Positions 1 to 64,000 of a DNA stretch of 64,000 nucleotides are shown piece after piece. The position numbers were made by a program, and so were the translations under genes. The stretch spans positions 116,553 through 180,552 of the forward strand of contig JAPLFY010000031.1 in NCBI GenBank assembly GCA_026390435.1, given 5' to 3'. A model generated the notes under the pieces. The model worked only from the letters and a program-made list of their open reading frames with translations. It did no database searches and had not been told where the DNA came from. The number at the start of each line of letters is the position of its first letter. Within the stretch, counting starts at the first letter, position 1. The stretch is from Pseudomonadota bacterium. GTDB lineage: Bacteria > Bdellovibrionota_B > Oligoflexia > Oligoflexales > CAIYRB01.

Positions 1-619
1 CCAAGCCAAAGTCACCTAACCAAGCAAGTATCCAGGCTGGGTGCTGATCTTTATTCCAGCGGTTAGCCACAGCTGTGTCTAGAACATCCTTGGGATCTTG
101 AACCACATCGTTGACTAACTGCAGAGTCAATACGCCTTGAAATTTAAGATGTAGGCCCCATGCGGGGGAATAGTCGCTAAAAGCTAAATTTCTTGCGTAC
201 AAGCCATCCGCATGAGTCCGGTATCCCTGATTCAGATGGTGCCACCCACCTTGCAGAATGCGCTCCTTTCCTGCCGAAAAACCGAAACTCTTGGTGAACC
301 AATGAGTGCCGTAGCCAAATTCCAACGGGCTATTACCAGCAGTCAGTAAATTGAAGCGAAAACCATATTCAGTGTCTGGACTTATGTAACCACTCAACAA
401 AAGATAAGCATTAGTGACCTGGAACGCCGCCACTTGACCAGGCGAGTAGCCGCTATGCTTATAAAGTCCTTGGTTATCATTAACGAACTCGGCTCTGAAT
501 TCGCCGCCAAGACGCGCTGAATTAGCCCCGGTAAGTACGGCTACATCTTCGGCTTTGGCAACGTGAGCGAGTGCTATGCCCATAAATGCAGTAGCTATGC
601 GCGAACGAAATCTTTTCAA
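1..619 (-). CDS. outer-membrane beta-barrel-like protein, truncated by the window start
   Basis: The reading frame stays open from a TTG at 617-619 to the window edge, so only the N-terminal ~206 residues are visible. The TTG is preceded by GGGGA at a 7-base spacing. It gives a clean signal peptide (KRFRSR followed by a hydrophobic stretch ending AHVAKA). Starting at the next in-frame ATG would remove the basic head. The mature part alternates polar and aromatic residues (for example NAYLLLSGYISPDTEYGFRF) as in porin-like strands. It starts 18 bases after the preceding gene's stop and is probably the last visible gene of the ruv operon. The exact family is not recognised. Confidence 0.72.
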   Translation of the reverse strand, partial: MKRFRSRIATAFMGIALAHVAKAEDVAVLTGANSARLGGEFRAEFVNDNQGLYKHSGYSPGQVAAFQVTNAYLLLSGYISPDTEYGFRFNLLTAGNSPLEFGYGTHWFTKSFGFSAGKERILQGGWHHLNQGYRTHADGLYARNLAFSDYSPAWGLHLKFQGVLTLQLVNDVVQDPKDVLDTAVANRWNKDQHPAWILAWLGDFGL

Positions 620-637
620 GATAAAGTCCCCATTACA

Positions 638-2386
638 TCAGTTCATTCGTTCGATACGAAGGAGTCCATTCTTGTCGATCACCAAGCGGAAATAATCCAA
701 GGCTTGCTGAGATTTCTGGCCGTCCTGATCGAGCTTAGAATAACTCAAGATCATATCTAGGTAGTAAACTTTGGGAAATCGAACCGCCTCAACTTCGCCA
801 TCGACCGTGACTAAATCGATAGTTCGCTTAGGCTCCCCCAACTTCGGTAAGCATGCATCGATATTAAGTCTCAAAATATCGTGCACTGCGCGCAGGGGAT
901 AACGATTTAAGATCCTCAATTTTCCGCTGAGCTTTATGGATTTTGAATATTGCAGCACTCGAGTGATGCCGCCAGTACCGTAAACGTGTGCCTCAGGTGT
1001 ATTTTCCCTAAGCTCTGCAATCCTAAACGGCAAATCTTTCGGATCAATAAATTTGGCTGTCTCTTTAATTTCACCAACTGCGGTGGGCTTGCCCGAACGA
1101 TTCTTGTAGTAAATGCGCTCGCTATGATCGGGCATGCGACGAAATACGCCACCGCCAAAATATCCCCGACCGATTTCCTTAATTCTATCCTTAATAATGT
1201 AGGCTAAAATACCCGCAGACAGAAACACTAAGCCAGATATTCCCAACCCATCCGCCAGGGCCTCTGGCTGACTCAGCCTAACTATCAGTAGGAACTGCGC
1301 AATAAGAGCCCATGTCGCAGCGAGTCCAGCCGCTATCATCGCACCAATTTGACGCTGAACAGCAAACAGTGGCACGGCTCTAATCTCTAAGAACAGCACC
1401 TCCCAAATTCGACGCTTTAACTCACCTTTACGATGAATGAATTTTTCTTTGTCAGAAATTGAGCTGGTTGGCGTCAACATCATGTAACCCGCAACCTGCG
1501 CGTGATCATCATGAACAGCCAAAACACTCAAAATCTTTGTTTTCAAGTTGTCGATTGCGGGATCATGGCACTGATTGCTCAACCTCTGATGAAACTGCAA
1601 TAAATAGGCTGCGCCATCACGAAGCCTATAATAGCAGTACTCATCAGCTATGCGCATTTCTTCAGCCAAAGTATCTAGATGATGCTCTGACCGGCTTATT
1701 ACGAGGTCTCTGATTTCCCTAAATTCTAACAGAGCCTTGTCAGCACGCTCCACCATGCGACAAATCCTACCGCATAATTTTGCTATCGTTTCCGATGTTG
1801 GGACAACTTGAGTTGCAAATAGCCGATGGATACGCTTGCGATTTCGATCGATACCCCTGAAGTAAGTACCAATATAAGCACAAGCAAATAAGCGAACTTC
1901 ATCTATTGCGTTTTGAATTGGCTCAACGGTACGACCTGAATCGAGACCTTCGAGATAATTACGCAAAAAAAGTAACGGCGAAATACCTCCGAACCTTGAG
2001 CCAACCATTGTCTTAAAACCCATTTTTGGCTCACGAAACCGCAACATGGGTCGCACATCTGCATAAAAACGCTCTTTTGGATACGTATGCTCATTAACCC
2101 CAAATTGCCTGGGGTAAAAAAGGTAAGTCTCTACTTCGTAGCCTATAGTCGCTGAATTCTCAGAAGTCTTAATCCTGGGCAATTTGCCTGCTGCTGTTCT
2201 TTCCAGACGAACCGTACGACCCGTTACGTCACTTGAGTTCGTTACTGGCGCTTTGCTTGCAGCAGGAAGAAAATAATCAAATACAGTTTCCAACTGAGTA
2301 CGATCATGTAGAGCGACAGATGATTTAATGAACCTCTTAGGTGATTTGCGAGTGCCACGAGGTTCAGTTTTTAAATTTTCGCCCAT
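638..2386 (-). CDS. conserved-looking membrane protein of unknown function, 582 aa
   Basis: I do not recognise a family. The N-terminal ~330 residues are soluble, charged and rich in Arg and Tyr, with helical stretches. Two hydrophobic segments follow at roughly residues 350-372 and 378-398 (AMIAAGLAATWALIAQFLLI; GISGLVFLSAGILAYII). A basic C-terminal domain of ~180 residues then contains several beta-strand-like stretches (KVYYLDMILSY; LVIDKNGLLRI). The start lies 2 bases after the ruvB stop, so it is translated with ruvB. The two membrane hairpins flanked by large soluble parts suggest an inner-membrane protein facing the cytoplasm. The role in the ruv operon is unknown. Confidence 0.75.
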   Translation of the reverse strand: MGENLKTEPRGTRKSPKRFIKSSVALHDRTQLETVFDYFLPAASKAPVTNSSDVTGRTVRLERTAAGKLPRIKTSENSATIGYEVETYLFYPRQFGVNEHTYPKERFYADVRPMLRFREPKMGFKTMVGSRFGGISPLLFLRNYLEGLDSGRTVEPIQNAIDEVRLFACAYIGTYFRGIDRNRKRIHRLFATQVVPTSETIAKLCGRICRMVERADKALLEFREIRDLVISRSEHHLDTLAEEMRIADEYCYYRLRDGAAYLLQFHQRLSNQCHDPAIDNLKTKILSVLAVHDDHAQVAGYMMLTPTSSISDKEKFIHRKGELKRRIWEVLFLEIRAVPLFAVQRQIGAMIAAGLAATWALIAQFLLIVRLSQPEALADGLGISGLVFLSAGILAYIIKDRIKEIGRGYFGGGVFRRMPDHSERIYYKNRSGKPTAVGEIKETAKFIDPKDLPFRIAELRENTPEAHVYGTGGITRVLQYSKSIKLSGKLRILNRYPLRAVHDILRLNIDACLPKLGEPKRTIDLVTVDGEVEAVRFPKVYYLDMILSYSKLDQDGQKSQQALDYFRLVIDKNGLLRIERMN

Positions 2387-2388
2387 AC

Positions 2389-3465
2389 TTACCTAATGCC
2401 AGGGAGCAGGCCAGCTGCTGCTTCAATATGAGCACGCCCTTTAGCAGTCAGCATCCGACCACGGGAGCCTCGCGCTAAAAACCCTCGATACACCAAATAT
2501 GGCTCGTAAACTTCTTCGAGTGTGGCGCGATCTTCATTTAAGGTCGCCGCAAGCGCCTCAATGCCGACGGGGCCACCAGAATATTGTTCCGCAACAATGG
2601 AAAGAATCTGCCGATCTATTCTCTCAAGACCACACGAATCGATACCCTGCCTCCCCAAAACCGCATCGGCAAGCACCCGGTCTATCGATGTCTTGCCAAA
2701 GCCAACCGTAAAATCCCAAACCCGTTTCAATAATCGATTCGCGATACGCGGTGTCCCACGCGCTCTTTCAGCAATCTCACGTGCCCCTTCCTCGTTAACT
2801 TGAATACCGAGAATTCTGGCACTCCGCTGCAGGATGTTACAAAGCGCATCAGAGTCATAAAATTCGAGGCGTTCCTGAATCCCAAATCGATCTAGCAAAG
2901 GCTTCGAGAGCAAGGCGAGTCTTGTAGTTGCCCCGACCAGAGTAAATTGAGGCAGAGGCATACGCATTGCCCGCGCCGCTGGTCCCTGACCCACGATGAT
3001 GTCGAGCTGAAAATCTTCCATCGCTGAGTAGAGGACTTCTTCCACCTTTATCGACAGCCGATGAATCTCATCTACAAACAACACACTGCCCGGCTGCAGG
3101 CCAGTTAAAATACCAGCTAGGTCGCCAGGCCTTTCGATCGCCGGTCCACGGGTCTCATAGAATGGAGCATTAAGCGCGTTGGCAAGGATCCTCGCCAATG
3201 TTGTTTTACCTAAACCAGGAGGCCCGTGTAAAATTACGTGATCGAGTACCGCCTCTCGTTGAAGGGCCGATTTGACATAAATTTTCAAATTTTCTTTTAC
3301 GTGAACTTGACCAAGGTAATCGTCAAAGTTTAGCGGTCTAAGTTCGGGCTTCGCTGCTTCAAGCAGCTCATCCTCTAGCCCTACTTCACTGCCGACAATT
3401 CTTTCAATCTTCATTCCGGCCTGGGTCATAGTCGACGTAGATGACGGTAAAAAAGCTTCGCTCAT
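2389..3465 (-). CDS. ruvB: Holliday junction branch migration helicase RuvB
   Basis: RuvB is the AAA+ motor that, with RuvA, drives branch migration at Holliday junctions. Visible motifs are Walker A GPPGLGKT at residues 81-88, Walker B DEIHR at about 132-136, sensor 1 GATTR at about 178-182, and the arginine-finger/sensor-2 region GTPRIANRLLKRVWD. The C-terminal winged helix ends with LVYRGFLARGSRGR. Length 358 is slightly above the usual ~340 because of an N-terminal extension of about 20 residues. The stop of ruvA directly abuts the ATG. ruvC is not in the window. Confidence 0.97.
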   Translation of the reverse strand: MSEAFLPSSTSTMTQAGMKIERIVGSEVGLEDELLEAAKPELRPLNFDDYLGQVHVKENLKIYVKSALQREAVLDHVILHGPPGLGKTTLARILANALNAPFYETRGPAIERPGDLAGILTGLQPGSVLFVDEIHRLSIKVEEVLYSAMEDFQLDIIVGQGPAARAMRMPLPQFTLVGATTRLALLSKPLLDRFGIQERLEFYDSDALCNILQRSARILGIQVNEEGAREIAERARGTPRIANRLLKRVWDFTVGFGKTSIDRVLADAVLGRQGIDSCGLERIDRQILSIVAEQYSGGPVGIEALAATLNEDRATLEEVYEPYLVYRGFLARGSRGRMLTAKGRAHIEAAAGLLPGIR

Positions 3466-4155
3466 CTAGAATAATTCCTCCGCCCTACCGGTTGCGACAC
3501 TGCCAGCATTTCCAGTCAATTCAGCGAGCGCTAGGCGAATTAACGCCGCCAACTCCTTGGCCGGTGGTTCTCTTTCAAACCGTCGCAGTAGTGGCTGCAA
3601 CTCTTTATCCTTGTAACCAAAATTCTCTAGAGCGGACCGCAGGTCGGCTAACATACTAGGTGTCAATGATCGGCGATTATCATCGAATAGAGAAACAGAA
3701 CCGGCGGTTTTACCAGAGGCTTTCGGTCTGGACAACATCCCCAGAGCTGTCAGCTTGCCCAATTTCGGCTTAAGCTCGAGCAGGATTTTCTTCGACTGAC
3801 GGGGCCCAATACCCGGCACTTCCTCAAGAATTACCGAATCATCTAGCTCGATCGCCTGGATGAGTTGAGCCAAAGGAACGGCTCCTAAAATCCCCAACGC
3901 AACTTTAGGTCCCACTCCACTAATAGCTAGAAGTTGAGCGAAAAGCATCCTTTCGGCATGTTCCAAGAAACCAAACAAACGGATGCAATCCTCACGCACA
4001 TGGGTGTGCACCCAAATCGTAACAACCGGCTCACCATCTTCGATGCGTGCAATGGCTGACTCATGCATTTCTACACCGTAGCCAACTCCACCAACCTCAA
4101 CAATAACTGAGCCCATTTGCTTGAGAACACAGCGTCCCTTCAGCTGCTCGATCAT
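3466..4155 (-). CDS. ruvA: Holliday junction-binding protein RuvA
   Basis: RuvA binds the four-way junction and loads RuvB. The N-terminal OB fold begins MIEQLKGRCV. Two helix-hairpin-helix motifs are visible: AISGVGPKVALGIL (about 78-90) and VPGIGPRQSKKILLEL (about 113-127). A C-terminal domain III (YKDKELQPLLRRF onward) contacts RuvB. At 229 residues it is a little longer than the E. coli protein. The ATG overlaps the stop of the preceding membrane-protein gene (ATGA), and the TAG stop touches the ruvB ATG, so translation is coupled along the operon. Confidence 0.96.
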   Translation of the reverse strand: MIEQLKGRCVLKQMGSVIVEVGGVGYGVEMHESAIARIEDGEPVVTIWVHTHVREDCIRLFGFLEHAERMLFAQLLAISGVGPKVALGILGAVPLAQLIQAIELDDSVILEEVPGIGPRQSKKILLELKPKLGKLTALGMLSRPKASGKTAGSVSLFDDNRRSLTPSMLADLRSALENFGYKDKELQPLLRRFEREPPAKELAALIRLALAELTGNAGSVATGRAEELF

Positions 4156-4682
4156 AGACGCCTCATAAGCTTTTCCTGCAGACCCAACACAAGGGCAAGT
4201 GCTGCTGGCGAGTTTGTCGATTGTCCCTGAAGCAGGCTTATTACTTCTTGCAGAGTTTGCACATCCACTTCAGTACACTGCCTCAATTGACTAATCATAG
4301 AATTATAACTACGCACCAAGTGCTGCAAGTCATCAGACTCTCGAATCCGCACTGGCGTGAATTGCTGAGTCAATTCCAGCTGCCGCATCTGCCGCGTCAT
4401 ACTGAACATCGGACCAGCAATCTTATGCGTAACGTGGACGCCAAGCAATGTAACTAACAGCGTATTCATCACCGCTGACGCCAAGATCGCGATCAGAAAT
4501 GGTGGGGGCAAAAACACCGGGAAACGAATGATTCTAAATTGCGCTAGGGGAAATACGATTAACAGTGTTGTCGTGATTGTGGAGCAAATGCCAACCAATA
4601 CAGCCAATCGCACGTAGCGTAATTGGAAGTCTCTGTTAACTAAAAAAATGCGCTTTTTTAGCTTCGGCTTTTCTGTATTCAT
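4152..4682 (-). CDS. inner-membrane protein with HAMP-like segment
   Basis: A short protein (176 residues from the ATG at 4680-4682; a GTG at 4722-4724 would add 14). The basic head KPKLKKRIFLVNRDFQLRYV is followed by two transmembrane segments, at about residues 27-47 and 60-85. HKIAGPMFSMTRQMRQLE then resembles the first helix of a HAMP linker, with a second amphipathic helix around LQHLVRSYNSMISQL. It lacks any kinase or chemotaxis output domain, so it looks like a stand-alone two-TM HAMP protein. Such proteins are common in delta-like bacteria; their role is unknown. It overlaps ruvA by 4 bases. The start is uncertain because neither candidate has a strong ribosome-binding site. Confidence 0.7.
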   Translation of the reverse strand: MNTEKPKLKKRIFLVNRDFQLRYVRLAVLVGICSTITTTLLIVFPLAQFRIIRFPVFLPPPFLIAILASAVMNTLLVTLLGVHVTHKIAGPMFSMTRQMRQLELTQQFTPVRIRESDDLQHLVRSYNSMISQLRQCTEVDVQTLQEVISLLQGQSTNSPAALALVLGLQEKLMRRL

Positions 4683-4727
4683 AGCGGTGAGTATAGAGCC
4701 TATCTGCAGTGGGTGCCAGCTCACGAA

Positions 4728-4774
4728 GCAAAATATACAAAAGCCACCGCAGGCTCTATTTCGACCACGGTGGC
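4728..4774 (-). terminator. rho-independent terminator downstream of metK
   Basis: On the minus strand a 7-bp perfect stem (GCCACCG at 4768-4774 pairing with CGGTGGC at 4743-4749; the flanking AG may extend it) is followed immediately by TTTTGTATATTTT. It lies 18 bases beyond the metK stop and separates the rimP-to-metK operon from the ruv operon. Confidence 0.8.
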
Positions 4775-4791
4775 TCTTAATTTTGCGCGGA

Positions 4792-5940
4792 CTATGCCTT
4801 CAAAGCAGCCACTTTATCGAGGCGTTCCCATGGAAACTCATCCCGACCAAAATGGCCATATGATGCCGTTTGCCGGTATATAGGCCGCAGCAAATCAAAT
4901 TGCTCGACGATCTCATGTGGTTTTAAACGGAATGTAGACCGCACCTTGTTCTCAAGGTCTTTGAAAGAGTACTTGGAAGTTCCGTAGGTCTCAACAAAGA
5001 CACTAACAGGCTCAGCCACACCGATAGCATATGCAAGTTGAACCAGTGCCTTCTTCGCCAAGCCAGCTGCAACTAGGTTCTTTGCAATATACCGACCCAT
5101 ATAAGCCGCAGAGCGGTCTACTTTCGACGGATCTTTACCCGAAAAAGCGCCGCCACCATGCGCACCGTGACCACCGTAGGTATCCACGATAATCTTACGC
5201 CCAGTCAGACCGCAGTCACCTTGCGGGCCGCCAATAACAAATCGACCGGTTGGGTTGATCAGGTAGCGGGTACCCTTCAGCAACTCAACAGGAATAGTGC
5301 GCTTGATCACTTCCTCGATAACATAGGACTCAAGCTCTTTCGGAGCCACGTCTGGAGAATGCTGCGTAGAAATCACTACTGTGTCTACTCGGTGCAGCTC
5401 ACCGCCCCGATACTCGACAGTAACTTGGCTTTTTGCATCGGGACGGAGGAAATCGACGTGCTTCTGACGACGCAGATTCGACAAGCGACGTAGCAATTTA
5501 TGAGCATAGCTAATGGTTGCTGGCATGAGCTCAGCTGTTTCATCGCAAGCATATCCGAACATCATGCCCTGATCCCCGGCACCCTGCTCTTTGTCGCCCG
5601 TAGCGGTAACGCCTTGCGAGATATCAGGGGACTGCTGCTCAATAGCTATCAAAACACCACAGCTGTTGGCATCGAAGCCTAGCTTGCCGTCATTATACCC
5701 AATCGAATCGATTACTTCCCGAGCTACCTTGGCATAGTCAACAACCGCTTTAGTTGTAACTTCGCCAGCAATCACTACAAGACCAGTTTTACAAAGGGTC
5801 TCGACAGCTACTCGAGAATACTTGTCCTGAGTCAGAAGCGCATCAAGGATAGCATCGCTTATTTGATCGCTAACCTTGTCAGGATGACCTTCACTCACAG
5901 ATTCAGACGTAAATAGGTAGTCAGAATTCGCCTGGCTCAT
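4792..5940 (-). CDS. metK: S-adenosylmethionine synthase
   Basis: MetK makes S-adenosylmethionine from ATP and methionine in the cytosol. Signature motifs are [10 protein letters not shown] at residues 18-27, [12 protein letters not shown] at about 120-131 and the P-loop-like [19 protein letters not shown] in the last third. The 382 residues match the family. It is the last gene of the rimP-nusA-infB-rbfA-truB operon, starts 1 base after truB ends, and is followed by the rho-independent terminator. Placing metK behind truB is not the usual arrangement, where rpsO or ribF often follows. Confidence 0.97.
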
Positions 5941-5941
5941 C

Positions 5942-6910
5942 TCACAGCCCCCTCTTCAATGCAATTACAACACGTCCAGATTCGTTGCGCAGAATAGTTC
6001 CAACACCGAAAGCCGCACCCTTGTCACTAATTAATAATACAGACTTACTTAAAGCGCTAGGTAGGGCCCGGTCGCTGTCGCATGTTAAGCCTGCAAGATA
6101 AGTCTCGACTGCGACATTGATATTCTGCCCACCGCGTAACTTTGCCGTTGCCAGGGGGTCAGGGCAAGACCAATGCGCTAGACCAGTTTTAATTTGCGCC
6201 ATCGGTACAATTAAAGATTCAAAGCCATCGAGCTGACTTTCGATGCCTTCTAGCCCGTATGATTGAGCCAAATCTATGCCGGCGGCGCTTGTTCGAACTA
6301 GTCGCGTCAATGTGCCACATGTACCCAGGGTTTCAGAGACATCTCGCACCAGGGATCGGACGTATGTTCCCTTTGAACAGGTTATCCTAAAACTGCTTGA
6401 TCCAGACCTGAAATTAAGCAGCTCAAACTTACTTACGGAGACCCGTCGTTTCAACTCAGCCAAGGGTACAGCTGCTGCGGCCTCTTGGTCACCACCTCTA
6501 GCGTAGTCGTAAAGCGGCCTGCCTTTATACTTCACTGCGGAATAGATCGGAGGAACTTGCTCAATATCGCCAATGAACCGCTCAAGTGATGCGCGCAGGT
6601 CACCTTCGGTCACATGGTCCCACGGTGCCTCTCGCACCACCTTCCCATCCTGATCCAAAGTATCCGTCTCGCTACCAAAAGTAATATCGAACTCGTATGT
6701 CTTGGGAAGTTCGAGCAAAAAGTCTTGTAAACGTGTAGCCCGGCCAAGCAGCAGAGGGAGCACCCCTGAGGCTGCCGGATCTAGTGTTCCGACATGCCCA
6801 AGCTTTACTTTACCAATACGCTTAACCAGCCAACGCGATACATCCTTCGATATCACACCGGCTGGCTTATTGACCGCGAGCAGCCCATCAATATGTTGAT
6901 AGCTCACCAA
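5942..6910 (-). CDS. truB: tRNA pseudouridine(55) synthase
   Basis: TruB isomerises U55 in the T-loop of tRNAs. The motif [20 protein letters not shown] (about residues 40-59) contains the catalytic aspartate, D44. [17 protein letters not shown] and [13 protein letters not shown] are further family blocks. The C-terminal ~90 residues are poorly conserved, where a PUA-like region is expected. Length 322 is normal. It lies 24 bases after rbfA within the translation operon. Confidence 0.96.
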
Positions 6911-6934
6911 ACTAACTCCTGCCCTGCGTTTATA

Positions 6935-7276
6935 CTAAATTTGAGCCAATAAACCTTCGATGCGGGAGCCGCGTTCGATGCTCTCATCATAGAAAAAACG
7001 CAGATTGGGGACCCGCCGGATGTCGATAGCATCCGCGATTAGTCGGCGCAAATAAGGCGTAGCACTGGTTAGGCCAGTCTTTGCAGCATCCGCTGCCTTC
7101 TCTGGCTGCCCACCAAAGACGCGAAAGTACACCGAGGCAAGCTGAAGATCGCCAGACAACTTAACTGCGGTGATCGTGATGTCGTGGAGCCGTGGATCGC
7201 GAAGCTGGCCGCCCGTAAAGGCGGCCGCGATCACATCGCGCATTTCATCGGCTAATCTGGTTTGACGGAGACCCAT
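6935..7276 (-). CDS. rbfA: ribosome-binding factor A
   Basis: RbfA binds the 30S subunit and helps 16S rRNA 5-prime-end maturation. The 113-residue KH-like protein shows LADEMRDVIAAAF, DPRLHDITITAVKLSGDL, ASVYFRVFG and the C-terminal RRVPNLRFFYDESIERG, all typical of the family. It sits 15 bases downstream of infB and upstream of truB, the classical order. Confidence 0.94.
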   Translation of the reverse strand: MGLRQTRLADEMRDVIAAAFTGGQLRDPRLHDITITAVKLSGDLQLASVYFRVFGGQPEKAADAAKTGLTSATPYLRRLIADAIDIRRVPNLRFFYDESIERGSRIEGLLAQI

Positions 7277-7291
7277 AAGTTTGACCCTTAA

Positions 7292-10200
7292 TTATAACGT
7301 CGCTGACGTTTCCTCGAGCACATATGCCTCGATGATGTCGCCTTCTTTTAGGTCGTTATAGCCGTCAATACCAATACCGCATTCGTAACCCTGCACCACT
7401 TCTTTGACGTCATCCTTAAACCGGCGCAACGAACCCAATTTGCCGGAATAAATCACTATATCATTACGGATCAAGCGGCAGAACGAGGTCCGTGTGATCT
7501 TGCCTTCTAGCACCGCCGAGCCACCAATCATGCCAATTTTTGGCACGCTGATAGGTTTGCGTACTTCAGCCCGACCGAGAACCAATTCGCTGACGATCGG
7601 TGGTAATTTACCAACCATCAGTGCCTTAATCGAATCCACAATTTCGTAAATGATACTGAAATATTGGATTGGGACACCAGCTTGTTCAGCCATTTCATCT
7701 AAGCCACGTCCAGCTCTTACATTAAAGCCAATAACGACTGAACCAGATGCCTGCGCTAAGGAAATATCCGACTCATTCACCCCACCAACGGCGCTGTGAA
7801 CTATGCGATTCCGAACTTTGTCGGTATTCAGCTTGAGAATCGAATCAACAATAGCCTCGACCGAACCCTGGGTATCGGCCTTAACGATAATTGGCACCTC
7901 TGGCACTTCTTCGTTCTTAACCTTGGCTAATAGATCAGCCAAGCTTGCAGCACTAGATTTAGTCGACTGCGCTCTACGCGCTTGCTCCAGGCGCCAAGAA
8001 GAGACCTCGCGTGCAGTTCTCTCGTCCTCAACGATGTTGAACCGATCACCAGCCCTTGGCACACCTGACAAGCCTATGATTTCAACAGGCTCAGATGGGC
8101 CGGCAGAGCTCACATCACGCACTTTATGGTCGTGCATAGCGCGTACACGTCCGTACTCAGAACCAGCAACAATGTAGTCGCCTGGACGCAGAGTACCACT
8201 TTGTACCATCACGGTAGCCACGGGACCGCGCCCTTTATCCAAGTGCGCTTCAATAACCACACCCTCGGCGTGTCCGACTCGCGTCGCCTTCAAATCCAAG
8301 ACTTCAGACTGAAGTAATATCGCTTCGAGAAGTTCATCAATTCCCTGCCGCTGTAAAGCAGAGGTTTTAATGAACTGAGTCTCGCCGCCCCACTCTTCCG
8401 CTTGAATACCATGCTCAGTTAGCTCGGTATAAACTCGGTCGAGATTGATATTGGGCTTATCAATTTTATTCACAGCAACGATCAGAGGGACATTTGCTGC
8501 TTTCGCATGGTTGATAGCTTCGATGGTTTGCGGCATTACACCGTCATCGGCAGCGACGACCAAAACCACAATATCAGTAACTTTTGCACCACGAGCACGC
8601 ATCGCTGAAAAGGCTTCGTGACCAGGCGTATCCAGGAAAGCAATCCGCTTACCGTCATGCTCGACGGAATATGCTCCGATGTGCTGAGTGATGCCACCAG
8701 CCTCACCGCTAGCAACGTCTGCAGATCGTATGGCGTCTAGAATCGACGTTTTACCATGGTCAACGTGGCCCATAACAGTGACGATTGGAGGGCGCGACTC
8801 AAGGTCTACTGCGCCTGCACCTTGTTCCTTCTGAATGATGTCATCAACAGTCTGAATGTTACTCTTCACTTCAAACTGGTATTCACCAGCCAGTAGCGTC
8901 GCTGTATCAAAATCGATGGCCTGATTGATTGTAGCCATGACACCCTGAGCCATCAGCTTCTTAATCAGATCGGAACTCTTAATCGCTAGCTGTTTGGCTA
9001 GTTCGGCGACGGTGATGGATTCACCCATCATCACGACCCGATAAGAAGCGCGCGGCACCGTAATCATAGTCTTTTTAAGATCTTTCCGGCGCTTGACATC
9101 GCGTCTGGTGCGCGGTGCCATAGGGGTGTAAACGGTTCGTCCCGAAAATTCCGCCTGCTGGACCTCCTCATCCGAAGTAAGAATTTCAGCTTGTTGCAAT
9201 AAAAGACGCGTGTTAATCGCGCCCTGGTTGCGGCGAGCTTTGGCTGCTGCTTTCTTGCGAGCCAACTCTTCTTCATCGAGAGTCTTTTTATCTTTAGCCA
9301 CTGCTCCGACAGCAGGGCGACGACTACCCCAGTCCTCAGATTCTGGACTTGGCTGTACTCCACCTGCTGCAGGCGGGGCGTTACCCGATGGGCCTGGTGC
9401 CGCACCGGCAGCACTGACACGATTGGACAACAGACCTAGCCCGGTCACTCGGGTACCACGATGATCTTCTTTCCGGCCAGTCTGGCGACTGCGATTAGCA
9501 CTCTCCAGCTTCTCAACTTCTTCAGGAGTAGCGCGACGTACAATAGTCGCGCCTCCAACTTCACGACGCCGACGCGCACCATCGCCCGCAGCTTCTCCTG
9601 CACTCGCCGCTGCTGGCGGAGCCGCTGGCGCCGCTGGAGCCGAGGGGGTTACGGGAGCTGGCGGCGTAACAGCCGGGGCCGACGCCACAGCTGTTGGCTC
9701 AGCTTGCAATGGCACTTCTTCGGCCACAATATTATCTTCGATCTCTGGCTGCTCTTCTACGAGCTTTGTTTCAGGCTCGACACTAGTGTGTGGTGAAGGA
9801 GCCGCAACCGACGGCCGTGGAGCAAACCCCGATGGGTGCTGTATCCGAGCAGGCTTAGTTACTGAGAGACCAGTCGCACTGGGGGCAGCCGACCGCACTA
9901 TGGTAGCGCTGGTGGCTCGGCCAACAACGGGGCCGGTCGTAGTAGTGACAGCGGGCGCCTCAGGTGTAAGAGATACCTTAGCTTGGGGTAATTCAACCGC
10001 CGGTGCCGCGGGTAACTCCACCGGAGCCTCGGGACCTGACTCACGCTGGGGAACTGCAGCCTCTGGCGCGCTAGCAGCAAACTCTGCCTCAGCAGCTGCC
10101 GAGGTGACGTCACCACCTTCGCCCTCATCTTTAGTTGCCACACGCCTACGAATCACAACTCTAGGCTTGCCGCCACCCTCTGAGCTAGCAGCAGCGGAAG

Positions 10201-10396
10201 CCGCAGCTGCTGCTGCAGGCACAGCACCAGTGCTGCCGGTAGCGACAAGAGCGCCCCTTAGCTCGTTCACTTGCTGATCTGTCAACGTGCTCTGGTGGCT
10301 CAGCACTTTTGCACCCATCGCTTTGAGCTTAGCCATCAAGATCTTAGACTCGATGTTCAGCTCTTTCGCCAGCTCATGTACCCGCAGTTTTGACAT
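7292..10396 (-). CDS. infB: translation initiation factor IF-2
   Basis: IF-2 is the GTPase that positions initiator tRNA. It opens with an IF2_N subdomain ([20 protein letters not shown]). A linker of about 350 residues rich in Ala, Pro, Glu and Val follows, then a second IF2_N-like block ([20 protein letters not shown]). The G domain has GHVDHGKTS at about residues 541-549, [12 protein letters not shown] and NKIDKPN. Domains II-IV end with the C2 region. At 1034 residues it is longer than the E. coli protein because of the linker. It follows nusA by 53 bases. Confidence 0.97.
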
Positions 10397-10449
10397 CTAA
10401 TAATACCCTTCATGCCCGGCTAAATAGGTAGCCGAACCCTTAAACTCAA

Positions 10450-12060
10450 TCACTCGTCTTCAGCAGAAGCATCATCCAGCTCCGACTGAAGATATTTATC
10501 TGCTGCTATTTGGACCGTGCGCGCAATACCTGTTGATAATCCAGTTTTTTGCGCCACCTCTTCAGCCGAATCCGCTACAATATCACCAATAGTGCCGTAT
10601 CCCGCGTCTGCCAAGGCATGCGCCGTGGCTTCACCGACACCACTGAGGCGTTGGAACAAGCGAATTCTGTCATTACGCCCGGAATCCACCTCCGCTTCCT
10701 TCTCACTAGCCACGGCCTTATTGGGTTCAGCTGCCGCATGAGCAAAAAGCTCCCCATGCTCACCACCAGCGCCTTTAGCCGGAGCAACATTTCGCCCAGC
10801 CTCACGCGCCAACCTTGCGGCTTCCTCCAAGACTTTTTCAGCTTCCGGCTCTTCCATATTTAGCAGACGCTGCAAGGTTCTGGCACTTAATGCAGCAACC
10901 TCAGCTGGCGACTTCACACCCTCGTTGACAAGGATTTCTGCCCGCATCGGACCGATGCCAGCAATACTCGCCACGGAGATTTTAGCTCCGACCAATTCCT
11001 GCTCAAGCTTGCCTTCGCTCTTAATATCCAAGCGCCAGCCAGTCAACTGAGCCGCTAAGCGCACATTCTGACCACGCTTGCCGATCGCTAGCGATAGCTG
11101 ATCGTCAGCCACGATGACTTCCATGCTGTGGTTTGCGTCATCGACGATCACTTTACTAACCACAGCTGGCGCAAGAGCATTACAAACCAATCGAGCCGGA
11201 TCTTTATCCCACGGAACGATATCGATCTTTTCGCCATTGAGCTCCTGGACCACGGCTTGGACCCGCGCACCCTTCATCCCAACGCAAGCACCAACCGGAT
11301 CTACCGATTGATCCCGGGAATAAACGGCAATTTTGGAACGGTGCCCAGGATCCCGGGCAGCACTTTCAATCGTCACGATGCCATCATAAATCTCAGTGAC
11401 GTGCTGTTCGAATAAACGCACCAGGAAGCCCGGATGCGCTCTCGACATAACAATTTGCGGCCCACGTGAAGAGCGCTTAACCTCGAGCACGTAGCCGGTA
11501 ATGCGGTCCTTAATCCGGTAGCGCTCTGTCGGCATTTGCTCGCGATAAGGGATCACTGCCTCTGTTCGGCCTAAATCCACGATAATGTCGTGGCGCTCAA
11601 ACCGCCTTACGTGACCACTAAGAATCTCGCCAGTCCGGTCTTTGAACTCATCGTAAATTTGTGCCCGCTCAGCATCGCGCACCTTTTGCACAATAATCTG
11701 CTTTGCAGATTGCGCAGCAATACGCCCAAAGCTCCCAGTGTCGATCTTGATACCCAAAGCATCGCCGACACCAGCCTCGGGATCTAAGCGATGCGCTTCT
11801 GGCACGGCAATCTCCCGCACCTTATCTTCGACATCTTGCACGACCGTACGAAACTGAAATAGCTCAATCTCGTTACTATCTTCGTTGTAATGCGCCTCTA
11901 AATCGGCAGTTGCGCCGAAGTCCCGTCGAGCGGCATGCAATACAGCCTGCTCAAGCGCATCGATGATGATAGCTTTGTCCAGGTTCTTATCACGACTCAC
12001 CAAATTGATGACACGTGTAAGGTCACCATCAAACTCGGTTGTTTCTGATACTGCCACCAT
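10450..12060 (-). CDS. nusA: transcription termination/antitermination factor NusA
   Basis: NusA binds RNA polymerase and nascent RNA to modulate pausing and termination. The N-terminal polymerase-binding domain comes first. The S1 domain (GEILSGHVRRFERHDIIVDL) lies at about 145-200, and two KH domains follow (VGACVGMKGARVQAVVQEL; DDQLSLAIGKRGQNVRLAAQ). A helix-hairpin-helix-like region then leads to a second HhH (LSGVGEATAHALADAGYGTI) near the acidic C terminus DDASAEDE. Length 536 is longer than the minimal Gram-positive form and includes this C-terminal repeat region. It is downstream of rimP, as in most bacteria. Confidence 0.96.
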   Translation of the reverse strand: MVAVSETTEFDGDLTRVINLVSRDKNLDKAIIIDALEQAVLHAARRDFGATADLEAHYNEDSNEIELFQFRTVVQDVEDKVREIAVPEAHRLDPEAGVGDALGIKIDTGSFGRIAAQSAKQIIVQKVRDAERAQIYDEFKDRTGEILSGHVRRFERHDIIVDLGRTEAVIPYREQMPTERYRIKDRITGYVLEVKRSSRGPQIVMSRAHPGFLVRLFEQHVTEIYDGIVTIESAARDPGHRSKIAVYSRDQSVDPVGACVGMKGARVQAVVQELNGEKIDIVPWDKDPARLVCNALAPAVVSKVIVDDANHSMEVIVADDQLSLAIGKRGQNVRLAAQLTGWRLDIKSEGKLEQELVGAKISVASIAGIGPMRAEILVNEGVKSPAEVAALSARTLQRLLNMEEPEAEKVLEEAARLAREAGRNVAPAKGAGGEHGELFAHAAAEPNKAVASEKEAEVDSGRNDRIRLFQRLSGVGEATAHALADAGYGTIGDIVADSAEEVAQKTGLSTGIARTVQIAADKYLQSELDDASAEDE

Positions 12061-12106
12061 GCTCTTCTATCCTTCCTAGCATTTCTTTAGGAAACGAGTT
12101 CGATCT

Positions 12107-12589
12107 TTAATTATTGCCCCAGTCGTAAACCAAACTGGCTCGCTGCAAGCTCAGGAGCGGGAACGACCACTGACCCTGTTCCGTCTCAAGCGTGATCAGA
12201 ACACCATCATCGCCATCACCCACCGCCAACAAGGTACCCTTACCATTCCGGCGCTCGCCCACCTTCTCCAGCAGCTTAACCTCTACGCACCGACCCACCT
12301 GACTGGCAAAATGCTCCCGTCGACGCAGAGGACGCTCAACCCCAGGCGAACTTACCTCTAATACGTAATTCCCGGGAATCATGTCGTCCAATTGCGGATA
12401 CTCAGCCAACAGGCGACTAGCCTTGACACACCCGTCTAAGGTAATGCCCTCATCCTGGCCTTGATGATCCACAAATAACCGTAATATCCGGTCGTTCCCC
12501 GACCACTCAGCCTCAATACAATCGTAGCCAGCGGGCTGCAACTGCCCATTGACTACATTCATAACGCTGTCTAACTTTACTCTATCCAA
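12107..12589 (-). CDS. rimP: ribosome maturation factor RimP
   Basis: RimP assists 30S maturation. Family blocks visible are AGYDCIEAEW near the N terminus, LFVDHQGQDEGITLDGCVKASR, YVLEVSSPGVERPLRRREHF, the RimP hallmark, and a C-terminal SH3-like domain. The start is taken as TTG at 12587-12589, preceded by AAGGTAAGG. An in-frame ATG nine codons later is an alternative. It is the first gene of the rimP-nusA-infB-rbfA-truB-metK operon. Confidence 0.93.
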   Translation of the reverse strand: MDRVKLDSVMNVVNGQLQPAGYDCIEAEWSGNDRILRLFVDHQGQDEGITLDGCVKASRLLAEYPQLDDMIPGNYVLEVSSPGVERPLRRREHFASQVGRCVEVKLLEKVGERRNGKGTLLAVGDGDDGVLITLETEQGQWSFPLLSLQRASLVYDWGNN

Positions 12590-12901
12590 TGACCTTACCT
12601 TGATTAGACTTTTAGCCAGTGGCTACAAGGACACATCACTCTTGGGCACCTTTGATGGCCCGCCAGGTTATAAGCGCGGACCCACACAACACCCATACAA
12701 AAAAGGCCAGCTGCAGTCCACCCGCGGTAAAGCGGCTGGATGCCTGGGCCTGCAGAAAAGTGAATTTAATGGATAAATCACTTGGTTTACAAGCACACTT
12801 AGGAACGACAAGGTGGTATCATAATAGGATCCATAGTTCAACTAAAGATCGGAGTAAAGACTGCCGAAACTCCTTTTGGTTAACTTTAAAGGAGAACGAG
12901 C
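12590..12901. other. divergent intergenic region between rimP and the PilZ-like gene
   Basis: About 310 bases with no convincing gene. It must hold the promoter of the translation operon (minus) and of the PilZ-like gene (plus). An imperfect GC-rich hairpin (TCCA-C-CCGC ... GCGG-C-TGGA, around 12717-12741) and a duplicated CTGCAG lie in the rimP leader and could be a structured untranslated region. E. coli carries a tRNA gene at this position; none is seen here. The plus-strand end has AAAGGAGAACGAGC before the ATG at 12902. Confidence 0.5.
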
Positions 12902-13720
12902 ATGGGTATTTTCGCTAAGCTCGGCTTATTAAAAAACAAAGACAAGACCACTCCTCAGGATGTCCAAGCGGAGCTCTCCAGCCTGAAGGCGGACGGACGC
13001 CTACATAAACGAATAAAAATTACGGACCCAACACTTGCCAGCCTAACCCTCGCTGATAAACCCACTCTACCCTTAGTGGATCTAAGCTATGGCGGCATCG
13101 CGATCTTATTACCAGCAAATGCGATGAGCCCCACTGGTGCTCCATTAAACGGGCGCCTCCACACACTGAACCGATTCGTCGATGTGAAGCTAACCCCAGT
13201 CCGCTCCTCGCCAAGCAGAGAAATCGAAGAAAACCGTGTTCTTGCAGCTTTCCGGTTCGTACATGAGGACTCCGCCCCACTGCTTTTTTTGCGCCAATTC
13301 ATTGAGCCCTCTCGGTCAGGTGAATCCTTAGCCTATATTGCACCCACGATGCGCCAGGTACGATATAACCATCAGGACTGGCACTGTTTTCGCGGCGAAG
13401 GACCAGTCGATCTCCTGCTTCGCTGTCAGCCCAATTCTGTGACACCCGCAGAATTCCTACTAACCTTTCGCACTCAAGAAACCTATTGGGACCTGAGTTA
13501 CCGCAATGGACAGCTGAGCACTGGGCACACAGCTAACTCCAACTCATCAGCGCTCGATCGTGGAGTTGATAGTGTAATAAACTCAGCAGAACTGAATCCT
13601 TATGTTCTGCGCACTGCCATTTTTATTCTCTCGTCCTGCCCCTCCACATATGAAGAACTCGTGCACCCAATCATAGAACTCGCCAAATGGGCACTTAACT
13701 CATCCACTAAGCGCAACTAG
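12902..13720 (+). CDS. PilZ-like domain protein
   Basis: A cytosolic protein of 272 residues. After a charged N terminus, LPLVDLSYGGIAILLP (about 57-73) matches the DLSxGG core of PilZ domains. A beta-rich stretch follows and ends with RVLAAFRFVHEDSAPLLFLRQFIEP, like the closing strand and helix of a PilZ barrel. The N-terminal RxxxR c-di-GMP motif may be RLHKRIK (about 35-41), but this is not certain. The C-terminal half is unrecognised. A strong AAAGGAG precedes the ATG. It is transcribed away from rimP, ahead of the TPR-winged-helix gene. Confidence 0.65.
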   Translation: MGIFAKLGLLKNKDKTTPQDVQAELSSLKADGRLHKRIKITDPTLASLTLADKPTLPLVDLSYGGIAILLPANAMSPTGAPLNGRLHTLNRFVDVKLTPVRSSPSREIEENRVLAAFRFVHEDSAPLLFLRQFIEPSRSGESLAYIAPTMRQVRYNHQDWHCFRGEGPVDLLLRCQPNSVTPAEFLLTFRTQETYWDLSYRNGQLSTGHTANSNSSALDRGVDSVINSAELNPYVLRTAIFILSSCPSTYEELVHPIIELAKWALNSSTKRN

Positions 13721-13747
13721 CTGCATCTCGGGTCGATGGCGAGCGTT

Positions 13748-13759
13748 GCCACATGTGGC
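13748..13759. repeat. 12-bp perfect palindrome, possible operator
   Basis: GCCACATGTGGC lies between the PilZ-like gene and the TPR gene, about 107 bases before the latter's ATG. A perfect dyad of this size in a short intergenic space could be a repressor or activator site. Nothing else supports that. Confidence 0.3.
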
Positions 13760-13865
13760 CACATTATGATTAAACAAACTGAGGCTGGTGTGATTTCTTT
13801 TTGGTTTCAGACCTGAAGTCTGGTACACCTGGCGCAAAAGGTCGCCTGCCAGCCAAGGATTCGCG

Positions 13866-16064
13866 ATGAATTGGGATATCCTGATGAAACAGGCCCGCGA
13901 TTGCCATACTAAGCAAGCGTGGGAGCAGTTCTTCGATGAGACCGGCGAAATCCTGGCGACAAGTAGCCATGCCAAGCCGATCGAGGATATCTTTAAAATT
14001 CTGCGCCAGGACCCACAGAGCCTCCTCTATGACCCGCGGATTTGGGGGCGGCTGATTCAGGGATGCTTATCTAGCTGGAGTCTTGAGCTCGGCCATGAAA
14101 TCACCGAGTTCACTAAGAAAATAAACTCCCCTAAACTAAGCATACCCACAGCTCAGCTTTTTCTCGAAAGTGGCTCACCCACCATAGCCCGCGAAATTGC
14201 AAATCGAGCACTCCGGCTGTCCAATCTGCCACCAGCAGAACGTTTGCAGTTAGCGATGATAGTCGTCTCTTGCTATGCGGAGGAAGGCAAAAGAGAGAAG
14301 TCGATTCGATTGCTAAGCGAGATTCAGGAGTCATTGCAGAGCCCCTCTCTGGATGCGCGCGAACGCGCCGACTTGCTGACAAATATGGGCCGTATGGAGT
14401 TTTTCCTGGGGCGCTACTCGCAAGCCGGCGAGCAGTTCTACCAAGCATCAATCCTGTACAGAAATTTGTCTGACTGGGAGGCTGCGGCTAAAACTATATT
14501 CAACACCGCGGTTTGTTATCTAAATGGCGGAACAGATCGGCGGGCAGATGCATTTGCCATGATAGAGGAATGTCGCCGCCTAGCTGAGGCAGAAAAACTG
14601 CCAGGCCCGCTAGCCCATTGCGAAGCATCATACGGCACCGATGCATTTCAACACGGAAATTTTAGAGGCGCCCTAGAGCACCTCCGTCGAGCCCTAAATT
14701 ACTTGCCAAACTCGGACAAGAGCTACCGCAAACTTCGCATTGTTTCCATGCTTGCTAGTACTTATTTAGCCATGGGCCGATATCATTTGGCGAAAAAACT
14801 TGGGCACCAGGCAGCGGAATTAATCGCACATGATGACGCAGCACGGCGCACCCCCCGCCACGAGGCGCTAACCGCAGAGCTACTCTGGGAAGACGGACTT
14901 ATAGAAGAAAGCCAGGGCATACTGCGCCAATCCACCTTGCCGCTCGAAATGCACGGTGTGCACACACTGGATGAGCTCTCAACAGTCGCTCGTTTCACCC
15001 TCCAAAATGCACGACTAAACGTTCGCAACCTGCCGACCAAATTGGCGGCCGATCAATCTTTGCAGCGAAATCCACATGCGTGTCTTGATTATAAATATGC
15101 TTTAGGAGAAATGGCACTTACGACAGGGGACTCAAAACAAGCTGAGCTATATTTCGGTGAATGCGTAAAAAAAGGCCAAAGTTACGGTTATCGCCTCCAT
15201 GAAACCTTAGGGACTCTCGGCCTTATACAGACCCTTCTCTACCAAAAGCGCGCCAAAGAGGCCTCAGGACTTATTAGCGAATTTGAGACTTTAGTCGCAC
15301 GAATGGGTGAGACACCACTCAAAACCCAAGTTATGTTTGTGCAAGCTGCACAAGCGTATCAATTGGGCGATTTTACAGAATTCCAGCGCATACTACGACT
15401 GGCCTCCAAATCTAAGCGCCAGAGCTTTGCCGATAGATTTGTGCTTGGTGGCTGGATCGCAACCATTGAAGGGCGCGCTTCGCGCCTAACTGGGGGATGG
15501 CAATCCCATCTCCTAGCACGCTATACGAGAATCTACTTCGCTCCGTCTTTAAAGGCGATAGATCAGCGCCATTATCGTATCAGTGATCATTACATCGTAA
15601 GCTTAGAACGGCACCCGTCTCTAGCCGATTTGCTGAATTATTTACTTTTAAAAAGTAGTTTTAGCGCCACCACTGCTGAAATTCAAAGCAGCGTTTGGAA
15701 ACAAAGCCTGCACACGCAAGGTTGGCAGCAAAAGATACGCAACACGATTATGCGACTGCGCGACTTCTTCCCATACACGATCGCACCGATCATCATGCAC
15801 ACAGATACAATCGCGCTGTTTAGCGAAGCGATAACAATTCACCCCAGAAGAATTCAAGGGGCCACAGCAGACACAGAGATCGTCCGCCTGCTGGACGACA
15901 TTCCCATGTCCAGCTTTGAACTAGCAAGTCGCCTTCAAATCTCACCGGCCACAACCAAGCGGTTACTAAAGAAATTGACGGATGAACACGCTGTCGCCGC
16001 CTTCAAAGATGGCAGGAATGTTTATTACCGATCAAATAAGTCTCACTTAACCATACCGCCCTGA
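13866..16064 (+). CDS. TPR-repeat protein with C-terminal winged helix
   Basis: A 732-residue cytosolic protein built of helical repeats. Several TPR-type pairs are visible, for example LTNMGRMEFFLGRYSQAGEQ, FGTDAFQHGNFRGALEHLRR-type spacing, and MLASTYLAMGRYHLAKKLGH. The last ~60 residues (PMSSFELASRLQISPATTKR then LLKKLTDEHAVAAFKDGRNV) read as an ArsR/MarR-like winged helix ending with a wing and YYR. It may be a large TPR-containing transcription regulator. AAGGA sits 6 bases before the ATG. The 3-prime end overlaps by 22 bases a convergent reading frame ending at 16043. Confidence 0.7.
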   Translation: MNWDILMKQARDCHTKQAWEQFFDETGEILATSSHAKPIEDIFKILRQDPQSLLYDPRIWGRLIQGCLSSWSLELGHEITEFTKKINSPKLSIPTAQLFLESGSPTIAREIANRALRLSNLPPAERLQLAMIVVSCYAEEGKREKSIRLLSEIQESLQSPSLDARERADLLTNMGRMEFFLGRYSQAGEQFYQASILYRNLSDWEAAAKTIFNTAVCYLNGGTDRRADAFAMIEECRRLAEAEKLPGPLAHCEASYGTDAFQHGNFRGALEHLRRALNYLPNSDKSYRKLRIVSMLASTYLAMGRYHLAKKLGHQAAELIAHDDAARRTPRHEALTAELLWEDGLIEESQGILRQSTLPLEMHGVHTLDELSTVARFTLQNARLNVRNLPTKLAADQSLQRNPHACLDYKYALGEMALTTGDSKQAELYFGECVKKGQSYGYRLHETLGTLGLIQTLLYQKRAKEASGLISEFETLVARMGETPLKTQVMFVQAAQAYQLGDFTEFQRILRLASKSKRQSFADRFVLGGWIATIEGRASRLTGGWQSHLLARYTRIYFAPSLKAIDQRHYRISDHYIVSLERHPSLADLLNYLLLKSSFSATTAEIQSSVWKQSLHTQGWQQKIRNTIMRLRDFFPYTIAPIIMHTDTIALFSEAITIHPRRIQGATADTEIVRLLDDIPMSSFELASRLQISPATTKRLLKKLTDEHAVAAFKDGRNVYYRSNKSHLTIPP

Positions 16065-16286
16065 ACCCAAGCCTCGAAGTTTTTCACTTCAGCCGGCGTG
16101 TTACTCCCAAATTTCGGCATCGTTTTAGCCAATATCGTGGCCAGAGAATCACTGGCGCTCGCCTTCGCTGTTTCGTAGTCGGAAATTTGTGGTGAAGTTC
16201 CCGACGGCCCGTGACAACTAAAGCATTTTGCCCGAAGGTAAGTCTCAATGTTGGGAGTGTAGGTTATCAGTCCTACAGCGCCTACC
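16043..16286 (-). pseudogene. detached C-terminal cytochrome-like repeat of the preceding lipoprotein
   Basis: An open frame without its own start follows the stop of the lipoprotein at 16282, shifted by one base. It encodes an 80-residue module with a canonical CFSCH heme motif (AKCFSCHGPSG). It ends TPAEVKNFEAWVQGGMVK, and its layout mirrors the first repeat (EKQCLGGCHDAG; EKNLFANWVAAGMPQ). The shift falls at a run of seven G (16287-16293; C on the coding strand). One added base would join the two into a 289-residue protein. It could be a sequencing error, a phase-variable tract or a true frameshift. The last 22 bases overlap the TPR gene. Confidence 0.75.
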
Positions 16287-16911
16287 GGGGGGGCGTCGCT
16301 GCGGTGCCAGGCTGCGCACTATTAGATTGCGGCGTGGGAGACGCTACAGTTTTAGCGCAGTTCGAAGCAGTTTTCTTGGGCGTCTTTTTCGGCGCTACGA
16401 CTGTATCCGGAGAGGAATTACCGCTACCTGAGCCTGTCACGGTGAAGTCTTTGCCGTTGTTAGTGGCGGTGGTTGCCGCAGCATCAGACTGGGGCATCCC
16501 AGCCGCAACCCAATTGGCAAAGAGATTTTTCTCTTCCGCTGTCATCGTTCTGCGACGCGGCATACGACCCGCGTTAATGCTGTCAAGAGAGACATTTGCG
16601 GCAGCCTTTGCTTCTGCATAGGTTGATAACGGAGGCGTCTGAAGACCGGCGTCGTGACAACCGCCCAGACATTGTTTTTCGATGATTTTTTTTATCGTCA
16701 CATCGTAGCCGATGACTGCCTCGGTTAAGGACAAACACTCGCCCTCTTTTTTCGCGTCGCCATCACCCGCAGAGTCTGAAGCTCCGTATCGCTGATCGGA
16801 CACGGCGACGGGAGGCTGGCTGCAAGCGGACAAGCCCGTCACGCTTAATAGAAGGCAGGCCCTGAAAAATAAATTCCCTACAAAGGAACTTGTAGCGCAG
16901 GCATTGCTCAC
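16282..16911 (-). CDS. cytochrome c-like lipoprotein, N-terminal part (frameshifted)
   Basis: A secreted lipoprotein: the signal peptide ends LLSVTGLSAC with the lipid cysteine C30. A module at about residues 66-140 has CLGGCH (C81, C85, H86), a CX3CH variant of the heme-attachment motif, then the AEAKAAANVSLDSINAGRMP helix and EKNLFANWVAAGMPQ. This resembles the small cytochrome-like domains that end lipoproteins of delta-like bacteria. A Thr/Ser/Asn/Pro-rich linker leads to the stop, where a second such module continues in another frame. The start is GTG at 16909-16911 with AGGAAA upstream. It would be a periplasmic heme protein matured by the Ccm system. Confidence 0.72.
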   Translation of the reverse strand: MSNACATSSFVGNLFFRACLLLSVTGLSACSQPPVAVSDQRYGASDSAGDGDAKKEGECLSLTEAVIGYDVTIKKIIEKQCLGGCHDAGLQTPPLSTYAEAKAAANVSLDSINAGRMPRRRTMTAEEKNLFANWVAAGMPQSDAAATTATNNGKDFTVTGSGSGNSSPDTVVAPKKTPKKTASNCAKTVASPTPQSNSAQPGTAATPPR

Positions 16912-17311
16912 AATACTTTTCCTCGCGAGCCCCTAGTACAACGGGGCAAAAAAAACACTAGTTTTAAACGATACGATCCGATTCCTTTTGAGACACCTGC
17001 TTATCGGCAGAAGATCGGCAGAACTTGACGATAAATTTCGATTTACCAGTATATTTTTGGCCTTACCGGCTACTGGAGAACCTAACCCAATGATTTGCGT
17101 CAGTTTCCTAAGATTTATGCGACCTAGAGGCGAGTTAGACTAGTTTTTTACGATGTAATTCCTGATCAAATCCGGACTAGGTTTCTGTTCAAAAAATCTA
17201 TGTACAGGATTCATTATTCGATGCTACGGTTTGCCCATAAAGATTGCGTGTCCTCATAATTTATCGCTTTTTCTGCGGCCAAAAACTTTGGCTCAGCAAG
17301 AAAGGTCTGTA
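16912..17311. other. intergenic region upstream of the mannanase
   Basis: About 400 bases, AT-rich in places, divergent between the cytochrome-like lipoprotein and the GH5 gene. A CCCC...GGGG hairpin next to A8 lies at 16934-16960, close to the lipoprotein start. I see no convincing gene. AAAGGT lies 5 bases before the GH5 ATG. No sigma-70 promoter is clear enough to place. Confidence 0.4.
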
Positions 17312-18547
17312 ATGCTTTGCTTAATTCGCCGTGGCTTTTTGCTGGCGCTATTGGGATTGGCCGCTGAAGCCTATGCCGTTCCGAAACAAAACATGCAGGA
17401 TAGCACCAGCGATTTCGTTAAGGTGGCTGGAACTGAGTTCACATTAAACGGAAAACCCTTTTATTTTCAGGGTACGAATTTTTATCGCCTAAGTCTCATT
17501 GAGCGGCAATCAGATGCACAGGTTTATGAGATCATGCAGCAGCTCTCCGAGAAGGGCATGAAAACCGTACGAATCTGGGGCTTTTCTTGTGGCGAGAGCA
17601 ACGCCCAAGCGATGTTGAAGAGCGTTAGTAAAAATTCAGCAGAATACGACGAGATAGCGCTACGCAGACTAGACCTGGCTATTGACGCAGCACGGCGTGC
17701 TAACATTAAAGTGATATTGCCGCTGGTAAATTACCAAGCTGAGTACTGCTCAATGTCATGGTGGGTTAAGCAGGTAGTAAATAAAGAGGATCCAAACCTT
17801 TTCTATACCGACCCAGATGTTCGTGAAGCGTTTAAGCGCCATGTAGGTCAACTGCTATCACGGGCCAATACCGCTTATATGGACAAACGGCACGAAAACG
17901 TTACCTACGCAAATGACCCGACGATTATGGCTATCGAGCTAGCTAATGAGCCTCATACCGAAGACTGGTACGAGTCCGAAAGAGGAATACGCTCCGGCGA
18001 GATCCTATACAACTGGCTCAAGTTCATGTCCGACTTCATCAGGTCCGTTGACCCAAATCATCTGATCGCCTCGGGCGAGGAAGGCTACTCCGCCGCACCC
18101 ACGTCACAGGACGCAGTGGATAAGCATTGGTGGCTCTCTGATGGTTCGAAAGGCGCAGACTATGAGCGCAATCTAACCCTTGCCAATATCGACTTCGCAA
18201 CTGTTCATGCGTACCCAACTCACTGGATGGTCCCAGCCGAAGACATAGAATGGTTTGGGACTCATTATTTAAAGGATCGCGCCTCGATCGCACACAAGAT
18301 CGGCAAACCAGTCGTCCTTGAGGAAATTGGCATCAGCAATATTGAAAATCCATATCTTGGTTATACCAAGGAGCCAGAACTCTGGCTGGAGCAATTACTT
18401 CACGCGGCTAACGCAGCGAATTATGCTGGCACAATGATCTGGCAGCTGGTGCCTACGGGCTCCGAGGAAGGTGAATTCATCTATGACTTCACATCCCCGG
18501 TAGCCGCCGTAGTTTTTAAACAAGCCGATTACATGAATAAGCACTAA
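17312..18547 (+). CDS. secreted GH5 endo-beta-mannanase-like glycoside hydrolase
   Basis: A GH5 TIM-barrel enzyme, closest in my judgement to the GH5_7 endo-1,4-beta-mannanases that cut mannan backbones. From the ATG at 17312 (AAAGGT upstream) it has a signal peptide MLCLIRRGFLLALLGLAAEA. Core motifs are GTNFYRLSL, KTVRIWGFSCGE, MAIELANEPH with the acid/base glutamate at about E213, and KPVVLEEIGIS with the nucleophile at about E338. A longer frame exists from TTG at 17231, but its added 27 residues would bury the signal peptide. 411 residues is normal for the family. No carbohydrate-binding module is attached. It converges with an expansin-like gene. Confidence 0.9.
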   Translation: MLCLIRRGFLLALLGLAAEAYAVPKQNMQDSTSDFVKVAGTEFTLNGKPFYFQGTNFYRLSLIERQSDAQVYEIMQQLSEKGMKTVRIWGFSCGESNAQAMLKSVSKNSAEYDEIALRRLDLAIDAARRANIKVILPLVNYQAEYCSMSWWVKQVVNKEDPNLFYTDPDVREAFKRHVGQLLSRANTAYMDKRHENVTYANDPTIMAIELANEPHTEDWYESERGIRSGEILYNWLKFMSDFIRSVDPNHLIASGEEGYSAAPTSQDAVDKHWWLSDGSKGADYERNLTLANIDFATVHAYPTHWMVPAEDIEWFGTHYLKDRASIAHKIGKPVVLEEIGISNIENPYLGYTKEPELWLEQLLHAANAANYAGTMIWQLVPTGSEEGEFIYDFTSPVAAVVFKQADYMNKH

Positions 18548-18566
18548 ACGCTAAAGCCCCACCGGC

Positions 18567-18592
18567 GTCTCTTACTCGATCGTGTAAGAGAC
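18567..18592. terminator. hairpin between convergent GH5 and expansin-like genes
   Basis: A 9-bp perfect stem, GTCTCTTAC and GTAAGAGAC, with an 8-base loop. It overlaps the last codons and stop of the minus-strand gene and lies 20 bases after the GH5 stop. No T tract follows in either direction, so it is a weak terminator candidate, perhaps bidirectional. Confidence 0.4.
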
Positions 18593-19555
18593 TGGCGTAT
18601 AGGGTGAGGAACACGTGGTTCCACATTCAGTGGAAAAGTTGAAACTATAGATCCTTCCATTGTTGATCAACTGATCAGCACTGTCATAGACACGGATCTT
18701 ATAGGGCGCTTTAACTCCGGACGGTAGTTCATATACCTGCCCATTATCTCCAACCATTTTAGCAGCGCGCCATTGACCATCAACCAAGGCCTCGACACCG
18801 TGAATTCCATTTTCGAGGCGCGAGACAATAATAGGCAGCCAAAGGGCTTGTGCATTCCGCGCCAAGGCGATTTCAATATCCCCGGTATAATTAGGCGCCG
18901 GAATATAAGTCCAAGTCACTTGCCGATTACCCCAATGCTGCGGCAACTCTATGGCTTCCTCGCTACCTTTTTTGAACTGAGTTAATGCCGCTATCGAAAG
19001 ATCTAAGTGAAATGGATCATCGCGGCACCACGCATTGCCATCTTGGCAGCTGTCCGCCACCAACATAGCCAAGGTAGCTCCGTTAAATCGGTCACTCACC
19101 CAAGGCTCGCCCTTCGCATCATGACAAAATCCACTATTCGACGCGCCATCATTGTTACCAGTGCAATAATCACCGATTGTGACCTGTAACCAACGACCAC
19201 AATTGCGCCCATTGTCAAACACACCCACTACTGAAGACTGCTCAACACCAATCGGTCGTGGAAAATTCACTGAATAATTGCCAGGTGTATTCTGCACATT
19301 CAGCGCGACAAAGTTCTGGGTCTCTAGTTTATCTTGCGGTACGCCGCAGCCGCCAGCAGGCACACCTAAACCGTCAAAGTGGGTGGCATTACCAGTAAAC
19401 GGACCGGCGCCAAATAACAATGGCGTGGGATCGCGGAACGGCACTTGCTCGCCTGAAGTTTTAGGGCGGCGCTCAGCTCCGTCGTTAACAGAGTGCTGAC
19501 AATCGACCGTCAAAGCAAAGAGACAATAAACGGCCAGTGTTTTAACATTACTCAT
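18572..19555 (-). CDS. expansin-like protein (DPBB plus cellulose-binding-like C domain)
   Basis: Expansins loosen plant cell walls without hydrolysis. After a hydrophobic N terminus (about 1-20), the double-psi beta-barrel shows THFDGLG, a GGCG turn, FVALNVQNTP, NCGRWLQVTIGDYC, LVADSCQDG and FHLDLSIAALTQF. The DSC and HLDLS blocks correspond to the catalytic-like and wall-binding motifs. The C-terminal ~90 residues (VTWTYIPAPNYTGDIEIALA to YKIRVYDSADQLI) fit the beta-sandwich binding domain, where bacterial expansins have CBM63. Six or more cysteines suggest disulfides. It is convergent with the GH5 gene. About 327 residues. Confidence 0.78.
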   Translation of the reverse strand: MSNVKTLAVYCLFALTVDCQHSVNDGAERRPKTSGEQVPFRDPTPLLFGAGPFTGNATHFDGLGVPAGGCGVPQDKLETQNFVALNVQNTPGNYSVNFPRPIGVEQSSVVGVFDNGRNCGRWLQVTIGDYCTGNNDGASNSGFCHDAKGEPWVSDRFNGATLAMLVADSCQDGNAWCRDDPFHLDLSIAALTQFKKGSEEAIELPQHWGNRQVTWTYIPAPNYTGDIEIALARNAQALWLPIIVSRLENGIHGVEALVDGQWRAAKMVGDNGQVYELPSGVKAPYKIRVYDSADQLINNGRIYSFNFSTECGTTCSSPYTPVSYTIE

Positions 19556-19949
19556 AATTTTCTCGACCTCTCTGTCCTAAAAATGAATGTCGAAACTTTC
19601 GACAAATCTTAATGTGTGACGCTCAGAGATTTTACATCGGCTCCTTTTAGGAGCGGAGCGCCGGCAGCCAGGGATTGGGGCACCCCGTAACTACTAAGTA
19701 ATTTGGCAATTACTATTGCTGATAAACGAAAGAAAATCTGGCATGGATTCTGCAATAACTAAACGTGCGTGAGTTCCTCCTTACCTCCTGTATCGTGAGC
19801 CGATTCGCCTTAGCGGCATGAATCGGCTCACATTTTTTCAACTTAAAAATAGCTATCTTTGCTCCAATAGTACCGCCATGCGAGCGGACTGCAAAGCGAT
19901 TGCTTCATGAAAATTACATTGGAGTTAAGAGAGAGTGTGTGTGCGAAAG
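19556..19949. other. intergenic region with structured sequence
   Basis: About 390 bases without a gene, between the expansin start and the M48 pseudogene. It holds a GTCGAAA/TTTCGAC dyad (19589-19603), a GGCTCC...GGAGC hairpin near 19639-19655, a GGGGCACCCC palindrome at 19677-19686, and a strong terminator at 19795-19838. I compared it by eye with GEMM and other riboswitch consensus sequences and found no match. It could hold a small RNA. Confidence 0.4.
19795..19838 (+). terminator. strong rho-independent terminator with no obvious gene
   Basis: A 12-bp perfect stem, GTGAGCCGATTC and GAATCGGCTCAC (19795-19806 and 19820-19831), with a 13-base loop, followed by ATTTTTTC on the plus strand. 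No plus-strand coding region lies upstream as far back as 18547, where the GH5 gene ends before convergent expansin. It may end a short noncoding transcript starting within 19556-19790, or shield the divergent genes from read-through. Confidence 0.7.
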
Positions 19950-20365
19950 TCAGAGTAGCTTGGTAGCAACTTTCTGGCTCTGATTATATTCGAGCATTGC
20001 TTTGGGCAACTCTGCACTCAGTGCCGCGGCGCGGCGCGCAGGATCCGGCTTGGTGCTAAGGAACTCCGGCGGAGTTACGCCCAGCTGCGCCATCCGCTGC
20101 CAAAGTGCAATCGCCTCGCTTGGGTCATAACCGGCACGAGCCATATAAACAATTGCTGGCTTAGTCGTTCACCAGAGTGACGAGCGACTGCATGCCCTAT
20201 CTCATGCCCCAACACGGCAGCCAACCCAGCATTCGTTTTGGCGATTGGCAAAATACAAGAAGCAGGCAAAGGAGCAAGGCGCCGCCTCTGCGTCTCTTCG
20301 ATGGTAACGCAAGCAACCAGGGCCAAGGCGGCGCAGGTGGTAATACTGATGAGTCAAGTCTTCAA
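19950..20365 (-). pseudogene. decayed M48-family lipoprotein metallopeptidase
   Basis: M48 lipoproteins (LoiP/BepA-like) are periplasmic zinc peptidases of envelope quality control. Remnants are a lipoprotein-type signal CAALALVAC, then RRRLAPLP, ILPIAKTNAGLAAVLGHEIG with HEIGH, AVARHSGERLSQQL, and in another frame IYMARAGYDPSEAIALWQRM to KVATKLL. The glutamate-containing zinc-ligand region (normally an EADxxG-type block) is missing between QQL and IYMAR, and the long N-terminal stretch before ILPIAK is also missing. A TTG-AAG-ACT start at 20363-20365 is followed at once by an in-frame TGA. So two internal deletions, a frame break and a nonsense codon are visible. Confidence 0.85.
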
Positions 20366-20399
20366 TATTCAGCCCACAAAGAGTGCCCGCTCCAAAAAC

Positions 20400-20573
20400 T
20401 CACTGCATCATCTGCAAGGGATTGTCTGGGGTCGTAATCAAGCTGTAGTAGGCTAGGTAACAAAACAGTGACGCGAAAACAGCTCCGATCAACAAGATGC
20501 CGTACATCGCAGGCGACGACCAGGGCTGGGGCTGGTCGCTGGTGTTATCTTTGTGGTTGTGATGCTCACCCAT
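20400..20573 (-). CDS. small His-rich single-TM membrane protein, 57 aa
   Basis: Not recognised, but convincing. The ATG at 20571-20573 has AAAGGA at 7 bases. The frame of 57 codons starts MGEHHNHKDN, runs through QPQPWSSPAM, and has one hydrophobic segment of about 23 residues (YGILLIGAVFASLFCYLAYY) followed by a polar tail ending NPLQMMQ. The histidine-rich N terminus may bind a metal, and the segment predicts a single-span inner-membrane protein. It lies 35 bases upstream of the M48 remnant, so the pair probably formed an operon. It is too short for most gene callers. Confidence 0.72.
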   Translation of the reverse strand: MGEHHNHKDNTSDQPQPWSSPAMYGILLIGAVFASLFCYLAYYSLITTPDNPLQMMQ

Positions 20574-20608
20574 GGTGAAGTCCTTTCCGAGACAAAGCGT
20601 ACCCGTAT

Positions 20609-20776
20609 TTATACTACGGTAGGCTGACCAGGCACCATGAATTTTTGCGGAAAATCAACCAGGTTGACCAAGTGTTGCATTGTTGCCGTCAGGGCGGTAA
20701 GACGAACTTGAATGACCCAAAAGGTTGGCAGCGCTGAAAGCGCACGGTCTAAACCACTGTCAAAACCAATGAGGTA
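20609..20776 (-). pseudogene. possible remnant of an upstream gene
   Basis: An open frame of 55 codons reads YLIGFDSGLDRALSALPTFW and ends DFPQKFMVPGQPTVV before a TAA. It has protein-like composition but no credible start, and its preceding sequence is stopped in this frame. A short neighbouring frame just upstream could be its broken 5-prime part. The 58-base coupling to the small membrane protein gene suggests a decayed first gene of the same operon. Only suggestive. Confidence 0.3.
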
Positions 20777-20863
20777 TCAATCCAGTCATGCAAATCTTCG
20801 AATCATTTTCCACGACCAGCCAACCCATTCCAGTCGATTCACCCCGTTTCAACAGGAAGAACC

Positions 20864-21991
20864 ATGAAATTTTTCAACTTAATTAGTATTTTTGTATTAT
20901 CAATCCTCCAGGCTTGTGGATCAGCCAAAACCAACAGCAGCCAACTCAAAGAGGGTTGGAACGCATATAACGACCCCCTACTACTAAGCGGAAATTTCGA
21001 TCGCAACTTTTCGACACTGCCTCTGACAGGCGCACTACCGACGGTGCCATGGACTGACAGCTATTGGCCAAATTATTTGGGTGGTGTATCGCAACGTTGG
21101 CGGAACCCTCCTGCGCCGGCCGACCAATTTGGCTACAAGTCGCCCACCAAGCGCCAGCTATCTCGGATGACGCTTGCTCAACGCTCAGAACTCTCTCCGG
21201 CAGAGAAATTTGATGCTCTTGTGGGCCGCTATGACTATCCCTCAGTGGCACGCGAGCGCGCCAGGGTAAGCCCAGACAATGCAACTTGGGAAGGGATGTG
21301 CCACGGTTGGGCTGCGGCCTCTTTAAATTTTAAAGAACCGCGACCAACCGCAGTGACCAATGCCGATGGAATCAGCATCCCCTTTGGGTCCTCAGACATC
21401 AAAGCTTTGCTCAGCTATTACCAAGGGGATATTTCGTACACTCCTGCACGCATGCTTGGCACTAGATGCAATATAGACCTAGTACGCTATCCAAATGCAG
21501 CAAAGGATCACCCTGAATGCAAGGGAATCAATGCCGGAGCCTTCCACGTCGCCTTGACTAATCTAGTTGGCAAAGAGCACGTTGGTGTAATTGCGGACGT
21601 GTCCCACGGGAACGAAATTTGGAATCAACCAATTTACGCATATTCATCTAAAATCACGCAAAAACAAGAGCCCACGGAAGGCGCTGCCGCGGATGCTACA
21701 TCAGAGTTAGTGGTCCACACTGACTTGAGCTACACCCTCGAGGTCGACCCCAATTGGAATGCTCTTAATGGAACTGAGGACTGGACCGGGGTAACCGTGG
21801 CTTATGATTACCGCGTAGAACTCAATGCTGATGGTGACGTTGTCGGAGGCTCCTGGATTAACCCCAATATTCCAGATTTCTTCTGGCTGCAAGGGGCGCC
21901 CCGCTTTGAAGGCTATTACGGCGCTATTAAGGCTGTCTACGAGCGCTCACTTGTTGGTAGAGAACTACCTGATCCAAGCATACCTTTGTGA
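20864..21991 (+). CDS. transglutaminase-elicitor-like lipoprotein
   Basis: A 375-residue lipoprotein: MKFFNLISIFVLSILQAC with lipid cysteine C18. The body matches, from memory, the TGase_elicitor family first seen in Phytophthora GP42, whose bacterial members carry a WxGxCxxWA motif. Here it is ATWEGMCHGWAAAS with C146, then GAFHVALTN with H228 and GVIADVSHGNEIWNQPIY with D245, a plausible Cys-His-Asp triad. PFGSSDIKALLSYY and GGSWINPNIPDFFW are further conserved-type blocks. A short run (AACAGGAAG) precedes the ATG. It would act outside or on the cell surface, perhaps on host or prey protein. Substrate unknown. Confidence 0.72.
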   Translation: MKFFNLISIFVLSILQACGSAKTNSSQLKEGWNAYNDPLLLSGNFDRNFSTLPLTGALPTVPWTDSYWPNYLGGVSQRWRNPPAPADQFGYKSPTKRQLSRMTLAQRSELSPAEKFDALVGRYDYPSVARERARVSPDNATWEGMCHGWAAASLNFKEPRPTAVTNADGISIPFGSSDIKALLSYYQGDISYTPARMLGTRCNIDLVRYPNAAKDHPECKGINAGAFHVALTNLVGKEHVGVIADVSHGNEIWNQPIYAYSSKITQKQEPTEGAAADATSELVVHTDLSYTLEVDPNWNALNGTEDWTGVTVAYDYRVELNADGDVVGGSWINPNIPDFFWLQGAPRFEGYYGAIKAVYERSLVGRELPDPSIPL

Positions 21992-22036
21992 AGTTATTGC
22001 CGGGCAGCCGTCATGAAATTGCAATCGGGCCGCTTC

Positions 22037-24382
22037 TCACATCTCTGCTTTACCCTGCGACTGGGTTGCCTGCCGCAGGGCATAACTCAACTTTGGATCA
22101 AGCGGAGCGCTGTGTAAGCCCGCCTGAAACTGTGTGATTGCCTGCTGCAGCTGATTTTTTTTCAAATAAAGGTTCCCCAAGCGATAGTGGGCGTCAGAAA
22201 AATTAGTGTCAATTTTAATTGCCATTTGATAGTTGCGAATGGCTTCTGCTTCCTTGCCCTGCCATCTCGCGAGATCTCCGAGGAAAAAATATGGCTCGGC
22301 TAAATCTGGATCTGCCGCAAGCGCCTTATTGAAGCAAGAGATTGCATCTTTGTACTGCCGCTGGTGAAAGTGCGAGACGCCTAGGTTCTTCAATGTTTCA
22401 GCATCTGAACTTTTGCTTGCAAGCGCGCTATTAAAATAGTGAGCTGCCTTTGAATATTCCTTTCGGCCCGAATGTATGCGCCCAAGATGTTCAAAGACTT
22501 CAAAAGTCCCTTTTCCATGCGCTAGCACACGCTCATAGTTTGATTTAGCCTCTGCAAACAGACCCTGATCGAAGTAAATATCTCCGAGTTGACGATTTGC
22601 TTCCTCATTGTTTGGAAACTGTTCCAACGCGATACGCAGATGCTCCTGCGCCAGCGCTTGCTGATTGGTCTTGAACAAGGCAGCGCCAAGCAGCGCCTGC
22701 ACTTCTGCCGTTACTTTTGATTTATCAGCAAGTTGTAATACTTTGTTTAAATACGGTATGGCCCGGGCATATTGTTCTTTACGCACGTAAAGCATCCCAA
22801 GTAACCGTAACGAATCTGAATCCGAAGGTTGCTCAGCGACTGCGGCATCGAACTGCGCCAGAGCTTGGTCTGTGTCATCCATTGCCAAATACACCTCACC
22901 GAGATGCCGGTGAATACTGGCCAGCTTAGGATTCAACTGTAAGGCCCGGTTATAATATGCCGCTGCCTCTTTCGGAGAGCCATGCTGGCGCTCAATCTCC
23001 GCTAAATTATAATAAACCGCAGAGTCCAAAACATTCGCTGAAATCACTGCTTTATAGTGCTCGCGCGCTTTTTTCCAGTCCCCCGCGCGATAAGAGTTAT
23101 TACCCAACATTTCGTGGGCAATTGGACTGCCCGGGTTGACTATTAGCGCATGCGGCCAAAGGACATCATCGTTTTTCCAGAAGCTTAGGTCACGAGAACT
23201 TAACCATGCACAGCCAACCACCGCCAAAGACATAGCAAGTGGTAACGCTGCTCTTCTTGCGCGCGAGACTAGGTAACTTAGACCGACCACTGGAGCCAAC
23301 AATGACAAATACGCATATCGACTTGCCACAGTTGAATTAGCCTGGGCGCTAAAATACAAAATTCCTGAAACGGGCAACAAAAGCGTAACAAATAAAAGGA
23401 CCGCTTCTCTGTACCAAGCAGGACCCTTCGACCTATGCCGAGCCGCCGCGATATAAATTACCACGGGCACTACCCACATTAGGTAGCCCCACCAATGACT
23501 CATTACAAAGAAAGGTGAATGCCCATAATCCGGCCCAATGCCCCTCGGGACGAGGAACTTATTCAGATAAAAACTGATGCTGTCACCAGCAATAAGCGGG
23601 CGACTCCAAAACGGCAAATTCTGGCTCAATCCACTGGTATTCTGTCCAATAAATTCCCAAATCATAACGGGAAGCACTAAAAGCCACCAAAGACCTAATC
23701 GCCACGGGCCAGGCTTAGCTGAATAAAGTGCTGTTTGCTTTGGCAGGAGCTTGACTAATAGCGCCGCGACAATCGGGATCGTTACGAAAATAGGCTGAGA
23801 TAACATCGCTAAAATTAAGGCCGCAGTAGCGAGCCAATACGGTCTTTGCAAATTGGCATGCTTGCGCCCAGCTCGCAGAGCTAAAACGTGATTCAAATAC
23901 TGCTGTATAGCGATGATCGCGAAAAAACTACCGACAAGAAATCTAAAGGCTGACAGATAGGCTACAGCTTCCACTTGTAGGGGATGAACTCCAAAAAGTG
24001 CTGCGCCAAGGAAGGCTGCCCACTCACTCTGTAGTAACAGACTAAGCAGCAAGAAAACCAAGATGACGTTGGCCGCATGTACGGTCAAACTTAAAACATG
24101 CAAAGCCTGCGTCAGCTGTTCCGCGCTTAGACCCACGGACCGAATGTAAATCCGCCAAATTGTGGGTGCAACTGGCGAAAATCGTTCGCCTCGGACAGGT
24201 TGCCACAACTTCCGAATTTGCTTCATGGGCGACTGTTCGGCTAGCGCTTGCGAGCTTAAACCCGCCTCTTTAAGTGAGAGGGGGTCTCGCCAGACCGAGC
24301 CTGCACTCCTAACAGATTGAAATACGCCACCTACTAGCACCAGCAAGATTGCGGCAAATATAAGCTTGCGCAAGAGCACCAC
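22037..24382 (-). CDS. multi-spanning membrane protein with C-terminal TPR array (TMTC-like)
   Basis: A 781-residue protein. The first ~420 residues have roughly ten transmembrane segments. The motif LFGVHPLQVEAVAYLSAFRF resembles the HPxxVExVAxxxxR region of TMTC/Dpm1-dependent O-mannosyltransferases of the GT-C fold. From about residue 425 to 770 there are some nine TPR units (for example YYNLAEIERQHGSPKEAAAY; LGDIYFDQGLFAEAKSNYER; YFFLGDLARWQGKEAEAIRN). It is probably a glycosyltransferase, or a related bacterial TMTC homologue whose donor and acceptor are unknown. It is separated by 121 bases from phoR. Confidence 0.75.
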   Translation of the reverse strand: MVLLRKLIFAAILLVLVGGVFQSVRSAGSVWRDPLSLKEAGLSSQALAEQSPMKQIRKLWQPVRGERFSPVAPTIWRIYIRSVGLSAEQLTQALHVLSLTVHAANVILVFLLLSLLLQSEWAAFLGAALFGVHPLQVEAVAYLSAFRFLVGSFFAIIAIQQYLNHVLALRAGRKHANLQRPYWLATAALILAMLSQPIFVTIPIVAALLVKLLPKQTALYSAKPGPWRLGLWWLLVLPVMIWEFIGQNTSGLSQNLPFWSRPLIAGDSISFYLNKFLVPRGIGPDYGHSPFFVMSHWWGYLMWVVPVVIYIAAARHRSKGPAWYREAVLLFVTLLLPVSGILYFSAQANSTVASRYAYLSLLAPVVGLSYLVSRARRAALPLAMSLAVVGCAWLSSRDLSFWKNDDVLWPHALIVNPGSPIAHEMLGNNSYRAGDWKKAREHYKAVISANVLDSAVYYNLAEIERQHGSPKEAAAYYNRALQLNPKLASIHRHLGEVYLAMDDTDQALAQFDAAVAEQPSDSDSLRLLGMLYVRKEQYARAIPYLNKVLQLADKSKVTAEVQALLGAALFKTNQQALAQEHLRIALEQFPNNEEANRQLGDIYFDQGLFAEAKSNYERVLAHGKGTFEVFEHLGRIHSGRKEYSKAAHYFNSALASKSSDAETLKNLGVSHFHQRQYKDAISCFNKALAADPDLAEPYFFLGDLARWQGKEAEAIRNYQMAIKIDTNFSDAHYRLGNLYLKKNQLQQAITQFQAGLHSAPLDPKLSYALRQATQSQGKAEM

Positions 24383-24503
24383 CCCCGTCGCTGTGTATCT
24401 GAACTATCTGTTGGGTTTACCACATTATTTAGGTGTCTGCCCAGACGCGGTTCGAGGCTAACCCTAACCAAGCGTGCATTATCATTTATAGTACATCACT
24501 TTT

Positions 24504-25949
24504 CTAATAATCAGCCCTGAGTTTGACTGTGAAGCGGCTGCCAATTCCTACGGTACTTTCGACGTGGACCTCGCCCCCCATGGCTGAAACGAGGTGCTTA
24601 ACTATCGAAAGACCGAGTCCAGTGCCGCCGAGCTCACGCGAGCGAGCCTTGTCAACCCTATAAAATCGTTCAAAAATTCTGTGAAGGTGTTCAGCCGGGA
24701 TGCCAATGCCCGTGTCCGCCACCTCAAGCTTGGTCCACATGCCTCGGCTAGCTACCGCGACGGTAATGAGGCCGCCATCTGCCGTATACTTAGCGGCGTT
24801 GGTTAATAGATTGTCCAACACCTGAGTCATGGCCTCACGATCACCAAGCACCCTGGCAGCCATAGAGGGCACGTCCACTTTAACCCGTAAGTTCTTTTGA
24901 TGCAGGACATCCTCATTACGGGCTATCACAGATGTCACTACGTCGGTCCAGTCGATTGCCGTTAATTTCAGCGTATCCTCAGTCGCCTCAATCTTAGCCA
25001 AACTCAAAAGGTCTTGAACCAGATTGGTCAGACGCTCGGAATTTCGCTCGATCTTCTCGAGAAAACGGAGACGATTATCTGGGTCGTTGATAGCGCCACC
25101 TAAGAGAGTTTCGACGTAACCCTTGATCGATGTTAGAGGCGTCTTTATCTCGTGCGAGACATTAGCGACAAAATCCCGACGAACCGTTTCGAGCCGCTGC
25201 AACTCAGAAATTTTACCAGTTAATTCAGACCCTAGTCGGTTTAGAGTATCACCTAATCTACCCACTTCGTCATCTGTGATAGTGCGCACTCTCTGAGTGT
25301 ACTTACCATCTCGCATTGCCTCTGCGACTTGAACCATCTCCCAAATCGGAATGGAAACCCGCTGCGCTAACGCCCACCCTAGGGCCAGAGCAATGAGCAC
25401 GCCCAAAAAGGTAATCGCCGCGAGGGCCGCAGCCAAACCCATGATATTACTGTGTATCTTTTCCACCGAGAGTGAGACGCGCACTACTCCAAGTCGCTGC
25501 CCCGTCGAGTCACTGACGGTGCGAGCCAGGTAAATTAGAGGCCTTTGCGAGGTCACGCTGAAGCGCTCGGAAAGACCGAGCGTTTGCGATAATGCCTCCT
25601 GCACCTCTGGACGAGACCAATGATTTTCCATGCCGGCGGCTGGAAAATCCGAGTCCGCTATAACCCGCCCACCCTCCTTGATCAGGGTGATTCGAGTCTG
25701 AGTAGATTTACCAAGCTCAGCCAAAAGCCCTTGGGCATCGCTACCACCAGCTTGCAAAGTACTGCGAGCCATTGGGACTAGAAACTCTGCCTTGGACCGG
25801 AGATTTTCAAGAGTGAAACCATTGATAGTGGCATCTACCTTGATGAATACTATCCAACTAATCAGCACAGCCGTGATCAGAAATAGCAGCGCAAAAGCCG
25901 AATAGTTCTTCCAAAAAAACCGCGAACGGAACGCGTTCAATCGCGGCAT
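24504..25949 (-). CDS. phoR: phosphate-regulon sensor histidine kinase PhoR
   Basis: A membrane histidine kinase that phosphorylates PhoB under phosphate limitation. TM1 lies at about 13-33, followed by a ~140-residue periplasmic or PAS-like segment, TM2 (LAAALAAITFLGVLIALALG) at about 180-200, and a HAMP region (RVSIPIWEMVQVAEAMRDGK). The phosphoacceptor block is VSHEIKTPLTSIKGYVETLL, with catalytic boxes NLLTNAAKYT, DTGIGIP and GTGLGLSIVKHL. 481 residues. It overlaps phoB by 13 bases, so the pair is coupled. No ligand-binding PAS can be named with certainty. Confidence 0.9.
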   Translation of the reverse strand: MPRLNAFRSRFFWKNYSAFALLFLITAVLISWIVFIKVDATINGFTLENLRSKAEFLVPMARSTLQAGGSDAQGLLAELGKSTQTRITLIKEGGRVIADSDFPAAGMENHWSRPEVQEALSQTLGLSERFSVTSQRPLIYLARTVSDSTGQRLGVVRVSLSVEKIHSNIMGLAAALAAITFLGVLIALALGWALAQRVSIPIWEMVQVAEAMRDGKYTQRVRTITDDEVGRLGDTLNRLGSELTGKISELQRLETVRRDFVANVSHEIKTPLTSIKGYVETLLGGAINDPDNRLRFLEKIERNSERLTNLVQDLLSLAKIEATEDTLKLTAIDWTDVVTSVIARNEDVLHQKNLRVKVDVPSMAARVLGDREAMTQVLDNLLTNAAKYTADGGLITVAVASRGMWTKLEVADTGIGIPAEHLHRIFERFYRVDKARSRELGGTGLGLSIVKHLVSAMGGEVHVESTVGIGSRFTVKLRADY

Positions 25950-26686
25950 TTATAACCGACCCCCCGCACGGTGACGATAAACTCAGCATCGTCACCCATC
26001 TTCTTGCGAATTGCTCTCACATGAACGTCAACATTACGATCAATCACGTAAGTCTCGCCACCGGTGATCTTTTCCAAAAGTTGCTCTCTGGTAAACACCC
26101 GACCTGGACGCGAGATTAAAGTCGCGAGTAGCCTATATTCAGCCAAAGTTAATACTAACGGCTGTTCCTTGATAAAAACCTCATGCCGTTCTGAATCAAT
26201 AGTGATCGGCCCTACCGTAAGGCGACTATCACTAGCTGAGGATGTAACGGCCACGGCCCTGGGGCGTCGCAATACCGCACGAATCCGTGCAACCAACTCT
26301 CGTGGACTAAATGGTTTGGGGACATAATCGTCCGCACCCATTTCAAGACCAACGACAACATCACTCTCTTCCCCTTTAGCCGTCAACATGACGATTGGAA
26401 TCTCATTCGTGTCGGCATGGGCACGCAGCTTACGACACAGACTTAGCCCGTCTAAACTAGGCAGCATTAAATCTAAAAGGATTAACTCAGGGCGAATTTG
26501 AAGAGCTAGATTGTAACCCTCTTCACCATCAGCACTGGTGAAAACCTTGAACCCCTCGCGCTCGAGATTATATTGCACCAATTCAGAGATGTCGGAGTCG
26601 TCTTCAATGAGGAGGATTTTCTCGCTGTTCATCGCCGTCTGGATCTCCGCTTTGTAGTTTTGACCTATTGACATCGTCAAACTCAT
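25937..26686 (-). CDS. phoB: phosphate-regulon response regulator PhoB
   Basis: An OmpR-family transcription factor. The receiver domain shows LLIEDDSDISELVQYNL and the phosphoacceptor aspartate in LILLDLMLP (D72 in this numbering). A winged-helix DNA-binding domain follows (LTLAEYRLLATLISRPGRVF; VDVHVRAIRKKMG; VRGVGYKC). The ATG at 26684-26686 has an AGGAG about 8 bases upstream. An internal ATG at 26630-26632 would start MNSEKILLIEDD and give the usual length, but its ribosome site is weaker. It follows pstB by 50 bases and overlaps phoR. Confidence 0.93.
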   Translation of the reverse strand: MSLTMSIGQNYKAEIQTAMNSEKILLIEDDSDISELVQYNLEREGFKVFTSADGEEGYNLALQIRPELILLDLMLPSLDGLSLCRKLRAHADTNEIPIVMLTAKGEESDVVVGLEMGADDYVPKPFSPRELVARIRAVLRRPRAVAVTSSASDSRLTVGPITIDSERHEVFIKEQPLVLTLAEYRLLATLISRPGRVFTREQLLEKITGGETYVIDRNVDVHVRAIRKKMGDDAEFIVTVRGVGYKCRD

Positions 26687-26736
26687 GACTCTCTCCTCAT
26701 ACTAGTGACTCACATATGATCCTAGGTCAAAGAACG

Positions 26737-27543
26737 TCAACCAAACCTTCCGGAGACATAATCTCTAGTCAGTTCCTGCTGGGGTGTCTCAAATACCCCG
26801 TCTGTCGGACCGAACTCCACCAACTCACCCTGATACATAAACGCCGTATAGTCAGAAACACGACGCGCTTGCTGCATATTATGGGTAACGATCACAATCG
26901 TGAAACGCTCTTTAAGTTCGAGTAGTAGGTTCTCAATCTTTAGAGTCGACGATGGATCGAGCGCCGAGCATGGTTCGTCCATGAGAATCACATCCGGATC
27001 CATGGCGATGGCCCGCGCAATACACAAACGTTGCTGTTGCCCCCCCGATAGAGCCAGTCCACTTTCACCTAACTTGCCAGACACTTCGTCCCAAAGAGCG
27101 GCACGCCGCAGAGAAGTCTCGACTAGAGCCGCGTAATCGCCCTGATACCCATTGATCTTCGGACCCCAAGTGATGTTCTTACGAATCGATGTTGGGAATG
27201 GGTTGGGCTTCTGAAACACCATCCCAATTTGGCGTCGCAACAAAACTGGGTCGGCAGCTTTATCGTAAATATTTGAGTCCTTAAAAAGGATCTCGCCGGT
27301 AACCTTCGCACCACGGACAAAATCGTTCATCCGGTTAAAACTTCTCAACAATGTACTCTTGCCACAACCGGACGGGCCGATGAGCGCCACTATAGTATGC
27401 TCAGGGATCTTTAGATTAACATCTAAGACAGCCCGACTGGTTCCATAAGAAACATTCACGTCACGCGCCTCTAGAGCATAGGGCGGACTTGGGTCGAAGG
27501 ATCTTTGCCTATTGCCTGACATATTAGTGTTGCCTGTCACCAT
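26737..27543 (-). CDS. pstB: phosphate ABC transporter ATP-binding protein PstB
   Basis: The ATPase of the high-affinity phosphate importer. Walker [10 protein letters not shown] is at about residues 56-64, and [20 protein letters not shown] followed by [13 protein letters not shown] form the ABC signature and Walker [20 protein letters not shown] and the ENI-like KNITWGPKI region are typical of PstB. 268 residues. It overlaps pstA by 7 bases and is followed by phoB. Confidence 0.96.
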
Positions 27544-28514
27544 TGCATTTTCCTTTGGAAACGCATGCGCGCAAAAATCGCACAGGCGTTGACTGTTAAC
27601 AACACACCCAAAAGCACAAGAATACCTGCAGCGGCTGCCACACGAAACTCGTCTTGCGGACGAGCTGACCAGTTAAAAATTTGAATCGGCAACACAGTAA
27701 AATCATCCATCGGCGATTCAGGCACGAAAGCCATGTAACTGAGCGCACCAATCATCAGCAAAGGGGCCGTTTCACCAACAGCACGTGACAACGACAGAAT
27801 GACTCCCGTTAATATCCCTGGCATCGCCGTAGGCAATACGTGTGCTCTCACGGTCTGCCACCTAGTGGCACCAAGTCCAAGAGCTGCCAAGCGCACACCC
27901 ATCGGCACTGTCTTTAAAGCCTCTCTAGCGGTCACAATGATCACCGGTAAAATTAGGAGACTCATCGTGCATGCACCTGCAAGTAAACTATGACCAAGGG
28001 CACAAATACGCACGAACACCATGAGACCTAGCATCCCGTAAACTATCGACGGCACTCCAGCCAGGTTGGCAATATTGACGTCAATAATCCGACGAAGTCT
28101 TGTGTCAGCGGCAAACTCCTCGAGATAGACCGCAGCACCAACACCCAACGGTATTGCGATCGAGGCTACTAAGCCCGTGAGATACAAGGAGCCAACTAGT
28201 GCCGCTTTGATACCTGCCCTACTCGCAATCCGAGAAGGGAAACTGGAAACAAATTCCCAACTAACTCGTTCCCACCCTTGTCCAAGGATGGACTCTAAAA
28301 GAAAAATCAAAGAGATCAGGCCAATCAAGGTCGAGAGCAAAGTAAGTAGAAAGAAGATTCGCCCAGCCAGCCAACGGCGCTTAGGTCGCGGCCGCCAGAT
28401 AGCCCGTATCATCGCTTTATGTTCTATCTGGCTGTCGCCCAAGTTAGCAGTTCCCGTAGTAAGCGTTACTGATTTACTCATTGATTTAAGCATGTCGTCC
28501 ATTGATGCCATCAC
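27537..28514 (-). CDS. pstA: phosphate ABC transporter permease PstA
   Basis: An inner-membrane permease of the Pst importer, with six predicted spans after a long N-terminal cytosolic head (~60 residues). The EAA-type loop [20 protein letters not shown] and the closing block [20 protein letters not shown] are diagnostic. The start may be GTG at 28512-28514 (overlapping the pstC stop by 4 bases) or the adjacent ATG. 325 residues. Confidence 0.94.
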
Positions 28515-29410
28515 TCAGTAACGGTTCGGAAACGTTTCACGAGATAGTACGCCAACATGTTGAAGAACAACGTGACCACTAGCAACAGCATGCCGACAGC
28601 AAAAATTGACTTATATTCTAAACTGCCCTGCGGCGTATCGCCCGTGCTCACCTGCGCAATATAGGCAGTCAAAGTTTGCACACTTTCAAATGGATTCAGA
28701 GTCAACTTAGGGGTGGATCCTGCGGCCAAAGTGACGGCCATAGTCTCCCCAAAGGCTCTGGAAATAGCCAATATAAATGATGCGACAATGCCGGACAAAG
28801 CACTCGGGACAGTCACCTGCAGCGCTACCTCACACTTGGTGGCACCGAGCGCATAACCCGCCTCTTTGATCGACCGCGGTACCGCACGGATCGCGTCATC
28901 ACAAAGAGACGCCACCATTGGTAGCACCATTACCCCGACAACTATGGCAGCGCTGGCAGCATTAAACACTTCAACTGACGGACTCATTCTTTGCATCAGC
29001 GGAGTCACCACAGTTAAAGCGAAGTACCCGTAAACCACAGTGGGAATACCCGCCAATATCTCGAGTACAGGCTTAATGATGCTACGCAGCCAGTTGGGTG
29101 CAAAGTCATTGAGAAAAAGGCCAACACCAAGACCACTTGGCAATCCGATCATTGCCGCGCCGCAGGTAATCAAAAAAGTGCCACACACTAAGGGCAGCAC
29201 ACCAAAGCTCTTAGGCTCGAACATGGGGGCCCAAATTGTACCCGTAATAAAATCGACTAGCGGCACCTCTTCAAAAAAGAGGACCGCTTCGCCTAGTAGA
29301 ACCAGGACTATTCCAAGAGTTATCAATATGCAAAATAACGCACAGGCGAAAAGCAGCTTCTTTACGAAGGCCTCTTCCAGATGCGCTATTTTTACTCGAC
29401 TCTGGCTCAG
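28511..29410 (-). CDS. pstC: phosphate ABC transporter permease PstC, possible CTG start
   Basis: The second Pst permease. The EAA loop EAGYALGATKCEVALQVTVP and VASFILAISRAFGETMAVTL are typical. The nearest standard start is TTG at 29324-29326, but that would cut into the first transmembrane helix and lose its basic head. The open frame continues upstream through EEAFVKKLLFACALFCILIT, which completes a normal PstC N terminus. A CTG at 29408-29410, preceded by AAAGGAG at 5 bases, would begin SQSRVKIAHLEE and give 299 residues. I therefore place the start there. It follows pstS by 36 bases. Confidence 0.82.
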   Translation of the reverse strand: MSQSRVKIAHLEEAFVKKLLFACALFCILITLGIVLVLLGEAVLFFEEVPLVDFITGTIWAPMFEPKSFGVLPLVCGTFLITCGAAMIGLPSGLGVGLFLNDFAPNWLRSIIKPVLEILAGIPTVVYGYFALTVVTPLMQRMSPSVEVFNAASAAIVVGVMVLPMVASLCDDAIRAVPRSIKEAGYALGATKCEVALQVTVPSALSGIVASFILAISRAFGETMAVTLAAGSTPKLTLNPFESVQTLTAYIAQVSTGDTPQGSLEYKSIFAVGMLLLVVTLFFNMLAYYLVKRFRTVTE

Positions 29411-29446
29411 ACTGGCTCCTTTAGTGCCTGCTGAATCGGGCTCGGT

Positions 29447-30391
29447 TCAATGCGCCGATTCTTGCCAAGCACCAACTTTGCGCCTGCCATAATTTGTTAA
29501 AGATTGCTCTAATTTCGCCTTAGGCAGCGCACTGTAGCCGACACTTTTTGCAATGCCGCCAACACTCTGCAGATAAAACTTAACGAAGCTGTCTACTTCC
29601 GGACGTTCAGCAGATTTTTTATTGACGCTGATGAATAGTAATCTGGAAAGCGGATATGCTCCGCTCTCAATTGTTTTACTATCAGGACTTATTGGCGCGG
29701 ACTTGCCGTCTTTGCTGATTCCAAGTGCACGCAATTTCGATTTACTTTGTTCGTAGTAGCCGTATCCAAAGTACCCCAGACTGTTGACATCGCCTGATAC
29801 ACCGCTGACTAAAGTATTAGTATCAGAGGCCGCACTGTAGTCACTTCTGGAGGACTTCGCCTTACCCACAATGATTTCGGTGAAGTAGTCAAAGGTGCCA
29901 TGCTCAGAGCTAGGGCCAAATAGCTTTATGGGCTGGTCTGGCCAGCTAGAATCTAGGTCCTTCCAAGTCTTAATCTTGGAACCTGGCTCCCAGATTTTCT
30001 TCAGCTGCTCGAATGACAGTGATTTCACGAAGGTATTCTTCGGATTAACAACCACTGTTAACCCGTCAACTGCAACCGGAAGTTCAATAAGGTCAACGCC
30101 ACTGGACTTGCACTTCTGAACTTCATCAGACTTTACCGGACGCGACCCACCAGCAACGTCGAGCTCATTAGAGCAAAACTTCTTATAGCCCGCACCGGTC
30201 CCCGCTGCTCCGATGGTGACTTTCACATCCTTCTCAACATTACGATACTCTTCGGCCACAGCTTCAGAGATAGAATAGACAGTCGAAGACCCGTCTATCT
30301 TAACCGCACCTTTGAGTCCCGCGCCATAAGCTGAAAGACTCATCATGGACAGAGCTAATAAGCTTATATTGGTCCAGCTGACACTTTTCAT
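29447..30391 (-). CDS. pstS: periplasmic phosphate-binding protein PstS
   Basis: The phosphate receptor of the Pst system, of the short 314-residue type. Signal peptide MKSVSWTNISLLALSMMSLS with cleavage near AYG. Phosphate-site blocks are VKIDGSSTVYSISEAVAEEY, GAAGTGAGYKKFCSNELDVA, GGSRPVKSDEV and SSEHGTFDYF. It is the first gene of pstSCAB-phoBR. About 90 bases separate the start from a very AT-rich stretch (30490-30525) that should carry the promoter; I could not find a convincing Pho box. Confidence 0.94.
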   Translation of the reverse strand: MKSVSWTNISLLALSMMSLSAYGAGLKGAVKIDGSSTVYSISEAVAEEYRNVEKDVKVTIGAAGTGAGYKKFCSNELDVAGGSRPVKSDEVQKCKSSGVDLIELPVAVDGLTVVVNPKNTFVKSLSFEQLKKIWEPGSKIKTWKDLDSSWPDQPIKLFGPSSEHGTFDYFTEIIVGKAKSSRSDYSAASDTNTLVSGVSGDVNSLGYFGYGYYEQSKSKLRALGISKDGKSAPISPDSKTIESGAYPLSRLLFISVNKKSAERPEVDSFVKFYLQSVGGIAKSVGYSALPKAKLEQSLTNYGRRKVGAWQESAH

Positions 30392-30560
30392 CTTGAGAAC
30401 TCCTGAGTGTTAGTTGATGCCAGGAAGCCTTTTGGCGCTCCATCGATATTGCAAGCTCGTACCGAGCTGTCGTACAGGCTAAGTCATCAGTATTTATAAA
30501 AAAATTTTAAATATTACGTTAATTCTCAACCTGCGCGGATTCAGAGGCTTTGAGCGCGAC

Positions 30561-30589
30561 ATGACTAAGGATCCTAAGCACCGTATACT
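30561..30589 (+). promoter_or_regulatory. sigma-70-like promoter for the 546-aa lipoprotein
   Basis: ATGACT at 30561-30566 and TATACT at 30584-30589 with a 17-base spacer. This is 4 of 6 for the -35 box and 5 of 6 for the -10 box. It lies about 58 bases before the ATG at 30648. Found by eye only. Confidence 0.4.
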
Positions 30590-30647
30590 TAATACATCTA
30601 GACCTATGAAATCAAAGACAAAATAAAGTCCTGGGAGGATTACTAAA

Positions 30648-32288
30648 ATGGCCGGTTTAGCCAATATTGGCCGGATGTTGCCGGTCGTCTTAGCTGCCCT
30701 ATGTACCGCTTGCGGGGTGGGCAGCCATCGCCGCGGATCCGCAGGACCATCCGGGGGGAGCGTTGAGGCGGCATTCTACAAAGCCGCGGCAGACACTGGG
30801 ATGTCCGCCAGAATGATGATGGCTGTAGGTTACCTGGAGTCCAGGCTAACCCCGACCAATGCCACCTCTGATTACGCCGCGTTGACAGATTCCCAAGAAA
30901 CCCGCGCAGCTCTCGGCACTATTATGACCCAGACTGCATTCGGACTCCCACTTAACACCTTGGGGCTGGACCAAGCGCAAGAGGACTCGGCTACTCTTGA
31001 GTCTCAAGTCGCTGCTTATGCACAATGGCTGCAAAAACAATTTAAGGAAGCAGGCGTCAGTCTGAGCTCGACACCAAATTCGCCGGAAGAAAAATTCTAT
31101 TGGTTATCAAACTTAGCCAAAGTCCATCGACGCGGCATGGATCAGCGCCGAAACGTACAGATTCTATTTGCCAGAGAGTTAGTTCAGATACTCAATCGCG
31201 GATTCATATGGCAGGACAGCCGCAACGGGGCGAAGCTAGAGTTTGGAAAAGAGGGCGAACCTCTAACGATTGAGAAATTTCCAATAAATGGTCAGCAGTG
31301 GCTAAGACTGATTACCCCGACTAACTCCGCAGACCTCGGTGTAACGCTTTTGCCACTTGCCACTGTCTCAGCGGGTAGCTCGATAAATAGACCCAAACGC
31401 GTTACGGTCATCCATTGTCCACTATCACTTTCGGCCTGCCTGGAAATGCAGACGCGGAGTAAAGATAGCGAAGCCAAGTTAGCGGCACATTATGTGATCC
31501 CAGCAATCTATCCGAATGATGCGCTACCTGACCCAGTGCTTAATGGAATTTTTCAGGTTGCCGATCTGAGTCAATCACTAACTATCACTAACGCAAGTGG
31601 TCAAAACCAATTAATAACAGACGCCGTTGTGATCATGTTAGTCGGCAACTCAGGGAGAATGATCAGCGGATCACGCCAGCCGGCAATACCGACATGGTTC
31701 ACTGATGGCCAACTTCGCGGCATGGCCCAAATCGTCAACAACGTTTGCACTTCTCTCGCTCAAAATGATGGCTCTGTAAAACGCGATGAATGCATTTCAA
31801 ACAGCGCCGCGAATGGTGTTCAGTTTCGCCACCAAAACAGCCATCAGCATTATTCATGGGGTGACATCGCCGATTACGACGAAACCATTTTTCACGCCTA
31901 TCTAACTAATCCGGGTGGACTTAGCACCGATGTTCAATTTGACCTCGCATCCTCCGGACGAGTTTTCTCCGCCGGCGACTCGATGGCATTGACTGTATTG
32001 TTCGATTCGTCGGCGCGCACCCTAGAACTTGAGCGCCTAAACCGCTGCCCGAATGGCGGCGTCGTTTGGGAGCCGGTGCGAATTTCGCAGGTGCGAAACC
32101 AAACCAGAGCCACGCTCACCGAGGCCCTTCACGATAGCGGTCCGAACCGCAACGGAGAGCAGTATTTCCGTCTACGGTTGTATGGGGGCGATGGGCACCT
32201 AGTTGGATGGACGGTCGGCAATGTGCTCTTACGTAACTATGAAACTGAGCCTGCGTTCGCCTCCGATAAATACTGCAAGGCCTCTTAA
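30648..32288 (+). CDS. secreted lipoprotein with unknown catalytic domain, 546 aa
   Basis: The signal peptide ends AALCTACGVG, with a cysteine at the lipobox position. The N-terminal ~120 residues (AAFYKAAADTGMSARMMMAV GYLESRL) recall the helical goose-type lysozyme/lytic transglycosylase beginning, in which a glutamate after a Y/SxxES motif is catalytic (here LES, about E65). The middle part contains AHYVIPAIYPNDALPDPVLN and VIMLVGNSGRMISG, faintly reminiscent of amidase folds. A C-terminal ~140-residue beta-rich domain follows. GGGAGGA precedes the ATG. A peptidoglycan-related activity is an inference only. It is divergent from pstS. Confidence 0.6.
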   Translation: MAGLANIGRMLPVVLAALCTACGVGSHRRGSAGPSGGSVEAAFYKAAADTGMSARMMMAVGYLESRLTPTNATSDYAALTDSQETRAALGTIMTQTAFGLPLNTLGLDQAQEDSATLESQVAAYAQWLQKQFKEAGVSLSSTPNSPEEKFYWLSNLAKVHRRGMDQRRNVQILFARELVQILNRGFIWQDSRNGAKLEFGKEGEPLTIEKFPINGQQWLRLITPTNSADLGVTLLPLATVSAGSSINRPKRVTVIHCPLSLSACLEMQTRSKDSEAKLAAHYVIPAIYPNDALPDPVLNGIFQVADLSQSLTITNASGQNQLITDAVVIMLVGNSGRMISGSRQPAIPTWFTDGQLRGMAQIVNNVCTSLAQNDGSVKRDECISNSAANGVQFRHQNSHQHYSWGDIADYDETIFHAYLTNPGGLSTDVQFDLASSGRVFSAGDSMALTVLFDSSARTLELERLNRCPNGGVVWEPVRISQVRNQTRATLTEALHDSGPNRNGEQYFRLRLYGGDGHLVGWTVGNVLLRNYETEPAFASDKYCKAS

Positions 32289-32298
32289 TAATGTTGGC

Positions 32299-32667
32299 TT
32301 AGGGCCACATGAGATATCGGTTACCAGTCTGCACACTCGGCTGATCCATAGGATCACGGCCCTCGCGGGGAGCTACCTCGTTAAGTAAATTAACGTCGTA
32401 GTAATCTACAAAAGTGGTATCCCCGCGGCCATTTTTCAGCTGTAACGTGTTGGCATGCTTGGGACTGATGTTTTCGACTACAGCAGACTCGCCGGCCTGA
32501 AAGTCGTCACTCTTCGTAGCCGTTAGCTCCACGACATCTTTTGGCAACATGTCATGCAATTTGGGCGGTGGAGTCCGCTTAAGGGTTTGCTGTTTACCCT
32601 GTAGATCCTGGTAAGTGACCGTATACGGTGTCCTACTGAAGCTTATAGGACTTGAGTCATCCGCCAT
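32299..32667 (-). CDS. small hypothetical protein
   Basis: A protein of 122 residues from the ATG at 32665-32667, which has GAGG 8 bases upstream; a 5-codon longer start exists at 32682. No signal peptide and no membrane span. It is polar, with a beta-rich middle (YTVTYQDLQGKQQTL; SAVVENISPKHANTLQLKNG) and a disordered end. I do not recognise it. Its stop lies 10 bases from the end of the convergent lipoprotein. Confidence 0.5.
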   Translation of the reverse strand: MADDSSPISFSRTPYTVTYQDLQGKQQTLKRTPPPKLHDMLPKDVVELTATKSDDFQAGESAVVENISPKHANTLQLKNGRGDTTFVDYYDVNLLNEVAPREGRDPMDQPSVQTGNRYLMWP

Positions 32668-32695
32668 CGGGGTCACCCTCATTAAGGGCCAGGAT

Positions 32696-32709
32696 CGGTT
32701 TCGAAACCG
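32696..32709. repeat. 14-bp palindrome within a larger dyad
   Basis: CGGTTTCGAAACCG, flanked by ATTAAG (32681-32686) and CTTAAT (32714-32719), lies just upstream of the small minus-strand gene starting at 32667. It could be a regulator binding site or the base of a hairpin in the leader. Confidence 0.35.
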
Positions 32710-32850
32710 GGCGCTTAATCAGTTATCGGCAGCATATCGATCAACTTGAGAAAAAAGCTGAAGTGTCTTTGTTTTTGAACTGTTGGGACGGAGAAAGTCG
32801 GCCCCAAATACACAAATCAATGAGGGGGGGGTACAGGCGACGTAACCTGG

Positions 32851-33087
32851 TTAGATAATCTCACGACCTGCAATATATCCAGTGCTACGTGTATTGCATC
32901 CGCAGGTCCTATTTCCGGCCGACTCAAAAAGAGTCCCACAGGAGATACAAGTCCTCACTTTGATTCGGATTGGTGATAGATTAGCGAGTCGACGAGCGTG
33001 ATTCTTGAGCTCAATATCCTTCACAACCGACGGAGGTAGCCGCTTAACTTTGTTCGACTGGTAGTCCTTGGGGAGGTCAAGGTTCAT
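32851..33087 (-). CDS. small zinc-ribbon-like protein, 78 aa
   Basis: The basic N-terminal half (KNHARRLANLSPIRIKVRTC) is followed by CISCGTLFESAGNRTCGCN. Two closely spaced CxxC/CxC pairs fit a single small zinc ribbon. This is similar in style to short uncharacterised proteins of delta-like bacteria in which a CxxC...CxxC ribbon follows a charged stretch. It probably binds nucleic acid or protein. It faces the small hypothetical gene in the same direction. Confidence 0.5.
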   Translation of the reverse strand: MNLDLPKDYQSNKVKRLPPSVVKDIELKNHARRLANLSPIRIKVRTCISCGTLFESAGNRTCGCNTRSTGYIAGREII

Positions 33088-33174
33088 GGGTCAGCCCTTC
33101 AATTTAATGCTTATCATATTCTATCAACGTCACGTATAATCGCAGGGACGTTAAATTTGCATAAATGTCTTCAA

Positions 33175-35718
33175 ATGTCAATAATAAAGTTATTAATAGC
33201 ATTATGCAGTTATGCATCCGCTTACGGTGCAACAAGCCAACCAGAGTTGGCTGCGGCGGCAACTCAGGGGATTGCTGAGCCAATATCTCCGGCAACACTC
33301 AAACGCTTTCCTCACTTGGCTCCCTATGTAGGCCATGTGCTGCTGGGTACTCCGGAGGTACAAGCGGTACTAGCAGGCATAACAGCAGTGCCGGGCAAGT
33401 CAGATTGGCAGCCCGCAGGCTTAGCCTTTTTCACGGCAAGCGGAACGCCACAAAATCCCGTGTGGCACCAGCAACAAGCCGTGACTGGCATCGATCTAAA
33501 AAGTAACGGTCCAAAGAACGCTCCCCCTCCCCACCAGCTTGCTGTCGATTTAGGAGTCGATCAGGAAAGCGGCGCCCCATTTGCTCGCTTCATCTACGGC
33601 AACAGTGGCTCGGCCGCCTCGAAGCTCACGGTGACCTGGAGCCTGGACAACAAATCAGCGCGCCTCTCTCTCACCTTTGAGGCCATTGGCGGAAATGGCG
33701 CCGCCTTGGCAAACTGGCTCTTACGCCTGAATGGTCATGCCGAAAACATCCTCGGGCCCGTGACGACCCCAGAAAAAGGGACAAGGAGCAACGGCGGCTC
33801 CCAATATATGCTCCGGTATCAAGATACGGAGGTTGTCGGGATTTTAGGTTACCAGCGCTTTGCTTTCGACAACAATACACTGTCATGGCAACCCCCTTCG
33901 CAAGGGAGCAATCGCCCAGCTTCAGTCTACGGTATCGAGCTGGCGCTGAGTTCTGCAACAGCCGGTAGCATTTTGACCCAAGCGGAAGCTCTCAAAATTT
34001 GCCTCAATTCTAATCAGAGCATTTTAAAAAATCGCCATGATCCAGTGAAGATCCGCTGGCGGACAACCTGCGAATCCCCACCTAATTCGGGGTTACTCCG
34101 GTTGAAGCTGAATCCCAAAGACGCGGCAGTAAAAATTCCTCAACCCGTTTTTATTTTTGATCGTGATGGTCACTTGCTGCAAGTCACCATACTGACTGAC
34201 GAGAAACATCACTCCATCGAACTCCCGCCTGGGACTAGTTATCAACTAGCCGACACTGCAGCAGGCCGAACTTTTAATGATCTTAGCCCCTTTTCTATCA
34301 CGGCAGGTCAGGCACTTGAAGTGACTCTGCCACCCAGAGACCTTGGGTCGCTGCAAATTATAACCACCACTGACAGTCCAGATGCAGCCTTACTGTCGAT
34401 TGAGCCTACAATAGCGGGCTATCCCAATGCCGCTCCCCTCGTAGCAGATGGGTCGTTCGCAGTGCTTCCTTTGCGCTTAAGTCACCGTACATGGCTGACA
34501 TCTAACGATCACATCTCCATAAAGTTATTAGCCGGCAGCTACTTGGTTACATTAGCCAACGGGCGCGTCGGCAGTTATTGCAGCAAGAAGGTCGTCATTT
34601 CTCCCGGCCAACTGAGCAGTTTGAGCTGCAGCAAAATTGAATCAAACTTAGGCAACCAGCGAACGCAGGACTTTATTTACGGCAACCTGAGCCCGTCTCC
34701 TCTTTTTCTTCAAGCCGAAAACAAACTAACCACTTCTGCCGATAACATCCCCAAGCTCTCACCTGAGTTATCAGAGGCTTTAGGCCTTGATTTCATGTCA
34801 TCGTCTCCAAATGTAAAAGTGGAAAACCAAAAGCACTTAGTACCGATCATCGAAATTGCAAGTGAATCGTCCGACCTTGTGCTTCGCTATTGGCCAGCAA
34901 ACAAAGATCTCATGGAGCGTTGGACGCAAGCTCTGGAGACCGGAGGCTCTGAGGTATTCGGCCATTTTAAACGCTTCCTGAAAGACGAAGGTGCGACCGG
35001 CTGGCTCGAAATCGGATGCCCGGCACCCACGATAAGCATCACAGATCTGGAACAACTAATCCTCACCCTACAACCGAATGCGCTACAACTTTTCGGCTGC
35101 AGTAGCCATCACCGTCAAGACGAGTTGATGGACCTTTGGGAACGCCTTGCGCACAGCTCTGAAGTGCCCCTTTTGCTGACGGCAGCTCCTATCGACTTCA
35201 CCAGTGATCAGGAGTCTTTCCTCCCTCGACTAGTTATAGACAAACAATCCGCAACACAGCCCCTGCAGCTTGATGCATGGTCCCTGCTACAAAGACGAAA
35301 TTTCGGCCTAAGTGCCGGAGCCGTTACTTTCATCCGAGAACTTCGCCTGGCTGCGCACGCTTCTTCTAACCACAAGTTAAAAAACACGAACGTCGATAAT
35401 TATGACTTGATCATTGACCTGAACCTACTCGCGGGTGCTAATCCTAAAGAAATTCTGGTATTTACAGAGTCAGGACGCGCCAGGAAAATGTACCCTCCGA
35501 CTAATTTCGATCGCATAGGACTGATCACGCTCCATGATTTGACCCTAGGCAAGGCGCAATGGCTCCGTGTCGAAATCCGTGGTACACCGAACGAACCAGT
35601 GCTTGCCGCTAGCGATCCCGACGACTCTTCCCAGAGTTATCCAATACTCGCTACTACGAACTTTCTAAAGATTAGCGACCTTGTGTCAAAAGACACTAAA
35701 GCTAAGGAGCCCCCTTGA
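33175..35718 (+). CDS. large secreted protein with a degenerate PHP/CehA-like C-terminal half
   Basis: A secreted protein of about 847 residues with signal peptide MSIIKLLIALCSYASAYG. The ATG is at 33175; a TTG at 33157 is an alternative. The N-terminal ~260 residues are beta-rich, and the middle has carboxypeptidase-regulatory-like beta strands. The C-terminal ~360 residues follow the plan of CehA/McbA PHP-type hydrolases: a GNLSPSPLFLQ block where GDLHVHT stands, SEALGLDFMSSSP where LGLDFIAITDHN stands, and QLFGCSSHHRQDELMDLW, RLVIDKQSA and AQWLRVEIRGT near the end. The metal-binding HxH, D and H ligands look lost. The stop overlaps the deoA/pdp start by 4 bases. Confidence 0.6.
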   Translation: MSIIKLLIALCSYASAYGATSQPELAAAATQGIAEPISPATLKRFPHLAPYVGHVLLGTPEVQAVLAGITAVPGKSDWQPAGLAFFTASGTPQNPVWHQQQAVTGIDLKSNGPKNAPPPHQLAVDLGVDQESGAPFARFIYGNSGSAASKLTVTWSLDNKSARLSLTFEAIGGNGAALANWLLRLNGHAENILGPVTTPEKGTRSNGGSQYMLRYQDTEVVGILGYQRFAFDNNTLSWQPPSQGSNRPASVYGIELALSSATAGSILTQAEALKICLNSNQSILKNRHDPVKIRWRTTCESPPNSGLLRLKLNPKDAAVKIPQPVFIFDRDGHLLQVTILTDEKHHSIELPPGTSYQLADTAAGRTFNDLSPFSITAGQALEVTLPPRDLGSLQIITTTDSPDAALLSIEPTIAGYPNAAPLVADGSFAVLPLRLSHRTWLTSNDHISIKLLAGSYLVTLANGRVGSYCSKKVVISPGQLSSLSCSKIESNLGNQRTQDFIYGNLSPSPLFLQAENKLTTSADNIPKLSPELSEALGLDFMSSSPNVKVENQKHLVPIIEIASESSDLVLRYWPANKDLMERWTQALETGGSEVFGHFKRFLKDEGATGWLEIGCPAPTISITDLEQLILTLQPNALQLFGCSSHHRQDELMDLWERLAHSSEVPLLLTAAPIDFTSDQESFLPRLVIDKQSATQPLQLDAWSLLQRRNFGLSAGAVTFIRELRLAAHASSNHKLKNTNVDNYDLIIDLNLLAGANPKEILVFTESGRARKMYPPTNFDRIGLITLHDLTLGKAQWLRVEIRGTPNEPVLAASDPDDSSQSYPILATTNFLKISDLVSKDTKAKEPP

Positions 35719-37016
35719 ACGTGCTACCCCAAGAAATTATCCGTCGAAAGCGAGACGGTTTAGCTCTCAGCGAGCCTGAGCTGGCTGAGTTTTTTCACGG
35801 ATTTTTATCTGGGAGAGTAGCCGATTACCAGGTGGGCGCCATGCTCATGGCAATCACGCTTAAGGGCATGTCAAGGGACGAAATTAGCATATTGACTCGC
35901 ATTATGCGCGACTCTGGAACCAAACTAGAGTGGAAATTTCCCCGCCACTTAATCGTCGATAAGCACAGCACAGGGGGTATTGGTGACAAGACCTCGCTTA
36001 TTATTCTTCCTTTAGTTCTCTGCGAAGGCATCAAAGTACCAATGATGGCCGGTCGCGGCCTAGGTCACACTGGGGGCACTTTAGATAAACTAGAGGCCGT
36101 TGGTTGGAAAGTTTATTTGAGCGCCGCGCAGATTGAATCCCAGATGGCTACCTTAGGCGGGGTCATTATGGGACAAACTGAACAAATGGTGCCGTTAGAC
36201 CGCCGCCTTTATGCCATGCGCGATGTAACGGCAACGGTAGAGTCCGTACCCCTTATTGTCGGCTCAATTTTGTCAAAAAAACTTGCTGAAGGTATTGGCG
36301 GTCTTGTCTTAGATATCAAACACGGTTCAGGCGCCTTTATGCAACATCGTCAGGATGCTCTGGAACTAGCGCGCCAGCTCAGCCGCGTGGGCAGAGATTG
36401 CGGCCTAGCTGTCCAGTGTGTCTTATCTGACATGAACTCCCCTTTGGGCACTCATGCAGGAAACGCACTAGAAATCGCTGAATGCTGCGAGATACTGCAA
36501 GGGCAAGGTCCCGACGATACTCGCGAACTATCCGTACATCTGGCCACAGAAATGGTTAAACTTGCTCATCCAGAGATGGATCGTGAAAGCATTCGAACTA
36601 GACTTTTCCAACGTCTAAAAGATGGCTCAGCGTGGCAGAAATTCCTGCAAATCGCTGAAGCTCAGGGTGGTGATTTAGAATTGCTGACAAATCATAAGCG
36701 ACTGTACCAGGCTCCGGTCCAGCGACCGGTCTTCCTTAGCGGCGGGCCAGTTGTTGCTGACATTGACACGAGGCAACTAGGCTTGGCTATTTTGGCCCTC
36801 GGCGGAGGACGCAAACTGTCGACCGATAAGATTAACCCATGGGTTGGACTTAGCGGACTTAAGCGCATCGGCTCAATCATCAATAGCGGCGAACCGATAG
36901 CCATCGTCCACGCAGCAGATGACGCAGCTGCTGATCTTGCGCAGACCCTTATCTCACAGTCCTACAAGTTGGGCGAATCAGCTAAGCCATCGGCATTATT
37001 TGAGGAGATCCCGTGA
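35715..37016 (+). CDS. deoA: pyrimidine-nucleoside (thymidine) phosphorylase
   Basis: It cleaves thymidine or other pyrimidine nucleosides with phosphate. Family signature SGRVADYQVGAMLMAITLKG, the phosphate-binding KHSTGGIGDKTSL and MAGRGLGHTGGTLDKLEAV are visible. 433 residues. The start is TTG at 35715 with AAGGAG 5 bases upstream, overlapping the preceding secreted-protein stop; it is translationally coupled. Length and motifs fit DeoA and the broader Pdp equally, so specificity is open. Confidence 0.9.
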   Translation: MNVLPQEIIRRKRDGLALSEPELAEFFHGFLSGRVADYQVGAMLMAITLKGMSRDEISILTRIMRDSGTKLEWKFPRHLIVDKHSTGGIGDKTSLIILPLVLCEGIKVPMMAGRGLGHTGGTLDKLEAVGWKVYLSAAQIESQMATLGGVIMGQTEQMVPLDRRLYAMRDVTATVESVPLIVGSILSKKLAEGIGGLVLDIKHGSGAFMQHRQDALELARQLSRVGRDCGLAVQCVLSDMNSPLGTHAGNALEIAECCEILQGQGPDDTRELSVHLATEMVKLAHPEMDRESIRTRLFQRLKDGSAWQKFLQIAEAQGGDLELLTNHKRLYQAPVQRPVFLSGGPVVADIDTRQLGLAILALGGGRKLSTDKINPWVGLSGLKRIGSIINSGEPIAIVHAADDAAADLAQTLISQSYKLGESAKPSALFEEIP

Positions 37017-37831
37017 GTGTTGCCAATAGCATGTTAGAGAATCTCAATGAAACTGGAGCGGCTATTTGCCGCACCCTCGGTGTAAGTTCGCTCCCGAAGA
37101 CGCTTGTCGTTCTTGGTTCAGGATTCAAAGGATTCGAGCAAACTCTCGCAAATGCAAAGAGTATCAACCTATCGTCTTTGCCCCATGTCGCAGCACCAAC
37201 CGTCGAAGGCCATGGAAGCTCTCTAGTCGTGGGCGAAAGCAAAGGTCAGCAAGTGGCGGTGATGACCGGTCGTTTGCACATGTACGAGGGCTTGAGTGCT
37301 CATGACATAGTGTACCCATTGCGCGCAATGGCGCGGATCGGTATTAAGCGGGTCCTATTAACTAATGCTGCGGGCTCCTTGCGATCTAATCTTCCTCCGG
37401 GAAAAATTATCGCGGTGCGAGATCAAATCAATCTGACCGGAACAAGCTGCCTCATGGGAGCAGCGGGACGCTTGTTAGGACCACAGTTCGTTGACATGGG
37501 AGCTGCTTTCGACTCCGCTTGGACCGAGCGCATCCGCGCTTTTAGCGCAGACATTGCAAATGGGGTTTATGTTGGAGTTCTAGGACCAGCTTACGAGACT
37601 CCGGCGGAGGCGCGCATGTTGGCTCATCTTGGGGCCGACGTTGTGGGCATGAGTACAGTCCAGGAAGTTATCGCAGCTCGGCAGCTAGGCCTCGAAGTGG
37701 CCTGTCTTTCTTTTGTCACGAATATGTCAGGCGGGCTGGGGATTTCACTTAAACACGAAGATGTATTGCAGCTAGTTGCAGATCATCAACAAAAGCTACA
37801 AGCTTTGCTTAATCACGCGATTGGAAATTAA
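37013..37831 (+). CDS. punA: purine nucleoside phosphorylase
   Basis: It releases hypoxanthine or guanine from purine nucleosides. This is the trimeric (PNP/MTAP) type: LVVLGSGFKGFE, VMTGRLHMYEGLSAHD, VLLTNAAGSLRSNL and DVVGMSTVQEVIAARQLGL with CLSFVTNMSGG. 272 residues. The GTG start overlaps the deoA TGA (GTGA), so translation is coupled. It is followed by hpt two bases after the stop. Confidence 0.92.
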   Translation: MSVANSMLENLNETGAAICRTLGVSSLPKTLVVLGSGFKGFEQTLANAKSINLSSLPHVAAPTVEGHGSSLVVGESKGQQVAVMTGRLHMYEGLSAHDIVYPLRAMARIGIKRVLLTNAAGSLRSNLPPGKIIAVRDQINLTGTSCLMGAAGRLLGPQFVDMGAAFDSAWTERIRAFSADIANGVYVGVLGPAYETPAEARMLAHLGADVVGMSTVQEVIAARQLGLEVACLSFVTNMSGGLGISLKHEDVLQLVADHQQKLQALLNHAIGN

Positions 37832-37833
37832 CC

Positions 37834-38355
37834 ATGCAAAAAACAGTAAATTATAAACCACTTTTCGACTCAGAAACAATTAGAGCACGCGTCGCAGAGC
37901 TCGGCGCAACTATAACGAAGGACTATAAAGGCGAGCCTTTGGTCTGCATAGGTGTCCTGAAAGGTGCCTTCATTTTTATGGCGGACCTTGTACGAGCCAT
38001 CGATCTTCCGTTATCCATGGAGTTCATAGGCGTTTCTAGCTACGTTGGCACAGAGTCGACAGGTCATGTCCGACTAACACACGACCTCGCTAGCGACATC
38101 ACCGACAAGCACGTATTGCTCATCGAAGATATCATCGATAGTGGAGTCACAATTGACTACTTGTTGAGGCTTTTAAAGCTACGAGGCCCTAAAAGCCTTA
38201 AGGTGGCTACGTTTCTTTCAAAACCTGAAGCTCACAAGATGCATCATCATATCGATTATGTCGGATTTGAAATTAGTCGGGAATTTGTGATCGGCTACGG
38301 CCTAGACTTGGATCAATACTATCGCAACCTGCCTTATTTGGCTCAGGTCACCTAA
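37834..38355 (+). CDS. hpt: hypoxanthine phosphoribosyltransferase
   Basis: It converts hypoxanthine or guanine plus PRPP to IMP or GMP. The type I PRT signature HVLLIEDIIDSGVTIDYLLR (EDIIDSG at about residues 98-104) and GVLKGAFIFMADLVRAIDLP are clear. 173 residues, normal length. It is the last gene of the nucleoside salvage operon. Confidence 0.95.
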   Translation: MQKTVNYKPLFDSETIRARVAELGATITKDYKGEPLVCIGVLKGAFIFMADLVRAIDLPLSMEFIGVSSYVGTESTGHVRLTHDLASDITDKHVLLIEDIIDSGVTIDYLLRLLKLRGPKSLKVATFLSKPEAHKMHHHIDYVGFEISREFVIGYGLDLDQYYRNLPYLAQVT

Positions 38356-38381
38356 ATAGGCATTCCGGCGAGAAATAATTT

Positions 38382-38708
38382 TTAGATCTTATTGCGGCCC
38401 GATGATGATATCGAGGTAGATATAGCCTGCGGCTCGGAAGACATCTTCTTGAGCTCGGACATCAATCTATTGATCTTTTCCAAACTCGACCGAATCCGTT
38501 GCAAACGATCACCGAAATCAGCTTGTCCCTCAGCCTGCCCGGGGGAAGCTTGCTGACTTCCCGTCACCTTGCCGGTTAAGTGGCTAACATAGAGTGGCTT
38601 ACGACCACCTCTAGTCAGCTCTTCGCCGACTTCCTTCTTTTTACGAAAGGAAGCTAGATCAACTATCTGAGAGGAAATCGCCTCTGGGCCTTTGGTGTCC
38701 ACACTCAT
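38382..38708 (-). CDS. small charged hypothetical protein
   Basis: From the ATG at 38706-38708 (AAGGTGG ~10 bases upstream) it has 108 residues. The N terminus includes SSQIVDLASFRKKKEVGEEL; the C-terminal half is helical (RLQRIRSSLEKINRLMSELK), possibly a short coiled coil. It has no signal peptide or membrane segment. The VDLASFRKKK element resembles the VVSLFNARDK of the next small gene. Function unknown. It converges with hpt. Confidence 0.5.
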   Translation of the reverse strand: MSVDTKGPEAISSQIVDLASFRKKKEVGEELTRGGRKPLYVSHLTGKVTGSQQASPGQAEGQADFGDRLQRIRSSLEKINRLMSELKKMSSEPQAISTSISSSGRNKI

Positions 38709-38802
38709 TACAATACCCACCTTCAACAGCTCAGCTACAGTTATCAACCAACAACCACTTCTGCTACAACATCAAAAAACAAAATCAGAAACATAAGAAA
38801 AA

Positions 38803-39030
38803 TCAGTGCTTAATACGGTAAGACTTAAGCACAGACTTGTTGGCGTTAGCGCGATCTTTAGCAAGGCGCTCTTTATTACGTGCATTCTTCGTCATGACAT
38901 CTTCGAATTCAGCCTCTTTGGCTACAACCTCATCTACTTTCACAACAGTAGTCTCTTCGCTTGCTGATTTATCACGAGCATTGAAGAGAGAAACAACATT
39001 ACTTTGTTTGTGTGTATCATGACCCTGCAT
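38803..39030 (-). CDS. small hypothetical protein, lysine-rich C terminus
   Basis: 75 residues from the ATG at 39028-39030, which has GGAGG about 11 bases upstream; an upstream extension to 39090 is less likely. NVVSLFNARDKSASEETTVV is followed by a charged helix (AKEAEFEDVMTKNARNKERL) ending KSYRIKH. It is cytosolic and probably helical. Unrecognised; possibly related to its 108-residue neighbour. Confidence 0.5.
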   Translation of the reverse strand: MQGHDTHKQSNVVSLFNARDKSASEETTVVKVDEVVAKEAEFEDVMTKNARNKERLAKDRANANKSVLKSYRIKH

Positions 39031-39332
39031 AATTTCTACATCCTCCGAAACAACGTCAGCTACTGCGGGAACCACATCCAAGAGCACCACTGCCCTCTGA
39101 CTTAACTATCAGCAAGACCCGTGCCACCCGAAAGGCTGGCCGACAAGTTGCTGGCATCTAAGTTTTCCCTTGTCGTTATTGACTCATAAGCACGATAAAG
39201 GGACCCGAACATAGCTGCACGGTAGCACCTATCTTCGAGAAGTTTTAGGACAACCGCCTATAACTTAGACAGTTCGTCTCGCGAATTTTCACCCAGATTG
39301 CGAATTCGGGCAAGAATGGACCATCAAGACCG

Positions 39333-39773
39333 TTACTTGCCGTTCTGAGCATCGATTAGCTTCTGCATCCCACTCATAAGAGCCGGAAGATTAGCTCTGG
39401 TTACTTGGTCGACTATCTTTTGCGGAACTAGACCAGAAAAACCTACATCAAGGGTGTAAATTGCTTTGGTTGTACCGTCTCCTAAGTCCTCAAATTGCCA
39501 AGAACCTTCGCTTTTCTTCATAAGATTCGACTCAGAGAGATTCCACCAGATTTTAGCTGGGGGTTTTTCAAAAGTATTTAGTGTGTAGTAGAACGTCTTG
39601 ATGAGCTTAATATCATAACGCACCCGACAACTGGAGCCTGGGACCTGAGCCGGCTGAACCTCTATTGCGGAGACCCCTGGCAGGTATTTGGGATACTCAC
39701 CATATTGGCAGCAGCCTGCGAATACTTGTTCTATGTTACCTCTGAAGATATGTTCGACGGTCAGGGCTGCCAA
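39333..39773 (-). CDS. SRPBCC/COQ10-like polyketide cyclase-fold protein
   Basis: A 146-residue START/SRPBCC-fold protein (MAALTVEHIFRGNIEQVFAG). The opening pattern with ...Y.EYPKYLPGVSAIEVQ, then RVRYDIKLIKTFYYTL and GSWQFEDLGDGTTKAIYTLD, is typical of COQ10/RatA-like families. It ends with a C-terminal helix (LPALMSGMQKLIDAQ). Such proteins bind hydrophobic ligands; in other bacteria some assist ubiquinone function or bind ribosomes. No partner gene is beside it. Confidence 0.8.
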   Translation of the reverse strand: MAALTVEHIFRGNIEQVFAGCCQYGEYPKYLPGVSAIEVQPAQVPGSSCRVRYDIKLIKTFYYTLNTFEKPPAKIWWNLSESNLMKKSEGSWQFEDLGDGTTKAIYTLDVGFSGLVPQKIVDQVTRANLPALMSGMQKLIDAQNGK

Positions 39774-39893
39774 TGATTGTCTCCTTTTCTTGTCAGCCGA
39801 TATCTTATAAACTAACTGAAGGTAAGTACAGGCCTGCTGAGATTAGCTGACAGCGGTTGCGAGTTGGATTCCTTTTGAACACGGAAGTGAGCT

Positions 39894-40148
39894 ATGGGTG
39901 ATTCTGACGTTACCATGAAGGATCTGGTAGAATTCATTGCAAAGGCACTAGTTGATGAGGTTGGGCGGATTGAGATCAGCGAAATCGCAGGCAATCAGAC
40001 CAACATCATCGAACTGAAAGTGGCCAAAGAGGACATCGGCAAGGTGATTGGTCGACAAGGCCGCACTGCTGATGCCATCCGCACGATACTGAACTGCGCT
40101 GCAGCCAAGTTATCGAAGCGATATATCCTTCAAATTATTGACGAATAA
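39894..40148 (+). CDS. khpA: KH-domain RNA-binding protein KhpA
   Basis: An 84-residue single KH-domain protein: KDLVEFIAKALVDEVGRIEI, VAKEDIGKVIGRQGRTADAI with the GxxG loop (GRQG), RTILNCAAAKLSKRYILQII. This is the YlqC/KhpA family of small RNA-binding proteins that regulate cell-wall synthesis or sRNAs in Gram-positive bacteria. GGAAG precedes the ATG. It lies 4 bases before the nagZ ATG and is probably cotranscribed with it. Confidence 0.88.
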   Translation: MGDSDVTMKDLVEFIAKALVDEVGRIEISEIAGNQTNIIELKVAKEDIGKVIGRQGRTADAIRTILNCAAAKLSKRYILQIIDE

Positions 40149-40152
40149 GACC

Positions 40153-41154
40153 ATGGCACGCACCGCTGCCGGAACTATTTTGGTATGTGCCGTCGAGGGA
40201 TCCTCGCTAACGAACGAAGAACTAGGTTTTTTTCGTGAGATAGCGCCCTCCGGCGTCACCATATTTGGGCGAAATTGCGCCTCGCAGCCTGCCCTCAAAG
40301 AGCTGGTCAACACGCTGCAAACGACACGTGCCCCCGGGACACCCCCCCTTGTGATCGCCATCGATCAAGAAGGAGGGCGAGTCGCCCGTTTAAAAGCCCC
40401 GTTTCCCAATGCCGGCCCGGCCATGCTGTTAGCGGGCGGGCGCGTAGATCCAGAAGCTTGTGCCGAAATCGCCTCTACAGCTAGGAACATGGGCCTTGGT
40501 CTGCTTGAACTAGGGATCAACGTCAACTTTGCGCCCGTTTGCGATGTGCTTACGGAGCCGACAAACACGTCAATTGGCGATAGGGCCTTCGCCGTCACTG
40601 CTGAAGGTGTAGCCGCTCGAGCCGGTAGCTTTTTGGATGGCCTGCAGGGAGCGGGAGTCTTGGGCTGCCTTAAACACTTCCCGGGGCAGGGCGCAGCTAC
40701 CGTGGATACGCACCTGGGCGGTGCCGTTGTTGCACTCAGCCGGGAAGAGCTTGAACTTCATTTGCGACCTTTCCGCACAATACTGCCTCGCGCTCCGATG
40801 GTCATGATCTCACATTGCATCTATCCAGTATTAGCCGAAGGCGAGGCTAGCTCGTCGCCCGAAGTTATTACTGACCTACTTAAACGAGATTTGGGTTACG
40901 GCGGTGTCGTCGTGAGTGACGACATGAACATGGGTGCCGTCCCCCAGGAGCAAGAGGCTTGGCAGGAGACCATCATTCGCGCCGTAAATGCCGGGGTAGA
41001 TATGCTTCTGGTATGCCGGCACTTAGATCGGTATCAGCTTGCTTACGAGGCTCTATGCCGAGAGGCCGAGCGAAACTCAAAGTTTCGCCATAGACTCGAA
41101 GATGCCGCCGCCAGGGTCACACAGCTACGCTGTAAATTAGCTCTTAAAAATTAA
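40153..41154 (+). CDS. nagZ: beta-N-acetylhexosaminidase NagZ (GH3)
   Basis: It removes GlcNAc from peptidoglycan recycling products in the cytosol. GH3 signatures: SGVTIFGRNC, VIAIDQEGGRVARLKAPF, LKHFPGQG followed by DTH (catalytic His/Asp dyad of NagZ) and VVVSDDMNMGAV with the nucleophile aspartate. From the ATG at 40153 it has 333 residues; a TTG at 40138 overlapping khpA is less likely. It overlaps the convergent corC-like gene by 4 bases. Confidence 0.93.
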   Translation: MARTAAGTILVCAVEGSSLTNEELGFFREIAPSGVTIFGRNCASQPALKELVNTLQTTRAPGTPPLVIAIDQEGGRVARLKAPFPNAGPAMLLAGGRVDPEACAEIASTARNMGLGLLELGINVNFAPVCDVLTEPTNTSIGDRAFAVTAEGVAARAGSFLDGLQGAGVLGCLKHFPGQGAATVDTHLGGAVVALSREELELHLRPFRTILPRAPMVMISHCIYPVLAEGEASSSPEVITDLLKRDLGYGGVVVSDDMNMGAVPQEQEAWQETIIRAVNAGVDMLLVCRHLDRYQLAYEALCREAERNSKFRHRLEDAAARVTQLRCKLALKN

Positions 41155-42467
41155 ACGATACTTAATTTCTCAACACTGGCCATAATGAGCGAAACACGGA
41201 CCCTACGAATCCGTTGGCGCTCCACGTCCGTGACTTCAACATTGAGTGGACCAATTCTTAAGGTCTTACCAATCTCGGGCAGCTCGCCTAGCAATGCGAC
41301 TATCCAACCGGCCAATGTGTCAATGCCATCATCCGGCTTATCGGCAATTGTATTTTCATCAATGTCGAAGTACTCGAGAAATTCATCAATATTGCAAGAG
41401 CCCGCCACATCATGAATGCCCGGCTCTAACTCAAGAATTTCTGCTTCCTCGGTATCGTACTCGTCTTGAATTTCTCCGACGATCTCCTCGAGGATATCCT
41501 CCATTGTAACCACACCGGCAGTCCCGCCGTGTTCATCGATCACTACAGCAATGTGATTTTTACTACTCTTAAGCTCTTTGAATACATCCATGACCGGCTT
41601 GGATTCCGGAACAAAAAACGGAGCTCGCATAATCATCTTCAGATTAAAATCACCACCACCCTGAGGCTGATCACGGGCCACTTTTAATAGGTCTTTAACT
41701 AGTAGAATTCCCACCACGTTATCAATCGACGCATTCTCGCAAACCGGAATCCGCGACATGCCCGACTCAACAGCTAGAACGAGGGCCTCACTTAAGTTGC
41801 TGCCCTCATTAAGCCACTTCACATCAGGACGTGGAGTCATAATCTCTCGCACCTTGGTCTCGTCGAATTCAAACACGCCAACAATCATTTCTTTCTTGGT
41901 TTCTTCTAAGACCCCGGCACGCTCCCCAACATTAACCAAGTACTCCAGTTCTTCCTCGGTAATTGGCGGATTCTCCTGGCGCACACCGCCTAATTTACTC
42001 ACTACCCTAGCCGCGAATTCTGAAACCAACCAAACAATAGGGATCATTAAAACGTAAATAACGTAAATCACCCGAAGAGTTGGTACAGCGATCCGCTCCG
42101 CATGAGTTCTAGCAAATGATTTGGGAATGATTTCTACGAAAAAAAGAATCAGCAGCGTCATGACTCCAGTTGCAATTCCAATGGCCTGACTTTGTAAATG
42201 ACGCGATGCAAAATCAGTCGCAACTGCTGAGGCGAGGATGTGAAAAAAATTGTTAAATATCAAAATGGTGGTGAGAACACGGGCAGGATGATTCAACCAT
42301 AAGTTTAACTGCCGCTTAGCAGCACCATTCTGGTCTACTAGATGCTTGGCTTTCAGAGAGCCCAAACTCGTAATGGCCGTCTCGGTCCCTGAGAAAAAAG
42401 CTGAGGCCAATAGCGATACCAATATGATCGCCAATTGCGTGGTGTCGTAGCTTGTCAGCGAATCCAT
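41151..42467 (-). CDS. CNNM/CBS/CorC-domain membrane protein (HlyC/CorC family)
   Basis: An inner-membrane protein of 438 residues. The DUF21 domain has four hydrophobic segments (about 10-30, 60-80, 95-115, 130-155) with FSGTETAITSLG near the start. Two CBS domains follow (IMTPRPDVKWLN, MRAPFFVPESKPV, IAVVIDEHGGTAGVVTMEDI), then a CorC_HlyC transporter-associated domain. Families of this type are proposed to export Mg2+ or Co2+. It follows ybeY by 2 bases, as ybeX follows ybeY in E. coli. Confidence 0.9.
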   Translation of the reverse strand: MDSLTSYDTTQLAIILVSLLASAFFSGTETAITSLGSLKAKHLVDQNGAAKRQLNLWLNHPARVLTTILIFNNFFHILASAVATDFASRHLQSQAIGIATGVMTLLILFFVEIIPKSFARTHAERIAVPTLRVIYVIYVLMIPIVWLVSEFAARVVSKLGGVRQENPPITEEELEYLVNVGERAGVLEETKKEMIVGVFEFDETKVREIMTPRPDVKWLNEGSNLSEALVLAVESGMSRIPVCENASIDNVVGILLVKDLLKVARDQPQGGGDFNLKMIMRAPFFVPESKPVMDVFKELKSSKNHIAVVIDEHGGTAGVVTMEDILEEIVGEIQDEYDTEEAEILELEPGIHDVAGSCNIDEFLEYFDIDENTIADKPDDGIDTLAGWIVALLGELPEIGKTLRIGPLNVEVTDVERQRIRRVRVSLIMASVEKLSIV

Positions 42468-42469
42468 TC

Positions 42470-43057
42470 TTAACTTGCCCGCTTTCTCGATGAGTGCTTG
42501 GGCTTAATGCAATTGGCCCAAAGGGGGGGTTTTCTTCCTTCTCCGAGTGCCTGCATCAGCAACCTTTGGGCATTCCTCATACGCTTTTCATCAGCTGGAA
42601 TTTCATGATCGTAACCAGAAAGGTGCAACATTCCATGCACTAGGAGAAAACATATCTCACGCGGAAGCGATTGACCGATACGCTGAGCATTTGCGGCCGC
42701 TTCCGGAATAGAGATGACAACATCACCCAGCAATGATGGGGCTGACAGTGGCTGTGTCGGAGGTCTTGGGCGAGCGATACTCGGCAGCTTCCGCTTTACA
42801 GGTCGAGGTTTAGACCATTCTATTTGCGGAAAAGAAAGCACGTCCGTTGGCTTATCCTTACCACGAAATTTATAATTCAATTGCCTGATCGCACGACTAC
42901 CCACAAAGCTAACGCTAAGCTGATAGGTCTCCACACCTAAATGCATACTTATCAATTCGACCAACTGCAAAATCCGCGGAACTTTTACATCGTAAGTACG
43001 CGATTGACAGACTACGGTCGCGCTAAAGTTTAAAGCCATAGATCCGGTAGCTTTCAC
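42470..43057 (-). CDS. ybeY: rRNA maturation endoribonuclease YbeY
   Basis: YbeY is a single-strand RNase in 16S rRNA 3-prime-end processing and quality control. The zinc motif HGMLHLSGYDHE is intact, and LNYKFRGKDKPTDVLSFP and GDVVISIPEAAANAQRIGQS are family blocks. 195 residues from GTG, overlapping the preceding gene stop by 4 bases; an ATG six codons on is an alternative. It is encoded between a small protein and the CNNM protein. A PhoH-like gene, the usual neighbour, is absent. Confidence 0.93.
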   Translation of the reverse strand: MKATGSMALNFSATVVCQSRTYDVKVPRILQLVELISMHLGVETYQLSVSFVGSRAIRQLNYKFRGKDKPTDVLSFPQIEWSKPRPVKRKLPSIARPRPPTQPLSAPSLLGDVVISIPEAAANAQRIGQSLPREICFLLVHGMLHLSGYDHEIPADEKRMRNAQRLLMQALGEGRKPPLWANCIKPKHSSRKRAS

Positions 43058-43398
43058 CTTTTCTGTTTCTTCTGCGCATCGGCAGAAATCGCCTGCGACT
43101 GGTTAGGAGCCTGCGACAGATTGGTGACAATCGCGACCTCCGGTGCACTGGCTCGCCTCACGCTTAAAGGCGATTTTCTCGTTGCAAGCGCCAGTGTATT
43201 TATCGAGGAAATCTCCGCTGCCCTAGCCTGTACCGCCACACTCCCAGCATCGAAGAGGGCTAGTTCAACAGCCAGTCGCATCATATCTGCGGGCTCAGGA
43301 CAAGCACTCAACTCAGAGTTCGACTGCCTGTCACGGCCGGTAAACTTGAGGAGCTTTGTCTCAGAATTAGGCTTGTTGTCGGACTTCTGATGCACCAT
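43054..43398 (-). CDS. small hypothetical protein upstream of ybeY
   Basis: 114 residues, cytosolic, polar and low in aromatics. Hydrophobic helix (MMRLAVELALFDAGSVAVQA) in the middle; a disordered tail ends SADAQKKQKR. Unrecognised. It overlaps ybeY (GTGA), so it is coupled to it, but no function follows from that. It takes the position occupied by phoH in other bacteria but shows no similarity. Confidence 0.5.
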   Translation of the reverse strand: MVHQKSDNKPNSETKLLKFTGRDRQSNSELSACPEPADMMRLAVELALFDAGSVAVQARAAEISSINTLALATRKSPLSVRRASAPEVAIVTNLSQAPNQSQAISADAQKKQKR

Positions 43399-43448
43399 CT
43401 TCTGATTATATCACAAGAGATAAATTCGACGAGGCCCGAAAAACATCG

Positions 43449-44186
43449 CTAGAGCAGATGTACTTGAGCACCGGCCATTCGAAGCCACTGCCCAGCGTAA
43501 GTCTCCAACCCCTTCTGATGAAAGCGCTGCTCAAACGTGCTCGTGAAGTTCTTGCCAAGCAAAGGGGGAGTCGGCGTATCTACGCGCACCAATCCAACCC
43601 CATCTAATTGCTCCGCCGAATTCTCAAAATACGCCAAATGATCCGTCTTAAGCCAACAAAAGCCGCCCGTTACCAGAACTTTAGAGAGCTGGCGGGCGAA
43701 GGTTTCGTCGACTAGTCGGTTCTTTGCCTGGCGGGCCTTTTTAATCCAAGGATCTGGGAAAAAGATGACACAACCATCGAGTTCCCCAGCGGCAAACAGT
43801 TGGCCGAGAGCAACCGCATTGGCTAAGACAACAAAAACATTGTTCAATCCCTTCGCCTTTGCCCTTTGCGCAGTCGTCACCACTCGCTTAAATGTGATGT
43901 CCATTCCAATGAACAAAATGTCTGGATGTGCCACTGCCATCTCCAGCAGAGTACGCCCTTGATGACACCCAATCTCTAACACCAGCTTCTTATAGGGTTC
44001 CCGTCTCTGATGGTGCGCCGCAACAAGCTCACGCCATTGCCCCGGATAGGGTACCAACGCTTGGCCAAAAACCAATGGCAACCCGCCATCCGTATTTGCC
44101 TCGCGAAGCGCCGCAAGATAGGGATTTACTTGGTCAGATAGACCGTCTGTACTATATGAAAAAGGATCGGGATATTTAATCGGCAT
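43449..44186 (-). CDS. trmB: tRNA (guanine-N7-)-methyltransferase TrmB
   Basis: It methylates G46 of tRNAs with S-adenosylmethionine. LVLEIGCHQGRTLLEMAVAH (motif I), FIGMDITFKRVVTTAQRA, CVIFFPDPWIKKARQAKNRL (the conserved FPDPWxKK block, catalytic) and GGFCWLKTDHLAYFE are clear. 245 residues. Its glycine-rich motif has Cys-His-Gln-Gly where many homologues have GxGxG, an acceptable variant. It starts 33 bases before the rnpB-enclosing repeat. Confidence 0.93.
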   Translation of the reverse strand: MPIKYPDPFSYSTDGLSDQVNPYLAALREANTDGGLPLVFGQALVPYPGQWRELVAAHHQRREPYKKLVLEIGCHQGRTLLEMAVAHPDILFIGMDITFKRVVTTAQRAKAKGLNNVFVVLANAVALGQLFAAGELDGCVIFFPDPWIKKARQAKNRLVDETFARQLSKVLVTGGFCWLKTDHLAYFENSAEQLDGVGLVRVDTPTPPLLGKNFTSTFEQRFHQKGLETYAGQWLRMAGAQVHLL

Positions 44187-44218
44187 CTAACGAGTACTCA
44201 TTGACGAATGATGGGGAT

Positions 44219-44685
<467 letters not shown>

Positions 44686-44690
44686 TGCGG

Positions 44691-44719
44691 AGGATAACTG
44701 CGTCTGCGGCCCGGGTCAA
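44691..44719 (-). promoter_or_regulatory. sigma-70 promoter for rnpB
   Basis: On the minus strand TTGACC (44714-44719) and TATCCT (44691-44696) with a 17-base spacer. It predicts transcription starting near 44684-44686, the edge of the outer 12-bp inverted-repeat arm. Five of six and four of six bases match consensus. Confidence 0.6.
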
Positions 44720-44750
44720 GAAATGATTCGGGCCGCTGCGGAGATCGACC

Positions 44751-45671
44751 TCAACCAGCAAGAGGTGGTTTTTTATTGCCCGACGCAGCTCCGTCAGCTG
44801 GAATTTCAACAGCGTCCGAATGCGGCCGAGAAAACTTTAACAACCGAGTCATCAGCCCACCAAGTATTTGACCCGCAGACGCAGGTAATAACCGCTGCAA
44901 AGCGTCGAAAAAATAGGCCTCTGCGCCTATCAGTACACGACGCTGACGACGCCGAATCGCCTTCAAAATAATGGCTGCCGCTCGCTCCGGAGTAACCTGG
45001 ACCAGGTTCTCAAACTCATGTGCAAGCACCGCAGGATCAACTCTTACGCCTGTTGCGTCGGAATAATGACGCCCGTTGCGAACAATATTGGTCTTCACCC
45101 CGCCAGGATGCACCACGGTCACCCCGATTTTGCTGCCCATAAGTTCAGCACGGAGTGACTCTGAGTATCCCCTTACAGCAAACTTACTGGCACAGTAGGC
45201 CGACTGCCCTGGAATCCCAATCAAGCCAAAAACGCTCGATATATTAACTATTTGAGCGCTGGATCGCTGGCGCAATTGGGGCAAAAAGGCCTCACAGCCA
45301 TGCACTACCCCCCAAAAGTTAATGCTAAACAACCATTCGAAGTCTTCAATTTTCATGGCGCCAACAAGATCGCTGAGACTAACTCCGGCATTATTGATCA
45401 CTACATCGGCGCCACCGAGATGACTAACGACATCAGCCGCAAATACGCGCATGGCTCGTGCATCACTGACATTAACTTGTGCTGTGAAAACTCGAGCACC
45501 CAGTCGTTCCACTTCCGCCTTAGTAGCGGCCAGCCCCAGAACATCCACATCGCAAAGTGCCAGATTTGCTCCGTGTCGAGCACCTGCCATGGCCAGCGCG
45601 CGGCCTATTCCAGAACTCGCACCGGTGATTACCAAGGTTTTGTTCGCCAAGTTACGCACGGCGTCCCCCAA
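44751..45671 (-). CDS. short-chain dehydrogenase/reductase
   Basis: A Rossmann-fold oxidoreductase of 306 residues. TLVITGASSGIGRALAMAGA (TGxxxGxG cofactor motif), ADVVINNAGVS (NNAG), VNISSVFGLIG (catalytic Ser) and YCASKFAVRGY (YxxxK) are intact. Preference for NADP(H) is not decided by the sequence. The C-terminal ~60 residues with a hydrophobic/positive patch are like those of membrane-associated SDRs. Substrate unknown. It starts 240 bases before the RNHCP gene stop. Confidence 0.9.
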   Translation of the reverse strand: MGDAVRNLANKTLVITGASSGIGRALAMAGARHGANLALCDVDVLGLAATKAEVERLGARVFTAQVNVSDARAMRVFAADVVSHLGGADVVINNAGVSLSDLVGAMKIEDFEWLFSINFWGVVHGCEAFLPQLRQRSSAQIVNISSVFGLIGIPGQSAYCASKFAVRGYSESLRAELMGSKIGVTVVHPGGVKTNIVRNGRHYSDATGVRVDPAVLAHEFENLVQVTPERAAAIILKAIRRRQRRVLIGAEAYFFDALQRLLPASAGQILGGLMTRLLKFSRPHSDAVEIPADGAASGNKKPPLAG

Positions 45672-45911
45672 AATTCTCGTGTATTAGAACTGTTCAATCT
45701 TAGGCATTTAGGCCTAAAGAAACCTGTTCCAACCGAACCAGTAGTGAATCTCGGTAAAGACCAAGGCAAACTTAACGAAAATTGCTTATGGAGCTCAAAA
45801 TACCTAGCTAAATCGCAGATATACAAAACCACTCGGCGTTTGCCCCTGCAGTCTAGCCCAAGGGTAAGCGGCTGGAGACATGGCATATGCCCATTGGCCG
45901 AGCGATAAGAC

Positions 45912-46247
45912 TCAACGGTCTATTAGGGGTCGATTCAGAGTGAGAATCAAATCGTAATTGTCGGGTGTATTGGGGTCTTCATTCGCCGCCATATTGCGAG
46001 TCACTTGCTGGCAGCGACGGCAGTGGAAGATCAGCACGACACCTTTCTTAGCACTCAGCTCGTAACCGACGGCATCCATCAAGCCTTCGCAGTTATTGGC
46101 GCGGTCTCCGGGGTTGATATCGACATGCCGAGATGTCAAACAATAAGGACAATGATTGCGACAACCGCTGGTACGAGGCGGGACTTCGCGACCACAGTTC
46201 ATGCAAGTGAAGGCTTGGTTAATATGCGTAAATTTAGAAAAATCCAT
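45912..46247 (-). CDS. RNHCP domain zinc-binding protein
   Basis: The 111-residue protein carries the diagnostic GCRNHCPYCLTSRHVDINPG block, which names the RNHCP family. It also has a first CMNCG pair near residue 15 and a second CRRCQ pair near residue 77, so three CxxC-type pairs likely bind zinc. Family function is unknown; nucleic-acid or protein binding is guessed. No signal peptide. It is divergent from the next lipoprotein gene. Confidence 0.85.
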   Translation of the reverse strand: MDFSKFTHINQAFTCMNCGREVPPRTSGCRNHCPYCLTSRHVDINPGDRANNCEGLMDAVGYELSAKKGVVLIFHCRRCQQVTRNMAANEDPNTPDNYDLILTLNRPLIDR

Positions 46248-46372
46248 GGTCGATCCAGAACTTGCTTATGGGGCATTTGCGACGACAAGAGACAAATCGG
46301 AGGTGTGATAGCGCGTCCGATTAAATTTGTCGCTACCTTTGCCGATAGCATTTATATCGCAGGAGGTTCTCT

Positions 46373-47779
46373 TTGAGGGAAGTGCAAACAAATTTGCATT
46401 TTTATGCAGCGGTCATCGCATTGGCCGGATGCGGCAATGTTGGGCAGTCCCCGGCAACGTCCTGCTCACTTTGCGGCACATATAATGACTTATCAGGTGT
46501 TGCCTCGACCTCTGAAGGTAGTTTGTCAGCACTTCAGGGTTGGGTAGTAGCTGCATTCGAGCGCGACACTGGTATTGCCCGCGTCGAGACAATCAACAAC
46601 ACCTCCGGAAAGTTCAAGTTTAAGCATCTCCGGACAGATCAAAACCAAACCCTAGCCCTACTGTCGCCAAATTATCGGATACAAGCAGTACTATCGATAC
46701 CCGCTCCGGAAAGTAAAGCCATTCGTCAGTGGGTTAAATTCAAGAGCCCGCAGATACCGAAATTAATTAATGCCGGCAACATTATCCAGTTAGAAAGCCT
46801 CGACGGCATTGAGGTTCAAAATTTCAGTGTTCCAGCTCAACTACAGAATCTAGACCTACCTACTGGGGTTAGCAAACTTGGGCTGACCCGACCAAGTCAA
46901 CTCACCTCTCAGTATATGCAAAATATCCAGGGTCGAGTGAGTGGCGGCCTTGGACTACTCGGGTCAACGGCCAAAAGTTCCAGTTCAGATTATAACAATA
47001 ATGGCGTGATTAAATGGCTAGATCCTTACGACGCAGAGAAGGATTCAACAAAATTAGATTTATTTGCCGCTGATGAATCGAACGGAAAACAGTTATTTAC
47101 TCAAGGCGTTAAGTATTTCTCGGTGCAGGTCACAAAAACTGCCGATGAAAATACCAAGGAAAACCTAACGCAACTCACTTTTACAACGCAAGTTTTGGAA
47201 GGCACAGAAATAACGCCAACTGTACAAATGCGCGGAGCTGAGGCGGTACTAGGCAAGTCTCTAGTTTCTCTTTTAGATGACGGAACAGGCACACGTACGT
47301 ACCAGACTCAAATTAAACTCACTTCAACAGCAACCATAAGTGCATTCGACGTCATTTTTTTGGAATTAAAATTTGGCAGTGATGCGAAAGCTTGGATTAT
47401 GGACTTCCCGTGGACGTTCCCACTGGATTTGAGTGCACTACCTGCAAGTTCAGACGCCACTGCCAAAAGTGCCTGGGATAGCGGCAACCTAATAGTTACC
47501 AATCCCTTCAGCGCAAAAAGCTCTAGCGATCCTTTAAATTCATTTTTCTGGAATGTTCGTGTTTATAGCGACACAACCCTAATCTGGACGTCGCAATATA
47601 AACTGTTTGATGCTAGTAAAACGACAGCTAATGCCATAATAAGCGCACCAAAATCGATCTTCAACTTCAACAACGGCACGACCTACAAGTATGTCGTGAC
47701 CCTGCAAAGTGACGACCAGATTCCAGGCCATCCCGCTTATGTGATTCAGAGCCAGCGCTTCACAATCACTGCGCCGTAG
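46373..47779 (+). CDS. large beta-rich surface lipoprotein
   Basis: A 468-residue lipoprotein: TTG start at 46373 with AGGAGGT five bases upstream, then hydrophobic VIALAGC with the lipid cysteine. No known domain is recognised. It is Thr/Ser/Asn-rich with repeated beta-strand-like patterns (GWVVAAFERDTGIARVETI; GKFKFKHLRTDQNQTLALL) typical of adhesin- or IgG-like folds, suggesting a carboxypeptidase-like beta-sandwich at the start. Surface-exposed role is inferred. It converges with ccmG with 12 bases between stops. Confidence 0.65.
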   Translation: MREVQTNLHFYAAVIALAGCGNVGQSPATSCSLCGTYNDLSGVASTSEGSLSALQGWVVAAFERDTGIARVETINNTSGKFKFKHLRTDQNQTLALLSPNYRIQAVLSIPAPESKAIRQWVKFKSPQIPKLINAGNIIQLESLDGIEVQNFSVPAQLQNLDLPTGVSKLGLTRPSQLTSQYMQNIQGRVSGGLGLLGSTAKSSSSDYNNNGVIKWLDPYDAEKDSTKLDLFAADESNGKQLFTQGVKYFSVQVTKTADENTKENLTQLTFTTQVLEGTEITPTVQMRGAEAVLGKSLVSLLDDGTGTRTYQTQIKLTSTATISAFDVIFLELKFGSDAKAWIMDFPWTFPLDLSALPASSDATAKSAWDSGNLIVTNPFSAKSSSDPLNSFFWNVRVYSDTTLIWTSQYKLFDASKTTANAIISAPKSIFNFNNGTTYKYVVTLQSDDQIPGHPAYVIQSQRFTITAP

Positions 47780-47791
47780 CAGAAGTTGAAC

Positions 47792-48391
47792 CTAGCTCTT
47801 GCTGGTGATCTTACCGATGAGTTGACCTAGCTGAGTCGCCCCAACTGGGCCAATCTCCTTATGCCTTATGACGCCCTGTGCATCTATGAGGAAGGTTTCC
47901 GGCACACCGGAGACACCATAATCTATAGCTGCCTTTCCATCTTCATCCAAACCGATGGCATAGGTCTTCCCGAAGTAAGCGGCAAATCTTTTTGCATCCT
48001 CGGCGCTATCTTGAATCGCAATGCCGACAACTAGCACTTGATCTTTATGAGCCTGCCAAAACTTCTCCAACTCGACCGCTTCCTGCCGGCAACTTACACA
48101 CCAGCTAGCCCAAAAATTCAAGACTACGGGACGACCCTTCAAATCTGCCAGCGTGAAGTGATCGCCAGTAGCTGCAGAAACTAGGTCTTTACCTTGTACC
48201 CAGGCCACCCTAAAGTCCTGAGCCGGCTTATCAATATTTGCGGGCGGTACCTTGCTGGTATCTATCCGCAGACCGTAGCCGAGAACAGCCACTAGAGCAG
48301 CAGCAGCGACCACTATGAGCCCTGTCATCGCTACGTGCCGCCGGCGCCGAATCGTCGGCGTCTCGAGTGCTGCTTGCTCTTGCTGATGCAT
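47792..48391 (-). CDS. ccmG: thiol-disulfide protein CcmG/DsbE-like
   Basis: A periplasm-facing, membrane-anchored thioredoxin-fold protein (TM at about 22-41) reducing apocytochrome c cysteines. The active site is WASWCVSC (C98 and C101), with Ser where Pro is typical for this family. GVPETFLIDAQGVIRHKEIG contains the cis-Pro region, characteristic of CcmG. 199 residues. It closes the ccm operon in the window, 9 bases after ccmE. Confidence 0.85.
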   Translation of the reverse strand: MHQQEQAALETPTIRRRRHVAMTGLIVVAAAALVAVLGYGLRIDTSKVPPANIDKPAQDFRVAWVQGKDLVSAATGDHFTLADLKGRPVVLNFWASWCVSCRQEAVELEKFWQAHKDQVLVVGIAIQDSAEDAKRFAAYFGKTYAIGLDEDGKAAIDYGVSGVPETFLIDAQGVIRHKEIGPVGATQLGQLIGKITSKS

Positions 48392-48400
48392 AATATACCG

Positions 48401-48874
48401 TTACTTTCCGTTAGTCTGTTGGCCTTTAAAGAGACTGCGTTCGAGCAATTCTTTATCCATCGAAGAATGGTTGCCGCCGGCCTTTTTATATTCTTCTGAG
48501 TGTTTCACCATCAAACTTCGCGCCACGAGCGCTTTGCCACCATCTTCGATGCGCCCATCTGCCACCACACCTTGTCCCTCTTTAAACATATCTGGAGGAG
48601 TGCCGTTATGGTGCACTTTAATCTCGTGGCCCTTAAGATCCGTCATCACAAAATCAAGGGAAAGCTGCTCCGCCTGCCACTTGACGCTGCCCGGCATCAC
48701 CATCCCACCGACCTTGATATTCTGACCGGTCAGCTCCGCCGCTTTTGCGTACGCTTCCGAAGGCGTATAAAAATAAATTAAATTATCACCAAGATTGAGA
48801 AACGAAATCCCAACGATGGCACCAGCGATTACGACGCCGCCGGCAATCCAGCGTACGTTTCCTTTTTTAGCCAT
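48401..48874 (-). CDS. ccmE: heme chaperone CcmE
   Basis: CcmE covalently binds heme before passing it to the synthetase. After an N-terminal membrane anchor (about 8-28), the OB-fold blocks NIKVGGMVMPGSVKW and GQGVVADGRIEDGGKALVAR lead to MVKHSEEY, in which H125 is the heme-attaching histidine. 157 residues. The ATG overlaps the ccmD reading frame by 8 bases. Confidence 0.94.
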   Translation of the reverse strand: MAKKGNVRWIAGGVVIAGAIVGISFLNLGDNLIYFYTPSEAYAKAAELTGQNIKVGGMVMPGSVKWQAEQLSLDFVMTDLKGHEIKVHHNGTPPDMFKEGQGVVADGRIEDGGKALVARSLMVKHSEEYKKAGGNHSSMDKELLERSLFKGQQTNGK

Positions 48875-49040
48875 CGTTTGACTCCTTAATATTTGGGCGC
48901 ACCACTGCTAGCTGCGTTCTCAACTGCATACGCTGCCAAATGGCTAAGTGAGCAAATCCGAATAAACCCAGAGCGCCTGCACAATAAGCCATCAGAATAA
49001 AAGGGGCAGGATCCATAGCCACGCCACTCACTGGTTCCAC
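48867..49040 (-). CDS. ccmD: CcmD-like small membrane protein
   Basis: A tiny protein of 57 codons. The GTG at 49038-49040 has AGGAGG at 8 bases. After VEPVSGVAMDP come a single transmembrane segment (AYCAGALGLFGFAHLAIWQ) and a basic helix (RMQLRTQLAVVRPNI). This is the pattern of CcmD, which tethers CcmE to the CcmABC complex. The stop codon TAA overlaps the start of ccmE. It is too short for most gene callers. Confidence 0.82.
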   Translation of the reverse strand: MEPVSGVAMDPAPFILMAYCAGALGLFGFAHLAIWQRMQLRTQLAVVRPNIKESNDG

Positions 49041-49101
49041 TTAGCAATCCTCCTATGGCTTAGTCTTAGCCATTTTATGGTGGCACGAAATCTGTTTGAT
49101 T

Positions 49102-49794
49102 CTAGCCATTCAACTGTTCAAAAGATGCTGCCTCTAACTGTCCTGTGAGCAGGATGTTTCGTCCCCTCACCCGCACCATCCAAGAGGAATATAGACACAT
49201 AATGACGATACCCACCACTATAGTCCACAAGATCTCCGGATCCATCGTCGACCCTCCTTCACGGATGATGCTTGGAGGTTGATGAAGGGTGCGCCACCAA
49301 GTGACGCTCTTATATATGACTGGGACATCAGCAAAAATGAGAATTCCTAATACAGCACAAACGCGGACACGCCCAGGGCCAGCCGGCATAGATGCATGAA
49401 GTAGTAAATAACCCGCATAGAGCAAAGCGAGCAGAAAAGTAGTGGTTAGCCGAGCATCCCAGGTCCACCAAGTCCCCCAAGTAGGGCGTCCCCAAATAGA
49501 ACCAGTGGCCAGCGTCAAAATCGTGAATAGAAGTCCGACTTCGGCTGTGGCTTTAGCCCAAGCCATCACTGACTCAGAACGCTGCCGTAGTCCAATGATA
49601 CTAAATATACAAAGCCCCAAGGAGCTGGCAAAAGCGGTAATCGCGCAGGGCACATGTAAAAACATGATCCTGTATACCTGGCCTTGGTGGATATCAACTG
49701 GAGCATAATAAAAAGCACCAAGCCAGTGTGCTAAGACCAAGAACTGTAATAACGCACCAGCGTAAAATTCGCGCTTATCTTCTACAGAGAACAT
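49102..49794 (-). CDS. ccmC: heme exporter/handling protein CcmC
   Basis: An inner-membrane WWD-domain protein that attaches heme to CcmE. GSIWGRPTWGTWWTWDARLT is the tryptophan-rich signature; conserved histidines lie in FLHVPCAI and a later helix. About six membrane spans. The ATG at 49792-49794 gives 230 residues; a TTG at 49815 overlapping ccmB is the alternative. It follows ccmB. Confidence 0.9.
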   Translation of the reverse strand: MFSVEDKREFYAGALLQFLVLAHWLGAFYYAPVDIHQGQVYRIMFLHVPCAITAFASSLGLCIFSIIGLRQRSESVMAWAKATAEVGLLFTILTLATGSIWGRPTWGTWWTWDARLTTTFLLALLYAGYLLLHASMPAGPGRVRVCAVLGILIFADVPVIYKSVTWWRTLHQPPSIIREGGSTMDPEILWTIVVGIVIMCLYSSWMVRVRGRNILLTGQLEAASFEQLNG

Positions 49795-49798
49795 ATGT

Positions 49799-50494
49799 TC
49801 AACTCTCGTCAACAAGTTCGGTAAACAAAAGAATGCCTAATGTAACATAGATGCAATCAAAGCCAAGAAGCAGGCCTAGCCAGGCCTTAATGTCAGACGC
49901 AGCACGACCGCCATCTAAACACAAACGCGACGATTGAACCGCCGCTAACAGAACTGGAGCGGTAAGAGGAAAATAAAGCAGTGGGTAAAGAATCTGACGA
50001 GCATTAGCCTTCAGAGTCATTGCCGACAGCAAGACACCTAGAGCTCCAAGACCAGCAAGCGCCAAAAGGGAGATCCCCACAACAGACCAGGAAAACAAGT
50101 GCTGGTTTGCAGTTTGGTTTAGAAACGCTCCAAATACTAATGTTGGGATCATCGTCGCCGTCCCAAGGATTAATATGAGGCTATACTTGGCTAAAAATAA
50201 AGCCGTGTGCGAAACGGGATAAGTGCGCAACAGATCGAACACCCGATCTTGCCGGTCCGGCTCAAATAATCTGGCAAAGCTGACTTGAAGAGCAAATAAA
50301 GCCGTCAGCATCGTTTCCGCCAAATACACTCTGATGCGCAAGGAATCGTCAACATCCCCCATTGCAAAGGCAAATAACAGGAGAAGCGTGATCGCAAAAA
50401 GTACGGGGGACACCAAGCGTTCAAGATCAGCAAGCTCTGCCCGCACTCCCTGACTCACCAAAGCGCGGTACTGTTGCCAAGCGTTAGCCATCAT
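49799..50494 (-). CDS. ccmB: heme exporter membrane subunit CcmB
   Basis: The membrane subunit of the CcmAB ABC system, with about six hydrophobic segments. LERLVSPVLFAITLLLLFAF begins the family pattern; ARLFEPDRQDRVFDLLRTYP and GALGVLLSAMTLKANAR are further CcmB blocks. 231 residues from ATG at 50492-50494, with AGGGG 8 bases upstream. It overlaps ccmA. Confidence 0.9.
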   Translation of the reverse strand: MMANAWQQYRALVSQGVRAELADLERLVSPVLFAITLLLLFAFAMGDVDDSLRIRVYLAETMLTALFALQVSFARLFEPDRQDRVFDLLRTYPVSHTALFLAKYSLILILGTATMIPTLVFGAFLNQTANQHLFSWSVVGISLLALAGLGALGVLLSAMTLKANARQILYPLLYFPLTAPVLLAAVQSSRLCLDGGRAASDIKAWLGLLLGFDCIYVTLGILLFTELVDES

Positions 50495-51125
50495 GCTTGA
50501 CACCCCTAGACAGATTGATGGTCCTGGTGATCAGACCATTCAGCGGCGCCAAATCGTGACTAATAAGAAGCGCAAAACCACCCTTGCGTAAATGCGTCTC
50601 GAGACGCTGACGAAACACTCTCATCGCATCTGCATCCAACCCGTAAAGAGGTTCGTCTAAAAGCCAACCGGGCACAGGTGAAAGATCTAGCCTTGCCAGG
50701 GCCAATCTTCGTTTCATACCAGTAGAAAATTTCTCAACGGGGAAACCATCTCGCAGCAATGGATGATTTAAATTCCATGGATCTAGAGCAGCAAATGCAG
50801 CTTCCCGGCTCAATGGAACACCGCGTAGGTGCGCCCAAAATAATAAATTTTGAGTGGCATCCATTTTGGTATAGAGGCCGTTGGCTTCGGCAGGCAGATA
50901 CTCCAAGTAAGCTCTGCGATCTGGAACGCTTTGATGACCTATGCGGTACTCAATGTCACCGCTTGCTGGTGCCAAGAGTCCCGCAACCACAGCCATGAAT
51001 GTCGACTTACCGACCCCATTTGGTCCCGAAATATGGATAAGTTCGCCACTGTTCGCCGTCAAAGACAAGCGATCAAAGAGGCGTCGGTGCTGAAAACTAA
51101 AGCTGAGGTTAGTGATCGCCAACAT
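50484..51125 (-). CDS. ccmA: heme export ATP-binding protein CcmA
   Basis: The ATPase of the CcmAB ABC system, which releases holo-CcmE. Walker A GPNGVGKST, signature FSTGMKRRLALARL and Walker B WLLDEPLYGLD are intact. 213 residues, family size. It heads the ccmABCDE-G operon; ccmF and ccmH genes for the heme-ligating part are not in the window. Confidence 0.93.
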   Translation of the reverse strand: MLAITNLSFSFQHRRLFDRLSLTANSGELIHISGPNGVGKSTFMAVVAGLLAPASGDIEYRIGHQSVPDRRAYLEYLPAEANGLYTKMDATQNLLFWAHLRGVPLSREAAFAALDPWNLNHPLLRDGFPVEKFSTGMKRRLALARLDLSPVPGWLLDEPLYGLDADAMRVFRQRLETHLRKGGFALLISHDLAPLNGLITRTINLSRGVKHDG

Positions 51126-51137
51126 ATTACGATCCTA

Positions 51138-52319
51138 TCAGAATTCCGCGACATTGATATAGACAGTAGCACTTAGTCTTTGCTCAGTTACACGCACCGT
51201 ACTCGTGGCTGCGAGGTCTACCGCGTACGTGCTGGCTTCGCAAGAGATTAGCCCCAAGTTCAGGTTGATGCCTGCCGATGGGCCCGCATAATTATATCCG
51301 GCGCGCGCTCCAAAAGTTGCGAAGCTGCCAATACCGCCAAGCAGCATCTCGGCCCCGAGTGAGTACTTTTGATTTAATGGCAGACTCTTGTTTTCCAGCT
51401 GATCAATCTTCGCCGCAAAGTTGGCTGTGCCCGAACTCGCAAATCGCGGCGACAGGGAAAAACCAACACTGCTTTGCTGTCTAATAATCAGGTCCGATGC
51501 ACCACCCCTACCCTTAAAACGAGTACCTCCGATGTTCTTTGTAGTCACACCCAAAGTCGGCGCTCCTGAGTTACCAAGTCTCCAGATCAACCCTGCATTA
51601 TCACCGTGACCGAGGTAATCGGCAGAGTAGCCGGCGACGGCGGCGTTACGTCGGCCGCTATCGATAAGTTGGTCGTAGGCTAACGGCCCTAGAACCTCCT
51701 TGCGTGCAGCGTTGTAGCCAAAATATCCGAGCGACATACGCCGACTCGGGTCTTGCACGCTAAAGCCGTAGCCAATTCCGGACATACTTCGGTAGTGAGT
51801 GTCGAGGATGTTGCTCCCCTCCCCACGCGGCACTGCTGCAATCTGGGTGTCGCTGAAAGGGATCACCATGACCCGCTTCATCACGATACCGGCAGCAATA
51901 TTGACCCGGCCGTATTGGCGCAAATTAGCCCGACTGTCGACGGCAGCCTTGCCAACGACAGCATCACTGGAAGCTCCATTTTTTCGCAAATCACTGACAA
52001 GGCTAGTAGCGTTACTATTCGCTGCGGCAGAGATCGCGGGAAAATAAAGCTTCCGGACCCAAGGAGCGTCGTCTTTAACTGGCCCGAGCCCACCGATGCC
52101 GGCTGGGTTTTGAAACGCAGCGTCCACGTTGTCGGCGACTGTGGTGAGCGCACCACCCACACCCTGTGCTCGGACAGATGGTAGGGGATCCTCGTCGATA
52201 ACGCTGTTCACTGTTTGCTGCGCCATTGCATCAGCTAGAGCAGTTGCCGCGAATGGGCAGGCTCCGGGTCCAATGATCCAAGCAAGCTTGAGCATTATAG
52301 TATTGAGGCCACTCCGCAT
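51138..52319 (-). CDS. outer-membrane barrel-like protein
   Basis: A 393-residue secreted protein. The signal peptide, about MLKLAWIIGPGACPFAATAL, follows an 8-residue extension from the ATG at 52319; an ATG at 52295 is an alternative. SVRAQGVGGALTTVADNVDA then AFQNPAGIGGLG resembles the N terminus of FadL-like or PorV/TraF-type barrels in which ...DDAxAxFxNPAGL is conserved. Many short glycine-rich hairpins follow. The last residue is F (YINVAEF), as in outer-membrane barrels. It ends 12 bases before the ccmA start. Confidence 0.65.
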   Translation of the reverse strand: MRSGLNTIMLKLAWIIGPGACPFAATALADAMAQQTVNSVIDEDPLPSVRAQGVGGALTTVADNVDAAFQNPAGIGGLGPVKDDAPWVRKLYFPAISAAANSNATSLVSDLRKNGASSDAVVGKAAVDSRANLRQYGRVNIAAGIVMKRVMVIPFSDTQIAAVPRGEGSNILDTHYRSMSGIGYGFSVQDPSRRMSLGYFGYNAARKEVLGPLAYDQLIDSGRRNAAVAGYSADYLGHGDNAGLIWRLGNSGAPTLGVTTKNIGGTRFKGRGGASDLIIRQQSSVGFSLSPRFASSGTANFAAKIDQLENKSLPLNQKYSLGAEMLLGGIGSFATFGARAGYNYAGPSAGINLNLGLISCEASTYAVDLAATSTVRVTEQRLSATVYINVAEF

Positions 52320-52411
52320 CGCCGCCTGCCCTCCCTGGGGTAGGCCATCGGCAGGACTGCGAAACTCCTTAAGTTTTTAATAATAAATTAATATTTAATT
52401 ATTTATTTCAG

Positions 52412-53263
52412 CTATTTAGGTTTTAACCTTCGGAGGCACGTCAGAGGCAAGTAAACCATAGAATAGCCGTCCGTCTGATGGCATTCAATCCTGCCTGTGT
52501 CTGGATCCTCAGCAGTCCCCTGGTAGGTGTAGCGACACTCTCCCTTATTGATACCCGGCGCGACGGACCCCTTTGGCTGGAAGGCAGATGAGTTCATTTT
52601 ATGCGAGCCATGCCATGAGATGGCCCATACCTTTCGGTCTTCAAAACGATTGGGGGGTTCTTGGTTTTTCACAGCTTCAACATCCTTGGCTACAACAGGA
52701 TCGGGAGCATTTATGGCCGATCCGGGCAACTCATCTTTATCCGGAAAATCGATGGCCCAAGTCTCGCCCGACAACAACGCCACTTCGATGCGGCGACCTG
52801 CCGATGAATTAAAAGCGCGGCAATCCTTGATGAACTTATAATGCGTCGCCGCTTGGTCGGCACCGACAGGCGTCAAAACGGCAGCTCTGTAGGGCGTCTT
52901 CCAAATAAGTTCGGTGCCAAAGTCTCCTTCTCCTGTGAGGACTTCCCAGCGCAGACGACTCAGTCGATCGAGATCCGTTAGCAGAAAGCTCACTTGAGTC
53001 GATTTACAAATTGTGAGGTCGGGAGTGTCCGCAGGACGACGCACCGTGAAACATCTGCCACTTGGCGGATTCACGGTCAAAAATCCTCGCATTAATTGCG
53101 GATCGACTCGCCCGGCATAGTCCCTCACGTCCCGCTCTGATAAGACCAGTTCAGTCCCTGGTGGCGGTACAAAATAATAGCTAAGCTTGCGTATACGCTC
53201 CGAAGCAGGCACCTCACCGCTGAACATCGCCGTCGCGACTAACAGACCAGGCACAAAACTCAT
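52412..53263 (-). CDS. secreted hypothetical protein
   Basis: 283 residues with an N-terminal hydrophobic segment (about 4-18, ending TAMFSG) and a mature part of mixed beta content. Six or more cysteines (for example GRCFTVRR, TICKST, DCRAFN, GECRYTYQG, IECHQTD, LTCLRR) suggest disulfide-stabilised export. Unrecognised. The ATG overlaps the stop of the preceding beta-propeller gene by 4 bases, so the two are coupled. Confidence 0.55.
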   Translation of the reverse strand: MSFVPGLLVATAMFSGEVPASERIRKLSYYFVPPPGTELVLSERDVRDYAGRVDPQLMRGFLTVNPPSGRCFTVRRPADTPDLTICKSTQVSFLLTDLDRLSRLRWEVLTGEGDFGTELIWKTPYRAAVLTPVGADQAATHYKFIKDCRAFNSSAGRRIEVALLSGETWAIDFPDKDELPGSAINAPDPVVAKDVEAVKNQEPPNRFEDRKVWAISWHGSHKMNSSAFQPKGSVAPGINKGECRYTYQGTAEDPDTGRIECHQTDGYSMVYLPLTCLRRLKPK

Positions 53264-54225
53264 GGTGTCACGTCCATAAGATAAGCATCAGTGGTTTTGT
53301 CTATAGTGTAAATAATGCGGTCAGATTTTGGCTGCCACTGCGGCCACCTCTCATCGGAATACTGCGTGGCATTTAGAAAGGGACCGGCACCTTGCATGTC
53401 GGCTAAGCGCAAATCGTAGCCGATAATTTTATTGCCCACCATACGCGCTCCGGCAAACACTATCTTCGGCTGATCTGGATGCCAGCGGGGATCTCGGCCG
53501 TTTGCAATCATAGTTGCCGGTTTACCATTTTGACTTAAATAAACACGGCCCTGATTTGTGGCCCACACTACACTATCGCCGGTTGGGGAAATATCGAAGG
53601 ATTCGATACCAGATCCATCGTCTTCGACTCGGCGCATAGCAAAGCCTCCCTGAGTTAGCCAGAGCATCCCGTGCTGAGTTGCTAACCATTTGCCAAGCTC
53701 AATACGCTGCGCCACTTGCCAACGCGCAAGGCGCTCTCCCGGGAAATAAATTCTTTTTGTCCGAACACCCTTTGGACTTAACAATTGCAGTCTCAAATCC
53801 CGCGGGTCCAAGCTCAGAAAGCCGCTGGCCGTGGCCATTTCATCGAGCAACACACTTTGCACAAGGGCACAGTCAAAGGCTTTCACCATCGTTTTCAGAT
53901 TACCAACGGCATCGAGGACTTGTTCTCGGTAGAAAAGGCGAAAACCGTCCGGAGACCAAACAAAACTGGCACCAACTTGAGCGTCCGTAACTTGGAAAAT
54001 ATTTTTCGTCTTTAAATCTAGCACCGAAAGTCCAAGGCCATTATCACCGATGTAGGCCAGAAACCGCCCTTTAGGGTCAATGCGCAATCTGTTTAGTGCA
54101 TTATCAGCGCGGAGCAGCACCGTTGATTTTGCCGCAATCACAGCAAAAGCATCGCAGCTAAAACTGGCTAGTTGCCCAACGAGGGCCCAAGAGAAGATCA
54201 TTTTGCTGAGTTCATTTAGGCGCAC
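53260..54225 (-). CDS. TolB-like beta-propeller protein
   Basis: A 321-residue exported protein (signal peptide around MIFSWALVGQLASFSCDAFA) with PD40/WD40-type blades: NRLRIDPKGRFLAYIGDNG, QVGASFVWSPDGFRLFYR, GSGIESFDISPTGDSVVWAT, DPRWHPDQPKIVFAG, RWPQWQPKSDRIIYTID. Each has the xxWSPDG-like turn of TolB and related peptidases. It is probably periplasmic, binding a protein partner. It heads an operon with the next secreted protein. No pal or tolR gene is near. Confidence 0.7.
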   Translation of the reverse strand: MRLNELSKMIFSWALVGQLASFSCDAFAVIAAKSTVLLRADNALNRLRIDPKGRFLAYIGDNGLGLSVLDLKTKNIFQVTDAQVGASFVWSPDGFRLFYREQVLDAVGNLKTMVKAFDCALVQSVLLDEMATASGFLSLDPRDLRLQLLSPKGVRTKRIYFPGERLARWQVAQRIELGKWLATQHGMLWLTQGGFAMRRVEDDGSGIESFDISPTGDSVVWATNQGRVYLSQNGKPATMIANGRDPRWHPDQPKIVFAGARMVGNKIIGYDLRLADMQGAGPFLNATQYSDERWPQWQPKSDRIIYTIDKTTDAYLMDVTP

Positions 54226-54409
54226 TTTGGTGCTCCAAGTAACAACGAGAGTTCTAGTTTTCGTGATATATTCAAGCGTAGCGAGGCGGTGGCTATAACC
54301 CTATTATACGCCGAAATTATCCAACAATCCCGGATGCCTCTAAATTATACCTAAATTTATTGCGATTTATGCCGATATATCACTAGGATCGATCACCGGA
54401 GGGTTGTCC

Positions 54410-54751
54410 ATGAAACCGAACGCATTACGAATCGCAGCGATTGCAGCCACTCTGATTGGTTTGCTCAATGCGCATCCGGCCTTGGCCGGTGGCAAAAACG
54501 CCAAGGGATCGACTACGAGCGTCCCTAAAGGGACCAAGGCAAAGCATTTGACTGGTGAAGCCACAATAAAGAGCAAAGATCAAAGTAAAATCGATTTTGA
54601 AGCTGCAGACATCGGCGGTGAACGCAAGTCGCCACTGGGCACAATGATCAACCAAAATAAAGCCGACAAGAACTATGACTTCGTTAAAATTCGTTTGCGC
54701 TGGCACCCCGAGATGGTGCAATCAGCGTCAGCTTTAGACAGCGGCAAGTAA
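54410..54751 (+). CDS. small secreted basic protein
   Basis: 113 residues from the ATG at 54410 (GGAGG at 7 bases; a TTG two codons earlier is less likely). Signal peptide ends LNAHPALA with cleavage near GGKNAKG. The mature part is rich in Lys, Ser and Thr, and ends IRLRWHPEMVQSASALDSGK. Unrecognised; perhaps periplasmic or surface. It converges with the thioredoxin-like gene. Confidence 0.55.
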   Translation: MKPNALRIAAIAATLIGLLNAHPALAGGKNAKGSTTSVPKGTKAKHLTGEATIKSKDQSKIDFEAADIGGERKSPLGTMINQNKADKNYDFVKIRLRWHPEMVQSASALDSGK

Positions 54752-54762
54752 TTTAGCGACGA

Positions 54763-55329
54763 TTAGAATGCTGTGAAAAGGCGTAGAAGTCCGTCTAACT
54801 CATCGAGATCTTTTTTCGTCGTCTTTACATATCGGGCGGCCAGCCACTTGTGGCGGTCGCCGACGTAGATAGTGGGTAACTCCGGATTGTGAAATACTTT
54901 GTGGATCTCTGTATTAGCCAGATAGCCACGGTCCAGATTGAATTCCTTCATAAACCCTTCCGCGTCGTCGCGGGTGTCATGGGTAAAAACATAAACAAAA
55001 TCTGCATTTAACTGACGGTATCGGTGCTCAAGACGAATTAGTTCCGGCATCAACTGTTGGCAAGGCTCGCACCACGACGCCAGAAACACCACAACGAGCA
55101 TCCGTCCTTCAATGGGGTCAACGCGTTCCTGATCGACCAAACCTGGGATCCTAGTGGCACTAAAACCAAGCATCGGCACCCATGATTGCCAAAATTTATG
55201 CTCAGTTTTATTGGGAGTAGCTGCCACCGGAGCAGCCTCGTGGTTACCACCACCGGAGTTGGCCAGAGCCAACGGGCAAACAGAAAGGGACAAAAATAAG
55301 AGGACTGAGAGCAGACGTAAAAGCGGCAT
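54763..55329 (-). CDS. TlpA-like thioredoxin-fold protein
   Basis: 188 residues with a signal peptide (VLLFLSLSVCPLALA) and an exported thioredoxin fold: LVVVFLASWCEPCQQLMPEL has the WCEPC redox site, and ELPTIYVGDRH carries the cis-Pro region. The C terminus ends LDELDGLLRLFTAF. It may be a periplasmic disulfide reductant; its substrate is unknown. It lies separately from the ccm operon. Confidence 0.78.
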   Translation of the reverse strand: MPLLRLLSVLLFLSLSVCPLALANSGGGNHEAAPVAATPNKTEHKFWQSWVPMLGFSATRIPGLVDQERVDPIEGRMLVVVFLASWCEPCQQLMPELIRLEHRYRQLNADFVYVFTHDTRDDAEGFMKEFNLDRGYLANTEIHKVFHNPELPTIYVGDRHKWLAARYVKTTKKDLDELDGLLRLFTAF

Positions 55330-55400
55330 CTAGGTCTCGTGTCGCGGGTTGATTGATAATATTATGATAGCATGAGTAGGTGCACGCGCAGGAGACCGTC

Positions 55401-56645
55401 ATGACTAAAGAAGAGCTTGCCAACTTATGGCAGTTTCCGTGGCCAGTCATGGACGTGCTTATCGGAGGCAAGTCCTCGATAGACTTGACCGAATTAAATA
55501 TTCAGTCAAATGCTGAGGCCAGCAGCTTTCTGCGCAGCTATGGGTACGATCCTGAAACCCCCGCCGACCGCCGCCTCATTCACAGCGTCCAGGTGGAGGC
55601 GGTCACTTTCATCGAACAGCAGCTACTGCTGCCGAGGGAATGGCAACGGGGGATAAGGCCGCCCGATGAGCTTCTGAATTGTGATGACCCCTGCAAATTG
55701 CTGCTATGGGCCTCTAGTAAGGGCTCTGAAGATAGATGGATCCGGCATTGGGCTTGCGCGGTCTTGCGTGTCATGCACACGATCGCACATCTAGAGGGGG
55801 TCCATCGGACTATTGATATGCAGGCGGCTCGCGCTCAAATATTTTCAAGATTCGAACAACATCTACAGCGCGAATCCGATGGAGATATTTGGTTTGGTGG
55901 TAAAAATGGCCGCGTGGAATTAGCGCAAGTGGAGTGGAAAGAGGCGAAAAGCCGTAATTCTATTATTCTAAAACTCTTGCATAAACGTGATAACGTCGCT
56001 GAAACAATTTACGACTACGTCGGAATCAGACTGATCACAAAAAATCTCTGCGACGTAATGCTCGTGGTAAAACTACTCCATAAATACAATATTATTGTCT
56101 ATCCGAATGCCTATCCGTCACGAGCTCGCAATAATCTAATCGACATCGAACGCTTCCACGAACAAGTTGAGGTACTTCGGCAAGAGCTTTTGTCGGGATC
56201 GCTGACTGCAGCCGATTTTAGTCGAAAACTTGCCAACCTGAATATTGAAGCCTTGCCAGTCGCGCAGACAAGCGGCAACCCCCATTCGTTGTCATCTTAT
56301 CGAGCCATCCAACTTACCAGCCGCCAATTAATTAAAATTCCACATCAAAAGCTAGAATGGTTAACTAAACTGGCACAGGCACAGGCGCCTGGGCAGGCCG
56401 AGCCCAAACTAACCACTGTATTAGCACTCATGAAGGACCTCTTAAAGAACTGGCCGAGCGGAAAAGAAGGACGCTTTGATGCGGCTTTCTTTCCCTTCGA
56501 GGTGCAAATTCTTGATGCCACCTCCCATCAGCACGCTCAATCTGGTGAAGCGAACCATGACCGCTATAAGTCTTCCCAAATTCGAGCCGCTCGCAAGCGT
56601 GTGCTATCCCAGGTGCTTGAGTTCTCCAAAGATGGACCTACGTAA
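55401..56645 (+). CDS. RelA/SpoT synthetase-like protein of unknown function
   Basis: 414 residues from the ATG at 55401 (AGGAG 6 bases upstream). The C-terminal part resembles the ppGpp synthetase fold of RelA/SpoT: SIILKLLHKRD, then TIYDYVGIRLITKNLCDVML (about 202-221; compare the FDLIAIRCV-type core), SSYRAIQL (about 298-305; the stacking tyrosine position of the synthetase GYQSIH block), and FPFEVQILDATSHQHAQSGE (about 364-383) followed by HDRYK. This matches the PIEIQIRT...H...AE...H..YK pattern. No HD hydrolase, TGS or ACT domain is present. An insertion of ~60 residues sits before SSYRA, and the DYI aspartate is not obvious. It may be a new small alarmone-synthetase relative or a nucleotide-binding relic. 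Confidence 0.65.
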   Translation: MTKEELANLWQFPWPVMDVLIGGKSSIDLTELNIQSNAEASSFLRSYGYDPETPADRRLIHSVQVEAVTFIEQQLLLPREWQRGIRPPDELLNCDDPCKLLLWASSKGSEDRWIRHWACAVLRVMHTIAHLEGVHRTIDMQAARAQIFSRFEQHLQRESDGDIWFGGKNGRVELAQVEWKEAKSRNSIILKLLHKRDNVAETIYDYVGIRLITKNLCDVMLVVKLLHKYNIIVYPNAYPSRARNNLIDIERFHEQVEVLRQELLSGSLTAADFSRKLANLNIEALPVAQTSGNPHSLSSYRAIQLTSRQLIKIPHQKLEWLTKLAQAQAPGQAEPKLTTVLALMKDLLKNWPSGKEGRFDAAFFPFEVQILDATSHQHAQSGEANHDRYKSSQIRAARKRVLSQVLEFSKDGPT

Positions 56646-56780
56646 AGTCTGGCCGACGACATTGTTCAGAGCCCTCTAGCAAACAAATTGGCAAGGTGCT
56701 AAAGGACGGTCAGCCTTCCGTAGGCAAATTCAGTGTGCGGGTCTATAGCCTATCGACCATCGACAACCGAAGTGACTATT

Positions 56781-57929
56781 ATGATGAAACATATCTATGT
56801 CGACGCAAATGGAACTTATCCAGTTGCTCCAAAGCATTACGATGACATTGCCACTAGGCTTAAATTGGCTGATGGCAATCCTTCTTCTATTCATGCTCCG
56901 GGGCGGAATGCAAAAATTGCTCTGGAGGATGCCCGGTCAGCAGTTGCAAAATTGATCGGCGCCAATGCTCAGGAGATCATTTTCACCTCGGGAGCTACCG
57001 AGGCCAATAACATGGTGCTTTCAGGCATCGCCTCAACGCACAAAAATGGTCCGCTCCCGAAAATCATAGTTACTGCGGCGGAGCACTCCGCTGTTATAGA
57101 AACTGCAAAGGCGTTGGCTCAGCGCGGCCTCTGTGATCTCGCCATTGCTCCGGTCTTACCTAGCGGCGCTGTGGACACAGAAAAACTGCTGACCATGGTG
57201 ACGAGTGATACAGCTCTAGTCGCGCTCATCGCCGCTAATAACGAAACAGGGGTGCTTAATCCCCTCGTGGAACTGATCGCACAGATTAAAAAGCGCAACC
57301 CTTTAACTCACGTGCATACGGATGCCGTACAACTTTTGGGGAAGACCAATCTAACTTGGCTTGGCCAGAGTGGCGTTAACAGCGCGGCGTTCTCTGGACA
57401 CAAATTAGGCGCCTTCAAAGGTACCGGTGCACTCTTTTTAAAGCGCGGCACTAGGTTACATCCATTTGTCACAGGTGGAGGCCAGGAGCGCGGGCGGAGA
57501 GCTGGCACTGAGAACATGCCAGGCATCATCTCTTTTGGCTTGAGATGTGCAGAGACACTAGGTCAAGAGGTAGCCTTCGCTACGCGAATGCGCCAGTTGC
57601 GGGACCTATGGCTCCAGGTCCTGAGCAAGATCCCCGATGCTGCAGTGCATGGATCGGGTGCCGATAGTCTACCGAATACAGTAAATTTTCATATCGAGGG
57701 AATTGCTGGAGACGATATTTTACTGAACTTTGATTTAGCAAATATTTATGCTTCCAGCGGCAGTGCCTGCTCTTCTAGTGTCGCCCGGCCCAGCCATGTC
57801 TTGTTGGCAATGGGATATTCCGAATGGATAGCACTTAATTCAGTCCGAATTAGTTTCACTGCTGAAAATGATGCCGACGACATCGCGTTGATGGCACATG
57901 TGCTGCAGCAAGTGATAGAGCGAAAATAA
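56781..57929 (+). CDS. cysteine desulfurase (NifS/IscS family)
   Basis: A PLP enzyme removing sulfur from cysteine for Fe-S cluster or thiolation pathways. SSIHAPGRNAKIALEDARSA, FTSGATEANNMVLSGI, HVHTDAVQLLGKT, FSGHKLGAFKGTGALFLKRG (PLP lysine in SGHK) and ASSGSACSSS (active-site cysteine) are clear. From the ATG at 56781 it has 382 residues; longer GTG start at 56733 has no ribosome site. The class II (NifS-like/IscS) loop is short. No iscU or scaffold gene is near, so the specific pathway is unknown. Confidence 0.9.
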   Translation: MMKHIYVDANGTYPVAPKHYDDIATRLKLADGNPSSIHAPGRNAKIALEDARSAVAKLIGANAQEIIFTSGATEANNMVLSGIASTHKNGPLPKIIVTAAEHSAVIETAKALAQRGLCDLAIAPVLPSGAVDTEKLLTMVTSDTALVALIAANNETGVLNPLVELIAQIKKRNPLTHVHTDAVQLLGKTNLTWLGQSGVNSAAFSGHKLGAFKGTGALFLKRGTRLHPFVTGGGQERGRRAGTENMPGIISFGLRCAETLGQEVAFATRMRQLRDLWLQVLSKIPDAAVHGSGADSLPNTVNFHIEGIAGDDILLNFDLANIYASSGSACSSSVARPSHVLLAMGYSEWIALNSVRISFTAENDADDIALMAHVLQQVIERK

Positions 57930-57943
57930 AATTTGCGTGAGAT

Positions 57944-58645
57944 ATGCCCATGTGGCTGCGGCGATACTGCATTGCCTGTTATGGCTCGGTGGATTTTGGA
58001 CCAGCGATCGCCAACAGTCTGCAGCTTTGCGCAGCCTGCCTCGACGAGTTGAGCGAACTCCAACTAGAGGGCTGGTCACCAGCAAATTTTAGCCCTAAAT
58101 CAGAAATTACCGATGTCGCCAGTTTGTTACGCTATCGTGGGGTGGTTCGTGATCTCGTGCTTCGCGCCAAAGTGCGCGGCGACCATAGAGCGTTGGCGCT
58201 GCTTGTTGCGTTGGTGGCCCATCGCAACGAAGCCATGTCTTTAATCTCGTGGTGTGATGCGGTCGTAGCCAACCCTTCGAGCCTCTGGGGCAGGATACGG
58301 GGGCGCCTCGATATCGCCGGAAAAATCGCATCACATCTGGCCGCCATCGCGGGCAAGCCGTTCCTAAATGCCCCCTTGGATCTACATTGGCGCTGGCAAA
58401 AGCATGCGCTCACCGAGCGAAAAAAACGCACCGAAATCGACCCTGTCGAGGCAATAGCTGTGAAGTGGGCAAAATATGTCAGCTCCTGCACTTTCCACCA
58501 ACCAATTAAAAAACACGATGGACTGACGCGTATTCTGTTGGTCGACGATGTTTTGACCACCGGCGGCACCTTGCAACGGACGGCAATAGCACTTTCCAGA
58601 GATCAGCCAGTCATCGTCCGCGGCTTAACTGTGGCCCGGGCTTGA
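57944..58645 (+). CDS. comF: ComF-family phosphoribosyltransferase-like protein
   Basis: 233 residues. N-terminal zinc-like CIACYG and LCAACLDEL cysteines are followed by a PRT fold ending ILLVDDVLTTGGTLQRTAIA. In naturally competent bacteria ComF helps convert incoming DNA; here the role is unknown. 14 bases after the desulfurase stop, likely cotranscribed. No other competence gene is in the window. Confidence 0.88.
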   Translation: MPMWLRRYCIACYGSVDFGPAIANSLQLCAACLDELSELQLEGWSPANFSPKSEITDVASLLRYRGVVRDLVLRAKVRGDHRALALLVALVAHRNEAMSLISWCDAVVANPSSLWGRIRGRLDIAGKIASHLAAIAGKPFLNAPLDLHWRWQKHALTERKKRTEIDPVEAIAVKWAKYVSSCTFHQPIKKHDGLTRILLVDDVLTTGGTLQRTAIALSRDQPVIVRGLTVARA

Positions 58646-58807
58646 TCCCAAACTTGGTGACAGACCCTGTAAAGCCCTGCCGTCAAAGTATTTAGGTGCT
58701 GATTTCACTATCAAAAGCTAACACTTCTGGGAGCAAGTCGGCAGCTTTGCTAGACTCCGGCGTTTGCTGATTTTGCTCTATCCAGCGTCTGTTTTGTGAG
58801 AGGAATT

Positions 58808-61564
58808 ATGGGCTTACCAACTCCGGCGGAAACCGCAGCCATGACCCCGATGATGCGTCAGTACTGGGATCTGAAGCAACGCTGCGGGGATGCGATTTTA
58901 TTCTTCCGCATGGGGGATTTCTTCGAAATATTTGGTGCCGATGCTGAACTAGTAGCGCCGATCCTCGAGTTGGTTTTGACCAGCCGAGAGCGCGGCGACG
59001 AGAACAGAATTCCATTTTGCGGGGTGCCTCATCACAGCGCCCGCAACTACTGGCTACGGCTCCTTAAACGCGGCTTTAAGATCGCTATTGCAGATCAGGT
59101 CGAGGATCCAGCAGAGGCCAAAGGCCTAGTAAAACGAGATATTATCCGTGTGCTCACGCCCGGCTGCATTGACGACCCAGAAGCTTTAGATAGCGATGCC
59201 CCAAACTATATTGCCGCCGCCCACGAGGAGCCTGGTAGTAGTAAGTGGGCGGTTGCTATTGCCGATTTATCAACCGGTGAATTACGCCTCGGTAACGTCC
59301 CCGACCTGGATGGACTGCGCAGCGTAATCGAGCAATTCCGGCCGAAGGAATTGCTCGCCAGAAGATTTTTTCATCCTGAATTAACCACGCTTCTGGCTTC
59401 TTATCGCGAGGGCCAATCACTACTTTTAGAAGCACTGGCTGAAGGCCCGCTTCGTGACAAAGCCGAACAAAAATCGGTGCTTACCGAGGTATTCGGGAAG
59501 CCCGACTTAGCTTCGCAGCCCTGTGGAGCGATACTTAGCGGCGAAGCACTAATCACCGGGGTGCTAGTGCACTTCCGCAGCTTGCAAGCTAGTCTCAGCC
59601 AATTCCTAAACGTGCGGCCACTCTATGAACCGCACACTATGACTTTAGATGAGACCGCTGTCCGCGACCTTGAGCTCTTTGAGACAGCCAGAAGACGAGA
59701 TAGCGAAGGCAGTTTGATGCGCGAGATCAACTGCACGCTGTCACCGATGGGAGCGCGACTACTTAGGTACTTTTTAGCGCATCCTTTGCTAGACCCCAAA
59801 CAAATCCGCACTCGTCACTCTGCTGTACGCGGACTGCTTACTCTTGGCGAGTCACGCTTAACCGAGGCACGTTCTCAGCTAAAATCGTTACCTGACTTGG
59901 AACGATTGGCGACTAGGGTAATTGCCGGAACAGCAACTCCACCGGACTTAGCACGTGTATTACAAACCTTAAACAGTGCTAAGTGGCTGCTAGATCAGCT
60001 TCTCGGCAATAAAGCGGAACATCTACCAGACGACCTCCACAAGGCTGTCTCTGCTGGCCTGCGGTTTTATAAAGATCCGCTCAAAGTCCTAGAAGAAAGT
60101 CTCACTTCCGAGCCACGCGCTCTAGGTAGTGGCACAGGAATTTTTGTTACAGGCTACGACCACGAGCTGGATCGCCTCAACGAACTGGCACGCAGTGGTG
60201 AAGCCCAGGTAGAGTCCTACCAAGAGAAGCTGCGCCTAGCGACGGGCATTGGCAGCCTGAAGATTAAACAGCACAAATCTTACGGCCTACTCATTGAAGT
60301 CACGCGCACTCATACTGCCAAGATTCCGGCGGAATTTATCCGCAGACAGACGATGGTCAACTGTGAACGTTTTGTCACCGTTGAGCTGCAGGAGCTTAGT
60401 GAAACCCTACTGTCTGCCAGCGACAAAGCCGTTGTCCGCGAAGCTGAGTTATTCCGCGACTTACTTGAGGAACTGGCAAAGTTTAAGGTCGAAATGCGCT
60501 CCGTGGCTCAAGCACTTGGCACATTTGACCTGCTCCAATCCTTTGCTTGGCTAGCCCTTAAGCAAGGTTACTGTGAGCCGCAAATTTCCGACGATCAGAG
60601 TCTCGCGCTCAAATCTTCAAGACACCCCGTAGTCGAGCGATATGTTGGCCGTCATCAATATGCGGCTAACGACATCACAATCACCCCAGAAAAGAAGCAT
60701 TTGCTTATCACCGGACCCAATATGGCTGGAAAATCGACCATCATGCGGCAAGTAGCCCTGACAGCGATTCTTAACCAGATTGGCAGTTTTGTTCCCGCTC
60801 AAAGTGCCCGATTACCTGTATTTGACCGCATTTTCACTCGCGTCGGGGCGAGCGATGATCTAGCCCGTGGCCAGTCAACTTTCATGGTCGAAATGTCCGA
60901 GTCGGCAAACATACTGCGGCATGCGAGCCCAAATAGCCTTGTGATTTTGGACGAGGTAGGCCGCGGCACTTCAACTCGAGACGGTCTGGCTATCGCAGCG
61001 GCAATCTTGCAGGATCTTGCCTTGCGCGTACGCTGCTATTCCATGTTTGCCACGCACTTCCATGAATTAGTTAAAGTCGCGGCAGAGCTTCCATCCGTTA
61101 TTTTGATGCAGACCGAGGTGCTTGAGCAAAAGGACAGTATTTTATTCACGCATAGATTGAAGGAAGGTTCTGTCGACAATTCTTACGGCCTCGAAGTCGC
61201 AAGACTCGCCGGCATTCCCAGTAGAGTTCTAGAAAAAGCTGCGACTTATCTAGAGTCGAGCCTCGACGAACAGAGCCACCAAAACGTCACTGCTGTGAAG
61301 ACCAACCCAAGAGCCCTCCTAGGAGCTAGCGCCCAGCAGGAAGTCCTCCCCCTAGAGCGGATGGGCCTGAACCAATCCGCTGGTCAATATATCGTGTCGG
61401 AGGCGGGGCCCGTTTCACCTCCAGAGTCTCCTGTCTTGGAGCGACTCCAGCACCTCAACTTAAATCGCGTCACACCCCTGCAAGCTCTTAATATTCTTTC
61501 AGAATTGCAGGGAATGCTAGGGCAGAAACGAGCTCAAAGCTTGTTCGCAGAAGAGACCTACTAG
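58808..61564 (+). CDS. mutS: DNA mismatch repair protein MutS
   Basis: It recognises mismatches and loads MutL. The mismatch-contact motif FRMGDFFEIFG is near the N terminus (FxE intact), the ATPase has Walker A TGPNMAGKSTIMRQ, Walker B ILDEVGRGTSTRDG and the signature ATHFHELVKVA. 918 residues from the ATG at 58808 (AGAGG 4 bases before; an upstream GTG at 58796 is possible). The C-terminal ~40 residues (LERLQHLNLNRVTPLQALNI) are like the MutS tetramerisation or beta-clamp-binding tail. mutL is not in the window. Confidence 0.96.
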   Translation: MGLPTPAETAAMTPMMRQYWDLKQRCGDAILFFRMGDFFEIFGADAELVAPILELVLTSRERGDENRIPFCGVPHHSARNYWLRLLKRGFKIAIADQVEDPAEAKGLVKRDIIRVLTPGCIDDPEALDSDAPNYIAAAHEEPGSSKWAVAIADLSTGELRLGNVPDLDGLRSVIEQFRPKELLARRFFHPELTTLLASYREGQSLLLEALAEGPLRDKAEQKSVLTEVFGKPDLASQPCGAILSGEALITGVLVHFRSLQASLSQFLNVRPLYEPHTMTLDETAVRDLELFETARRRDSEGSLMREINCTLSPMGARLLRYFLAHPLLDPKQIRTRHSAVRGLLTLGESRLTEARSQLKSLPDLERLATRVIAGTATPPDLARVLQTLNSAKWLLDQLLGNKAEHLPDDLHKAVSAGLRFYKDPLKVLEESLTSEPRALGSGTGIFVTGYDHELDRLNELARSGEAQVESYQEKLRLATGIGSLKIKQHKSYGLLIEVTRTHTAKIPAEFIRRQTMVNCERFVTVELQELSETLLSASDKAVVREAELFRDLLEELAKFKVEMRSVAQALGTFDLLQSFAWLALKQGYCEPQISDDQSLALKSSRHPVVERYVGRHQYAANDITITPEKKHLLITGPNMAGKSTIMRQVALTAILNQIGSFVPAQSARLPVFDRIFTRVGASDDLARGQSTFMVEMSESANILRHASPNSLVILDEVGRGTSTRDGLAIAAAILQDLALRVRCYSMFATHFHELVKVAAELPSVILMQTEVLEQKDSILFTHRLKEGSVDNSYGLEVARLAGIPSRVLEKAATYLESSLDEQSHQNVTAVKTNPRALLGASAQQEVLPLERMGLNQSAGQYIVSEAGPVSPPESPVLERLQHLNLNRVTPLQALNILSELQGMLGQKRAQSLFAEETY

Positions 61565-61703
61565 GTAGTCCAACTCGGAGGCATGGGAGTGACTTGTATT
61601 TTCGGATTCCTGTTAATATACTTGCCGCTTATCATCGATCCAGCATGCGAGTGAATAATGGGAACCGGACAGATCGGGTCCCCCCGAGCAAGAGGATGAA
61701 TCG

Positions 61704-62621
61704 ATGACGAAACGAACTTCCACAAGCTTGAGCGGATGCTCCGTCAAAGCTGTTGCCGTCAAAAAGGCTGCTATGAAAAAAAGCATCAAACCGCAAAAAA
61801 AAGCTGTAACCCCCAGCAAGGCACCAGCAAAAAAACCTGTGGCCGTTAAAAAGGTCGTCGAACCAAAAAGCAAGCCTTCGGCGGCCAAAAGCTCGACCGA
61901 AAAGAAAGCAGCACCAGTGAGCACCAATAAGTCGACTCCTTCCGCAGCAAAAAAGGTCGCTCCAGCCCCAGCGAAAAAAGAAATTGCTAAAAAGTCAGCT
62001 GCGGCTCAACCAGTGCCTAGCAGAACTGCCACGAAAAAAGTGATCGAAGAAAAAGTCACACGCGGAACCTCTGTAGCGAGCAAAAAAACCGATTCAGCAC
62101 TAAGTCGGACAGGTGCTGTCTCCAAATCGGCGGAGCCTGGTAAAGCGTCATCTCTACCGATCAAAGTCGAACCCAAAATTATCGAGGTACGCCAACCCGA
62201 GATCATCCCGCGCTCACCGGACGAAACGCTATTCTCGGCTGAGGAGCTCGAGACATTCCGGGTTCTGCTATTCAGCGAGCGCAGCAAGATCTTGCAAAAA
62301 GCGCGGCGCACGATGGAAGAAGGAAATATCCAGATCGATAAAAACGAGATGATGGATGAAGTCGACCAAGCTTCGGCGATGGTAGAACAAAATCTAACGT
62401 TCCGTTTGTTAGATCGTGATCGCAAGCTACTGAGCGAGATTGATCATGCTCTGGTAAAGATCGACAGCGGTGATTTCGGCTATTGCGAGGGAACGGGTGA
62501 GGCGATTCCAAAGAGGCGGCTTGAATTGCGCCCTTGGTGTCGTCACAGCGTTAAGTACAAAGAGAAACTTGAGCGCATGAAGAAATCAGGTCGCGGCGTC
62601 GTCGACGAAGACGAAGTCTAA
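61704..62621 (+). CDS. DksA/TraR-family protein with histone-H1-like N-terminal tail
   Basis: 305 residues. The first ~170 are a low-complexity Lys/Ala/Pro/Ser tail (for example KKPVAVKKVVEPKSKPSAAK) resembling histone H1. The C-terminal ~125 residues are a DksA fold: LFSAEELETFRVLLFSER, the coiled-coil tip MMDEVDQASA with the DxxDxA motif (D218, D221, A223), and LVKIDSGDFGYCEGTGEAIP then KRRLELRPWC. Of the usual four zinc cysteines only the first (C261) is in place; positions 264, 282 and 285 are Thr, Ser and Tyr. It likely binds RNA polymerase in the secondary channel, and the tail may bind DNA. A GAGGA lies before the ATG. Confidence 0.82.
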   Translation: MTKRTSTSLSGCSVKAVAVKKAAMKKSIKPQKKAVTPSKAPAKKPVAVKKVVEPKSKPSAAKSSTEKKAAPVSTNKSTPSAAKKVAPAPAKKEIAKKSAAAQPVPSRTATKKVIEEKVTRGTSVASKKTDSALSRTGAVSKSAEPGKASSLPIKVEPKIIEVRQPEIIPRSPDETLFSAEELETFRVLLFSERSKILQKARRTMEEGNIQIDKNEMMDEVDQASAMVEQNLTFRLLDRDRKLLSEIDHALVKIDSGDFGYCEGTGEAIPKRRLELRPWCRHSVKYKEKLERMKKSGRGVVDEDEV

Positions 62622-62635
62622 TCGAATCGAAGGTG

Positions 62636-62660
62636 GCGCAGTTACACCTGGTAACTGCGC
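62636..62660. terminator. convergent hairpin between DksA-like and lipoprotein genes
   Basis: GCGCAGTTAC and GTAACTGCGC form a perfect 10-bp stem with a 5-base loop. It lies 14 bases after the plus-strand stop and 20 bases from the minus-strand stop. T tracts are weak on both sides (CCCATTTG on one). It probably acts in both directions. Confidence 0.55.
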
Positions 62661-62680
62661 TTCCCATTTGCCTCGTGATT

Positions 62681-64000
62681 TTATTGGCTACAAGCTGCTG
62701 GCTTAGTCGGCGCCAAGCTACCGCTAGTCGGCGCATCAATTATTAACTTATCAAATCCAGTGCATAAATTGGCGATCTGAGCAGTGGTTGCTGTGTTACC
62801 AGTGGCCGCAGACTGAATCTTCGTGCTTACCACCTTTGCCAGGCTGGTTGTGATTTGCGATTTAAGTGTTTTAGCATTGTTTACAGATGTGGCTCCGCCA
62901 GATGCAGTCTTGCTGAGCGTCGTCAAGTCACTAAACGCACCTGTTATACTCTTCTGAATGCTTGCGGGCATATTAGCAATTTTACCGAAGCCAAGCGTAA
63001 CACCCTCTAAATCGGCAATTGTCGCCAGTATCATCGACTTCTGATTTGTAACGTCGAATACCTTTCCGACGGCAGTCGACACCTCGGTGACGTTTGCCAC
63101 AAGGGTCTCGATATCAGATGCCGAGCTTGCGCTGTTTTGAGTACTTAACTTGCTGCTGGCAACGTCGATACTAGGCTGTGTATTTTCTCCGGACACATAG
63201 AGCAACGCTCGCTGAAAAGTCACCGCCTCGGCTAAGTGGCTAAATGCCCAAAGAAAATGCGCTTGCTCTGAATACTTCCGTGAAGTTGAAGTAGGAGTGC
63301 AAGTCGTGCTCGCTCCGCGCTGGGCTTGAGCAGTGATAATATCCGCATCAACAAATCGGCACACATCTGCCAGAGCCAAATCAAAATAATTTAATACCTC
63401 AATATTCGCGCGCAGAGTCGCATCCACCTCATTAGGGATATACAGCTGATTGCTCGCGCCAAACAGATTCAACTGCGCTGGAGCTGGGCTAATATCAGAC
63501 GTACTAAAGAGCTTTGAAAATAGCTTCTTCTCCTCACTTTCAGATATCGGCACTAGACTCTGAAGCTTCACCAACACAGACGAAACCCCGGATGACAGCG
63601 ACCCTGAGGCGGTTGTACTCGTAGTTGTAGTCGTGGGCAGCGCTAATTCAAGATCACCAGCCAAGGCCGACGCGTTGCCGGTCGCTGGAGTAGAAGACGT
63701 AGAGCTAGTCGATTTTGTTAAATTGATTAATTGTCGAGCCAAGATAAACGGGTCCACTCCACCCATCGACAAATGCGTGAAGCCCAAAAGGATACTTGCG
63801 CGCTCGTTATACGGATTGGCCGCTACAAGCTCTTTTGCATATTTTTCGGCGGTCACGAAATTACCCGCATCAAATGCACTCTGAGCTGCAATTAACCGAG
63901 TGTCACCAGCCCCATCATCGCCGCCAAAGACTTTATTGAAGTTTGCGGTCCCCCCGCAACTTGCCAAATGAAAGCAAAGAATAAGCGGGAGGACGCGATA
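62681..64000 (-). CDS. lipoprotein with TPR-like and disordered segments, start beyond window
   Basis: The frame continues past the right edge (RVLPLILCFHLASCGG before the first visible TTG at 63965-63967). A lipoprotein with lipid cysteine in LASC is therefore cut by the window. The N-terminal mature part has a TPR-like helix pair (SAFDAGNFVTAEKYAKELVA; YNERASILLGFTHLSMGG). A long Ser/Thr-rich linker follows (for example TTTTTSTTASGSLSSGVSSV), then helices of unknown type, ending KPAACSQ. It may be an outer-membrane-anchored scaffold; function unknown. Confidence 0.7.
   Translation of the reverse strand, partial: YRVLPLILCFHLASCGGTANFNKVFGGDDGAGDTRLIAAQSAFDAGNFVTAEKYAKELVAANPYNERASILLGFTHLSMGGVDPFILARQLINLTKSTSSTSSTPATGNASALAGDLELALPTTTTTSTTASGSLSSGVSSVLVKLQSLVPISESEEKKLFSKLFSTSDISPAPAQLNLFGASNQLYIPNEVDATLRANIEVLNYFDLALADVCRFVDADIITAQAQRGASTTCTPTSTSRKYSEQAHFLWAFSHLAEAVTFQRALLYVSGENTQPSIDVASSKLSTQNSASSASDIETLVANVTEVSTAVGKVFDVTNQKSMILATIADLEGVTLGFGKIANMPASIQKSITGAFSDLTTLSKTASGGATSVNNAKTLKSQITTSLAKVVSTKIQSAATGNTATTAQIANLCTGFDKLIIDAPTSGSLAPTKPAACSQ

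Follow-up and report, generated by a model that had tools for sequence, protein, structure and literature searches.

A probable private frameshift in a two-module cytochrome-like lipoprotein gene

Known systems and how the locus compares

Class I c-type cytochromes (Pfam PF13442, Cytochrome_CBB3, and PF00034, Cytochrom_C) are expected to show the pattern Y, CxxCH, MP, W and G, and these are the residues common to the modules described here. The likeness extends to their placing, with a motif of the CxxCH type towards the N-terminal end of the module, a conserved Met-Pro at the position expected for the axial ligand, and a C-terminal helix with a conserved Trp. It is less good in other respects: taken singly, the modules of our gene do not reach the Pfam cut-off, the heme motif of module 1 is CX3CH and the fold matches are weak.

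G/C homopolymers drive phase variation in other bacteria; the variable tracts of Neisseria meningitidis are predominantly those of 8 or more, and a poly-C tract that switches from C5 to C6 and back is mentioned as well (PMC5084427). Like the poly-C and poly-G contingency loci of Neisseria, our gene codes for a predicted envelope protein and has its frame determined by the length of a G/C run, but it differs from them in that the run is short, is not conserved in relatives and lies in a contig with no excess of such runs. The resemblance to ordinary strain-specific frameshift pseudogenes is closer: a homopolymer indel, found in one genome only, in a gene with intact relatives and with paralogues in its family. 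The difference here is that the gene loses only its second module, and that module 1 could still be made and exported. We consider a private and recent frame-breaking indel, which has left a one-module lipoprotein, to be the best reading of the locus, with a probability of about 0.62.

Architecture of the split gene

In the window, by which we mean the whole stretch of 64,000 nucleotides that was analysed, the truncated ORF runs along 16282..16911 on the minus strand and has an orthologue in the nearest relative, genome G002. It has a GTG start at 16911 and a TAG stop at 16282-16284, and encodes 209 residues, in which a signal peptide with the lipobox LSAC is followed by module 1 (CLGGCH, the conserved MP, and MPRRR) and by a linker rich in Pro, Thr and Ala. 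It is the visible lipobox on which the prediction of a lipoprotein is based. The frame is lost within the linker, at a homopolymer of exactly seven C (16287..16293 on the minus strand, G7 on the plus strand; C5 in the nearest relative), which on the coding strand sits just before the TAG stop. Module 2 follows in the -1 frame at 16043..16297 on the minus strand, with its stop at 16043-16045 and with CFSCH and the conserved MP, W and G; the translation of this frame reads VGAVGLITYTPNIETYLRAKCFSCH...GGMVK, with 80 residues of module 2 after the run and with CFSCH, MPKFG, W and GG in that order. Independent translation of module 2 was ruled out, as its own frame has neither an ATG, GTG or TTG start upstream of the heme motif nor a signal peptide.

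The preliminary description of this DNA had placed the end of the lipoprotein at TAG 16282, the G7 run at 16287-16293 and a module with CFSCH in the shifted frame, and we confirmed the coordinates, the strand and the residues, as well as the arithmetic by which one extra base would give a read-through protein of 289 residues. The claim that a frameshift splits a two-module gene also stands, but with two corrections, since the first motif is CX3CH rather than CxxCH, and the nearest intact copy has five C, two bases off, and not eight. A relative with eight G, which had been proposed as a sign of error in the assembly, was not found; G002 has five.

The module family and its likeness to cytochromes c

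The two modules had been described as homologous, and they do belong to one family. They score 89 and 85 bits, far above chance, against a profile that we built from 37 modules of relatives, with both genes concerned left out. On the same profile, module 2 of the window gene scores 8 bits below module 2 of G002. A search of six genomes from the genus with the module alignment yielded 22 multi-module proteins, with either two or three modules each, and in 21 of these all the modules are in one frame, the sole split being the window gene. Homologues with two repeats, for which the preliminary description had suggested looking, thus exist, both in the G002 orthologue with its one intact ORF and in other multi-module members; the next most similar proteins after that of G002 are in G004 and G005. 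The genome of the window itself has three intact two-module paralogues (C44, C52 and C146) and two single-module relatives (C96 and C131).

In this genus the lipoprotein family is expanded; its members have one, two or three cytochrome-like modules, and the linkers between these are long and either of the (PA)n type or rich in Pro and Thr. The value of the present result lies mostly in annotation: the window gene belongs to this expanded modular family, and its split is best regarded as a lesion of one copy, not as a recoding site.

We regard the modules as cytochrome c-like, an assignment made on sequence, and they would accordingly be expected to bind heme. The family profile matches c-type cytochromes in PDB. 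With a cut-off of 27 for PF13442, both module 2 (26.0) and the 209-residue protein (18.7) fall below, whereas the intact G002 protein reaches 32 and passes with two stretches. The predicted fold is all-helical (pLDDT 87), and no cytochrome was among the Foldseek matches to this fold up to E 10. VIA gave weak matches to cytochrome c (Z 2.0-3.2, the best about 3), which did not rise above those to unrelated entries.

The heme-attachment motif is of the CxxCH type in module 2 (CFSCH), and in module 1 it is the CX3CH variant CLGGCH, common to the window and G002. CX3CH is accepted among heme motifs (PMC10734462). The most similar proteins of G004 and G005 have CxxCH, and the additional residue of this motif appears to have been gained within the genus.

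Origin and age of the frame loss

G002 belongs to the same genus and is a metagenome-assembled genome labelled Loclat, from a published lake dataset (PMC8121793). Its record was the sole hit when contig records were scanned for another assembly of the species of the window. Its orthologue of the split gene (contig CAIWTN010000088.1) is syntenic, with 83% protein identity, and over 134 kb the DNA of the two genomes is about 94% identical. At the site of the run G002 has C5, and a single intact ORF contains both modules, so that the C7 of the window differs from the nearest intact copy by two bases. It would be equally possible, and indistinguishable from this difference, that the lineage of the window lost a single base of a longer in-frame run.

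An ordinary private frameshift mutation was not among the three options offered in the preliminary description (phase variation, programmed frameshifting and assembly error), and it is the best fit. By this account, a gene that encoded a lipoprotein with two modules, similar to a diheme cytochrome, would have been hit by an indel in the short C run of the linker between its modules, probably through replication slippage. The product would be the 209-residue lipoprotein with module 1 only, and module 2 would be neither translated nor exported. The loss is likely to be tolerated because the genome has no fewer than three intact paralogues with two modules and a further two relatives with one, although redundancy among them is itself presumed. 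The indel, the intact relative and the in-frame state of all the other family members that were checked have been demonstrated, and we infer that the assembled DNA, including the count of C7, is a true copy of the DNA of the organism.

The nearest competitor is that the count of C7 is a consensus or assembly error and that the true gene is intact. This would suit a draft genome of 153 contigs, a frame difference located exactly at a homopolymer, and a module 2 that is open and mostly under constraint. Against it, indel errors are rare in the contig. The 134-kb stretch shared with G002 allowed a comparison of around 110 ORFs in either direction. In the window genome the two-module gene was the one clear frame split, and a minor one lies close to where a short ORF ends. 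In G002 three clear private frameshifts were counted in about 110 genes, each of them at or beside a homopolymer. As both genomes carry few private frameshifts, the rate is ordinary and homopolymer frameshifts are normal for both drafts; with one clear case among the roughly 110 genes, the idea that frameshifts are a general fault of the assembly was rejected. Long open frames contain most of the other C7 and G7 runs of the contig, and conserved residues of module 2 have been altered, both of which speak against an error. We therefore think an error unlikely, and in agreement with the preliminary description it is a possible cause, yet one that is not needed to explain the split.

The substitutions in module 2 bear on the age of the lesion. 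Between the window and G002, dN/dS is 0.09 for module 1 and 0.28 for module 2, as against 0.05 and 0.10 for module 2 in two intact orthologous pairs. The signal comes from about 23 substitutions, and for a near-identical split Fisher's test gave an uncorrected p of 0.045. Two prolines that are kept by G002, G004 and G005 are changed in module 2 of the window; when the ten differing residues were polarised, 4 fell on the branch of the window and 3 on that of G002, and 3 could not be assigned. These small numbers hint that module 2 may have come under relaxed constraint after the frame was lost. With 12 substitutions of free drift, module 2 would be expected to stay free of stops 68% of the time, and the absence of an in-frame stop would fit a very young lesion, an error or continued use alike. 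The lesion should therefore be young or, at the limit, an error.

If the run were phase-variable, slippage would switch the number of modules in the lipoprotein back and forth between one and two. The C5/C6 tract and the other G/C switches known from bacteria provide precedents (PMC5084427), the product is a predicted lipoprotein, and the length of the run differs between the window and G002. A run of 7 is however short against the 8 or more that predominate in Neisseria meningitidis (PMC5084427), and neither the run nor the loss of frame is kept in any relative. In the 294-kb contig of the window, G/C runs of at least 5 are depleted (180 observed, 309 expected), as are those of at least 6, whereas runs of at least 7 are at chance (13 observed, 16 expected). 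Runs of at least 9 are absent from the contig, its two 8-base runs are in no ORF of at least 100 aa, and the longest run in the whole genome is ten. With runs at or below chance and none above 8 in the contig, there is no signature of contingency loci, and poly-G/C contingency loci across the contig were ruled out by these counts. The phase variation proposed in the preliminary description thus lacks a supporting signature in the G/C runs of contig or genome, and we hold it to be improbable. We give very little credence to the stronger idea that the C run is a live switch for one or two heme modules, by which cells of one population would differ in an electron-carrying protein; the split would matter more only if the length of the run varied within a population.

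Programmed frameshifting had also been suggested. By this reading, a -1 shift of the ribosome, or else slippage in transcription, would take place at the C run and yield both forms from one gene. It is hardly credible, even if a -1 shift is what the frames require and a tRNA paired with CCC on the C run can move back by one base and pair with CCC again. G002 lacks the long run and reads straight through with C5, no split occurs in the 21 other multi-module members, and the RNA beyond the run has no greater folding stability than shuffled sequences (z = +0.67, for local folds free of pseudoknots). A conserved programmed frameshift was rejected, G002 and the paralogues being in frame and local RNA structure being absent.

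Neighbouring genes

The convergent neighbour of the split gene (13866..16064, plus strand) encodes a TPR protein with a C-terminal winged-helix domain and is not part of the feature. At its 3' end it shares 22 bases with the end of module 2, an arrangement that is the same in G002, and in G004 a homologue of this gene adjoins the two-module gene.

About 3 kb away from the split gene, a peptidase M48 gene is broken at window positions 19950-20353 (minus strand). It lacks two stretches, of 153 and 210 bases, of the G002 gene, which is intact on contig C111 in an open frame of 256 codons. Large deletions such as these are not the product of homopolymer error. They suggest that gene decay is under way in the neighbourhood by lesions of another kind, and they count in favour of a private mutation in the split gene.

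Adjoining the split gene, at window positions 17231-19555, are convergent genes for a GH5 cellulase-like protein (plus strand) and an expansin EXLX1-like protein (minus strand), a pair that suggests a possible use of plant or algal wall polymers. Further on, at 20864-21991 (plus strand), a lipoprotein-like ORF of 375 aa has a strong match (E 7e-34) to PF16683, the transglutaminase elicitor family, which is named after oomycete proteins.

What the first reader, a model, noticed from the sequence alone, without database searches (positions are those of the whole stretch)
55401..56645. Divergent RelA/SpoT-like synthetase fold in a stand-alone protein
Seen: blocks aligning with the (p)ppGpp synthetase core (IYDYVGIRLI, SSYRAIQL, FPFEVQILDATSHQH...HDRYK) but no HD, TGS or ACT domain, and a ~60-residue insertion before the SYRA block. 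Established: stand-alone synthetases (RelQ/RelP type) and RelA-fold toxins exist. Inference: this is an uncharacterised small-alarmone synthetase, a toxin-like relative or a repurposed nucleotidyl-transferase, beside a cysteine desulfurase and comF.
Basis: partly seen in the sequence, partly recalled or inferred. Interest (0 to 1): 0.7.

Follow-up and report, generated by a model that had tools for sequence, protein, structure and literature searches.

The report
Unstudied RelA-fold enzyme of predatory bacteria
This gene encodes a protein with the core of the bacterial starvation-alarm enzymes (RelA/SpoT); it is kept as a single chromosomal gene by most myxobacteria, Bdellovibrio-type and Oligoflexus-type bacteria, its catalytic residues never vary, but the residues that normally recognise guanosine are changed, so it probably makes something other than, or besides, ordinary ppGpp.

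Summary
ORF 55401-56645 (+) matches Pfam RelA_SpoT above its cutoff (33.9 vs 27 bits) and NCBIfam TIGR04562/TIGR04552 over its full length (E 7e-102, 1e-98). That family is catalogued, but one open-access paper mentions it and none studies it. No HD, TGS or ACT domain was detected. There are two insertions of about 50 residues, not one. The gene is single-copy chromosomal beside a normal ~771-aa Rel. It occurs in most good genomes of six phylum-level lineages (33/39, 128/149, 176/189, 18/18, 5/7, 79/122) but in only 10 of 325 genomes sampled outside its own phylum. In 120 homologues the Rel-type catalytic Asp (D205), Glu (E367) and triphosphate-binding K/S/K are invariant, and the acceptor Tyr is Y or F. 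The guanosine signatures YxSxH and QIR are almost always Yx[SAV]x[QN] and QI[LVMA]D. Best reading: an active, non-toxin, RelA-fold 3'-pyrophosphokinase with a re-specified acceptor; the substrate is unknown. No usable structure model was obtained. Interest lies in a lineage-core, unassayed alarmone-type enzyme; the cysteine desulfurase/comF neighbourhood carries no information.

The parts
55401..56645 (+). TIGR04552/TIGR04562-family stand-alone RelA/SpoT-type synthetase, 414 aa
55390..55394 (+). Shine-Dalgarno-like AGGAG, 6 nt before the ATG
   Evidence: read from sequence
55401..55922 (+). family-specific N-terminal region (residues 1-174), with conserved S25, D28, A104, H126, H130; no similarity to the Rel HD domain or to any Pfam domain
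55947..55985 (+). triphosphate-binding motif K183-x-R185-x-S187-xxx-K191-xxx-K195 (Rel/FaRel2 K-xxx-S-xxx-K)
   Evidence: compare FaRel2 K66/S70/K74 in PMC11782079
56013..56030 (+). D205-x-x-G-x-R210, catalytic Mg-binding Asp and Arg
   Evidence: D and R invariant in 120/120
56133..56276 (+). insertion 1 (residues 245-292), between invariant N244 and N293
56277..56312 (+). acceptor motif N293-P-H-S-L-S-S-Y300-R-A-I-Q304; Q replaces the guanosine-associated His of Rel YxSLH
   Evidence: signature from PMC12226406
56337..56486 (+). insertion 2 (residues 313-362)
56499..56516 (+). E367-V-Q369-I-L-D372, catalytic Glu; L-D replaces the Rel R-T
56544..56600 (+). C-terminal motif G382...H386-xx-Y389-K390...Q393...R400 (Rel GxAAHWxYK plus a family-specific Q and R)

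Best explanation
A chromosomal, vertically inherited, stand-alone RelA/SpoT-fold enzyme that transfers pyrophosphate from ATP to the 3'-OH of an acceptor other than the canonically recognised GDP/GTP (an adenine nucleotide, a broader nucleotide set, or an RNA 3' end). Its N-terminal region and two insertions, found only in this family, would supply acceptor recognition or regulation. It works alongside the ordinary long Rel as a housekeeping or stress regulator, not as a toxin. Shown: the homology, invariant catalytic residues, changed guanosine motifs, distribution and purifying selection. Inferred: activity, the acceptor, and the physiological role.
For: RelA_SpoT match and PDB profile hits. 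K183, S187, K191, D205, R210, E367 and Q369 invariant in 120 homologues, Y300 in 113 with F in the other 7, with K-S-K and D-R spacings identical to FaRel2 (PMC11782079). Rel YxSxH becomes Yx[SAV]x[QN] (H in 2 of 120) and QIR becomes QI[LVMA]D, whereas the genome's own Rel and three canonical SASs of relatives keep YxSLH and QIRT. SxH is described as guanosine-recognising and GxN as typical of (p)ppApp synthetases (PMC12226406). dN/dS about 0.09 in the closest pair. Single-copy core distribution with long Rel in 57/58 genomes of the phylum.
Against: No activity data. The donor-side Arg (FaRel2 R64, RelSeq R241) is also not conserved, so ATP binding may differ. Swapping syn motifs in Apk2 did not change specificity, and SaEAS, which has an Asn (N169) that may occupy the syn3 position, still prefers guanylates (PMC12691689), so the acceptor cannot be read from these motifs. 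Structure models failed (pLDDT 38 and 37).
Confidence: 0.5

Rival explanations
1. An ordinary (p)ppGpp small alarmone synthetase (works like RelP/RelQ) with a drifted guanosine pocket: ATP + GDP/GTP gives ppGpp/pppGpp.
For: Catalytic centre and stacking Tyr/Phe intact. SaEAS, with Asn at what may be the equivalent position, still prefers guanylates. Coexists with a long Rel that could degrade the product.
Against: Both syn3 His and syn4 Arg are lost in a lineage-consistent way (Q+R308 in one subfamily, N+D308 in the other), unlike the canonical SASs found in relatives.
Confidence: 0.22
2. A non-catalytic RelA-fold regulator or binding protein.
For: Donor-site Arg not conserved; the acceptor site is altered.
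Against: Mg-binding Asp and Glu and the phosphate-binding K/S/K are invariant in 120/120 across several phyla; dead relatives normally lose these.
Confidence: 0.1
3. A RelA-fold enzyme doing different chemistry (another nucleotidyl or phosphoryl transfer, e.g. with a non-ATP donor).
For: Changes at both donor Arg and acceptor motifs; two large insertions; an N-terminal region with no known domain.
Against: Phosphate-clamp and Mg residues match pyrophosphokinases in identity and spacing.
Confidence: 0.12
4. A toxSAS-type toxin, or a toxin of a defence or toxin-antitoxin module.
For: Same fold as toxSAS enzymes; not a guanosine-type motif.
Against: Single-copy core gene in several phyla, tree clusters by phylum, no conserved partner gene, no plasmid hit, only a mislabelled 'phage' hit, no PADLOC match better than E 0.02.
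Confidence: 0.05

Closest known systems
NCBIfam TIGR04552 / TIGR04562 ('TIGR04552 family protein')
   Same: Full-length match far above the curated cutoffs (341 vs 140 and 331 vs 125 bits)
   Different: Nothing; it is a member. The family name carries no function
Small alarmone synthetases RelQ/RelP (SasB/SasA)
   Same: Stand-alone SYNTH domain, catalytic Asp/Glu/Tyr, K-S-K phosphate clamp
   Different: About twice as long, N-terminal region without known relatives, two insertions, no guanosine YxSxH/QIR signatures
toxSAS (FaRel2, CapRel-SJ46: tRNA 3'-CCA pyrophosphorylation) and (p)ppApp synthetases (Tas1/Apk1, Apk2)
   Same: SYNTH fold with a non-guanosine acceptor motif; N304 of the myxobacterial subfamily resembles the GxN of Apk2
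   Different: Not in a toxin-antitoxin, secretion or prophage context; core chromosomal gene; Q304 in the window's own subfamily matches neither published motif
SYNTH domain of long Rel/RelA/SpoT
   Same: Three collinear motif blocks
   Different: No HD, TGS, ACT or other regulatory domain found

Membership tests
TIGR04552/TIGR04562 family | full-length match above curated cutoff | tested here: met
RelA/SpoT (RSH) superfamily | SYNTH (RelA_SpoT) domain at a significant score | tested here: met
   33.9 vs 27 bits; 71/72 members
RelA/SpoT (RSH) superfamily | catalytic Mg-binding Asp (RelSeq D264) and Glu (E323) | tested here: met
   D205 and E367 invariant in 120/120
RelA/SpoT (RSH) superfamily | SYNTH three-dimensional fold | tested here: inconclusive
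   two AlphaFold2 jobs with 1-2 sequences gave pLDDT 38 and 37
(p)ppGpp small alarmone synthetase (RelP/RelQ kind) | SYNTH only, no HD/TGS/ACT | tested here: met
(p)ppGpp small alarmone synthetase (RelP/RelQ kind) | guanosine-recognising YxSxH and QIR motifs | tested here: not met
   YRAIQ and QILD; family Q/N and QI[LVMA]D
(p)ppGpp small alarmone synthetase (RelP/RelQ kind) | makes (p)ppGpp | not testable with these tools
   needs enzyme assay
toxSAS / toxin-antitoxin | adjacent neutralising antitoxin or immunity gene | tested here: not met
   no conserved partner in the gene neighbourhoods compared
toxSAS / toxin-antitoxin | toxic when expressed | not testable with these tools
   needs expression test

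The most novel reading that the evidence does not exclude
Myxococcota, Bdellovibrionota-like, Oligoflexia-like and related phyla carry, beside Rel, a second core nucleotide-signalling or RNA-end-modifying enzyme: a housekeeping RelA-fold 3'-pyrophosphokinase with a non-guanosine acceptor (for example making (p)ppApp or a 3'-pyrophosphorylated RNA), used as a physiological signal and not as a weapon.
Probability: 0.3. Interest if true: 0.8.

Novelty: new variant of a known kind. Interest (0 to 1): 0.5.

Why it matters
Adenosine-type and tRNA-type RelA-fold enzymes are described in the papers read here mainly as toxins or exported enzymes. A single-copy core relative in model predators (Bdellovibrio) and social bacteria (myxobacteria), organisms in which starvation signalling matters, would be a physiological member of this kind. 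It is a single non-toxic-looking gene that can be deleted and assayed. One published evolution experiment already holds a clue: a 1-bp deletion in a TIGR04552 gene rose above 75% in one Bdellovibrio line in coculture with prey (PMC9888234).

Tried and rejected
Context as a clue to function: rejected, because downstream genes differ (cysteine desulfurase, Lon-like, ABC/FtsX plus Omp85, FAD/Fe-S) and the arrangement changes between lineages. HD-like N-terminus: rejected (hhalign probability 0.2%). Phage carriage: rejected; the one 'phage' hit, MW495066, encodes FliM, GlyS, SecDF and Smc. Viral contigs: none. Plasmids: none. Papers on RSH enzymes in these lineages gave no study of this family; the 2011 RSH survey names a bdRel group in beta/delta-proteobacteria that I could not compare at sequence level.

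Full report
What is there. The open reading frame at 55401-56645 (+) encodes 414 residues. It starts at an ATG preceded by AGGAG. It matches NCBIfam TIGR04562 (E 7.2e-102, 341 bits, cutoff 140) and TIGR04552 (E 1e-98, 331 bits, cutoff 125) over essentially its full length, and Pfam RelA_SpoT above the gathering score (33.9 vs 27 bits); 71 of 72 family members match RelA_SpoT. Searched singly, the protein has no credible PDB relative, but the family profile finds RelSeq (1vj7, E 4.4e-5), YwaC (6fgk, 3.2e-4) and other Rel/RelA chains. Profile-profile comparison with the long Rel of the same phylum gives three collinear blocks. The one correction is the insertion: spacing is D205-Y300 95 residues and Y300-E367 67 residues in the window protein, with a second insertion as long as the first; both are shorter in the myxobacterial subfamily. 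For Rel the corresponding distances are about 44 and 15 (RelSeq numbering D264, Y308, E323, from memory).

Catalytic residues. In 120 distinct homologues from several phyla, K183, S187, K191, K195, D205, R210, N244, N293, E367, Q369, Y389, K390 and Q393 are invariant; Y300 is Tyr in 113 and Phe in 7. Published structures assign FaRel2 K66, S70 and K74 to the ATP triphosphate, D90 to Mg, R95 to base contact and Y128 to the acceptor base (PMC11782079); the K-S-K and D-R spacings are the same here. What differs is specificity: the Rel motif YxSxH, called guanosine-recognising in PMC12226406, is Yx[SA]xQ in the window's subfamily and Yx[AV]xN in the myxobacterial one, with H in only 2 of 120; QIR is QI[LVMA]D. 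The genome's own Rel (YQSLH, EIQIRT) and three canonical stand-alone synthetases of relatives keep the standard motifs. The donor-site Arg (FaRel2 R64) is not conserved. Caution: converting these motifs in Apk2 did not change specificity, and SaEAS, whose Asn N169 may be the equivalent residue (my inference from spacing), prefers guanylates.

N-terminal region. Residues 1-174 have conserved S25, D28, A104, H126 and H130, no Pfam match and no detectable relation to the Rel HD domain.

Distribution. One copy in the window's genome, which also has a long Rel of about 771 aa. Among good genomes (at least 90% complete, at most 5% contaminated): own phylum 33/39, phylum of G085 128/149, of G110 5/7, of G150 18/18, of G325 176/189, of G304 79/122. 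In a broad sample only 10 of 325 genomes outside the own phylum have a match above cutoff; none of 14 control genomes does. Long Rel is present in 57 of 58 genomes of the phylum. A tree of 73 proteins splits into two deep subfamilies and follows phyla almost perfectly (7 changes, least possible 6), so inheritance is mainly vertical. dN is 0.020 and dS 0.222 against the nearest relative.

Context. Within the genus the order is thioredoxin-like gene (divergent), this gene, cysteine desulfurase, comF-like, mutS in the closest relatives. Elsewhere in the phylum the downstream gene changes (Lon-like, ABC/FtsX plus Omp85, FAD/Fe-S protein), and in other phyla nothing is shared. There is no conserved partner gene, so neither a toxin-antitoxin reading nor a link to the desulfurase is supported. 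No plasmid match, no relative in viral contigs. The only phage-collection match, 'Microcystis phage MaAM05' MW495066, lies between bacterial housekeeping genes and is probably a bacterial chromosome piece deposited as a phage.

Literature. One held paper mentions TIGR04552: in Bdellovibrio sp. NC01 evolved with prey, a 1-bp deletion in DOE51_RS08710 (TIGR04552 family protein) exceeded 75% in line B (PMC9888234). The authors treat such single-base indels as frameshifts; hitchhiking with other mutations of that line is possible. It suggests that the gene is dispensable for predatory growth there, which would fit a regulatory role.

Conclusion. A catalogued but unstudied, lineage-core RelA-fold synthetase, very probably catalytic, probably with a changed acceptor. 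Catalysis is supported by conservation only; the acceptor is open. No three-dimensional model of usable quality was obtained.

Noticed in passing
GenBank MW495066.1 (L062, record 108531-139622): Record named 'Microcystis phage MaAM05, complete genome' (273,876 bases) carries FliM, GlyS, SecDF, GatD, Smc-ScpAB and FabI genes and a TIGR04552 homologue; in the stretch seen it looks like a chromosome fragment of a Bdellovibrio-like bacterium deposited as a phage.
   Followed up: partly
window 51138-54751: Block of four genes (393, 283, 321 and 115 aa) upstream; the three tested (393, 283, 321 aa) have no Pfam match. Their order is kept next to the TIGR04552 gene in many genomes of the phylum.
   Followed up: no
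family-wide, residues 304 and 308 of the window protein: Two deep subfamilies differ together at these positions: Q304 with R308 (window type) and N304 with D308 (myxobacterial type); the phylum of G150 contains both types.
   Followed up: partly
L218, L219, L220 (G016, G030, G032): Further divergent proteins of about 350-395 aa with weak RelA_SpoT matches and EIQVQ or EIQIQ in place of EIQIRT, in some genomes of the same phylum.
   Followed up: no
window 44243-44654 (-): Bacterial RNase P class A RNA (RF00010, 300 bits).
   Followed up: no
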